Under the pieces are notes generated by a model. That model did not search any database. It was not told where the DNA came from and saw only the letters and a list, made by a program, of their open reading frames with translations. Below are positions 1 through 39,439 of a stretch of DNA of 39,439 bases, piece after piece. The stretch is from a virus: positions 1 to 39,439 of IMG/VR virus record IMGVR_UViG_3300008113_000196, one strand, 5' to 3'. Position numbers and translations under genes: made by a program. Numbering within the stretch: position 1 is the stretch's first letter; each line of letters begins with the position of its first letter.

Positions 1-2
1 AC

Positions 3-2051
3 ATTATTGACATTCTACATTCAGTTCGTAGAGCTCAAGCGATTAACTCAAACATTAAGGAGGCGGGTTTGAAGTATATTACCAAATATATTGAGGCTGA
101 GGCTCCTGATCGTATTTATGTTGACCATGATAAGATTGGTCCTATGTACCGAGACAAAGAAGAGTATTGGTTAAATATTGAGAATGGTAAGTATAAGAAA
201 GTAGGACAAGATCCGAAGGTTGATGATGTTTGTGGAAGACATTCTAAAGTTTATATCAAAACAACGGGGGACGACATTATTGAGCGTTATCTTGACGATG
301 ACTTAGAAGAAACTTTATTGGTTGATGAAGAATTCAATCAAGGTTCATTCTTGTTGGCTTCATTACTTCCAACAACATATGAAAGAGTTTCAACGATGGG
401 TACCGCAACATTATGGAAAATGTTGATGTTAGCTTGGTCTTACAAACATAACTTGGCAATACCCGCTAAGAATGATAAAGGGAACTTCGTAGGAGGACTT
501 TCTCGATTGATCCGAACAGGATACTCAAGAAACGTATTAAAACTTGACTACTCGTCTTTGTATCCTTCCATTCAGTTGGTACACGATGTATTTCCTGAGT
601 GTGATGTAACAGGGGCAATGAAAGGTTTATTATCTTATTTCCGTAACACTCGTATCAAATACAAACAACTTGCTGAAGAATATGCAAGTATTGATAAAAA
701 GAAATCTACATCTTATGACCGTAAACAATTACCAATTAAAATCTTCATTAACTCAATGTTCGGTGCGTTGTCAGCTCCACAGGTATTCCATTGGGGTGAT
801 ATGGACAAAGGTGAAATGATTACTTGTACAGGTCGTCAGTATCTGATGATTACTTGTACAGGTCGTCAGTATCTTCGAATGATGATTCACTTCTTTATGG
901 ATCGTGGTTATACCCCTCTCGTAATGGACACGGACGGTATTAACTTCTCCGTACCTGAGGGGGTAGAAACAAGAAAGTATGTTGGTAAAGGTTTGAATTG
1001 GAAAGTTGTTGAGGGTAAAGAGTATGTTGGTGAAGAAGCTGACGTAATGGAATTTAACGATTTTGCAATGAGAGGTGAAATGGCACTTGATACTGATGGT
1101 CAGTGGCCGGCTTGTATTAACTTAGCTCGTAAGAACTACGCTTTGATTACTGCAAAAGGTAAGATCAAGCTCACAGGTAACTCAATCAAATCTAAGAAGA
1201 TGCCGATCTATATTGAGAAGTTCTTGGATAAAGGAATTAAGTTATTACTCGATGGTAAAGGACAAGAGTTTGTTGAGTGGTATTATGAATACGTACAAAA
1301 GATATTTGATCAAAAAATTCCTTTGATGGATATTGCAAACAAATCAAAAATTAAACAAACTATTGAGGATTATATAATTCGTAGTAAAACAAAAACTAAA
1401 GCAGGGGCATTGATGTCTCGTCAAGCACACATGGAGTTGGCTATCAAAGACAAACTAAATGCAAATCTTGGTGAGGTTATCTTCTATGTAAACAATGGTA
1501 CAAAGGCTTCTCACGGTGATGTTCAGAAAGTTAACAAACCAAAAAAAGGTTGGTCACAAGAACACATTGATAATTATATGAGAGATTGGGGAACAACAAT
1601 ACCTGAAAACGTAGATTCAATCATTCAGTTAAATTGTTATAGAATCGACCCGTCAGACATTGAGACTAACCCAACAATGACTGGTGAATACAATATACAA
1701 AGAGCAATTGCGACTTTTAACAAGCGAGTTGAACCTTTATTAGTTGTATTTAAACAAGAAGTTAGAAATGGTTTATTGGTTAAGAATCCCGAAGAAAGAC
1801 CATTCTTTACTAAAGATCAATGTGAGTTAATTAACGGACAACCATTTGATGAAGGTGATCAAGATAAATTAGAGGATGTGATGGAAATTTCTGATGAAGA
1901 AATGTCATTTTGGAATCGAGTAGGTGAAACACCATACCATATGTATAAAAACGCGGACCCTTATATGTGGAGGTATTTACCTGATGAGAATTTATTCCAT
2001 CTTGAGACCGTCGGAGGAGAGGATGTACCAAACACCATTAACGTGTTGTAA
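3..2051 (+). CDS. 43: Family B DNA polymerase (T4 gp43-like), 5' end outside the window
   Basis: Replicative DNA polymerase of the phage. The reading frame is open from base 3, so the gene begins upstream; the TTG at 69 is only an internal codon. The 3'-5' exonuclease domain expected at the N-terminus is therefore not visible. Polymerase motif A (LDYSSLYPSI, about 541-570), motif B (KIFINSMFG, about 738-764) and motif C (MDTDG, about 924-938) are present in the right order. Motif C reads DTDG where most family B enzymes have DTDS, but both catalytic aspartates are kept. Between motifs B and C a 10-residue segment (ITCTGRQYL plus one residue) occurs twice in tandem. The C-terminal 60 bases overlap the end of a convergent minus-strand gene. 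Family assignment is secure; whether the duplication leaves an active enzyme is unknown. Confidence 0.93.
   Translation: MIDILHSVRRAQAINSNIKEAGLKYITKYIEAEAPDRIYVDHDKIGPMYRDKEEYWLNIENGKYKKVGQDPKVDDVCGRHSKVYIKTTGDDIIERYLDDDLEETLLVDEEFNQGSFLLASLLPTTYERVSTMGTATLWKMLMLAWSYKHNLAIPAKNDKGNFVGGLSRLIRTGYSRNVLKLDYSSLYPSIQLVHDVFPECDVTGAMKGLLSYFRNTRIKYKQLAEEYASIDKKKSTSYDRKQLPIKIFINSMFGALSAPQVFHWGDMDKGEMITCTGRQYLMITCTGRQYLRMMIHFFMDRGYTPLVMDTDGINFSVPEGVETRKYVGKGLNWKVVEGKEYVGEEADVMEFNDFAMRGEMALDTDGQWPACINLARKNYALITAKGKIKLTGNSIKSKKMPIYIEKFLDKGIKLLLDGKGQEFVEWYYEYVQKIFDQKIPLMDIANKSKIKQTIEDYIIRSKTKTKAGALMSRQAHMELAIKDKLNANLGEVIFYVNNGTKASHGDVQKVNKPKKGWSQEHIDNYMRDWGTTIPENVDSIIQLNCYRIDPSDIETNPTMTGEYNIQRAIATFNKRVEPLLVVFKQEVRNGLLVKNPEERPFFTKDQCELINGQPFDEGDQDKLEDVMEISDEEMSFWNRVGETPYHMYKNADPYMWRYLPDENLFHLETVGGEDVPNTINVL
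816..874 (+). repeat. In-frame tandem duplication inside the polymerase gene
   Basis: Bases 816-844 and 846-874 are identical (29 of 29) at an offset of 30 bases, so the frame is kept. Each copy encodes ITCTGRQYL. The duplication lies in the palm between motifs B and C, where length is normally conserved. The lack of any mismatch between the copies means it is either very recent or an assembly artefact. Confidence 0.9.
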
Positions 2052-2339
2052 TTCAACACACGCACCTCTACCGATTGAGATTTCATCCCAATCCTCATCA
2101 ATCCTACCTAAGTCAGGAATTATAACGCAATTAGTTAAAGTTTTTATTTTTACTTTGTCGGTCGTTGTAGAATCTAATTTTATTTTACAATGATCGACAT
2201 CTTTAACTATTAGAAGTAGCTCACCCTTAGTTGAGTAAAAATTATCACTTATTACTACAGTTTCGAATGTATCCAAGTTTATTGATCTATCACCTCTAAA
2301 AACTGTTTTTCTAATTGGTCTTTCTTTAATTAACACCAT
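1992..2339 (-). CDS. Small unknown protein, possibly structural
   Basis: A 115-residue product of unknown function. The C-terminal third (GACVELQHVNGVWYILSSDG) has the look of a beta-rich domain that I associate with phage fibre and virion surface proteins; this is a resemblance, not a family assignment. No signal peptide, membrane segment or catalytic motif is visible. It follows the gp13-like gene with a gap of only 3 bases on the same strand and has no promoter motif of its own, so it is probably co-transcribed with that gene. Its last 60 bases overlap the 3' end of the DNA polymerase gene in the opposite direction. I see no clear terminator hairpin between the two convergent genes. Confidence 0.65.
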   Translation of the reverse strand: MVLIKERPIRKTVFRGDRSINLDTFETVVISDNFYSTKGELLLIVKDVDHCKIKLDSTTTDKVKIKTLTNCVIIPDLGRIDEDWDEISIGRGACVELQHVNGVWYILSSDGLKME

Positions 2340-2342
2340 AAA

Positions 2343-3470
2343 TTAAATTACATATATTTGTCTAGGCATTGCTCTAAACTTGAGGGTTTTATTTAAATTT
2401 TCCGCTAACAAAGCTTCTCTTTCCATTACTTTTTCAGGTCTCAATCTTGTCAATCTACCTTCAGCGCCTATCAATTCCTCAATAAGTTTGGTTTTTTCAT
2501 CTTTGGCCTCAGTCGCTAACGCCGCGTAATCCATGGTTAAATCTCCATCAGGAGTTTTTAAGTTACCACTGAATTTTCCACGTACTCTTGCTAAAGTTTC
2601 TTTACAGTAAGCGATAAACCATCTACGAACCCAAACTTGAGCCGGATTATTTAGTTTGTACCAACTTATTTTATTAAATGGAACATCTGATGGTAATAAT
2701 ACAATATCAGGATTGTCTGCCAAACATTTATCTCTATCACCTTGTGAAGTGTCGTAATACCAATACCAAACTTGTCCTTTTGACAATTCAGCATTACCAA
2801 AATCAAACTTACCACCGGGTGTGTTTAAAAGGTGTAACGCCTTTTTACCACCAGGAAGTGCTGTGATATAATATGTTAAATCACCCGCATATATTCTTCT
2901 TTGTATGTTAACCTCTTGCATTCTTAGTAATGTATCAAAGGCCGGTGTTAAATAATAACTTCCTGCCATGTTACCAATCTGAGCAAGACCTCCACCACCA
3001 CCAAGTCCTGTTCCGATACCCGCACCCGCAAAACCACCTAAACCAAACATTAAATTATTAAGTGTTGATGGTGTAAACCATAGTACTTCATTTATTTCAC
3101 GACCCGCAGGTATTTCGTAAATTTGTTGATTAGGTACTAATTGTATATAATCCTTTTTTATCTCCCAATCTCCACCTGCTTGTAAACCAACAATTTTTGA
3201 ATAAGCGTAAGTGTATCTAGTTTCGAAGTCTAAACTTTTGGTGATAAATGCTCGAGACAAAGACTGAGTATCTAAGTTTAAATTATTTAGGGTTGTCCAC
3301 TGAGATTCGATTAACCAATCTTGCACATATTGAGAATAGTCATCGATTGAATACTCCAATAAAGTATCCATCATTTCATCTTCCAATTCTACAGATCTTA
3401 AAGGTGCTCCCAATAAGTGTCTAACTTTTTGGTAGAATTGACTTCTTTCAGGTTCGTTGATTATTGCCAT
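2343..3470 (-). CDS. Putative neck / head-completion protein (gp13-like)
   Basis: A 375-residue protein. The N-terminus (RHLLGAPLRSVELEDEMMDT, residues 17-36) matches the pattern of head-tail connector and neck proteins, where a LGaP-x-(5)-L-(t/e)-(d/e)-(e/q) helix pair opens the protein; T4-like gp13 begins this way. In the middle a glycine-rich stretch (residues 143-170) probably forms a flexible loop or insertion. The rest is rich in aromatic residues, as in virion proteins. It has a perfect TATTTATA late-promoter motif 13 bases before its ATG. In T4, genes 13, 14 and 15 are adjacent; here the gp14-like and gp15-like candidates lie about 4 kb away on the other strand, so the cluster has been split by the helicase and SOD-fusion genes. 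The role is inferred from the N-terminal pattern and context. Confidence 0.55.
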   Translation of the reverse strand: MAIINEPERSQFYQKVRHLLGAPLRSVELEDEMMDTLLEYSIDDYSQYVQDWLIESQWTTLNNLNLDTQSLSRAFITKSLDFETRYTYAYSKIVGLQAGGDWEIKKDYIQLVPNQQIYEIPAGREINEVLWFTPSTLNNLMFGLGGFAGAGIGTGLGGGGGLAQIGNMAGSYYLTPAFDTLLRMQEVNIQRRIYAGDLTYYITALPGGKKALHLLNTPGGKFDFGNAELSKGQVWYWYYDTSQGDRDKCLADNPDIVLLPSDVPFNKISWYKLNNPAQVWVRRWFIAYCKETLARVRGKFSGNLKTPDGDLTMDYAALATEAKDEKTKLIEELIGAEGRLTRLRPEKVMEREALLAENLNKTLKFRAMPRQIYVI

Positions 3471-3483
3471 AATAGTTTTTTAA

Positions 3484-3491
3484 TATAAATA
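3484..3491 (-). promoter_or_regulatory. Late-promoter motif before the gp13-like gene
   Basis: Reads TATTTATA on the minus strand, preceded by GGAGA, 13 bases before the ATG at 3470. One of a family of identical or near-identical octamers in front of morphogenesis genes. Confidence 0.6.
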
Positions 3492-3505
3492 TCTCCTTAT
3501 AAAAA

Positions 3506-5698
3506 TTAAGGACAAACTATCTTTTTGGTTCTTGGACTTACTATTTTAATGACTGAAGGTACTAACGTTTTTGAATCAACAAATTTATAACCGTTTAATT
3601 CTGTTAAATCAGGATTTATTCTAAATCTAATTGCTAACCTTTTTTCTTCACAACCCCACTGACCTTTGTTTGACCAATAAAGATCGATGTATTTTGAAGG
3701 TACAACGTACTTATCTTCAAAAATTATTGCTGACATATTATCTTTAATATTTTTTAAAAATTCTTCACCCTCACTAGAATTTTGGATTTTATAATATACT
3801 CCGTCAATAACTTTATTATAAACATCAAGGTATTCTCCTTTAAGTTCTTTATTAGAACTTTGTTTAAAAATCGCAAAAAATTCAGACAAATAACTATCAA
3901 CTAAAGGATCCATTTTTTTTGCTTCAACTCCTGACGATGAAGGAATTACAACATTACCCTCAGGATCCAAAAGATCTTGTTTTGATAGAACATCTCGTTT
4001 TATTGGTTTATCTAAAGATCTCATAGTTTCTAAAACACATTTAGTAATACTATTTACCAAAGTTTCTATTGTAAGTTCTTTAGATCCTATCTTTCTCAAA
4101 AGTTTTGGTATAGTGTCTTTGGGGTCTTCCCCACACCTATAATTTAAAGTTAGTTTTGTTGGAGACAGTTCAAAAAAGTCACCATCTAAACTTTGCTCGT
4201 GTTCAGAGTGTTCAGAGGATCTCATTTTTCTTGTTAGTTTATCTAACAACTCAATATCATCAATATCAAAATCATTTTTTAAATTCAGTAAAATTTTATA
4301 TAATCGATTTTTTTTGTGTTTAGGGTCATTTATAAATTCAGCAATTAAACTAATAAAGTTGATTGGATTATCATGCTCAAGAGATAATTTAATTATGTAA
4401 GGGAATGGACCTAAAATTTTTCTACCAAAAAATTTATCTAATTGTATAATAGATGAATCCAGTGAACGTTTTAAATATTCATCATCTAAATTATCTCGTA
4501 ATTCTTGTAATTTACAATACGGAGAATCAACCATTCCTTTTTTATTAGAATAACTACATAATTTACCCAAAGTTATGTCCGTAAATTGTGCAATCTCATT
4601 GATTTGTTTTTTTTCTTTTTTTATTTTAGATAAAAATAAATCGTTAACAAACTCCCAATTTACAACATCCCAAAACTTTTTTATGTATTCATCACGTTTG
4701 TTTTGATACTTCAAATAATAGGCATGTTCCCAAACGTCAAGACCAAGTAAAGGAAACCCACCACCTTTTACAATATTCATAAGTGGATTATCCTGATTGG
4801 GTGTAGACATTATTTTAAGTTTTCCATCTTTGGCCAAATATAACCAAGCCCATCCCGAACCAAATCGATCTTTTGCTGCTTGATTAAATTCGTCTTTCAT
4901 TTTTTTAATATTACCAAAATCTTGAGTTATCTTTTTTAATATCTCACCTTTTGGTAGTTGTTTTTTTGGTGACAACATTTTCCAAAATAAAGCGTGATTA
5001 AAAGCACCTCCAGCATTATTTCTTACTTTATTATCAAACTTACTAATGGTTCTGACAATATCTTCTAAACTTATGTCAATATCTTTATTTTTTAATGAAT
5101 CATTTAACTTATCTACATATCCTTTATAGTGTTTGTTATAATGAATATCCATCGTTTTAGAATCAATAAATCTTTTGAGAGATGAATATGAATACGGTAA
5201 CTTTTCGATACCAATTTTTTTCATTTCAACAATTAAATTTTCTTTAATAGATCCCTTCTCAACTAGTAATATTTGTTCCAATAAAAGGTTTGATTTACCA
5301 ACAACACCTTTGTTTTCATACATGATTTCTTCTAAATCAGGATATTTTTTTTCAAATTTTTTAATGATTTGTCCTGCAAATGCATTTGCTTCATCTTCGT
5401 TTTGACCACCAATATCAGGACCCTGTTTTCTTTTTTGAATTGACATTTGAAATTCGTGGACCCATTCATGAGCAAGGGTTCTCATAATATCTCTGTTAAG
5501 TCTATCTTTCGCTAAAATTTTGATTAGATGATCATCTCTCCTACTTCCTGTCGACATTTCCCCTTTTCTACCATTCAAGAATGCAATTGTCAAATTTTCT
5601 TTAAGAGGATACTCTTTTTGTAATAAGTTAATAAACTTATCTACAAAATCTTTGTATTTTTTTATTTCTTTGTTTTCGTACTTTATTGAAACTTTCAT
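3506..5698 (-). CDS. Zinc metallopeptidase / Mn-superoxide dismutase fusion protein
   Basis: A 730-residue multidomain protein. Residues about 20-130 hold a zincin-type peptidase with HEWVH (77-81) and a downstream EANAFA (glutamate 103) that resembles the third zinc ligand in ImmA/IrrE-like peptidases. Residues about 167-355 are a complete iron/manganese superoxide dismutase, starting at LPYSYSSL. All four metal ligands are present (H186, H235, D321, H325), as are the second-sphere H190 and Y194. The motif DVWEHAYY is intact. The outer-sphere pattern is of the manganese type: glycine at 231 and glutamine at 302 in NQD. Residues 356-730 match nothing I recognise. I chose the ATG at 5698 rather than one 24 bases upstream because the late-promoter motif TATTTATC ends 4 bases before it. 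It lies 29 bases after the helicase gene and before the gp13-like gene. Domain calls are firm; the biological role is unknown. Confidence 0.9.
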   Translation of the reverse strand: MKVSIKYENKEIKKYKDFVDKFINLLQKEYPLKENLTIAFLNGRKGEMSTGSRRDDHLIKILAKDRLNRDIMRTLAHEWVHEFQMSIQKRKQGPDIGGQNEDEANAFAGQIIKKFEKKYPDLEEIMYENKGVVGKSNLLLEQILLVEKGSIKENLIVEMKKIGIEKLPYSYSSLKRFIDSKTMDIHYNKHYKGYVDKLNDSLKNKDIDISLEDIVRTISKFDNKVRNNAGGAFNHALFWKMLSPKKQLPKGEILKKITQDFGNIKKMKDEFNQAAKDRFGSGWAWLYLAKDGKLKIMSTPNQDNPLMNIVKGGGFPLLGLDVWEHAYYLKYQNKRDEYIKKFWDVVNWEFVNDLFLSKIKKEKKQINEIAQFTDITLGKLCSYSNKKGMVDSPYCKLQELRDNLDDEYLKRSLDSSIIQLDKFFGRKILGPFPYIIKLSLEHDNPINFISLIAEFINDPKHKKNRLYKILLNLKNDFDIDDIELLDKLTRKMRSSEHSEHEQSLDGDFFELSPTKLTLNYRCGEDPKDTIPKLLRKIGSKELTIETLVNSITKCVLETMRSLDKPIKRDVLSKQDLLDPEGNVVIPSSSGVEAKKMDPLVDSYLSEFFAIFKQSSNKELKGEYLDVYNKVIDGVYYKIQNSSEGEEFLKNIKDNMSAIIFEDKYVVPSKYIDLYWSNKGQWGCEEKRLAIRFRINPDLTELNGYKFVDSKTLVPSVIKIVSPRTKKIVCP

Positions 5699-5702
5699 CC
5701 TT

Positions 5703-5710
5703 GATAAATA
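5703..5710 (-). promoter_or_regulatory. Late-promoter motif before the SOD-fusion gene
   Basis: TATTTATC on the minus strand, ending 4 bases before the ATG at 5698. This spacing implies an mRNA with almost no leader and supports the shorter start. Confidence 0.6.
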
Positions 5711-5727
5711 TCTTAAATACAAGAAGT

Positions 5728-7494
5728 TTATCTTTGTTTGTTTATTAAGGTTAATATTTCCTCAACAATATCACCAGTACTATGTGTAATTTGATCACCC
5801 ATAACGGTTCTAATTATCTCTTTCTTCTTATTTAAGATATCATATATAACTCCCTCTATTGTATTTTCAAATAAAGGATAGTAAACCAACACATTTGATT
5901 TTTGACCGTAACGATAGGCTCTATCTTCGGCTTGTGCATGTTCCGCAGGTACGAAAGATAAGTCGTTCATTATGACAACCTCAGCGGCGGTTAGGGTTAA
6001 ACCAACACCCGCAGCCTTCAAGTTACCGACAAAAACCCTTACCTTCTCATCATTTTGAAATGAGTCAACTGCTTGTTGACGCATTGCGTTTGAACAGCTA
6101 CCATCAAGATAAACCGCTTGTTTTCCAAAATGTTGATATATTGTTTGGAGGGTATCTGTAAAGTTGGTAAATATAATAACCTTTTTACCTTGTTCTAAAA
6201 TATTTTCAGCAAAATCAATCGTTTGTTTTGTTTTTTCGTTCGCAATAACCTTTCTAACTTTCATCAGTTTTGAGAATTGGACCGTAAGAGATGAAGATTC
6301 GTCAGGGTTTCTATCGTACCAATCAAAATATTCACCCATTAAATCTTCATATTCTTTAGATTTTAACCGTAAATAAACAGGTGTGATTATTTTATCAGGT
6401 AAATCTAATACATCTTCTTTTAGTCTACGAAGAATTTGTTTAGATGTTCTATCTCTCAATTCCTCAAGGTTAGAAGCTCCCGATACATTCCAAACTTTTC
6501 TTTTTCCTGCAGTAAATTGGAAACCTTGACAATAACGTATAGCGTAAGCTTTCCAATTTTGAGCCACTGGACTTTCAATGATACTCAAAAGATTGTAATA
6601 GTTCATAGGACGTGAAGTCATTGGTGTACCAGTTAATAACCAAACACGATCTATTTTTTTAGTAAAACTGTTTATAATTTTTGTTCTTTGAGCCTGAACA
6701 TTTGAGATCATGTGTGCTTCGTCAAGAATTACTAAATCAAATCCACTTTTTAATAATAAAGAATCCTCTTTCTTTTTTGGATCTGAATCATGGAAATTTT
6801 TAAGAATATCATAATTTACAATAACAAAATCAGATTCGGTTGAAAACTTTTTACCTTCTGCAATGAAAACGGTTTTATCTGAATAATTTGCAATTTCTCG
6901 TTGCCAGTTAATTTTTAAAGATGCGGGACAAACAATTAAAACTTTTTTTGCTTCTGTCTCTAAGGCGGCAATAATAGTTGAAGTTGTTTTCCCTAACCCC
7001 ATGTCGTCAGCAAGAATAAATCTTTTAGAACCCGCTAATTTTTCTATCGCAATTTTTTGATGAGATAACGGAGGGCGATGAGAATATTTCGAATATTCAA
7101 TATTAACCTGTTGTACATTATGTGTTTTTATTAGTGCGGATTTTGGTACCCAAAACTCACTTAATTTATCAGATTCAAAAAACTTACCCCAAACGTGATA
7201 TGATTTTTCTTTTTCAACCAAAAGTTTTTCAATAAAAATTTTTTCAGGAACTTGTAATAGGTATCGTTCTTCGGCAAACTTTTTTGCAAAATATGAATCC
7301 AAATCAACCCACTTACGAGCGACTTTAGGTGAGGTGTTGTAATGTGTTGTTATATATTCAGCCTGACTCCTTGTTGGGTAAAATTTTTGTGAAACATCTT
7401 TTTTGTTCTTCAAATAAAGTATATAGTTATTCGCGCCACTGTAACTATCAAGCAGTTCTAAGGCTTTATGTTCAATAAGTGTTTTAGACTCCAA
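5728..7494 (-). CDS. SNF2-family DNA helicase/translocase (SMARCAL1-like)
   Basis: A 588-residue superfamily 2 ATPase. Visible motifs: the Q-region and motif I with Walker A DDMGLGKT (163-170), motif II DEAH (258-261), motif III LLTGTP (286-291), and in the second RecA-like domain the motif VI QAEDRAYRYGQ (521-531), which is typical of SNF2 proteins. It most resembles the compact SMARCAL1/ZRANB3-type annealing helicases common in phages, and may do the job of T4 UvsW in fork remodelling and recombination; that is an inference. The start is TTG at 7494; an in-frame stop lies 4 codons upstream and no ATG occurs near the N-terminus after the first codon. Divergent from the gp14-like gene, with 57 bases between them. 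No late motif is seen on its own strand, so it may be expressed earlier. Confidence 0.9.
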   Translation of the reverse strand: MESKTLIEHKALELLDSYSGANNYILYLKNKKDVSQKFYPTRSQAEYITTHYNTSPKVARKWVDLDSYFAKKFAEERYLLQVPEKIFIEKLLVEKEKSYHVWGKFFESDKLSEFWVPKSALIKTHNVQQVNIEYSKYSHRPPLSHQKIAIEKLAGSKRFILADDMGLGKTTSTIIAALETEAKKVLIVCPASLKINWQREIANYSDKTVFIAEGKKFSTESDFVIVNYDILKNFHDSDPKKKEDSLLLKSGFDLVILDEAHMISNVQAQRTKIINSFTKKIDRVWLLTGTPMTSRPMNYYNLLSIIESPVAQNWKAYAIRYCQGFQFTAGKRKVWNVSGASNLEELRDRTSKQILRRLKEDVLDLPDKIITPVYLRLKSKEYEDLMGEYFDWYDRNPDESSSLTVQFSKLMKVRKVIANEKTKQTIDFAENILEQGKKVIIFTNFTDTLQTIYQHFGKQAVYLDGSCSNAMRQQAVDSFQNDEKVRVFVGNLKAAGVGLTLTAAEVVIMNDLSFVPAEHAQAEDRAYRYGQKSNVLVYYPLFENTIEGVIYDILNKKKEIIRTVMGDQITHSTGDIVEEILTLINKQR

Positions 7495-7528
7495 AATTTC
7501 TTTTTATAAAAAATACCAATAAAAAAGA

Positions 7529-7536
7529 TATTTATC
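7529..7536 (+). promoter_or_regulatory. Late-promoter motif before the gp14-like gene
   Basis: TATTTATC on the plus strand, 15 bases before the ATG at 7552, in the short divergent region shared with the SNF2 helicase gene. Confidence 0.55.
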
Positions 7537-7551
7537 AATAAAACAAGAAAA

Positions 7552-8064
7552 ATGAAAAGTAGTGTACCCATTTCTAGATTAGGTAAATTTTTTGGGGATC
7601 AAGATTTCCAATTAGAAATTGGTATGGGTCAAGAGTGGTTAATTGGTGATATGAATTTTACTTGTGTGCTTTATAGAGTAGATAAAAACAAAATCAAAAC
7701 AGACGACGTATATGGTGAAGTAGTTGAGGATGGAATTAAGTTTTTACCACCTGTTGAGTTTAATGCGTATGTTGCGATTGCGGCGCCTGAAAATAAAATG
7801 ATAGGATCCTCTCGTATGGATCAGTTTGAACCTGGAAATATTACCATGTCTGTATATTTAAAAACTTTAAATGATTTAGATATAGAGATTTCTTTTGGTG
7901 ATTATGTTGGGTATTATGATAGTGAAAATTTTGTAAGATACTACACCGTGGTTAATGACGGTCGTGTAGTTTCAGATATTAAACATACGTATAAAGGATT
8001 TAAACCTTTCTATAGAACAATAATTGCGTCCCCTGTTGGACCGAATGAATTTAGAGGATTATAA
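7552..8064 (+). CDS. Putative neck protein (gp14-like)
   Basis: A 170-residue, mainly beta-type protein. A central DDVYGE motif (residues 51-56) and a C-terminal region with DYVGYYD followed by a strand-rich tail resemble the small neck/head-completion proteins that follow gp13 in T4-like phages. No catalytic motif, signal peptide or membrane segment is visible. Its stop codon overlaps the ATG of the next gene (TAATG at 8062-8066), so the two are translationally coupled. Position directly before a tail-terminator candidate and the sheath gene fits T4 gene order 14-15-18. Assignment rests on context more than on sequence identity. Confidence 0.5.
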   Translation: MKSSVPISRLGKFFGDQDFQLEIGMGQEWLIGDMNFTCVLYRVDKNKIKTDDVYGEVVEDGIKFLPPVEFNAYVAIAAPENKMIGSSRMDQFEPGNITMSVYLKTLNDLDIEISFGDYVGYYDSENFVRYYTVVNDGRVVSDIKHTYKGFKPFYRTIIASPVGPNEFRGL

Positions 8065-9107
8065 TGGCATTACCAAAAAAACAACCTGTTAAACCATCAA
8101 TACCATTAACATACCCAAAAACTCTATTACCACGTAGGGAAGAGTTGAAGGATATGATAACTAAGGACGGAACTTACCTTCCTAAGTCTTTGTTGCATGC
8201 AGATTTGGATGGTGGGTTTTTGGATTTTGTTAAAGAAACATTAAAAATTACATCCGAAGGAAAAACAATTCCTGTTGTTGATGTATTGATAACAACTCAA
8301 AACTGGTCTCAATTTGTTGAGACTTGGGATTTTCAAAATATAGATAAAAATATTGAACCCCCATTTATAACGGTAATTAGAAATCCTGAAGTTAAATATG
8401 GTAATAATCCTTCTGTAATGTACAATATACCTAACAGAAGAATGTATTATTATATGGAAGTACCTACTTGGGATGGTAATAGAAAAGGGGCCGATATTTA
8501 TAAAATTCCACAACCAGTTCCTGCTGATTTCAAATATACAGTAATAATTGTTTGTAACAGAATGAGGGAGCTGAATACTATGAATAAAAAAGTTTTAACA
8601 ACTTTCGCATCAAGACAGGCATATCAAAATATAAAAGGTCATTACATTCCAATTATAAACGACGCAATGAGTGATGAATCAGTTTTAGATTTAGAAAAAA
8701 GAAAATATTATATACAAAAATATGATTTTACAATGTTAGGATTTTTAATCGACGAAGAGGAATTTGAAGTCTACCCTGCTTTGTCAAGAACTTTTCAAAT
8801 GTATGAAATTGATCAAAGACCAGTCAAGAGACCAAGAAAAAAACAACAACCAATAGAAAACGAAGTTATATCTTTAATATATACTGAAGGGGTCGTATCT
8901 AAAGAACATTTTTTTGAATATACTTGTGATTTATTATTTGACAACACAGATAACATTTCATCTTATTCTGTTTATATAAACGAAAATTATTTCGGAGATG
9001 ACGTTAATAAGATTCAGATCAACACTAACGATTTGTTAAGAATAGATGTTGTTAAACAAAACAATTTAAATGATGGTATAATTACATTTACACAATTCCT
9101 TGTTTAA
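8064..9107 (+). CDS. Putative tail terminator / sheath stabiliser (gp15-like)
   Basis: A 347-residue protein, longer than T4 gp15 (272). The central part (residues about 70-250) has an alternating strand pattern with PADFKYTVIIVCNRMREL, reminiscent of tail-completion proteins that cap the tube and sheath; the region after about residue 265 is an extra beta-like domain. AGAGG precedes the start by a few bases, one of the few Shine-Dalgarno-like sequences in the late block, and the ATG overlaps the stop of the preceding gene. Placement just upstream of the sheath gene supports the role. The last 4 bases overlap a small convergent gene. An alternative is a generic tail-completion protein not related to gp15. 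Confidence 0.5.
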   Translation: MALPKKQPVKPSIPLTYPKTLLPRREELKDMITKDGTYLPKSLLHADLDGGFLDFVKETLKITSEGKTIPVVDVLITTQNWSQFVETWDFQNIDKNIEPPFITVIRNPEVKYGNNPSVMYNIPNRRMYYYMEVPTWDGNRKGADIYKIPQPVPADFKYTVIIVCNRMRELNTMNKKVLTTFASRQAYQNIKGHYIPIINDAMSDESVLDLEKRKYYIQKYDFTMLGFLIDEEEFEVYPALSRTFQMYEIDQRPVKRPRKKQQPIENEVISLIYTEGVVSKEHFFEYTCDLLFDNTDNISSYSVYINENYFGDDVNKIQINTNDLLRIDVVKQNNLNDGIITFTQFLV

Positions 9108-9268
9108 TTTTCACCGTATATATCTTTTTTTTCTTTACACTTTTCTAATATTAAATTTTCTAAAAACCTATACATTTTAATTCCACGTTTGTCGCAATAT
9201 TTTTTTAAGACTTCGTGAACTTCGATGTCAATCTTAAGGTTTTTTATCTTCTTATTATCTTTAGACAT
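9104..9268 (-). CDS. Small DNA-binding-like protein (ribbon-helix-helix type)
   Basis: A 54-residue ORF on the minus strand. It begins MSKDNKKIKNLKIDIEVHEV. The pattern of a short basic strand (KIKNLKIDI), a helix (VHEVLKKYCDKRG) and a second helix (MYRFLENLILEKC) is that of CopG/Arc-type ribbon-helix-helix repressors. It overlaps the 3' end of the gp15-like gene by 4 bases. A TATTTATA motif lies on its coding strand 37 bases upstream of the ATG. It occupies most of the 283-base interval between the terminator gene and the sheath gene. It could be a transcriptional regulator encoded within the tail cluster. The fold is judged by eye only. Confidence 0.6.
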   Translation of the reverse strand: MSKDNKKIKNLKIDIEVHEVLKKYCDKRGIKMYRFLENLILEKCKEKKDIYGEN

Positions 9269-9305
9269 AGGGGCAGAATAAAGGTAGAATAAAATCTTAC
9301 CAAAA

Positions 9306-9313
9306 TATAAATA
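9306..9313 (-). promoter_or_regulatory. Late-promoter motif for the small minus-strand gene
   Basis: TATTTATA on the minus strand, 37 bases before the ATG at 9268. It lies back to back with the motif of the sheath gene at 9350-9357. Confidence 0.4.
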
Positions 9314-9349
9314 CTTTGTATAATGTAAAGTTTTTCCTATTTTCAGAAG

Positions 9350-9357
9350 TATTTATA
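9350..9357 (+). promoter_or_regulatory. Late-promoter motif before the sheath gene
   Basis: TATTTATA, 33 bases before the ATG at 9391. The leader between them is A-rich and has no Shine-Dalgarno sequence. Confidence 0.6.
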
Positions 9358-9390
9358 GGAAAAATAAATAAATAAAAAGACATTTCTAAT

Positions 9391-12300
9391 ATGGCAACTA
9401 ACAGTAAAGTTTTTGTTTCACCGGGTGTATACACCTCAGAAGTAGATCTTAGCTTTGTGGCACAGAGTGTTGGGGTGACGACTTTAGGTATCGTTGGTGA
9501 GACTTTAATTGGTCCAGCCTTTGAACCAATCTTCATCACAAATTTTGATGAATTCCAAACAGTATTTGGTGGGACTTCACCTGAAAAATTTGTTAACACA
9601 CAAATCCCAAAGTATGAGGCTTCATACATAGCTAAAGCATACTTACAACAATCAAATCAATTATTTGTAACAAGAATCTTAGGATTATCAGGATATGATG
9701 CAGGACCATCTTGGTCTATCACCACAGTCGCAAACGTAAACCCAACAACAATTGGTCAATATTGTTTGAGTTCTGTAACTGATTATACTACATGTGTTAC
9801 AACTTGTGTAACTCCTAAAGTATTAACATTCACAGTAGATTTTACAGGATGTACAAACAGTATTGATACAATAATGTTTGAAACTTTATTTCCTTCAGAA
9901 ATCGAGGACATTTTAACAACTCAGTTTGAACAGTTTAATGGGTCTACTTCAACACTTGACGATGAAATTAAAACATTGATTTATAATGTCATAACTGACG
10001 CAACACCATACACTGCTGAGGATGAATTGATTTCATATTTTGGTTCTATTGACACAGACGACTATAATATTTTAAGTGGTGCTGGTTGGACCGCAGAAAC
10101 TAATGTTTTCAACGTACCATCAGTTTCATTAGATGATACAAACTTATCATCTTCACTTAATGATCCTTGGTATTATGCATTGTTTACAAACAACGGTAAT
10201 ACAAATTATTCAGGGTTTTCGTTCTATACGTTTGTTTCAGGACTTACGGCATATTACCCAACACCTACACCTACACCAGGAGCTTCGTCTTCGCCAACAC
10301 CAACACCGTCATTTATAAATCCGTGTATTACTCCTTCACCATTCATTTCACCAACTCCTACACCTACACCTGTTAATATAGATTGTTATACGGGTACTGT
10401 TGTTGGTAAAATTTATTATTATACAGGAACATCATACGTGGATTATGATAACGTAGTTGTTGCAACATTAAGATCAAGAGGTATTTCAACATACACAACA
10501 GACAACAACCCTGCATATTCTGTAACGGCAACAACAGACGCTAGTTTAGATATGACAGGTCAATATGCTGGTGTTCTTAAAAATCCTTACTTGACTTTTG
10601 GTGTGAATTGTATTGATAAGTTTGGACAAAACTTCTTCTTTGAAACATCTTTAACTCAAAATGACCCTGAATACATTTCTAAAGTATTTGGTATTACCAA
10701 TTTCCAAAAACCAAGAATTGAAGTTCCTCTATTCAATGAGGAAGTTTTCCAATCATGGTTAAATTATTCATGGAGAAAAGGATATGTTAGAGGTCTTAAC
10801 CCTAACTTTATTGAATTAGATTCTGCACAAAGTGGTGATCCTAACTCAATTGGTTGGTATTTGGATAGATATCAAACACCTAACTCTCCTTGGGTTGTTT
10901 CTGAATTAAGAGGTAATAAAGTTTATGACTTATTTAGATTCTATACTATTTCTGATGGTGATGCCGCAAATACTTTAATAAAAGTTTCAATTGTCAATCA
11001 AACATACTCAAACTTAACTTTTGATGTGTTAATTCGTGATTATTTTGATACTGATGCGAATCCTGTGGTTATTGAGAAATTTACTAATTGTACAATGGAT
11101 CCAGGACAAAATAACTTCATTGCCAACAAAATTGGTACACTTGATGGAGAATACATATTGAATTCTAAATACGTTATGGTTGAGATGAATGAGGACGCAC
11201 CAGTAGACGCTCTTCCTTGTGGATTCAACGGATTTAACTTTAGAAATTATGCAGGAGCTAACTCACCATTCCCTATCATTAAAGGAAAATATGACTTCCC
11301 TGGTGAAGTAATCTACGATCCACCATTTGGTCTATCTTCAGGAAACAACGACGCTTTAGTTAGTTCAGGAGATAATGTTAGAAGAACTTATTTAGGTATA
11401 TCTAATAGTTTAGGTTGGGACCCTGCTTACTTCGAATATGTTGGTAAGAGAAACCCAATCAATTCTTGTGATATCGATGGTTTACCATTCAATTACAGAT
11501 CAGCTGGTTTCCACATGGACGTAAATGCTAGTGGTATCACAATTGGACCTGAGTTCTCAACAAGTGGTGACCCAAGATTTATCTGTGGTAATTCACCATT
11601 CATTACAGAACCTGAACTTCCAACAAACGCATACTACAGATTGTTCGCACGTAAGTTTACATTCTTAGTACAAGGCGGATTTGACGGATGGGATATCTAC
11701 AGAGAATACAGAACTAATACGGACCAATTCCAAATTGGTAGAGCCGGATTCTTAAGAGGGGCTTGTCCTTCAACTAGATACCCTAACGCAACAGGATGGG
11801 GAGCATTCAAAGAGATATCTCTTGGTGATGGTACTCAAAACTTTGCAAATACTGACTATTACGCTTACTTGTTAGGTCAACAAACATTCTCTAACCCTGA
11901 AGCGGTTAACATTAACGTGTTTGTTACACCAGGTATTGACTATGTAAATAACAGTAATCTTGTTGAAGCGGCGGTTGAGATGATTGAGTTCAACAGAGCA
12001 GATTCATTATACATCTGTACAACCCCTGACTATGACCTTTATAGTCCTACAACTACAGGTCTTGATTTATTTATCTACCCAACTGAAGCGGTTGATAACT
12101 TAGATAATACAGGAATTGACTCTAACTACACAGCCACTTACTATCCGTGGGTATTAACAAGAGATAGTGTAAATAACACACAAATCTACATCCCACCGAC
12201 AGCTGAGGTAACAAGAAACTTAGCATTGACAGATAATATAGCATTCCCTTGGTTTGCGGCGGCAGGTTATACTCGTGGTATTGTTAACTGTGTTAAGGCT

Positions 12301-12741
12301 CGTAAGAAGTTGACACAAGAAGATAGAGACATCCTTTACGTAGGTAGAATTAACCCAATCGCAACCTTCTCTGACGTAGGTACAGTAATTTGGGGTAACA
12401 AAACTTTACAAGTAAGAGAATCGGCTCTTGACAGAATCAACGTTAGAAGATTGTTGTTACAAGCTCGTAAGTTGATTTCAGCAGTATCTGTAAGATTGTT
12501 ATTTGAACAAAACGACGCACAAGTAAGACAAGACTTCTTAAATGCGGTTAATCCAATCTTAGATGCGATTAGAAGAGACCGTGGTTTATATGACTTCCGT
12601 GTTACGGTTTCTTCAGATCCTGAAGATTTAGATAGAAACCAAATGACTGGTAAGATCTATATTAAACCTACAAGATCTCTTGAATTCATCGACATTACAT
12701 TCTACATCACTCCAACAGGAGCTTCGTTTGAGAATATATAA
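9391..12741 (+). CDS. 18: Contractile tail sheath protein (gp18-like)
   Basis: Major sheath protein that contracts around the tube during injection. The N-terminus FVSPGVYTSEVDLS (residues 8-21) followed by GVTTLGIVGETLIGPAFEP is the classic sheath start, and the C-terminal 150 residues (from about RKKLTQEDRDILY) match the sheath assembly domain. At 1116 residues it is far longer than T4 gp18 (659). The extra length lies mainly in an insertion at about residues 118-395 that contains a Pro-Thr linker (about 289-332), cysteine-containing segments and threonine-rich stretches; this probably projects from the sheath surface. Followed by a strong terminator at 12761-12787, so it is probably the end of a highly expressed transcript. 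Confidence 0.92.
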   Translation: MATNSKVFVSPGVYTSEVDLSFVAQSVGVTTLGIVGETLIGPAFEPIFITNFDEFQTVFGGTSPEKFVNTQIPKYEASYIAKAYLQQSNQLFVTRILGLSGYDAGPSWSITTVANVNPTTIGQYCLSSVTDYTTCVTTCVTPKVLTFTVDFTGCTNSIDTIMFETLFPSEIEDILTTQFEQFNGSTSTLDDEIKTLIYNVITDATPYTAEDELISYFGSIDTDDYNILSGAGWTAETNVFNVPSVSLDDTNLSSSLNDPWYYALFTNNGNTNYSGFSFYTFVSGLTAYYPTPTPTPGASSSPTPTPSFINPCITPSPFISPTPTPTPVNIDCYTGTVVGKIYYYTGTSYVDYDNVVVATLRSRGISTYTTDNNPAYSVTATTDASLDMTGQYAGVLKNPYLTFGVNCIDKFGQNFFFETSLTQNDPEYISKVFGITNFQKPRIEVPLFNEEVFQSWLNYSWRKGYVRGLNPNFIELDSAQSGDPNSIGWYLDRYQTPNSPWVVSELRGNKVYDLFRFYTISDGDAANTLIKVSIVNQTYSNLTFDVLIRDYFDTDANPVVIEKFTNCTMDPGQNNFIANKIGTLDGEYILNSKYVMVEMNEDAPVDALPCGFNGFNFRNYAGANSPFPIIKGKYDFPGEVIYDPPFGLSSGNNDALVSSGDNVRRTYLGISNSLGWDPAYFEYVGKRNPINSCDIDGLPFNYRSAGFHMDVNASGITIGPEFSTSGDPRFICGNSPFITEPELPTNAYYRLFARKFTFLVQGGFDGWDIYREYRTNTDQFQIGRAGFLRGACPSTRYPNATGWGAFKEISLGDGTQNFANTDYYAYLLGQQTFSNPEAVNINVFVTPGIDYVNNSNLVEAAVEMIEFNRADSLYICTTPDYDLYSPTTTGLDLFIYPTEAVDNLDNTGIDSNYTATYYPWVLTRDSVNNTQIYIPPTAEVTRNLALTDNIAFPWFAAAGYTRGIVNCVKARKKLTQEDRDILYVGRINPIATFSDVGTVIWGNKTLQVRESALDRINVRRLLLQARKLISAVSVRLLFEQNDAQVRQDFLNAVNPILDAIRRDRGLYDFRVTVSSDPEDLDRNQMTGKIYIKPTRSLEFIDITFYITPTGASFENI
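10255..10378 (+). repeat. Pro-Thr repeat linker in the sheath protein
   Basis: Codes for short runs of alternating Pro and Thr (PTPTPTP, SPTPTP, SPTPTPTP) interrupted by short spacers, at sheath residues about 289-332. Such linkers are extended and join surface domains. The DNA is a degenerate repeat of CCTACA/CCAACA. Confidence 0.85.
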
Positions 12742-12760
12742 TGTGGTTAATAAAAATAAG

Positions 12761-12787
12761 AAGGGGGACAATAGTTCCCCTTTTTTT
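12761..12787 (+). terminator. Rho-independent terminator after the sheath gene
   Basis: Stem AAGGGGGAC / GTTCCCCTT with one G-U pair and loop AATA, followed by a run of T to 12787. It lies 20 bases after the sheath stop codon. Confidence 0.9.
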
Positions 12788-12798
12788 ATTTTAGTTGA

Positions 12799-12806
12799 TA
12801 TTTATT
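12799..12806 (+). promoter_or_regulatory. Late-promoter motif before the HAD-like gene
   Basis: TATTTATT just after the sheath terminator, ending 3 bases before the ATG at 12810. Implies a nearly leaderless mRNA and argues against the TTG at 12795, which would lie upstream of the motif. Confidence 0.55.
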
Positions 12807-12809
12807 GTT

Positions 12810-13640
12810 ATGAATTATAAAAAAGTTGTTAAAGAAATTATTTCAGAGATTATTCACGATCAAATGAAACCAACAATGAAGTACTATGCTTTTGATTGGG
12901 ATGATAATTTAATGTACATGCCAACTAAAATATATCTTAAAGATGAGGATGGTAAAACGGTTGGTATGTCCACTGAAGACTTTGCCGAATATAGAACTGA
13001 AATTGGTAAAGAACCTTTTGAGTATGAAGGACACACGATAGTTGGATTTGATGAAGATGCATTTATGGATTTCAGGGTGCCGGGGGACAGTGCATTTATA
13101 AAGGACGCTATGAGGGCTGAAACGGGTCCTGCATGGAGTGATTTTGTAGAGGCTGTAAATAACGGGTCGGTTTTTGCAATCATTACAGCAAGAGGTCATA
13201 CCCCCTCGGTTCTTAAAAATGCAATTTACAATTTAATTAAGAAAAACAAACACGGGTTAAGTGAAAAAGAACTTGTTAAAAATCTAAAAAAATATAGAGA
13301 TTTAGCGGATGAGGATGAATTATCGGATGATGAATTAGTTAGAGCTTACTTAGACATGAACAAGTATCATCCTGTTAGTTTTGGTGAAGGTTCTGCTGCA
13401 AATCCTGAAGCTCTTAAAGTAAACGCAATGAGAGAGTTTATGTCGTATGTTCAAGACTTATCAAGAAAATTACAAGAAAAGGCCTTTATGAAAAATAAAA
13501 TAAGTAATTACTTTATACCTTATATTGGTTTTTCAGATGACGATTTAAGAAACGTACAAGCAATGAAGAAACATTTTGATGATGAATCTGGATTAGATAT
13601 TTATCATACAGGAGGAGGAAAAAAAACTAAATTTGAATAA
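12810..13640 (+). CDS. HAD-superfamily phosphatase-like protein
   Basis: A 276-residue protein with the HAD signature: motif I FDWDDN (aspartates 29 and 31), motif II ITARG (threonine 126) and a late acidic motif GFSDDD (240-245) that fits motif IV. A long helical cap insertion lies between about residues 135 and 225. The probable activity is phosphohydrolase on an unknown small molecule, nucleotide or nucleic-acid end. The first 18 residues (MNYKKVVKEIISEIIHDQ) form a basic amphipathic helix before the enzyme domain, similar in kind to the capsid-targeting peptides of T4 internal proteins (MKTYQEFIAE); packaging into the head is my inference. It sits between sheath and tube genes and carries its own late motif. 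ATG 12810 is preferred over TTG 12795. Confidence 0.8.
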   Translation: MNYKKVVKEIISEIIHDQMKPTMKYYAFDWDDNLMYMPTKIYLKDEDGKTVGMSTEDFAEYRTEIGKEPFEYEGHTIVGFDEDAFMDFRVPGDSAFIKDAMRAETGPAWSDFVEAVNNGSVFAIITARGHTPSVLKNAIYNLIKKNKHGLSEKELVKNLKKYRDLADEDELSDDELVRAYLDMNKYHPVSFGEGSAANPEALKVNAMREFMSYVQDLSRKLQEKAFMKNKISNYFIPYIGFSDDDLRNVQAMKKHFDDESGLDIYHTGGGKKTKFE

Positions 13641-13708
13641 TAACTGGAACTAGTTAAGATATAATGTGAAAAAAATTTGAAGTAAATAGAAAATTTTTCA
13701 AAACACAC

Positions 13709-13716
13709 TATTTATA
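13709..13716 (+). promoter_or_regulatory. Late-promoter motif before the tail tube gene
   Basis: TATTTATA, 32 bases before the ATG at 13749. The leader between them is almost pure A, as in the sheath gene, and lacks a Shine-Dalgarno sequence. Confidence 0.6.
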
Positions 13717-13748
13717 ATAAAAATAAAACAAAACAAAAAAAATAAAAT

Positions 13749-14237
13749 ATGGCTGATTTGTTAATGAAAATGCCGATCCCTTACGAACCGAAAAGGGAGA
13801 ACCGATGGGTTTTAAGATTTCCTTCATCACTTGGTCTGAACGAGTGGTATGTATCAACTACATCTAGACCAAAATTAACTATAAAATCGGTACCCATTGA
13901 TTTCTTAAACACCAAAACATATGTTGCGGGTATATTTGAATGGCAAGAATTACCGGTGAGTTTCCTTGATCCAATTGGTCCTTCGGCATCTCAAGCTGTT
14001 ATGGAATGGATTCGTTTATGTGCGGAATCAGTAACAGGACGTATGGGTTATGCTGCGGGTTACAAAAAAAATGTTGACCTTGAAATGTTAGACCCAACAG
14101 GTGTTGTTGTTGAAAAATGGATTTTAGAAGGTACATTTCTTTTAGGGTATGATGGGGGTCAATTGCAATATTCTTCAGATGGTATCGCTAAAATATCATG
14201 TACCATGAGAATGGACCGTTGTATATTAGTATATTAA
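13749..14237 (+). CDS. 19: Tail tube protein (gp19-like)
   Basis: Major subunit of the inner tail tube. Its 162 residues equal T4 gp19 (163). The order of features matches the family: an N-terminal strand (NRWVLRFPSS), the segment PIDFLNTKTYVAG, which corresponds to T4 PVGFMNRKINVAG, then a helix (AVMEWIRLCAESVTGR) and a C-terminal pair of strands with the family-like LLGYDGGQLQYSSDGIA. It is a separate transcription unit with its own late motif upstream and a terminator immediately downstream, consistent with the need for many copies. Confidence 0.88.
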   Translation: MADLLMKMPIPYEPKRENRWVLRFPSSLGLNEWYVSTTSRPKLTIKSVPIDFLNTKTYVAGIFEWQELPVSFLDPIGPSASQAVMEWIRLCAESVTGRMGYAAGYKKNVDLEMLDPTGVVVEKWILEGTFLLGYDGGQLQYSSDGIAKISCTMRMDRCILVY

Positions 14238-14256
14238 AAAAAATATAATTTACAGG

Positions 14257-14292
14257 AAAGACCGTATACTTTACTAGTTACGGTCTTTTTTT
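14257..14292 (+). terminator. Rho-independent terminator after the tail tube gene
   Basis: Perfect 10-bp stem AAAGACCGTA / TACGGTCTTT with a 12-base loop, followed by T residues. It lies 20 bases after the tube stop codon. Confidence 0.9.
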
Positions 14293-14318
14293 ATTTTTAA
14301 AAGAAAAGAAATTTATAT

Positions 14319-15089
14319 ATGGAAAATGATAGTTATAAAGCAGGACAAATGGGGTTTAACTTACCTCACGATATAATTGAATTACCTTCACAAGGTTTAT
14401 ATTATAAATCAAAAAGGAAAAGTGTAAAGATTGGTTATTTAACAGCGTCAGATGAAAATATATTATCAAATTTTGATATATCTAAAAACATTACTGATGG
14501 GATAATTTTACCTGTCTTACGTAATAAACTTTATGAGAAAGATTTACGACCTGAGGAATTATTAGATGGTGATGTTGAGGCGATTCTTTTGTTCTTACGA
14601 AACACGGCATTTGGACCCGAATACAAAGTTAGTGTTACGGATCCAAAAACCGGTGATTTATTTACCGCATCAATTTTGTTAGATGAATTAAACTATAAAA
14701 AAACTGAACATACACCTGATGAAAACGGGTTGTTTAATATAGAACTCCCAATTAGTAAAACAAAAGTAGCACTCAAAATATTAAACTTGTCAGAAAGAAT
14801 AGAAATTGATAAAATTTTGAAATCTTATCCTAACGAAAGAGTTTCACCATCTGTAACTACAAAACTAATTAAACAAATTCATTCAATCGAAGGTGATGTA
14901 GATAAAAACAAAATTGCGGTTTTTGTTGAATCCATGCCGATTGGAGATTCAAAATTTATTAGAAGGTTCATTTTTGATAATGAACCAAGATTAGACCTTA
15001 GAAAAGAAGTTATAGCCCCGTCTGGAGAAAAAGTAATGGTCGACATTACTTTTGGGGTGGAATTTTTTCGGCCTTTCCTTTCAGTATAA
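14319..15089 (+). CDS. T4_baseplate-family protein (gp26/gp51-like), zero-frame product
   Basis: A 256-residue protein with the N-terminal pattern of the T4 gp26/gp51 family: IIELPSQGLYYKSK (19-32), then YLTASDENILS (40-50), then a helical domain. Cyanophage members have LPSkGlfYp and yMTAkdEdILts at the same places. The CPxCG zinc ribbon seen in many members is absent. In T4 these proteins act in baseplate hub assembly. Its place between the tube gene and the tape-measure candidate is where tail assembly chaperones lie in many other phages. An AATTTATA variant of the late motif ends just before the ATG. The frame stops at 15089, but a second frame continues for 51 codons (see 15070-15222), possibly by +1 frameshift at 15063-15071. 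Confidence 0.7.
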   Translation: MENDSYKAGQMGFNLPHDIIELPSQGLYYKSKRKSVKIGYLTASDENILSNFDISKNITDGIILPVLRNKLYEKDLRPEELLDGDVEAILLFLRNTAFGPEYKVSVTDPKTGDLFTASILLDELNYKKTEHTPDENGLFNIELPISKTKVALKILNLSERIEIDKILKSYPNERVSPSVTTKLIKQIHSIEGDVDKNKIAVFVESMPIGDSKFIRRFIFDNEPRLDLRKEVIAPSGEKVMVDITFGVEFFRPFLSV

Positions 15090-15222
15090 GTCATTCTTAT
15101 TAGATGAATTTTATTATTTTTCAAAAATTTTCAGAACTCAATATTCTGAGTTCATGTCAATGCCAACTTACGTTAGAAAATATTTAATCAATAAACATGT
15201 TGGTGAAATTCAAAATCAATAA
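15070..15222 (+). CDS. Out-of-frame extension of the gp26-like gene (possible +1 frameshift product or gp51-like peptide)
   Basis: In the +1 frame relative to the gp26-like gene, an open stretch runs from 15037 to the TAA at 15220-15222. It encodes a plausible protein segment (GLSFQYKSFLLDEFYYFSK, then SEFMSMPTYVRKYLINKHVG). The MPTYVRKYLI segment resembles the short gp51-type baseplate assembly peptides of T4-like phages, which carry a 'dl..MP...R.yLi' pattern. There is no ATG in this frame before 15154; the only upstream alternative start is TTG at 15052. It could be reached from the gp26-like frame by a +1 slip at TTT-TTT-CGG. The alternatives are a sequencing indel in the T6 run or initiation at TTG. 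Confidence 0.6.
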   Translation, partial: GLSFQYKSFLLDEFYYFSKIFRTQYSEFMSMPTYVRKYLINKHVGEIQNQ

Positions 15223-15227
15223 TCAAA

Positions 15228-15235
15228 TATTTATC
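15228..15235 (+). promoter_or_regulatory. Late-promoter motif before the tape-measure candidate
   Basis: TATTTATC, 16 bases before the ATG at 15252. It starts 5 bases after the stop of the frameshift extension. Confidence 0.6.
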
Positions 15236-15251
15236 ATAAAGTAAAAATATA

Positions 15252-17087
15252 ATGGGAGGTGGAACTACAGGCGGTAATGAAGGAGGTGGTAACTCACCAA
15301 AATCTGAAGACCAAGTAATTAAAGAATGGCTTGCGAAACAAGGCAAGGAAATGGGTTTGGATGCTGCCCAAGGTAATTACAAGCAAGAATACGTACAACA
15401 AATAGGATATAACCCCAAACAAGTTAAAGAAACAATAGACGGGGTAGTGAAAGCGACAGCTCAAGGTCTTGCCGATCAATCAGTTTTTACCACTTTAGAT
15501 GAACAAGCAACAAGTGTAAGTAATAGTTTTGGTATTGCTAAAGGTAGAATGGAAGAGTTTAGGCAAGTAATTGCGGATGCTTCACCAACTCTTGTTAAAT
15601 TAGGTATTGATCAGACTGAAGCCGCGGCGAATTATACAAAAATTGCGGACGCAATGGGAGGTGCTGTAAGTATGGGTACTGAAGCTATTGTTGAAATGTC
15701 TGCAGCAGCAAAAATTTCAGGAACTGATGCTGGCGCATTAGCTGCAAAATTTAGAGAAGTAGGTGTTTCTGTTTACGATGCTGGAGATCAAATGAAGGAA
15801 GTTGCTAATTATGCGAGAAACGTGGGTGTTTCAGTATCCGCAGTATCGTCAGGAGTATTATCCAACTTGAACAAATTGAACACAATGAACTTCCAAGGAG
15901 GAGTTGAGGGACTTACTAGAATGGCGGCCCAAGCGGCAAGATTAGGGGTAGACATGGGTAAAGTTTTACAAACCGCAGATTCGTTAATGGACCCTGATAA
16001 GGCAATCGACATGGCAGCAAGTTTACAAAGACTTGGAGTTACCTCAAGTGCACTTCTTGATCCATTACGTGCAATGGATATGGCTCAAAACGATCCCGAA
16101 GCTTTACAAAATGAAATGTTAAACATTTCAAAAGAATTTACCAAGTTCAATGAACAATCCGGTAAATTTGAAATTATGCCAGGTGCTAAAAGAAGATTGA
16201 AAGAAGTTGCGGGAGCGTTAGGAATGAGTGCCGATGAATTAGCTAAAATGTCAATTCAATCAGCTGAGTTTGACAAAAAACTCTCTCAGTTAAAATTACC
16301 AAGTTTCGCTGAAGGTGATGAAGAAACAAAACAGTTAATTGCGGGTATGGCTCAGATGAAAGGAGGAGTTGCGACTGTAAATGTGAAAGACGAAAAAACT
16401 GGTGAAGTTTTACTAAAACAAGTAGATCAACTAACACCTGAAGACATTCAAAAACTTAAGGAGTCTCAAACAGAGCAAGCAAAATCAGTTGAAGAATTAG
16501 CCTACGATCAATTAACTCAGTTACAACAAATAAATTCTGGAATAAACGGAGTAAAGGCTGCAGCAGCTTTTGGTACTGCAACCGCTGAACCTATTGAAAA
16601 ATTAGTTGGAACTTTAAGTGGGGTTTCAGGCCAAATTTCAAAAGATTATGGGTCTAGAGCGGAAACAAAAGATTTTAGAAAAGGTGCTGAAAGCATTGGT
16701 CAACCAATTGAAGATGTGATTACTGCCGCAATCAGAGGTGATGAGGCTGGTCAAAAAAAGGCAGTAGAAGAATTATTTGCAAATTTAAAGACACAAGAAC
16801 AGAATTTTGTTACAAATCAAACAAAATATATCCAAGAGACATTTGCAAATGTGTCTAATGTCATTAAACAAAATTATTCAAAACCCGTAGAAACTAAAAC
16901 AACTGCAGATATAAATGTTAATATGAGTATTACAGGAGATGCAAATGTTAAAGATATGGATTTGAATGCTGTACAAGATAAAATAGTTAAGTTTTTAACA
17001 CAAAGTGCTGAAGGTAAAGCATTACTAAAAGAAGCTGTTGAAAATAAAAACGCACCACAAACCGCACAAGGAACTAAAACCCCATGA
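15252..17087 (+). CDS. Putative tail tape-measure protein (gp29-like)
   Basis: A 611-residue, mostly helical protein; T4 gp29 is 590 residues, so the implied tail length is similar to T4. The first 15 residues are glycine-rich. Residues about 70-350 are an alanine-rich helical region with many short repeats of hydrophobic heptad type (for example EVGVSVYDAGDQMKEVANYA). The rest has charged and glutamine-rich helices, and about residues 555-580 form a beta-like segment (ADINVNMSITGDANVKDM) also seen near the ends of other tape-measure proteins. No enzyme domain was found. The position, after a gp26-like chaperone candidate and before large baseplate genes, is the main support. Confidence 0.55.
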   Translation: MGGGTTGGNEGGGNSPKSEDQVIKEWLAKQGKEMGLDAAQGNYKQEYVQQIGYNPKQVKETIDGVVKATAQGLADQSVFTTLDEQATSVSNSFGIAKGRMEEFRQVIADASPTLVKLGIDQTEAAANYTKIADAMGGAVSMGTEAIVEMSAAAKISGTDAGALAAKFREVGVSVYDAGDQMKEVANYARNVGVSVSAVSSGVLSNLNKLNTMNFQGGVEGLTRMAAQAARLGVDMGKVLQTADSLMDPDKAIDMAASLQRLGVTSSALLDPLRAMDMAQNDPEALQNEMLNISKEFTKFNEQSGKFEIMPGAKRRLKEVAGALGMSADELAKMSIQSAEFDKKLSQLKLPSFAEGDEETKQLIAGMAQMKGGVATVNVKDEKTGEVLLKQVDQLTPEDIQKLKESQTEQAKSVEELAYDQLTQLQQINSGINGVKAAAAFGTATAEPIEKLVGTLSGVSGQISKDYGSRAETKDFRKGAESIGQPIEDVITAAIRGDEAGQKKAVEELFANLKTQEQNFVTNQTKYIQETFANVSNVIKQNYSKPVETKTTADINVNMSITGDANVKDMDLNAVQDKIVKFLTQSAEGKALLKEAVENKNAPQTAQGTKTP

Positions 17088-17090
17088 TTT

Positions 17091-17123
17091 TATTTATAAA
17101 AAACCACACTAACTCTATTTATA
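17091..17123 (+). promoter_or_regulatory. Two late-promoter motifs before the large baseplate gene
   Basis: TATTTATA occurs twice, at 17091-17098 and 17116-17123. The second lies 12 bases before the ATG at 17136, the first 37 bases before. Both spacings are seen at other genes, so either or both could be used. Confidence 0.55.
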
Positions 17124-17135
17124 AAATAAAAAAGT

Positions 17136-20100
17136 ATGGCTGAGAGTTTTTTATCTTTTGGAAATTCAGAAACATTTAGAAAACAACTATTAGTTAGAAA
17201 CCTAACACCATATAGTGTGCCAGGTAGTTATACATCACCTGGAAATCCAATCAATTATGAAACCAATCTAACGGTGACTAATGTTATTGATTCACCTAAC
17301 AATTATGTTTCTACAAATTTATTTGCCAAAGATCTCTATCCTTTAAACGAATATGGCCCTGATGGAGGATTCGGATCACCAATTGATGTAAATTTTACTC
17401 CATCAACAAATAACCCCGAAGGTACTAACCAAGGACCATACTACCCAAAAAATGGAACTGACTTAGATATTATAAATGAATTTTTCATTGAGTCAGCATA
17501 CGTTACAAATAAATGGGGACCTTCAGGAGGATATAAAGACTTAGTTATAATTACAGATATACAAAATGGAGGAAACATATATCAACCATATTGGGATCCG
17601 TCATACTATAGTTACTCATCATACCCAACGTTTAATGTTATATTTCAAGACGACCCTGTTGGATCTAATGGACCACTATCTTCAGATACATTCTTAGCTA
17701 AAATTGGAGCTAGTCAATTAAAATTTGCATTTGATGAGAGAGTTGCTCAAGAAATACAACAAGCAACTATTGGAGCTATAAATTTGGATACGATTAGTGA
17801 CCCTTTTTCTGCAAGTTTATTAGCAACAGGACAACAACCATTTTTTATTAGAAATTGGAAAATTACTGTCCCTGAAAATCCTGTACTGGCAACTGTATCT
17901 TTGGCTAACAGACTTACAGGAACTTATTTTCCCGTATCGTTTATACCTGGTGATTATTTTGATGATGATAACCCAATTAACAAACCACAAACAGAAGCGG
18001 CATTAGGTGTTGCAAATAGTTTAACAGGTGGATTATTAGCCCCTATATTAAATAAGTACAGGAGTCCTTCTGAAGTTTTTGTTGCTAATACGGGTAATGG
18101 TCAAAGATCTGCACTTTTTTCTGCATTAGATTATAATTTATACAGACCGGCATATAACAGAGGTTTAATTGGTGGTTTAATTGCAAATGCTTCCGCCGCA
18201 GTTAACAGGTTGTTTGATCAAGATAAAGCTCAATCGTCAGGATATTATGTGGGAAATGAAAATGCGGAACCTTCACAAATAGATGGTCCTGCAAACCAAT
18301 TACCGGTAAACCAATTTGGGGTACAACAACAAAGTATTGTTTATGGACCTCAAGAATTAGGTATTTTATATGAAGGTAATGAAAATCAACTTAATTTTGG
18401 TTTAAAAGGTAAATCTTATACTGATGGTGGTGGTACCTCAGGGCAATTAGTTTGGACATCACCCAAATACAAAGGAAATGCCGGATTCCGAGCGACTGTT
18501 GGTGGAGGTGCAGGTAGTTTAGATGATGAATTTAATCAGATATCGGCGGATTATTTAAGATATCAATCAACTGATATACCATTCAGACCTGGATCAATCT
18601 TGGATGAAACACAAAGAATTATAAATTCTGCGGACCAAGTACAAGGAGAAACTAGATTGAAACATGTTGGTACAGCAATGAACCAAGTATCTAAAGTATT
18701 TAATGATGGTTATAAAGAACTTACAAAAGGTTCTAGAGTGTTATCATACGTAAATCAAGCGGATGGTACACAAGCAGGATTAGAGTATTGTAGGGTGTTC
18801 CAAAAAGACACACCATATTACACTTATGCTGACCTACAAAAAGTTGACGGTATTACAACTTCAGGTAGAAGATTTGATTATTCAATACTTGACAATACAT
18901 ATAATTTGAATATTGCACCATTGAAAAATCCAGGATCAACAAATATAGTTGATGGTAAAGTTAAAAAATATATGTTATCTATTGAAAACTTAGCTTGGAG
19001 AACATCAGACAGACCGGGTTATACTTATGATGACCTTCCTGTTTGTGAAAGAGGTCCTAACGGTGGTAGAATAATGTGGTTTCCACCATATAATTTAAAG
19101 TTTAGTGATGATGCTAAACCCGACTTCAATGGGACATCATTCTTGGGTAGACCCGAACCAATATATACTTACAAAAACACGTCAAGAACTGGATCACTAC
19201 AATTTTCAATAATTGTGGATCACCCATCAATGATGAATACAATTATTGAAAAACAAATGCAAGGAGCGGACCGAGAAAGAGTTCAAAGTATAGTTGATTC
19301 CTTTTACGCCGGATGTACTAAATATGACTTATATGAATTAGCAATTAAGTTCAATACAATACCGACTAAAGATTTATATACTTACCAACAAATATTAAAC
19401 AACCCAAGATTAACATCTGAAGAGCAAGTTGAGGTATTTCAAAGTATACCTGTTGAACAGACTAGTACTACTGAAGGTAGTGCTTCAGGGGGGGACCAAA
19501 ACGCTAACACAACTGCTGCTGGTACAGAAGAACAACAAAATCCTGAATTTGTCGAAACAGATTTAAGTAACTACATCGGCTACGGTTTTTATTTTGAAAA
19601 TGATGTACCTGGAGGTCCTAATGGAACAAAACCTGGTGAAGATAAAACAAAAGGAGTTTCAGCCTATAATTATAGTTACTACTATAATCAATATATTGGT
19701 TTATTACCAACATATGAATCTAAAGCACCCGCCAAAGTTTATGTTGGTACTGAGGAATTTTTAGCGGCGGGTATACCAAATTTCTTTTCAAGCGTTATAG
19801 AGGGAAACTTTAACCTAATTCAAAATGAATTGGTAAAACAAAAGATTGATGAGATACTTGTTAAAAAGAAAGGAAAAATCGAAATAGAACTTGTAGGTTC
19901 TGCGTCAGCACCACAAACAGTATCATATAATAAATTATTATCTGAAAGAAGAAACTTCTCAGTTCAAAAATGGTTTTTAGATCAAAAGTTAAGTGACGGA
20001 AAAACAATCAGACAATACCAAGAACAAGGTAGCTTCAAAGTTATTTTAAGTCCAAACGGAGAACAATTAGTAATACCGAAAACAAAAGAAATTGCCTCGG

Positions 20101-22253
20101 CAACAACAGAAACAACTGATATAAGTGTCACAAATGCACAAGGCGGTAATGTATTAAGTGCAAGTGTTGATTGTACTAAAAATATAACACAAGCTCCTGT
20201 AACCAATCCTGCGTCAGGAGATAGCCCTGATTCAAACCCGGCTCAATGGTATAGTATACCTGCGATGGCATGTAGAAGAGTTGCAATTCAAAGGATCAAA
20301 GCTGAAATCCCCAAAGAACCTACAACAACTACAACAACAACACAACCACAAACACCAGACCCAAATAGGAACGTTAACGTTTTAACGGGTACTACACAAA
20401 GTATTAAACCTGAAGCTAAACTCACAGTTGAACAAAAAATTAAAGAAGGAATATCGAAGAAAATTTTAAGAAATCTTTTTACTGAATGTGATTATTTCCA
20501 AGTGATTAAGGAAACAGACCCTATGGTTTATGAGACAATTAAAGATAAAATTAAGTTTTTTTCCCCTGCGTTTCACTCAATGACACCCGAAGGATTAAAT
20601 GCAAGACTTACATTCCTTAATCAATGTACTAGACCTGGACAGTCGATACCTGTTATTGGACCGGACGGAAGACCAAAATATAATGACGCCCTCAATACCG
20701 CTTTTGGTGCACCACCAATTTTAGTTTTAAGAATTGGTGACTTTTACCATACTAAAATAGTACCCACATCAATAAGTTTTAACTATGACCAAGTTCCCCT
20801 TGATATAAATCCTGAAGGAATTGGGGTACAACCAATGATAGCAAATATAAATATTGGTTTCAATATCATTGGAGGTATGGGGCTTAAAGAACCAGTACAA
20901 GAATTACAAAATGCTTTGTCATTTAATTTTTATGCTAACACTGAAATTTATGATGAAAGAGCTACCGCAACGGAAGACACAAGTGAGTTAGATAAATATG
21001 TTGTTGAAAAAATTACTGGAGGATTACCTCCTGTTACTTCAGAACAGGCGGCACAAGTAAACAATGTACAACCTAAAAAGGGTGGGTCTACTATTGGAGT
21101 AATTGCAAACACAACAGAAATGGATTACGCACCGTTGTTTACAACTCTACAAGAATCAATGCAAGGTTACTTTAAAACATATTTTGATTCCTTAAGTAAG
21201 ATAAATACAGATTATAATTATGGAATTCTTCAGTTAACTCTTAAAGATAGAAACTATACAAAAGGATTAGTTTCTGAATATACTGATGAAAAAGTTGAAA
21301 CTACTTTGTTTGGTAAATCTAATACTTATCAAGATTATGTTGAGAATTTAATCAAAAAGGTTAAAAAAGACATAGAACAAAATGATGACCCAATAATGTT
21401 TTTCTTAAAAACACCAAGTGGTTTGATAACTAATAAAATTAAAAGGGAATTAGAAGATAAGTTACAATCAATCGCCAACGAAAGACAAGGCGCAATTTTA
21501 GATGTCATAAATAATAATACAACAAACATTACTAAATCAATTACTGATTTGAATTTTATATTCAGACAGTTAGATGTTGTATCATCTAAATTAGACGGTG
21601 AATTGGGGTCTAATAATGAGCCAGTACTTTATGATTTAAGTGGAGATACTTTCTTTGGTGCCGCTACATCTGAAGGTACTATTGGTAATTTATACACTAA
21701 AAGAATACCTGAAGTAATAAAGAAGTTTGAGGACTTATTAGTTCAAAATAAAATTGTTACTGACATATTCCAAAAAAATACATCAACAATAGATAATGGT
21801 TCAGGATGTGAATTTTTAGTTAATAATCAAAATTATTTTACAACATGTCCTTATAACCGTTTTTATATTGCCATGTCTCCTCTATTTACTAAATCAAATT
21901 TATTGACACAATTAAAGAACGATCTTACTAGTGGTCCTGAAATAAAAACAAATCAAAATGCGATCAACGCAGTGAATACTGTATGTGATCAATTGGCGAA
22001 AGATTATACTGTACTACAAGATTATTGGAAAAATATTTTTGAAACCTTACCAACACCAAGTAATAGTGGAAAACAAATTTACACCGAATGTACTACATTT
22101 AAGATACCTGATAATCAAGTAAAAAAATGTAACTATGTTACACCTGCAGTAGGAGATTTAAACCAAAAAAATAAAAGAATTAAAGATCTTTATTCAAATC
22201 AAAACCTGAATGATAAAAAAGACACCTTTAATGGAAAAGTAACTTTTAATTAA
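17136..22253 (+). CDS. Giant baseplate protein with OmpA-like domain
   Basis: A 1705-residue structural protein of the tail tip. A central region (nucleotides about 18960-19260) carries YMLSIENLAWR, then GGRIMWFPPYNLKF and TGSLQFSIIVDHPSMM, which I recognise as a recurrent core in large baseplate proteins of T4-like phages from environmental samples. Residues about 868-1056 look like an OmpA/MotB-type peptidoglycan-binding fold: IEIELVGSAS, then YNKLLSERRNFSVQKWFLD, then a later strand RRVAIQRI. The arginine that binds diaminopimelate in OmpA is kept (R939), but the aspartate is replaced by serine (S924). A Thr/Gln/Pro linker follows at about 1062-1078. The C-terminal 500 residues contain helical segments and a cysteine-containing end. 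Followed after 2 bases by the gp53/LysM-like gene, clearly in one operon. Confidence 0.75.
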   Translation: MAESFLSFGNSETFRKQLLVRNLTPYSVPGSYTSPGNPINYETNLTVTNVIDSPNNYVSTNLFAKDLYPLNEYGPDGGFGSPIDVNFTPSTNNPEGTNQGPYYPKNGTDLDIINEFFIESAYVTNKWGPSGGYKDLVIITDIQNGGNIYQPYWDPSYYSYSSYPTFNVIFQDDPVGSNGPLSSDTFLAKIGASQLKFAFDERVAQEIQQATIGAINLDTISDPFSASLLATGQQPFFIRNWKITVPENPVLATVSLANRLTGTYFPVSFIPGDYFDDDNPINKPQTEAALGVANSLTGGLLAPILNKYRSPSEVFVANTGNGQRSALFSALDYNLYRPAYNRGLIGGLIANASAAVNRLFDQDKAQSSGYYVGNENAEPSQIDGPANQLPVNQFGVQQQSIVYGPQELGILYEGNENQLNFGLKGKSYTDGGGTSGQLVWTSPKYKGNAGFRATVGGGAGSLDDEFNQISADYLRYQSTDIPFRPGSILDETQRIINSADQVQGETRLKHVGTAMNQVSKVFNDGYKELTKGSRVLSYVNQADGTQAGLEYCRVFQKDTPYYTYADLQKVDGITTSGRRFDYSILDNTYNLNIAPLKNPGSTNIVDGKVKKYMLSIENLAWRTSDRPGYTYDDLPVCERGPNGGRIMWFPPYNLKFSDDAKPDFNGTSFLGRPEPIYTYKNTSRTGSLQFSIIVDHPSMMNTIIEKQMQGADRERVQSIVDSFYAGCTKYDLYELAIKFNTIPTKDLYTYQQILNNPRLTSEEQVEVFQSIPVEQTSTTEGSASGGDQNANTTAAGTEEQQNPEFVETDLSNYIGYGFYFENDVPGGPNGTKPGEDKTKGVSAYNYSYYYNQYIGLLPTYESKAPAKVYVGTEEFLAAGIPNFFSSVIEGNFNLIQNELVKQKIDEILVKKKGKIEIELVGSASAPQTVSYNKLLSERRNFSVQKWFLDQKLSDGKTIRQYQEQGSFKVILSPNGEQLVIPKTKEIASATTETTDISVTNAQGGNVLSASVDCTKNITQAPVTNPASGDSPDSNPAQWYSIPAMACRRVAIQRIKAEIPKEPTTTTTTTQPQTPDPNRNVNVLTGTTQSIKPEAKLTVEQKIKEGISKKILRNLFTECDYFQVIKETDPMVYETIKDKIKFFSPAFHSMTPEGLNARLTFLNQCTRPGQSIPVIGPDGRPKYNDALNTAFGAPPILVLRIGDFYHTKIVPTSISFNYDQVPLDINPEGIGVQPMIANINIGFNIIGGMGLKEPVQELQNALSFNFYANTEIYDERATATEDTSELDKYVVEKITGGLPPVTSEQAAQVNNVQPKKGGSTIGVIANTTEMDYAPLFTTLQESMQGYFKTYFDSLSKINTDYNYGILQLTLKDRNYTKGLVSEYTDEKVETTLFGKSNTYQDYVENLIKKVKKDIEQNDDPIMFFLKTPSGLITNKIKRELEDKLQSIANERQGAILDVINNNTTNITKSITDLNFIFRQLDVVSSKLDGELGSNNEPVLYDLSGDTFFGAATSEGTIGNLYTKRIPEVIKKFEDLLVQNKIVTDIFQKNTSTIDNGSGCEFLVNNQNYFTTCPYNRFYIAMSPLFTKSNLLTQLKNDLTSGPEIKTNQNAINAVNTVCDQLAKDYTVLQDYWKNIFETLPTPSNSGKQIYTECTTFKIPDNQVKKCNYVTPAVGDLNQKNKRIKDLYSNQNLNDKKDTFNGKVTFN

Positions 22254-22255
22254 AA

Positions 22256-22579
22256 ATGGCATTACAATATTGGAACAGATATACTGATTTTTTAATCAAT
22301 GGACAACAAGATGTCGTACCATACGTAGTTTTACAATCAAAAAGTTCTGACAAAAACTATATCTACAAAGTCAGTCAATCAAGGTTGGATAAAATATCTC
22401 AACAATATTATAACACACCTTACTTTGGTTGGTTGATAATGGCCGCAAATCCACAATATTCAGGTAATGAATATGATATACCTGATGGTGCTGTATTGAC
22501 AATTCCATTTCCGTTAGTAGCTTCTCTACAAGACTATAAAAACTCATTAGATAACTACTTCTTCTATTATGGCAGATAA
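22256..22579 (+). CDS. gp53/LysM-like baseplate wedge protein
   Basis: A 107-residue protein. Residues 33-87 have the LysM-like pattern: a first strand (YIYKVSQ), helices (RLDKISQQYYNTPYFGWLIM), the NPQY turn and a final strand (IPDGAVLTIPFP). T4 gp53 and the gpX/LysM proteins of contractile tails carry the same fold and connect the baseplate hub with the wedges. It is shorter than T4 gp53 (196). It starts 2 bases after the giant baseplate gene and overlaps the next gene by 11 bases, so the three are translationally linked. Confidence 0.65.
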   Translation: MALQYWNRYTDFLINGQQDVVPYVVLQSKSSDKNYIYKVSQSRLDKISQQYYNTPYFGWLIMAANPQYSGNEYDIPDGAVLTIPFPLVASLQDYKNSLDNYFFYYGR

Positions 22580-25500
22580 CGGGGAAAACATACTTGTAGA
22601 ATTTGATTATGATAACATTACACTTATAGACCCAAACAAATTAGTAGATCAAGAAGGTAATGTTAAAGATCGTTTGGTAAAACAAGAGGATCTTGTTATG
22701 TACGCTAATTTAGAATGTAACGTACTTCCAAGAACTAAACTGGCGGTAGGAACCGCAATGAACGACTCCCAAAGAACAATATCTGTTGGAAAAATAAATT
22801 TCCTAAATCCAGGTAATAAAACCTTTTTAGATACAGGATGGTCTGATGAGTTGACAGGAAAGTATACCGTTCAAGGTAAAGGTGTAAATCAACAGAGACA
22901 AACTGCGGTAAAAAATCCGAATAAGTCAGACGATTTTTATATTACACAAAATTTAAATTCTAATGGTACTCCAGGTGCGGTTGATAATGGTTTTTTAGGT
23001 ATAAAATCAATTAGTGTTAATGTTGGTACAGATTTCTTACCTGTAATCGACATTGAAATGGAAGATATTAAGGGAAGAGGTTTGTTTGAAGGTGGAAATA
23101 ATTCACCGTACGCAGCATTCTTCCAACTACCCTACCCTCAATTCACATTAACTTTAAAAGGTTTTTACGGAAAGGCTGTAAAGTTCCCAATAATGATACA
23201 ATCTTTCACGTTTAAGTTTAATAGTACTACTCACAACTATGAGATATCTTTAAAATTTTATGGTTATAAATATACATTGTTATCTTATGTGAATTTTGGG
23301 GCTTTAATGGCGGTTCCACATATGTATAACAATGTTGTAAATCAAAATACACTAACCGCTGTTCAAGGTACTAATACAAATCAAACATCTCTACAAACAC
23401 CATCAATAGTAAGTAGAGGGTATCAAAAAATGAAAGAGATTTATTCCGACTATAAATCTAAAGGACTTATTCCGGATAACTTTCCTGAAATAACATTAAA
23501 TCAGTTAAACTATAGATTACAAACATTTATTGATAAAGTATTAGAAGATTTTTCTAAAGAAAATTTAGGTGTATTGACCGAAATGACCAACTACACAAAT
23601 ACTCTTACCGCATATCAACAAGCGGTATTTGTTTATTTGAGTTCATGGTACAATACTTATATGGACGTAAAAAATCCTGTAGTTTTAAAAAATGGAACAA
23701 ATGTTTATAGATTCCAAAAAAAATACGACGCACAAAAAAGAGAAACCGCTTTAACAGAATTAGATGGAATCCTTAAAGATTACAATACAAAATTGAACGA
23801 AAATAGTGTTTTAGGTGCTAATGGTAGCTATACCATAGGAACAAAAACGGTACAACCAAAAATACCATTCAAAATTGACTTGGCAACTTTTGTTAAACAA
23901 ATACCAACCGAAAATGATATTGATTTAGAAAAAACTTTTAGAGCACAAGAAACCGCTCCGAAAGGAACTCTTTCACCTACAAATACAGCACCAACCGGAT
24001 TCACGCAAACTGATTTGGCATATAATACATTTAGAACAAATTTTACTAGAGAATTTAACGACCTAAAAGGGAATTATTATTTTTTTGAGGGTGAAAAATC
24101 ATATATGAGTATAGTAGAAACGATGGCTAAAGAAGCAGCAAGAATCCGAACTCAAGTTGAACAACAAATTACAGAAAGTTTAGCCTTAAAATTTAATTCA
24201 AAAGGGGAAGACGGTTTAGGGTTTACTCCCTCAGTCAGAAATATCTTAGCGGTATTTTATTGTCAAGGTGAAGCTTTTTTGCGGTTGATGGATGAAGTAC
24301 ATAAAAAAGCTTGGGAACAAAGAGAAAATCCATTTAGAAGAGCGGCGATATTTGGTAATCAAACAACCGCACCAAGTGTCGATGTTAAAACATCAACACA
24401 GAATAATGAACCTATCTATCCTTGGCCACAAGTCATACAAGAAACTGTAAGTGATGATAACACAGAAAAGTTTCAAGTAATATACCCTGGAGCTCAGAAT
24501 GTTGCAACTTCTTATAGGGCTTTTAATCCTGAAATTTGGCCTGAAGTCGAGTTTGTTGAACAATTTATCAAAGGATATACTCAAAGGCAAAACGATGCTA
24601 ATAAAAGAGGTGCCGAATTTAATGATATTGATATACAACCTTCAAGAGCGTCATTGAATGCAATTGATTTTCCAATCACAAACGAAGTTTTTCAAAACAA
24701 AGAAGAGTCTAAATACTTTTTTGAAATATACGAAAGACTGATGTTAAATGCTTATTACAGTAGACTCAACAGAATGTCAGGATATAATTTAAGTATCTAT
24801 CAAGCTGAAGCAGATGATGAAGCTGTAAACATACTTAAAAGTTTGGGTCAAGATAATCCTTATTTATCCAAAACGATAAAAGAATATTTGTTAGATGGAT
24901 CCAATTATTTACCTTTTTTAAGACATATATCAAATCAAGGACAAGGAGATAGCTGGCAAGGTTTTATAAGAGGTGAATTTGTTACCCCATATATTAAAAA
25001 TGATGTTGCAAATCCAAATTTATTATATAATGGAGATATTATTGTATCAACAAAATCACAGCCGAATGTATCACTAAGTGACGATAAAAATATAACCAAC
25101 TTAGAAAAGTATTTTACTTCATCTTCATCAACAAATGAATTTGAATTTGGCGATGTTTACCCAATTACAAATTTAAATTGGGATAAAAAGAATTTAGCAA
25201 ATGGTAAAAGTTTAAACAACGCTAATGAAGCTTACGATACTAAAGATGTGTTAGAATATAATGATACTCAAAAAACAATAACTAATTTTGAAAATGACGA
25301 TAACTTTAATACTAAAAAACCATTTACACACTTTAATTTTTTAAATTTAAATGTAACACCAGATACTTCAGATTTAAAAGTATTCTATAACACTAGAGAA
25401 TACAAAAATCAATTGATTACTGAAGGTAACATAAGTTACGATAATTATTCAGGAAATTTAGTTGCCGATCAAACGACTTCTATGTTGAATACACCTTATT

Positions 25501-28500
25501 TTATCAACGCAATACAACAAGGTGTATATAATTTTAGGTACAAACAAAAAGATCTATACCCCTATAAAAATGCCGCTTACTTGTTTTTAAATAGTCTTCC
25601 TTTAGGAACCCTTAGAGAAAAATATAAAAACAATGACGGAACTTCTACCACAGATCTTAGTTACATATTATCAACACTCAAAAAGTTTGGTGCGGTCCAC
25701 AAACTACCTTATGCTTGGATTTTAAAATATGGATCTATTTGGCATAGATACAAAATTTATAACGAAACAGGTAATGATATGTTGGACCCAATTTGGACCA
25801 ACTTCAATTACTTGGAAAATTGGGATCCAGGTTTTTCGTCAAATACTAAAACGTATAACTTAACAATCGATGGTACACCAAGAAGTTTAGTATTAGATAC
25901 AACAAGCACAGGATCAAACCCTTTTACCGACATCACTACAGGATTTTACCCACAACTTATTGATGACTTTAATGTATTTTTACAAGGGTTAAAACTTTTT
26001 AGTGGACAAACACAAGTTACTGGTAATTGTACAATACAAAACGTTTCAGGTAATTGTTCTACTTTTGTTATATCGGGAAGTTGTACACCTTCAGGATCTG
26101 CTATAACTATCAACAATATCACAAATACTTTGTTAAAAAGTGGTTACACAATAAATCTACCACAATTTAATATAAATTTAGTAATAACAGGTCAGTTGAA
26201 TGGAGTGACTGGAGGTACAGGTACTTATACCGTAACACCAAGTTTTAGTTCGGTAACTCAAAATTTTACAGGACCAAGCTTTGTTAATATAATACAAACA
26301 AGTTTAAATTCAATTTCTAACGGATTGATACTAACTGGATCTTCATTACCTAACCCAATTACAATATTAAATCAAATTAGTGGTACTACAGATGGAATTG
26401 GTTTATATAGTATAACACCATCCTCAGCGGTGACATCTAATTTTGTCGCATTAAATCCATTGTTACAAGTTAATAGTGTAGACACCAATGTTATTTCAGG
26501 TGGTACTATTTTAAATGGTCCGTCGTTAAATGGTAACGTAAATGTTATTAGTCAAGTTTCAGGTACTACAGGAGGTAAAGGATTATACGTTATAGGTTCA
26601 GGTCAAACTACCACAACATCTCCTTTTGTCGCACAAAACGCTTTTATTGCGGGTATAGGATCTTCTTCTATACAACCACTTTTAGATGATAAAAAATTGA
26701 TCATGTTTAATACAACCAGCTCAACAATTTTAGAAACTCCTGGATTTGATACAAATAATAATCAAAGAAGTATGAGGGTTGCACCATGGTCGGTCGTTGT
26801 TAGAACTACAGATAACACGGGTTATTATGTTTTACCATCATTTGGATCAAACATAAATCAAGCCAAAGGTGAAGCGTTTAAAAATGGAAATATGAAAATT
26901 GAACTTTCCAATAATCCGTCGATGTTTAATGGAACCGTCAGATTGTTTTGGAACGCACCTCAATACGGGTGGTTTGATAATTCAAAATTAAAAAAGAATG
27001 ACCCAAAAACTTACCTAAAAAAAATACTTAACGAACAAAAAGAACAACAAAATTTTTTAATTTCAGGTAAGATAACCGATTATACTGATTTTGAAGAATT
27101 ATTTACAACCTTTAATACTAAAACTTTAGATTATTTTGAGTCTGAATTTTTAAATTTTAGTAGGTCAATTTATGATTATGTAGATACATTACCACCTACA
27201 ACAACAACTGAGGCTACAACAAATGTTTTGAACACAGCGACAAATCCAGATGGGAGTGTAGGTTTACAAAGTGATAAAACCTTCAAAAATTTTCATTACT
27301 TGATGAGAGAGTTAATGAAAATAAAACTACCTACAGGAACATCACCAGAAACTAAATTGTCTGAAATTATTACGAGTCAAAATCAAACATTCCAACAAAT
27401 ATTAACCGCTTTTATGAATTATGACGTGGTTTTTAAATATGGAAACCCTTCAGAATTTAATAAAAGATTGTTTTTTACTTTCTCAACAAGATACTTAGAG
27501 GAACCATTTATTTATGGGCCGTATGAGCAAGGTACATTACCAACACAAGGAGGATCGGTTACTTTAACGGCATCAAAACAACAAAGTCCTGAAACTTGGA
27601 AAGCCTTAGAATATTACGTTGGATACTCAACAATTCCAGAACTTACTTATAAAAACAATGGTTCATATATTACAGATTTTTTTGTTGATTTAAACGTCCA
27701 ATTTAATGAAAAAAATGTACAAGATTTTGCACCAATTATTAAAATATACGCAACTGAAAAATTAAAAAATAACAATTTAAATTTAACATCGTTTTATGCT
27801 TTAATGGACAAATATATAGTTGAATCAGAAAACTATATTAACAATGTTATAAATGTAATGTTACCTGCGGTCAGAAAACAACTACCAAATGTTTTTATTA
27901 CACAAGAAGATACTCAAAATAGGGCAAATCTTGAGGCCGGGTTTACAGAACAAACCAGAACTGAATTATGGGAAACATTTAAAGCATTAAATGATACTTG
28001 GATCTCAGGGTTTGACTTTCAAAATAAAACTTTATTTGAGGATGTTTTGTTGGTAGACAGAGCAAGTAGAAATGTGGGGGATAAAATTATTGTAGATATT
28101 TTTCAAATAAAAGATTTAATACAAGACTCGAGTTATAAAAATAATTTATTAGATATTATTACAACTATTTTGGTTCAAAATAATTTTCAACATTTTATGT
28201 TACCAGCATTTGTTAATTTTTACAATATTCAAGATGCTCAAAAAAACCCAACACCACGACCTGATGGTTCTTTGGAATTTGCAGAAACTTTATTTGGTAC
28301 ATTTTTGAATGTTGATTACAGACAAAGCGCTCCAAAGTTTCTTTGTTATTATGTTAACAAACCAAGTGAGCACTTAGATATGAAAGATAACATTGATTAC
28401 AGATATAGAGATGACGCATTTGATTTAAGAAGAGCTAGTGATAATCCATTACAAGAAAATCAAGCAAATAAAGTGGATTGGGACAAATCAAACAAAGTTG

Positions 28501-29642
28501 TAGGGTTCAATATTGACATAGGAAGACAAAACCAACAAATATTTAAAAGTTTTAGTGTCTCACAAACACCAGGAAAACCAACATCTGAATCTTTAGAAAT
28601 GTTAAATCAAATGGCTAACTTGGGTGGAAACAGACGATCAACAACTCAATCCGTTTCTTTATATAATCTTTATAAAAATAGAAGCTATGAATGTAATGTT
28701 GAAATGATGGGATGTGCTTTGATCCAACCCTTAATGTACTTCAACATAAGAAATGTACCTATGTTCTCAGGCCCTTATATGATTACTAAGGTTACTCATC
28801 AAATTGCTGATAATGATTTTACAACTAGTTTCACTGGAACTAGACAACCATTTTATAGTTTACCTAAAATTGATAATTTCTTACAAACATTGAATATTAA
28901 AATCTTATCAACAATCCAAACTAAAATACAACAAAGAGAACAACAGGCTCGTCAAAGTCCTGAAAACATTAAAGCACAACAACAAAATGTGATTGCTAAT
29001 TTACAATCTCAAGATACTTTAACCAAAAGTCAGGATTGTGTCACTCAGATAAATCCACGCTATAGGGACTATACAGGAATTGATGTACCACAACAAACTT
29101 CAGTAACAACAAAACAATTATTTGAAACAATTAAAGATGTTTTAGTTGCAAGAGGTTACTCGGTAACAGGATCTACAACATATCTTTTAGCCGACCTTGC
29201 TTTTTCTTTTATATACGTTGATTCAGGTAATAACACAGGAATAACAGGATATGAAAACAATTACTCAACAATAAATTTGACTGAGGTTTATGGTGACTCG
29301 TTTATTACTTATATTAAAAGAAATTATTTCTGTGTTAGTAGAGGTGCAAACCCTAATTTACCTGTGGCATCCTTCGATAGTTTTAAAGACTTCATAGAAT
29401 TTGTTATAGATAGACTATCGGCAATTCCATCAAATATAGTTGCCGATGCGAATTTGTTTGATTTAGGGACTAAACAAGGGGCTGCAAAGGCATTTGCAAA
29501 ACAATATATCTTGAATTATCCATTGGCACAACAACAAAATGTTTATGACTCAATGGTAGAACAAGATAAGTTAACAGTACAACAAGAAATGGAAAGAGCG
29601 TCAGACATTTTCAAAACTGTACAAACTTTCAGAACTAATTGA
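22569..29642 (+). CDS. Giant baseplate hub-like protein
   Basis: A 2357-residue protein, the largest gene here. The N-terminal 250 residues (for example GIKSISVNVGTDFLPVIDIE and LPYPQFTLTLKGFYGK) look like a tube-type beta domain. Near the C-terminus (about residues 1975-2110) the segments VGFNIDIGRQNQQIFKSFSV and MYFNIRNVPMFSGPYMITK, then TSFTGTRQPF, resemble baseplate hub proteins of the gp27/VgrG/gpD type. This suggests that both ends form the hub and that the middle of more than 1500 residues is an enormous insertion. Within the middle, residues about 1190-1360 hold three copies of a 60-residue repeat. No lysozyme or other enzyme motif is obvious. Probably sits at the centre of the baseplate below the tube. 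Confidence 0.7.
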   Translation: MADNGENILVEFDYDNITLIDPNKLVDQEGNVKDRLVKQEDLVMYANLECNVLPRTKLAVGTAMNDSQRTISVGKINFLNPGNKTFLDTGWSDELTGKYTVQGKGVNQQRQTAVKNPNKSDDFYITQNLNSNGTPGAVDNGFLGIKSISVNVGTDFLPVIDIEMEDIKGRGLFEGGNNSPYAAFFQLPYPQFTLTLKGFYGKAVKFPIMIQSFTFKFNSTTHNYEISLKFYGYKYTLLSYVNFGALMAVPHMYNNVVNQNTLTAVQGTNTNQTSLQTPSIVSRGYQKMKEIYSDYKSKGLIPDNFPEITLNQLNYRLQTFIDKVLEDFSKENLGVLTEMTNYTNTLTAYQQAVFVYLSSWYNTYMDVKNPVVLKNGTNVYRFQKKYDAQKRETALTELDGILKDYNTKLNENSVLGANGSYTIGTKTVQPKIPFKIDLATFVKQIPTENDIDLEKTFRAQETAPKGTLSPTNTAPTGFTQTDLAYNTFRTNFTREFNDLKGNYYFFEGEKSYMSIVETMAKEAARIRTQVEQQITESLALKFNSKGEDGLGFTPSVRNILAVFYCQGEAFLRLMDEVHKKAWEQRENPFRRAAIFGNQTTAPSVDVKTSTQNNEPIYPWPQVIQETVSDDNTEKFQVIYPGAQNVATSYRAFNPEIWPEVEFVEQFIKGYTQRQNDANKRGAEFNDIDIQPSRASLNAIDFPITNEVFQNKEESKYFFEIYERLMLNAYYSRLNRMSGYNLSIYQAEADDEAVNILKSLGQDNPYLSKTIKEYLLDGSNYLPFLRHISNQGQGDSWQGFIRGEFVTPYIKNDVANPNLLYNGDIIVSTKSQPNVSLSDDKNITNLEKYFTSSSSTNEFEFGDVYPITNLNWDKKNLANGKSLNNANEAYDTKDVLEYNDTQKTITNFENDDNFNTKKPFTHFNFLNLNVTPDTSDLKVFYNTREYKNQLITEGNISYDNYSGNLVADQTTSMLNTPYFINAIQQGVYNFRYKQKDLYPYKNAAYLFLNSLPLGTLREKYKNNDGTSTTDLSYILSTLKKFGAVHKLPYAWILKYGSIWHRYKIYNETGNDMLDPIWTNFNYLENWDPGFSSNTKTYNLTIDGTPRSLVLDTTSTGSNPFTDITTGFYPQLIDDFNVFLQGLKLFSGQTQVTGNCTIQNVSGNCSTFVISGSCTPSGSAITINNITNTLLKSGYTINLPQFNINLVITGQLNGVTGGTGTYTVTPSFSSVTQNFTGPSFVNIIQTSLNSISNGLILTGSSLPNPITILNQISGTTDGIGLYSITPSSAVTSNFVALNPLLQVNSVDTNVISGGTILNGPSLNGNVNVISQVSGTTGGKGLYVIGSGQTTTTSPFVAQNAFIAGIGSSSIQPLLDDKKLIMFNTTSSTILETPGFDTNNNQRSMRVAPWSVVVRTTDNTGYYVLPSFGSNINQAKGEAFKNGNMKIELSNNPSMFNGTVRLFWNAPQYGWFDNSKLKKNDPKTYLKKILNEQKEQQNFLISGKITDYTDFEELFTTFNTKTLDYFESEFLNFSRSIYDYVDTLPPTTTTEATTNVLNTATNPDGSVGLQSDKTFKNFHYLMRELMKIKLPTGTSPETKLSEIITSQNQTFQQILTAFMNYDVVFKYGNPSEFNKRLFFTFSTRYLEEPFIYGPYEQGTLPTQGGSVTLTASKQQSPETWKALEYYVGYSTIPELTYKNNGSYITDFFVDLNVQFNEKNVQDFAPIIKIYATEKLKNNNLNLTSFYALMDKYIVESENYINNVINVMLPAVRKQLPNVFITQEDTQNRANLEAGFTEQTRTELWETFKALNDTWISGFDFQNKTLFEDVLLVDRASRNVGDKIIVDIFQIKDLIQDSSYKNNLLDIITTILVQNNFQHFMLPAFVNFYNIQDAQKNPTPRPDGSLEFAETLFGTFLNVDYRQSAPKFLCYYVNKPSEHLDMKDNIDYRYRDDAFDLRRASDNPLQENQANKVDWDKSNKVVGFNIDIGRQNQQIFKSFSVSQTPGKPTSESLEMLNQMANLGGNRRSTTQSVSLYNLYKNRSYECNVEMMGCALIQPLMYFNIRNVPMFSGPYMITKVTHQIADNDFTTSFTGTRQPFYSLPKIDNFLQTLNIKILSTIQTKIQQREQQARQSPENIKAQQQNVIANLQSQDTLTKSQDCVTQINPRYRDYTGIDVPQQTSVTTKQLFETIKDVLVARGYSVTGSTTYLLADLAFSFIYVDSGNNTGITGYENNYSTINLTEVYGDSFITYIKRNYFCVSRGANPNLPVASFDSFKDFIEFVIDRLSAIPSNIVADANLFDLGTKQGAAKAFAKQYILNYPLAQQQNVYDSMVEQDKLTVQQEMERASDIFKTVQTFRTN
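26140..26640 (+). repeat. Three 60-residue repeats in the hub protein
   Basis: Diagnostic cores NGVTGGTGTY (residue 1211), SGTTDGIGLY (1271) and SGTTGGKGLY (1331) are spaced exactly 60 residues, or 180 bases, apart. Each is preceded by a hydrophobic strand ending in Q and followed by a strand ending near (T/S)xxF. Similar SGTTGG-G-Y modules occur in many phage fibre and surface proteins. Confidence 0.85.
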
Positions 29643-29650
29643 TATTTATA
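29643..29650 (+). promoter_or_regulatory. Late-promoter motif before the 74-residue gene
   Basis: TATTTATA directly after the TGA of the hub gene and 12 bases before the ATG at 29663. Favours that ATG over a TTG at 29639. Confidence 0.55.
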
Positions 29651-29662
29651 AATAAAAACGAT

Positions 29663-29887
29663 ATGAGTACAAAGATGTTATTAGATAACTACCTCGGAAA
29701 AAATACGAGAGTATCTGAAAAAGATATGGGTGATGGTACAAAACAAGTGTGTGATTTAGACACAGGTGACTGTTACACTGTAAGAATGAAAGACGGACTT
29801 ATTGAAAGAGTTGACAATACAATGAAAACATTCAAGAAAATTCAAGTCGAAACCAATCATGGTATAAAAACATTATTAAACGGTTAA
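29663..29887 (+). CDS. Small unknown protein
   Basis: A 74-residue protein of unknown function, beginning MSTKMLLDNYLGKNTRV. It has a short beta-like centre (QVCDLDTGDCYTVRMKDG) with two cysteines in a D-(L)-D-T-G-D-C pattern, then a basic tail. No domain is recognised. The start chosen is ATG 29663, since the late motif lies between it and the possible TTG at 29639. The next gene begins 1 base after its stop codon. Confidence 0.7.
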   Translation: MSTKMLLDNYLGKNTRVSEKDMGDGTKQVCDLDTGDCYTVRMKDGLIERVDNTMKTFKKIQVETNHGIKTLLNG

Positions 29888-29888
29888 G

Positions 29889-30605
29889 ATGGCTTTAGAT
29901 GAAAAAATAATAAAAGAAATTGCAAGATATAAATCTATAAATAGATATATCATGGAACAAGATGTTCCACCACCACCTGCTGATCCATTAGCGGATCCAG
30001 CGGCTGCCGGAGCACCACCAGCAGATCCATTAGCCGACCCTGCAGCGGCAGGAGCACCTCCGGTAGATCCCGCAGCGGCAGGAGCAGACCCTGCGGCTCC
30101 AGCTCCACCTGCAGCACCTGAAGGGGCACCTATAGATGCGGAAACCGATCCTGATGTTGAGGAAGTACCTGCTGAAGGGGAAGAAGGTGAAGAAACTGAA
30201 GAACTTGATATAACTGATTTAGTTGATTCGCAAAAAACAATGGCAGACAAACAAGAAGAATATTTTACAAATCTTTTTGATCAAATTAAAAACATGGAAA
30301 CAAAGTTAGCTGAAATGGATTCAATAGTTTCAAAATTAGATAGTTTAGAATCTAAGGTTGAAAAATATAGACCTAAAACGGCACAAGAAAAATTACAATT
30401 ACGTTCATTAGATTCAGGCCCTTTTAAACAAAATTTGTCAGATTTCTTCGATGAGAAAAAAGACGAAATGGAACAAACAGGAAAAAATGAATATGTTTTA
30501 ACTCAAGATGAGGTTGAAAGTTTCAGCCCTTCTGAAATTGAAAAATCATTTAATGAACCTATGGAAGATGAGGACGATATTTTATTAAACAGATTTAATT
30601 CATAA
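29889..30605 (+). CDS. Ala-Pro-rich protein with coiled coil, probably virion-associated
   Basis: A 238-residue acidic protein. Order of regions: a basic N-terminal helix (MALDEKIIKEIARYKSINRY), a low-complexity Pro/Ala region with repeats (29-81), a very acidic stretch (82-110), a likely coiled coil (about 117-160, with LAEMDSIVSKLDSLESKVEK) and an acidic C-terminus. It ends in the last gene of the late operon, followed by a strong terminator. Possible roles are a scaffold, an internal head protein or a minor structural protein; none can be proven here. The N-terminal helix resembles that of the HAD-like protein in being basic and amphipathic. The Pro/Ala segment is much richer in G+C than its surroundings because of the codons needed. 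Confidence 0.75.
   Translation: MALDEKIIKEIARYKSINRYIMEQDVPPPPADPLADPAAAGAPPADPLADPAAAGAPPVDPAAAGADPAAPAPPAAPEGAPIDAETDPDVEEVPAEGEEGEETEELDITDLVDSQKTMADKQEEYFTNLFDQIKNMETKLAEMDSIVSKLDSLESKVEKYRPKTAQEKLQLRSLDSGPFKQNLSDFFDEKKDEMEQTGKNEYVLTQDEVESFSPSEIEKSFNEPMEDEDDILLNRFNS
29973..30086 (+). repeat. Pro-Ala repeat units
   Basis: Encodes two exact 14-residue units PPADPLADPAAAGA (residues 29-42 and 43-56), then a shortened unit PPVDPAAAGA (57-66). The copies differ at the DNA level at synonymous positions, so they have been kept by selection or are not recent. Confidence 0.9.
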
Positions 30606-30607
30606 GT

Positions 30608-30642
30608 TTTAAGGTCGAAAAAATCGACCTTAAACTTTTTTT
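30608..30642 (+). terminator. Rho-independent terminator at the end of the late block
   Basis: Perfect 11-bp stem TTTAAGGTCGA / TCGACCTTAAA with loop AAAAA, then C and seven T. It separates the morphogenesis operon from the gp32 gene. Confidence 0.93.
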
Positions 30643-30653
30643 GGCGACACAAT

Positions 30654-30682
30654 TTGACTATAACTTTTTATACACTTATAAT
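30654..30682 (+). promoter_or_regulatory. Sigma70-like promoter for the gp32 gene
   Basis: TTGACT at 30654-30659 and TATAAT at 30677-30682 with a 17-base spacer, a near-consensus sigma70 promoter, 12 bases after the terminator and 29 bases before the gp32 ATG. T4 early and middle promoters have the same TATAAT element. A Bacteroidota host would not be expected to use TTGACA-type -35 boxes, so this is relevant to host choice. Confidence 0.6.
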
Positions 30683-30711
30683 TTACACATAAACCTTTAA
30701 TTTTTTAACAC

Positions 30712-31575
30712 ATGGCGACAAATTCATTAGACGCAGTACTTGCACAGTACGAGAAATCACAAAGTAGTTCTAATACTACAAACAAAATGTCTTCAGAAGA
30801 CCGAATGAAAAAATACTTTGCGGCTCTTTTGAAAGATAATGAAAAACAAGGACAAAGAAGAGTACGTATTCTTCCTACACCAGACGGATCTTCACCGTTC
30901 AAAGAAGTATGGTTCCACGAGATCCTTGTGGACGGTAAATACCAAAAATTTTACGATCCAGGAAAAAATGACAATGAGCGTTCACCTTTGAATGAAGTTT
31001 ACGAAGAACTAATGTCAACAGGTAAAGAGGCTGATAAACAATTAGCAACACAATACAAAGCTCGTAAATTTTACATTGTAAAAGTTATTGATCGTGATAA
31101 CGAACAAGATGGAGTTAAATTTTGGAGATTTAAACACAACTACAAACAAGAAGGAATCCTTGATAAAATTATTCCAATATGGAAAGCTAAAGGAGATGTC
31201 ACAGATCCTGATACAGGACGTGATTTAATTCTTGAGTTAACCAAAGCAAAAACACCAAAAGGTGCATTTTACACCGTAATCCAAACCGTAATGTATGATG
31301 ATCCTTCTGCAATTTCACAAGACGAAAACCAAATGGCCGAGTGGGTTGGAGATGAAATGACTTGGGAAGACGTTTATTCAAAAAAACCTTTGGAATATTT
31401 AGAGGCGATCGCAAGAGGTGAAACACCACGTTGGGATTCAGATAAAGGAGGTTATGTATATTCTAATGATGAAACTTCTGAAGTATCCATGGGAGGTACA
31501 ACACCACCAAAATCAATCAATGAAGTTGCCGATCCACAGGCAAATGATGAGGTTGACGAAGAATTACCATTCTAA
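30712..31575 (+). CDS. 32: Single-stranded DNA-binding protein (gp32-like)
   Basis: Coats single-stranded DNA in replication and recombination. The 287 residues follow the gp32 plan: a basic N-terminal segment for cooperative binding, an OB-fold core (for example RVRILPTPDG at 50-59 and KFWRFKHNYKQEG) and an acidic tail. The tail ends DEVDEELPF, like the acidic tip with a final Pro-Phe of bacterial SSB proteins, which is the docking site for partner proteins. The whole protein has no cysteine, so the zinc-binding site of T4 gp32 is missing; SPLNEVYEELMS occupies the place where the zinc ligands would be. It has its own promoter upstream and terminator downstream, which fits the need for very high expression. 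Confidence 0.9.
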   Translation: MATNSLDAVLAQYEKSQSSSNTTNKMSSEDRMKKYFAALLKDNEKQGQRRVRILPTPDGSSPFKEVWFHEILVDGKYQKFYDPGKNDNERSPLNEVYEELMSTGKEADKQLATQYKARKFYIVKVIDRDNEQDGVKFWRFKHNYKQEGILDKIIPIWKAKGDVTDPDTGRDLILELTKAKTPKGAFYTVIQTVMYDDPSAISQDENQMAEWVGDEMTWEDVYSKKPLEYLEAIARGETPRWDSDKGGYVYSNDETSEVSMGGTTPPKSINEVADPQANDEVDEELPF

Positions 31576-31594
31576 TTTATTATCAAATTAAATG

Positions 31595-31626
31595 AACGGG
31601 AGCAGTTTATTGTTCCCGTTTTTTTT
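31595..31626 (+). terminator. Rho-independent terminator after gp32
   Basis: 10-bp stem AACGGGAGCA / TGTTCCCGTT with one G-U pair and loop GTTTAT, followed by six T. Lies 20 bases after the gp32 stop. Confidence 0.9.
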
Positions 31627-31652
31627 GTTATATTTTTAAAAAAGAAAATATT

Positions 31653-31874
31653 ATGAAACCTATTATCGCAGAAAAATTGAAAGATGCTTTGATAAAAAAA
31701 TACGAAGCGGAAATTGCAGATGCGGAAGCAAGATTATACATCTATTTCACAAATCCTGTTGGTATTGGAGAACATCCCCAACATACTGAAGAGATGGATA
31801 TTTTAGTTGGTAAACTGACTGACGCAAAAGACAAATTAGAAACAATTACAAATTTTAAAATTTACGAACTGTAA
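31653..31874 (+). CDS. Small conserved-type protein between gp32 and uvsX
   Basis: A 73-residue, mainly helical protein of unknown function (starts MKPIIAEKLKDALIKKY). The helices are highly charged and could form a coiled-coil dimer. Its stop codon overlaps the uvsX start (TAATG at 31872-31876), so it is translated together with the recombinase and may work with it. No domain is recognised. Confidence 0.75.
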   Translation: MKPIIAEKLKDALIKKYEAEIADAEARLYIYFTNPVGIGEHPQHTEEMDILVGKLTDAKDKLETITNFKIYEL

Positions 31875-32881
31875 TGGCACTTAAAAAAAACGACTTTAGT
31901 TCGTTGAAGAAAAAATTCTCTTCGGACGCGAAATACAAACCTCAAAGATTTTTTGATCTTGGTCCTGAATTTTTAGATGCGGTAGGACTACCTGGCCCCG
32001 CTATTGGTCACCTTAACATGTTATTAGGCCACTCTGATACAGGTAAAACCACAGCACTTATCAAAACGGCGGTTGATGCTCAAAAAAAAGGTATTTTACC
32101 CGTGTTTATTATTACGGAACAAAAATGGTCTTTCGAACACTCAAAAATAATGGGGTTTGAATGTGAAGAAGTGGTTGATGAAGAAACAGGTGAGTTAACT
32201 TGGGACGGATTCTTCTTGTTCAATAACAACTTCAGTTATATTGAACAAATCACAGACTATATAAACGATCTATTAGATGCACAAGAAAAAGGTGAATTAG
32301 ATTATTCACTTTGTATTATGTGGGATTCAGTTGGTTCTGTTCCTTGTAAAATGACTTACGAAGGTAAAGGTGGTAAACAACATAACGCATCTACATTGGC
32401 CGACAAAATTGGTATGGGTATCAACCAACGTATTTCAGGATCTCGTAAAGCTGATTCAAAATATGAAAATACCTTAATTATTGTTAATCAGCCTTGGGTA
32501 GAATTACCTGACAATCCATTTGGTCAACCTAAGATCAAAGCTAAAGGTGGTGAAGCAATTTGGTTAAACTCTTCTTTGGTATTTTTATTCGGAAATCAAA
32601 AAGGTGCGGGAACAACAAAGATTACGGCAACAAAAGATAAAAGAACTGTGAAGTTCGCTTCGAGAACAAAAGTGTCGGTTATGAAAAACCACATCAATGG
32701 TCTTGGTTTTGAAGACGGAAGAATTATTGTTACTCCACACGGATTCTTACCAGGTAAAGATACAACAGAGGAAAAATCATCAATAGAAAAGTATAAGAAA
32801 GAATATGCTGACTATTGGAAAGATATAATCGGAGTTGATGGTGACTTTGATTTGAAAACAGAAAAAGAAGAAGTAGAGTAG
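31874..32881 (+). CDS. uvsX: UvsX recombinase (RecA-like)
   Basis: Strand-exchange protein for phage recombination and recombination-dependent replication. The 335 residues are shorter than T4 UvsX (391). Walker A is GHSDTGKT (52-59) and Walker B lies in LCIMWDS (about 153-159). The later NQPWVE segment and the glycine-containing loop KAKGGEAIW fit the L2 region and neighbouring core of RecA-like proteins. The C-terminal acidic tail (DGDFDLKTEKEEVE) is like that of UvsX. ATG overlaps the stop of the preceding small gene; the RNase H gene follows after 22 bases. Confidence 0.92.
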   Translation: MALKKNDFSSLKKKFSSDAKYKPQRFFDLGPEFLDAVGLPGPAIGHLNMLLGHSDTGKTTALIKTAVDAQKKGILPVFIITEQKWSFEHSKIMGFECEEVVDEETGELTWDGFFLFNNNFSYIEQITDYINDLLDAQEKGELDYSLCIMWDSVGSVPCKMTYEGKGGKQHNASTLADKIGMGINQRISGSRKADSKYENTLIIVNQPWVELPDNPFGQPKIKAKGGEAIWLNSSLVFLFGNQKGAGTTKITATKDKRTVKFASRTKVSVMKNHINGLGFEDGRIIVTPHGFLPGKDTTEEKSSIEKYKKEYADYWKDIIGVDGDFDLKTEKEEVE

Positions 32882-32903
32882 AAATCATTTAAGATTTTAG
32901 GAA

Positions 32904-33863
32904 GTGTCCAAAACATTATTAGTAGACGGAAATAATTTATTGAAAATTGGGTTTCACGGTGTTAGAGAGATCTATCACAATGGGAGACACGTTGGTGGTG
33001 TTTGGCACTTTCTAAATACTCTTCGTAAATTCTTGGAAGAACACAACTATGATAAGGTCGTGGTATTTTGGGATTCTAAAACCTCATCTTCGCAAAGAAG
33101 ATTGATTTACCCAAAGTACAAATTGAATCGGAGACCTTCCGAATCAGAACAAAAAGAAGATGCTTTCTTGGAACAAAAACAGAGGGTTAGACAATACCTC
33201 GAGGAGATGTTTGTAAGACAACTGGAAACAGAAAACGCAGAAGCTGATGACTTGATAGCCTACTACTGCCAAGTGTCCTTAGATGAGACTAAAACTATAT
33301 TCTCAAGCGATAGAGATTTGACCCAACTTATCTCTGAGAAAGTATCAATTTATTCACCAACTACAAAACAATATTACAAGTTGGGGGATAAGATTAAATT
33401 ACATGACATTGAAGTACCTCACTTTAATGTTAAGACCGTAAAGATACTCACTGGTGATAGTTCCGACAACATTGATGGAATCTTTTATCTAGGTGAGAAG
33501 ACTTTGGTTAAATTATTTCCCGAGTTACTTGAAGAATTAGTACAATTACCCTATATTTTGAGTACAAGTACTAATTTACTTAAAGAGGAAAAGGGAAACG
33601 TAGCTCTTCAGAATCTATTAAGTGGTAAAACTAAAGAAGGTATTTTTGGTGATGAATTTTTCGTAATCAACCAAAAACTTGTCGACTTAGATGAACCACT
33701 CTTAAGTGATGAGGACAAAGAATTGGTTAGATTATATTACACTGAGTCGATGGATCCCGACGGAAGAGGACATAGAAATCTAATCGCTTGGGTTAGTTTT
33801 TTGAAACCATTTCTAAAATTGACAAGAAAAGAAAAACAAAAATTTAGAAACAAAAAAAATTAA
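32904..33863 (+). CDS. rnh: RNase H / 5'-3' exonuclease (T4 Rnh-like, FEN family)
   Basis: Removes RNA primers from Okazaki fragments. The 319 residues (T4 RNase H is 305) carry the FEN/PIN nuclease metal site: D8 in VDGNNLL, E113, D115 and D116 in NAEADDLIAY, D136 and D138 in SSDRD, and D185 and D188 in TGDSSDNI, followed by the helix-hairpin-helix-like part. The start is GTG at 32904 with AGGA just upstream; no ATG lies nearby in frame. Part of the run uvsX-rnh-unknown-41. Confidence 0.9.
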   Translation: MSKTLLVDGNNLLKIGFHGVREIYHNGRHVGGVWHFLNTLRKFLEEHNYDKVVVFWDSKTSSSQRRLIYPKYKLNRRPSESEQKEDAFLEQKQRVRQYLEEMFVRQLETENAEADDLIAYYCQVSLDETKTIFSSDRDLTQLISEKVSIYSPTTKQYYKLGDKIKLHDIEVPHFNVKTVKILTGDSSDNIDGIFYLGEKTLVKLFPELLEELVQLPYILSTSTNLLKEEKGNVALQNLLSGKTKEGIFGDEFFVINQKLVDLDEPLLSDEDKELVRLYYTESMDPDGRGHRNLIAWVSFLKPFLKLTRKEKQKFRNKKN

Positions 33864-33871
33864 AAAACAAA

Positions 33872-34321
33872 ATGAAAGAACAAGATATAACAAAAGTCGA
33901 ATTTTTGTTAATGTGTAACGATAACATCGTAGTTCAAAGGTTCTTTAATGTCAGGAACTTTAATAAGAATGCTCACAAATCGGAAGAGTTTTTCTATCAC
34001 ATTACAAGTCTTTGTAATGAATTGAAGTATGATTTAAAGATGAGATCAGTGTCATATATGTTAGACAATCAATATGAAATTTCTGAAAATCCAGATGTAT
34101 TAAATACATCGATTACTAACGGACCTGAGAATTTTAACTTAATTATTAAACTCGGAGATATGACAATTTGTCAGCGTGAGTTTGATGCTAAAGTATACCC
34201 CCCAAAGGTCAGATATACCGTAGACCTACGCCCAAAGTTAAAAAGCATACTTGCTCAGCTTACTGACATTTTTTCAGGTAAAAATTTTAATTATTTTTAT
34301 CCTGAATTTATCAAAAACTAA
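33872..34321 (+). CDS. Unknown protein between RNase H and helicase genes
   Basis: A 149-residue protein, not recognised. It is predicted to be alpha/beta, with an N-terminal strand-helix pair (VEFLLMCNDNIVVQRFF) and a C-terminal segment (SILAQLTDIFSGKNFNYFYP). Located 8 bases after the RNase H gene and just before the replicative helicase, so a role in replication, such as helicase loading, is possible from context. It is shorter than T4 gp59 (217), and I see no direct similarity to it. Confidence 0.8.
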   Translation: MKEQDITKVEFLLMCNDNIVVQRFFNVRNFNKNAHKSEEFFYHITSLCNELKYDLKMRSVSYMLDNQYEISENPDVLNTSITNGPENFNLIIKLGDMTICQREFDAKVYPPKVRYTVDLRPKLKSILAQLTDIFSGKNFNYFYPEFIKN

Positions 34322-34324
34322 TAC

Positions 34325-34332
34325 TATTTATT
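34325..34332 (+). promoter_or_regulatory. Late-type motif before the helicase gene (weak)
   Basis: TATTTATT, 23 bases before the ATG at 34356. It is the only such motif in the replication block and may be chance in AT-rich DNA. Confidence 0.25.
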
Positions 34333-34340
34333 TTTACTAA

Positions 34341-34437
34341 AGGAGAGAAAACTATATGGCGACAGGTAAAAACTTTTCAGTTACAATTATTAAATCAAAT
34401 TATTGTTGATAAAGATTTTTCACACTCAATTATTGAT
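34341..34437 (+). other. Strong ribosome-binding site and out-of-frame 5' end of the helicase gene
   Basis: AGGAGAG (34341-34347) lies 8 bases before ATG 34356, the best Shine-Dalgarno sequence in the window. From this ATG the frame reads MATGKNFSVTIIKSNYC and stops at 34407-34409. In the +1 frame the coding pattern (QLQLLNQIIVDKDFSHS) runs straight into the helicase ORF and looks like the usual DnaB-type N-terminus. The switch would occur at TTTT (34374-34377), giving MATGKNF-QLQLLNQ. A +1 slip, a homopolymer error, or an AUA start at 34354 in the helicase frame are possible explanations. Confidence 0.65.
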
Positions 34438-35718
34438 GTGATCGAGAACAATTATTTTGAAAACAAGTATTTTAAAATCATCATTCAGATGATTAGAGAG
34501 TATTATACAAAGTATGACCATACACCGTCGTTTGAAACGCTAGAACAAATTACAAAATCGGAATTACAACAAGAACTTGCATCTAAAATTGTTATGGATA
34601 CAATAAAGAAAATTAAAGATGCACCTATCGAGGGAGTGGGTTTTGTACAAGAAAAGGCTTTAAAATTCTGTAAACAACAAGAACTACAAAAAGTAATGGG
34701 TAAGGCTCAGAAGATCATTGATGGTGGTGAGTTCGAGAACTATGATACACTTGAAGAAATGGTCAAAACCGCTCTTCAAGTTGGTGCAAAAGATACTTCT
34801 ATGTTGGATGTATTCTCTAATCTTGATCAAGTACTTGAAGACGATTATAGACACCCAATTCCAATGGGAATACCTGGTATTGACAGATTGTTAAAAGGAG
34901 GTTTGGCAAAAGGAGAAATTGGTGTTATATTAGCTCCTACTGGAGTTGGTAAATCAACAGTCTTAACTAAGATGGCAAACCATGCGTTTAACTTAGGGTT
35001 CAACGTCCTTCAGATCTTTTTTGAGGATAACCCAAAGGTAATTCAAAGAAAGCACTTCACTTTATGGACTAAGATTCATCCTGACGATTTGTCAGAAAAA
35101 AAAGATGAGGTGATGAAAAAAGTTAGAGAAATTGAGGATTCTATGCCAAATAAGTTAATTATGAAAAAGTTACCATCAGATACTATGACGATGTTACAAA
35201 TCAAAAATCAAATTAGAAAAATGGTTTCTGATGGAATTAAAATTGATATGATTGTTTTAGATTACATAGATTGTATTGTACCCGACAAGAACTTAGGTGA
35301 TGAATGGAAAAGTGAAGGTTCGGTGATGAGAGCATTTGAAGCTATGTGTCACGAAATGAATCTTGTTGGTTGGACCGCAACTCAAGGTAACAGATCTTCC
35401 ATATCATCGGAAGTTGTGACTACAGATCAAATGGGTGGCTCAATTAAGAAAGCACAGGTAGGACATGTTATTATTTCAGTGGCAAAAACATTACAACAAA
35501 AAGAAATGAAATTGGCTACTATTGCAATAACTAAGTCTCGAATTGGTGATGACGGTGTTGTGTTTGAAAACTGTAAGTTTGATAACGCAATGATTGAAAT
35601 AGATACAGAAAGCTCAATGACTTTTTTAGGTCTTGAAGAACAAAAAGAAGAAAGACAAAGACAACGTGTTAAAGAACTTTTAGAAAAAAGAAAACAACGA
35701 GAAACACAGTCAAATTAA
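34438..35718 (+). CDS. 41: Replicative DNA helicase (gp41/DnaB-like)
   Basis: Hexameric helicase that moves the replication fork and works with the primase. The main ORF from GTG 34438 gives 426 residues; T4 gp41 is 475. Walker A is APTGVGKST (166-174) after GIPGIDRLLKGGLAKGEIG, the DnaB-family lead-in. Walker B lies in IDMIVLDYID (about 274-283), followed by GWTATQGNR. The N-terminal helical domain begins before 34438: the same frame is coding back to about 34378, so GTG 34438 is probably not the true start (see 34341-34437). The C-terminal 40 residues are charged and helical. NrdB follows after 23 bases. Confidence 0.88.
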   Translation: MIENNYFENKYFKIIIQMIREYYTKYDHTPSFETLEQITKSELQQELASKIVMDTIKKIKDAPIEGVGFVQEKALKFCKQQELQKVMGKAQKIIDGGEFENYDTLEEMVKTALQVGAKDTSMLDVFSNLDQVLEDDYRHPIPMGIPGIDRLLKGGLAKGEIGVILAPTGVGKSTVLTKMANHAFNLGFNVLQIFFEDNPKVIQRKHFTLWTKIHPDDLSEKKDEVMKKVREIEDSMPNKLIMKKLPSDTMTMLQIKNQIRKMVSDGIKIDMIVLDYIDCIVPDKNLGDEWKSEGSVMRAFEAMCHEMNLVGWTATQGNRSSISSEVVTTDQMGGSIKKAQVGHVIISVAKTLQQKEMKLATIAITKSRIGDDGVVFENCKFDNAMIEIDTESSMTFLGLEEQKEERQRQRVKELLEKRKQRETQSN

Positions 35719-35741
35719 CAAATAAATAAATTTTATAATAA

Positions 35742-36689
35742 ATGGAAAAAATACTAGTAGAAAATCCTGGTCGGTTCGTCATCTTCCCTATCGAACACAA
35801 TGATATATGGGAATTTTACAAACAACACCAAGCGGCGTTTTGGACAGCAGAAGAGGTGGATTTAACTAATGACATTAGGGATTGGGAAAATTTAACAGAC
35901 AATGAAAAATACTTCGTTAAGAACGTATTATCATTCTTTGCCGCATCAGACGGAATTGTAAACGAAAACTTAGCGGAAAATTTTTACCGAGAGGTACAAT
36001 ACCCTGAGGCAAAATTCTTTTACGGGTTCCAATTAGCGATGGAAAACATTCACTCACTTATGTATTCATTATTGATTGACACTTACATCAACAACCCCAA
36101 AGAAAAAGATGAATGTTTCAACGCAATAGATAGATTACCAGCAGTTCAAAAGAAAGCAAAGTGGGCTTTAGAATGGATTGAAAAGGCTTCCTTTGCAGAA
36201 AGATTAGTTGCATTTGCGGCTGTTGAAGGTATATTTTTTTCAGGTTCGTTTTGTTCTATTTTTTGGATGAAATCAAGAGGAATTATGCAAGGATTATGTA
36301 ACGCTAACTCACTTATTTTCAAAGACGAAAACTTACATTGTGATTTTGCAATTCACTTATTAAATAATCACTTAGAGAATAAACCGTCTGAAAAAAGAAT
36401 TAAAGAAATTTTATTGTCGGCTCTTGAAATTGAAAAAGAATTCATTACAGAATCACTTCCTGTTTCTTTAATCGGTATGAACTCAAACTTAATGAAACAA
36501 TATCTTGAGTTTGTGGTTGATGGATTACTGATGAAAATGGGATGTAGTAAAGAATTTAATGTGGAACAACCATTCAAATTTATGGAACAAATCGCTGTTG
36601 AAACCAAGGGTAATTTCTTTGAGTCGAGAACAATGGAATATCAGAAAGCAAAACTGAATGAAACAATAACATTTACAGACGACTTTTAA
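35742..36689 (+). CDS. nrdB: Class I ribonucleotide reductase small subunit (eukaryote-like NrdB)
   Basis: Makes the radical used by NrdA to reduce ribonucleotides. All ligands of the di-iron centre can be placed: D40 in [10 protein letters not shown]101 and H104 in ENIHS, E162 in AAVEGIFF, E196 and H199 in KDENLH. The radical tyrosine is Y108 in MYSLLIDTY. The sequence follows mammalian R2 very closely ([52 protein letters not shown]), much more than E. coli NrdB or T4 NrdB. The C-terminal TFTDDF matches the R2 tail that docks on R1. The nrdA gene follows after 10 bases. Confidence 0.95.
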
Positions 36690-36699
36690 ATATTAGATT

Positions 36700-39129
36700 A
36701 TGTCATTAAAAATTATTAAACGAGGTGGTGAGGTTGTCTCATTTAATCCACAAAAGATTTACAACAGAGTAAAACGATCTGCGAAAGGTTTGAATGTAAA
36801 TTCAGACGAGATCTTTATTAAAGTTATTACTTCAGTACCAACTGAAGGTGAAGTAACCACAAAAGAACTTGACAAGTTGGTTTACGAGATTGCAGCATCT
36901 TATACAGGTAGTCATCATGACTACTCAAGATTAGCGTCATCGGTTGCAATTTCTTCATATCATAAAGAAACAAATGATAGTTTTTCACAAACTATGATGC
37001 AACTTTATGAGGATGGGATTATAAATAAGAAACTTATTGAGACCATTAAAGAATACGGAGAAGATACAATTGATGCGGTAATCAATCACGAAAATGATTA
37101 TAACTTTGATTACTTTGCTTGGAGATCATTACAAGAAATGTATCTACTGAAACGACCAAATGGAAAAGTAATTGAAAGACCACAACATATGTACATGAGA
37201 GTTGCATTATGGGTCACTTCAAATATTACAGACGCATTTGAATATTATAGATCATTATCTGAACAACTAATTTCAAAGGCAACACCAATTATGATTAACT
37301 CAGGTACTAAAGTTCCTCAATTAGCATCTTGCGTACTTCATTATAATGTCGCTGATTCAAGAAAAGGTTTGTTAGATACATTGACAGATATTTCTACGTT
37401 TTCATCCGATGCTGCAGGTATTGGATTATCTATGTCTAACATTCGTAGTAAAGAAAGTAGAATTTCTAGTTCAGGCGGATATGCTGGAGGTTTGTTAAAA
37501 TATTTAAAAATTGTAAATGAATCACTCAGATTCTTCAATCAGCAAGGTCGTCGACCAGGATCGGCAGCAATATATCTTGAACCATGGCACAAAGATATAT
37601 TTGATTTGTTAGACATTAAAAAGAACACAGGAGCCGAAGAGTTAAGAGCCCGTGATTTATTTACAGCTCTGTGGATTCCTGACAACTTTATGAGGGCGGT
37701 AAAAGAAAACAATAATTGGTATCTATTCTGTCCTAACGACATAAAGAAAGCAGGTTTGAAACCATTACAAGAATGTTATGGAGATGAATATGAAGAGGTT
37801 TATGACAAAGCGGTAACTATGGGACTTGGTAAAAAAGTTAAGGCTCAAGATATTTGGAGTAAAATTGTAGAGTCCCAAGTAGAAACAGGAGTTCCATACC
37901 TTTGTTCTAAGGACAATGCAAATCGTAAAACTAATCATCAGAACATTGGTGTCATTAAACAATCCAATCTTTGTAATGAGATTTATCAATATACTGACGA
38001 AGAAACAACCGCAATTTGTACACTTTCATCTATGGTATTGAAAAACTTTATTAAATCAGGAAAATTTGATTTTGAACTTTTATTTAGTGAAGTTCGTAAA
38101 GTTGTCCGATCTTTGAATAAAGTAGTAGATATAAATAACTATTCAACTGATAAAGGTAAAAAAGGTGGTTTAGAGCAAAGAGCAATTGCTATTGGTACTC
38201 AAGGGTTGGCGGACGTGTTCTATTTAATGGATTATATTTTTACTTCCGAAGAGGCGAAAAAATTAAACAGGGATATCTTTGAAACTATCTACTACGCTGC
38301 GATTTACGAAAGTAATCAATTGTGTATGAACGGTAAATACAAACCATACAATTTTTTTGAAGGGTCACCAATGTCCAAAGGAACATTTCAATTCGATATG
38401 TGGAATTTGGATGAAACAAAACTTTCAGGAATGTGGGATTGGAACAAATTGAAAGAAAATGTTAGATCTTACGGTGTTTGTAATTCATTGTTTACAGCTC
38501 AAATGCCAGTCGCTTCATCAGCAAAAATTACTGGTTCATACGAAATGACAGAACCTGCACATTCGGCAATTTTTAATAGACGAGTTGTTGGAGGTGAAAT
38601 TATGATTGTTAACAAATATCTAATCAATGATTTTGAAAAAATTGGAATTTGGTCTGAAGATTTAAAAAATGAAATTATTTTTAATGAAGGATCAATTCAA
38701 AATATTAACTTTAACAATTATTTAGATTCCGAAGATAAAAATTACAATAAGAAAGTTAAACGAATTGAACACTTAATTCCTAAATATAAAACAATTTGGG
38801 AAATTTCACAAAAACAACTTATTGATATGGCGGCAGATAGAGCGCCATTTATTGACCAATCACAATCGATGAATATCTATATGTCTAACCCTACATTATC
38901 AAAAATTACTTCGTCACATTTTCACTCTTGGGAGAGTGGATTGAAAACACTTTGTTATTATGTCAGAACTAAGGCAATTTCAACAGGAGCAAAACACTTG
39001 GCGATGGATATATCCAAAAGAGAAAAACCAAAGTCAACACCCGAACCTCCTAAAGTGGATTATTCACATTTAAATTTACCAGCAAGACCCGATAATTCTG
39101 ACTTTGAATGTTTTGGTTGTTCATCTTAA
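36700..39129 (+). CDS. nrdA: Class I ribonucleotide reductase large subunit (eukaryote-like NrdA)
   Basis: Reduces ribonucleoside diphosphates to deoxy forms for phage DNA synthesis. The N-terminal ATP-cone (1-90, starting LKIIKRGGEVVSFNPQKIY) gives allosteric control. The redox cysteines are C211 (LASCVLHYN) and C440 (CTLSS); the active site is N423, C425 and E427 in NLCNEI. The 15-residue distance from C425 to C440 equals that of human RRM1, whereas E. coli NrdA has 23, so the enzyme is of the eukaryote-like type, in agreement with its NrdB. The tail ends ECFGCSS with C804 and C807, the pair that receives electrons from thioredoxin or glutaredoxin. In T4 the order is nrdA-nrdB; here it is reversed. 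Confidence 0.96.
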   Translation: MSLKIIKRGGEVVSFNPQKIYNRVKRSAKGLNVNSDEIFIKVITSVPTEGEVTTKELDKLVYEIAASYTGSHHDYSRLASSVAISSYHKETNDSFSQTMMQLYEDGIINKKLIETIKEYGEDTIDAVINHENDYNFDYFAWRSLQEMYLLKRPNGKVIERPQHMYMRVALWVTSNITDAFEYYRSLSEQLISKATPIMINSGTKVPQLASCVLHYNVADSRKGLLDTLTDISTFSSDAAGIGLSMSNIRSKESRISSSGGYAGGLLKYLKIVNESLRFFNQQGRRPGSAAIYLEPWHKDIFDLLDIKKNTGAEELRARDLFTALWIPDNFMRAVKENNNWYLFCPNDIKKAGLKPLQECYGDEYEEVYDKAVTMGLGKKVKAQDIWSKIVESQVETGVPYLCSKDNANRKTNHQNIGVIKQSNLCNEIYQYTDEETTAICTLSSMVLKNFIKSGKFDFELLFSEVRKVVRSLNKVVDINNYSTDKGKKGGLEQRAIAIGTQGLADVFYLMDYIFTSEEAKKLNRDIFETIYYAAIYESNQLCMNGKYKPYNFFEGSPMSKGTFQFDMWNLDETKLSGMWDWNKLKENVRSYGVCNSLFTAQMPVASSAKITGSYEMTEPAHSAIFNRRVVGGEIMIVNKYLINDFEKIGIWSEDLKNEIIFNEGSIQNINFNNYLDSEDKNYNKKVKRIEHLIPKYKTIWEISQKQLIDMAADRAPFIDQSQSMNIYMSNPTLSKITSSHFHSWESGLKTLCYYVRTKAISTGAKHLAMDISKREKPKSTPEPPKVDYSHLNLPARPDNSDFECFGCSS

Positions 39130-39152
39130 AAACTTTTAAGTTTATTAAAATT

Positions 39153-39182
39153 AAAAATCACGGATACTCGTGATTTTTTTTT
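39153..39182 (+). terminator. Rho-independent terminator after nrdA
   Basis: 10-bp stem AAAAATCACG / CGTGATTTTT with loop GATACT and a long T run. Ends the replication and nucleotide operon. Confidence 0.92.
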
Positions 39183-39203
39183 ACTTAAAAAAAACCTAAC
39201 TTA

Positions 39204-39211
39204 TATTTATA
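39204..39211 (+). promoter_or_regulatory. Late-promoter motif before the gp25-like gene
   Basis: TATTTATA, 6 bases before the ATG at 39218. A new late unit starts directly after the nrdA terminator. Confidence 0.6.
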
Positions 39212-39217
39212 TGTGAT

Positions 39218-39439
39218 ATGGCAAATGGTATAACTTATGGAATTTCGTTCCCTTTTGTGGATTCGTTTACAGGTAGATATTTGGACGTTACTAATTCTAC
39301 TGAAGGTGAAATTAGATCTAATCTTGTTCATTTATTATTAACTAGAAAAGGTAGTAGGTATTTTTTGCCTGATTTTGGTACAAGATTATATGAATTTATC
39401 TTCGAACCGTTGGACGGTCCAACGTTTTCCGATATTGAG
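39218..39439 (+). CDS. 25: Baseplate wedge protein (gp25-like), 3' end outside the window
   Basis: First 74 residues of a gp25/W-family baseplate wedge protein. The pattern RSNLVHLLLTRKGSRYFLPD, then FGTRLYEFIFEPLDG, matches the family, where 'l...l.T.kG.r.~~PdfG~~l...lFep.~' is typical (T4 gp25 is 132 residues). gp25 starts sheath assembly at the baseplate. The short N-terminal part before RSNL is also as usual. The start ATG 39218 lies 6 bases after the late motif; an upstream ATG at 39211 is followed at once by a stop. Confidence 0.85.
   Translation, partial: MANGITYGISFPFVDSFTGRYLDVTNSTEGEIRSNLVHLLLTRKGSRYFLPDFGTRLYEFIFEPLDGPTFSDIE

Follow-up and report, generated by a model that had tools for sequence, protein, structure and literature searches.

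Why does a phage gene join a peptidase-like domain, a superoxide dismutase (SOD) and a long domain of no known family in a single reading frame, and what might become of the product? The gene in question occupies 3506..5698 on the minus strand of a 39,439-base virus record (the window, meaning the whole stretch analysed), which is part of a T4-like genome. It runs from an ATG at 5698 to a stop codon at 3508-3506, the frame being open throughout, and encodes 730 aa comprising a zincin-like peptidase, a Mn-type SOD and a C-terminal domain here called tail A; an in-frame TTG at 5722 would lengthen the product by 8 aa. Above cut-off, Pfam finds only Sod_Fe_N and Sod_Fe_C in it, with no match in aa 1-150 or aa 365-730, and searches of the protein with PADLOC and NCBIfam returned nothing except the SOD. 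The AlphaFold2 model of the whole protein has a mean pLDDT of 74 and a pTM of 0.41.

Directly upstream of the fusion gene lies a gene for an SNF2-type helicase (5728..7494, minus strand) and directly downstream a head-tail adaptor (neck) gene (2343..3470, minus strand), the latter recognised by a match to phrog_211 (E = 1.5e-9) and by synteny. Scanning 2.9 million viral contigs, we retrieved 132 that encode relatives, from which 80 loci were kept and examined. Peptidase and SOD share one frame in nearly all of these, the exceptions being one locus split by a stop (L042) and one cut by the contig end (L063). The close copies include one at 99.7% identity (L001, in another contig) and one at 88% (L002). 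The gene order helicase > fusion gene > adaptor > g115 < PolB is conserved in the listed loci, except where a contig breaks off or where, in a few places, an extra ORF intervenes. The peptidase-SOD fusion is real and not a chance event. It is carried by many uncultured T4-like lake phages; among 50,697 isolated phages it was found in none, the matches there spanning the SOD only or the peptidase only.

The N-terminal domain (aa 1-127; 5318..5698, minus strand) bears HEWVH at aa 77-81. In an alignment of 11 diverse sequences, drawn from fused, ParB-like-fused and standalone relatives, H77, E78, H81 and E101 are among the 13 invariant columns. We propose H77, H81 and E101 as zinc ligands, the role of E101 as third ligand being inferred, and E78 as the catalytic residue. 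The relevant profile matches are all to zincins (M78, SprT-like, Spartan and a venom metalloproteinase) and all weak; the Pfam models Peptidase_M78 and SprT-like gave no clear match, the best being M78 at E = 9e-4 for two of the 11 members. For this reason we term the domain zincin-like and assign it to no family. SODs took up all the results when the complete model was searched for similar folds, and a known fold for the peptidase domain is thereby not excluded. Twelve copies, each about 129 aa long, stand alone; they end exactly at the C-terminal boundary of the domain, at the 'MYE' that precedes the first linker in the fusion, and sit in other gene neighbourhoods with no SOD nearby. The T4-like cyanophages S-SRM01 (QPX48222.1) and B23 (QGT54943.1) also have the homologue as a separate gene; these HExxH proteins of 124-132 aa differ from the fusion in lacking an SOD and in their genomic context, and their function is unknown. 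In L096, L098 and L100 (about 4947-5990) the peptidase domain is joined to a C-terminal part that appears ParB-like by eye (GNTRL), the linker between them holding [L/I]-x-E.

The SOD domain (about aa 159-357; 4628..5224, minus strand) matches Sod_Fe_N (PF00081) at aa 165-243 (E = 2e-20; 73.4 bits, gathering score 27) and Sod_Fe_C (PF02777) at aa 249-353 (E = 4e-41; 139.6 bits, gathering score 20.9). In the PDB it comes closest to 6gsc, a Mn-SOD of Sphingobacterium (E = 8e-64, aligned over aa 166-355), and the AlphaFold2 model compares with SOD structures at Z = 17 across about aa 150-360. The metal ligands H186, H235, D321 and H325 are all present, as are the second-sphere residues Y194 and H190 and the dimer-bridge E324. 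Q302 (in NQDNP) and G230-G231, the GG before the second histidine, are marks of the Mn type. Every SOD motif check (ligands, Q302, Y194, H190, E324) was passed in 48 of 51 distinct sequences. By its residues the domain is of the Mn type; that it binds metal and acts as a dismutase is inferred from sequence.

An earlier note, made from the bare sequence, had described just such a content: a zinc peptidase motif with a likely third ligand, an SOD with every metal ligand and the Mn-type outer-sphere glutamine, and a long unrecognised region. All of this held, the likely third ligand being E101, which is invariant in fused and standalone relatives alike. Loss of metal binding in the modelled site would, it said, refute the reading; the ligand residues are intact in the sequence. 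Its statement that SODs are rare in phages has to be corrected, as they are also found in the PA5oct group and in Vibrio phage 2.275. The SOD-like proteins of Pseudomonas phage PA5oct (QCG76142.1, a record bearing the note ESI-MS/MS) and Vibrio phage 2.275 (AUS02630.1) resemble ours in being Fe/Mn SOD homologues of large phages, but they are only 27-31% identical, standalone and in the company of other genes.

The nearest cellular SODs, 50-57% identical to the SOD domain, are those of Bacteroidota (Chitinophagaceae and others). In a tree computed with IQ-TREE the phage SODs of the locus form one clade (100/100, stem 0.74) in Bacteroidota-dominated surroundings, a single badly cut row excepted. 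The Bacteroidota Fe/Mn SODs, similar as they are and neighbours of the phage clade in the tree, differ in that their phage counterparts either belong to a fusion or begin with an [L/I]-x-E leader in place of a signal peptide, and stand on a long branch. The cellular SODs were picked by similarity and the donor is therefore not fixed; placements of the partial rows, namely PA5oct, Vibrio phage and L177 (the last probably wrongly cut), were ignored. We infer that the host is probably a member of the Bacteroidota. Eight of nine large contigs contain exactly one SOD.

Tail A (aa 379-730; 3509..4564, minus strand) has no known family or fold. The peptidase-SOD core stays the same, but close relatives differ in their C-terminal domain, which may be any of four types or missing altogether: among 51 distinct sequences there are 19 with tail A, 14 with tail B, three with tail D, two with tail C and 13 with none. 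L003 has tail A and L030 no tail, yet their cores are 97% identical; similarly, L004 has tail A and L031 tail B on cores 93% identical. Other relatives encode tail A on its own, immediately downstream of an SOD gene at this locus, and in still other places it is joined to unrelated N-termini. What had been described as an unknown 370-residue domain is better seen as an exchangeable module, one that some relatives encode as a gene in its own right. Since the whole-model fold search had been filled by SODs, tail A was modelled alone, giving a good model (pLDDT 82) and no match in Pfam, PHROG, PDB sequences or PDB folds. D204 and E227-x-K229 are invariant in its alignment, which alone does not establish a PD-(D/E)XK nuclease. 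Tails B and E, homologous to each other by hhalign (probability 94, E = 1e-7), show E...GxD...QxK in the order of PD-(D/E)XK nucleases, a motif reading only and one without any Pfam or PDB match. Weak matches of tail profiles to Influenza haemagglutinin and nucleoprotein were judged chance. Six proteins with tail A on unrelated N-termini (L214, L216, L217, L220, L254, L255) reach 995 aa and have further domains, with a second HExxH in one of them. Tails E and A are separate genes at locus L241 of the 282 kb contig G018, in which no SOD was found.

The domains are separated by two linkers which contain the two longest very-low-confidence stretches of the model and are predicted to be disordered. 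Linker 1 (aa 128-158; 5225..5317, minus strand; pLDDT <50 across 128-155) contains four [L/I]-x-E sites, LLE139-141, LVE145-147, IKE151-153 and IVE156-158, and linker 2 (aa 358-378; 4565..4627, minus strand; pLDDT <50 across 361-373) contains INE366-368. These confirm the motifs LLLEQ and QINEI which the earlier note saw flanking the SOD. Across the family, linker 1 has 11.1 [IL]xE per 100 aa (26 representatives, <90% identity) and linker 2 has 6.9 (16 tailed sequences), compared with densities of only 0.64 for the peptidase, 0.62 for the SOD and 1.06 for the tails. When each linker is set against shuffled versions of itself, the z-scores are 10.2 and 6.5, respectively; these overstate significance, the family members being related, but the contrast with the neighbouring domains is large nonetheless. 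The pair E158-M159 is invariant in 32 aligned sequences. It must be borne in mind that the motif is short and also common in helices.

T4 gp21 cuts after L/I-X-E, and phiKZ propeptides carry redundant cleavage sites (PMC9026906). As the window is a fragment without major head genes of its own, including those for capsid and protease, these were read in relatives. Peptidase_S77, the gp21 family, is present in five of 15 relatives' contigs, among them contigs of 272 and 296 kb; in the former (G001) PHROGs identify a capsid protein, head maturation protease (E = 1e-42), portal, terminase and sheath. In six relatives the major capsid protein begins with a presumed propeptide of 60 residues, which contains LLE, IKE, LKE, LYE and INE/A(T/S) (here and below a slash before a residue marks a presumed boundary), and the linker words IKEN, LKE, INEIA and LLEQ match it. 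In some relatives the same locus encodes an SOD without the peptidase, preceded by a leader of about 30 aa that ends in [L/I]-x-E, and these leader-only SODs are nested within the phage SOD clade. Their leaders end FINE/M, LITE/M or LITE/I, as in ...KENEKLFINE/MKKIG (L227) and ...SNELLITE/IKKIS (L353); that of L231, MEKLKLKSQKIEKQILLAEKQDVKETLITE/MKKIGIEKLPY, resembles linker 1 of the fusions. A cut at the end of the L231 leader would leave eight residues ahead of LPY, and among the cellular SODs retrieved by similarity the closest Met ahead of this point is most often seven residues away (7 of 59), although many of these have an export-signal-like N-terminus. Processing by a prohead protease at sites flanking the SOD had been offered as speculation; it proves the best-supported point, strengthened by the confinement of [L/I]-x-E to linkers, the gp21-type protease in relatives, the capsid-propeptide words and the leader-only SODs, with cleavage itself remaining inferred.

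The G001 proteome has an N-terminal-proximal [IL]xE in 110 of 285 proteins, against 70 +/- 7 in shuffles, and a basic tag ending xE in 24, against 0.3 expected. Dozens of small proteins of this contig (L256-L269) bear recurrent N-terminal tags, mostly ending [L/I/V]-x-E; examples are MKRIVRLTESDLxRIVRRVINEE, MKIIITEDQYxxL, MNLQEQIRRILKEE and MKELIRHILKEE. Conceivably these are head-cargo tags.

Right ahead of the start codon on the coding strand is ATATTTAT (5704..5711, minus strand, read 5711-5704), a motif common to head and tail genes and kept here in 22 of 23 relatives. Reverse-complemented, ATATTTAT gives the T4 late promoter word; it is strongly enriched near start codons in G001. In that contig 96 of 280 genes have TATTTAT in the 60 nt ahead of them, against 19.6 expected, and the motif precedes the sheath, portal, gp21, terminase and adaptor (neck) genes; it is absent upstream of the capsid gene. 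It is found on 17 of 24 tagged genes but on 79 of 256 others (Fisher P = 2e-4). The earlier claim of a late motif is only partly upheld: TATAAATA (3484-3491) lies on the plus strand, downstream of the fusion gene, and the coding-strand motif is TATTTAT. The T4-oriented late promoter TATAAATA (TATAAAT) was rejected, since it is not enriched upstream of genes in G001. The shared upstream motif fits late expression, its role being inferred.

The reading we favour, with moderate confidence, is that of a late polyprotein which is packaged in the head and cut there with release of the SOD. In this view the product, made by a T4-like phage probably of Bacteroidota, would enter the assembling prohead, where a gp21-type phage protease would cut after [L/I]-x-E in both disordered linkers. 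Cleavage after E158 would yield a free SOD starting M159-KKIGIEKLPYSY, near the start of cytosolic SODs; cleavage after E368 would free the C-terminal domain, an exchangeable cargo, and the peptidase domain would come off on the N side. The freed Mn-SOD would remain in the capsid and clear superoxide around the packaged genome, or enter the host with the DNA. The domains, their fusion and conservation, the linker motifs, the protease gene in relatives and the common upstream motif are shown by computation; packaging, cleavage, activity and purpose are inferred. The suggestion that the protein is virion-associated or late-acting is supported only by sequence evidence, its location in the virion being inferred, and our literature search yielded no direct report of a phage SOD in virions and no virion proteomics for these phages. 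Against packaging, the protein starts with the peptidase domain and has no N-terminal T4-type capsid-targeting tag of 10-20 residues, the presumed targeting leader being internal (aa 128-158); against a head role, the helicase gene next to it does not belong to the head genes.

Other explanations deserve consideration. That a chimeric assembly joined separate genes, for instance at about 5200 or 4634, would have refuted the earlier reading, as would absence of the fusion from all related phages. In favour of a chimera, tail A and SOD are separate neighbouring genes in some relatives and a lost stop codon could join them. The objection fails because the fusion recurs at one syntenic position in independent contigs: the same joins are seen in many of these, from different samples and at 55-99% identity, so that a chimera is refuted for the core and as a whole all but ruled out, and about 80 loci carry the fusion. 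A more serious rival holds that the protein is a late enzyme that acts only in the infected cell, guarding replication or late metabolism from superoxide and remaining unpackaged; the fusion would be mere convenience and the [L/I]-x-E words ordinary helix sequence. Plain SOD genes do occur beside non-head genes (topoisomerase in Vibrio phage 2.275, ClpS in the PA5oct group) and the fusion gene itself lies between helicase and neck genes. Nevertheless, the motif is limited to the two disordered linkers and rare in the domains, leader-only SODs retain the site and capsid propeptides have the same words, and we consider this rival unlikely.

Less likely still is self-processing, in which the HEWVH domain would cut the linkers with no involvement of the gp21-type protease. 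The conservation of H77, H81 and E101 speaks for it, as does the fact that in fused forms the peptidase domain always adjoins the linker. However, leader-only SODs retain [L/I]-x-E without a peptidase domain in the gene, the large contig G017, which has such an SOD, contains no detectable peptidase homologue, and standalone peptidases exist without an SOD nearby. Less probable again is the idea that the SOD fold serves only as a structural part and catalyses nothing: the SOD does belong to a large fusion beside head genes, but its ligands, Q302, Y194, H190 and E324 are intact in nearly all distinct sequences.

On the packaging-and-cleavage reading, the protein would work like a T4 internal head protein, though its targeting leader is internal and we therefore do not class it with those proteins. 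With IPI-III and Alt of T4 (PMC9026906) it shares predicted cleavage at [L/I]-x-E by a protease of the gp21 type, an expression motif in common with head genes, and a constant part with variable cargo. The T4 targeting peptide, in contrast, is N-terminal and of 10-19 residues (PMC9026906), whereas the leader of the fusion lies between peptidase and enzyme, and a complete Mn-SOD is part of what it carries. The inner-body and ejection proteins of phiKZ and SPN3US (PMC5694885, PMC9026906) are similar in having long propeptides with several redundant sites ahead of the cargo, but the phiKZ motif is S/A-x-E, its protease typifies another MEROPS family (S80), and no SOD is described in the sections of those papers bearing on the matter.

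A bolder reading is that the maturation protease cuts one head-packed precursor into three parts, a metallopeptidase, a functional Mn-SOD and a C-terminal effector of exchangeable type, and that each of them is delivered together with the genome. We are inclined to doubt this more than to believe it; by analogy, the swapping recalls polymorphic toxins, in which different cargoes are mounted on one unchanging carrier. Were packaging true, the phage particle would carry a ready-made antioxidant enzyme, raising the question of which superoxide the phage meets, that of sunlit water or of an oxidative burst at infection, and there would be a route for loading several enzymes from one gene via head maturation. 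A search rule would also follow, as the dozens of unknown proteins with [L/I]-x-E tags in these genomes may be head cargo.

Some smaller features may be recorded. In L064 and L066 several extra ORFs of 150-180 aa, possibly paralogues, flank the fusion gene, beside the 150-aa tail C. The PolB ORF of the window (69-2051) contains a tandem duplication, MITCTGRQYL-MITCTGRQYL, possibly an assembly fault. The tail sheath (9391-12741), recognised through a relative's homologue that bears this name, is T4-type and very long (1116 aa), with inserts of Pro-Thr repeats.
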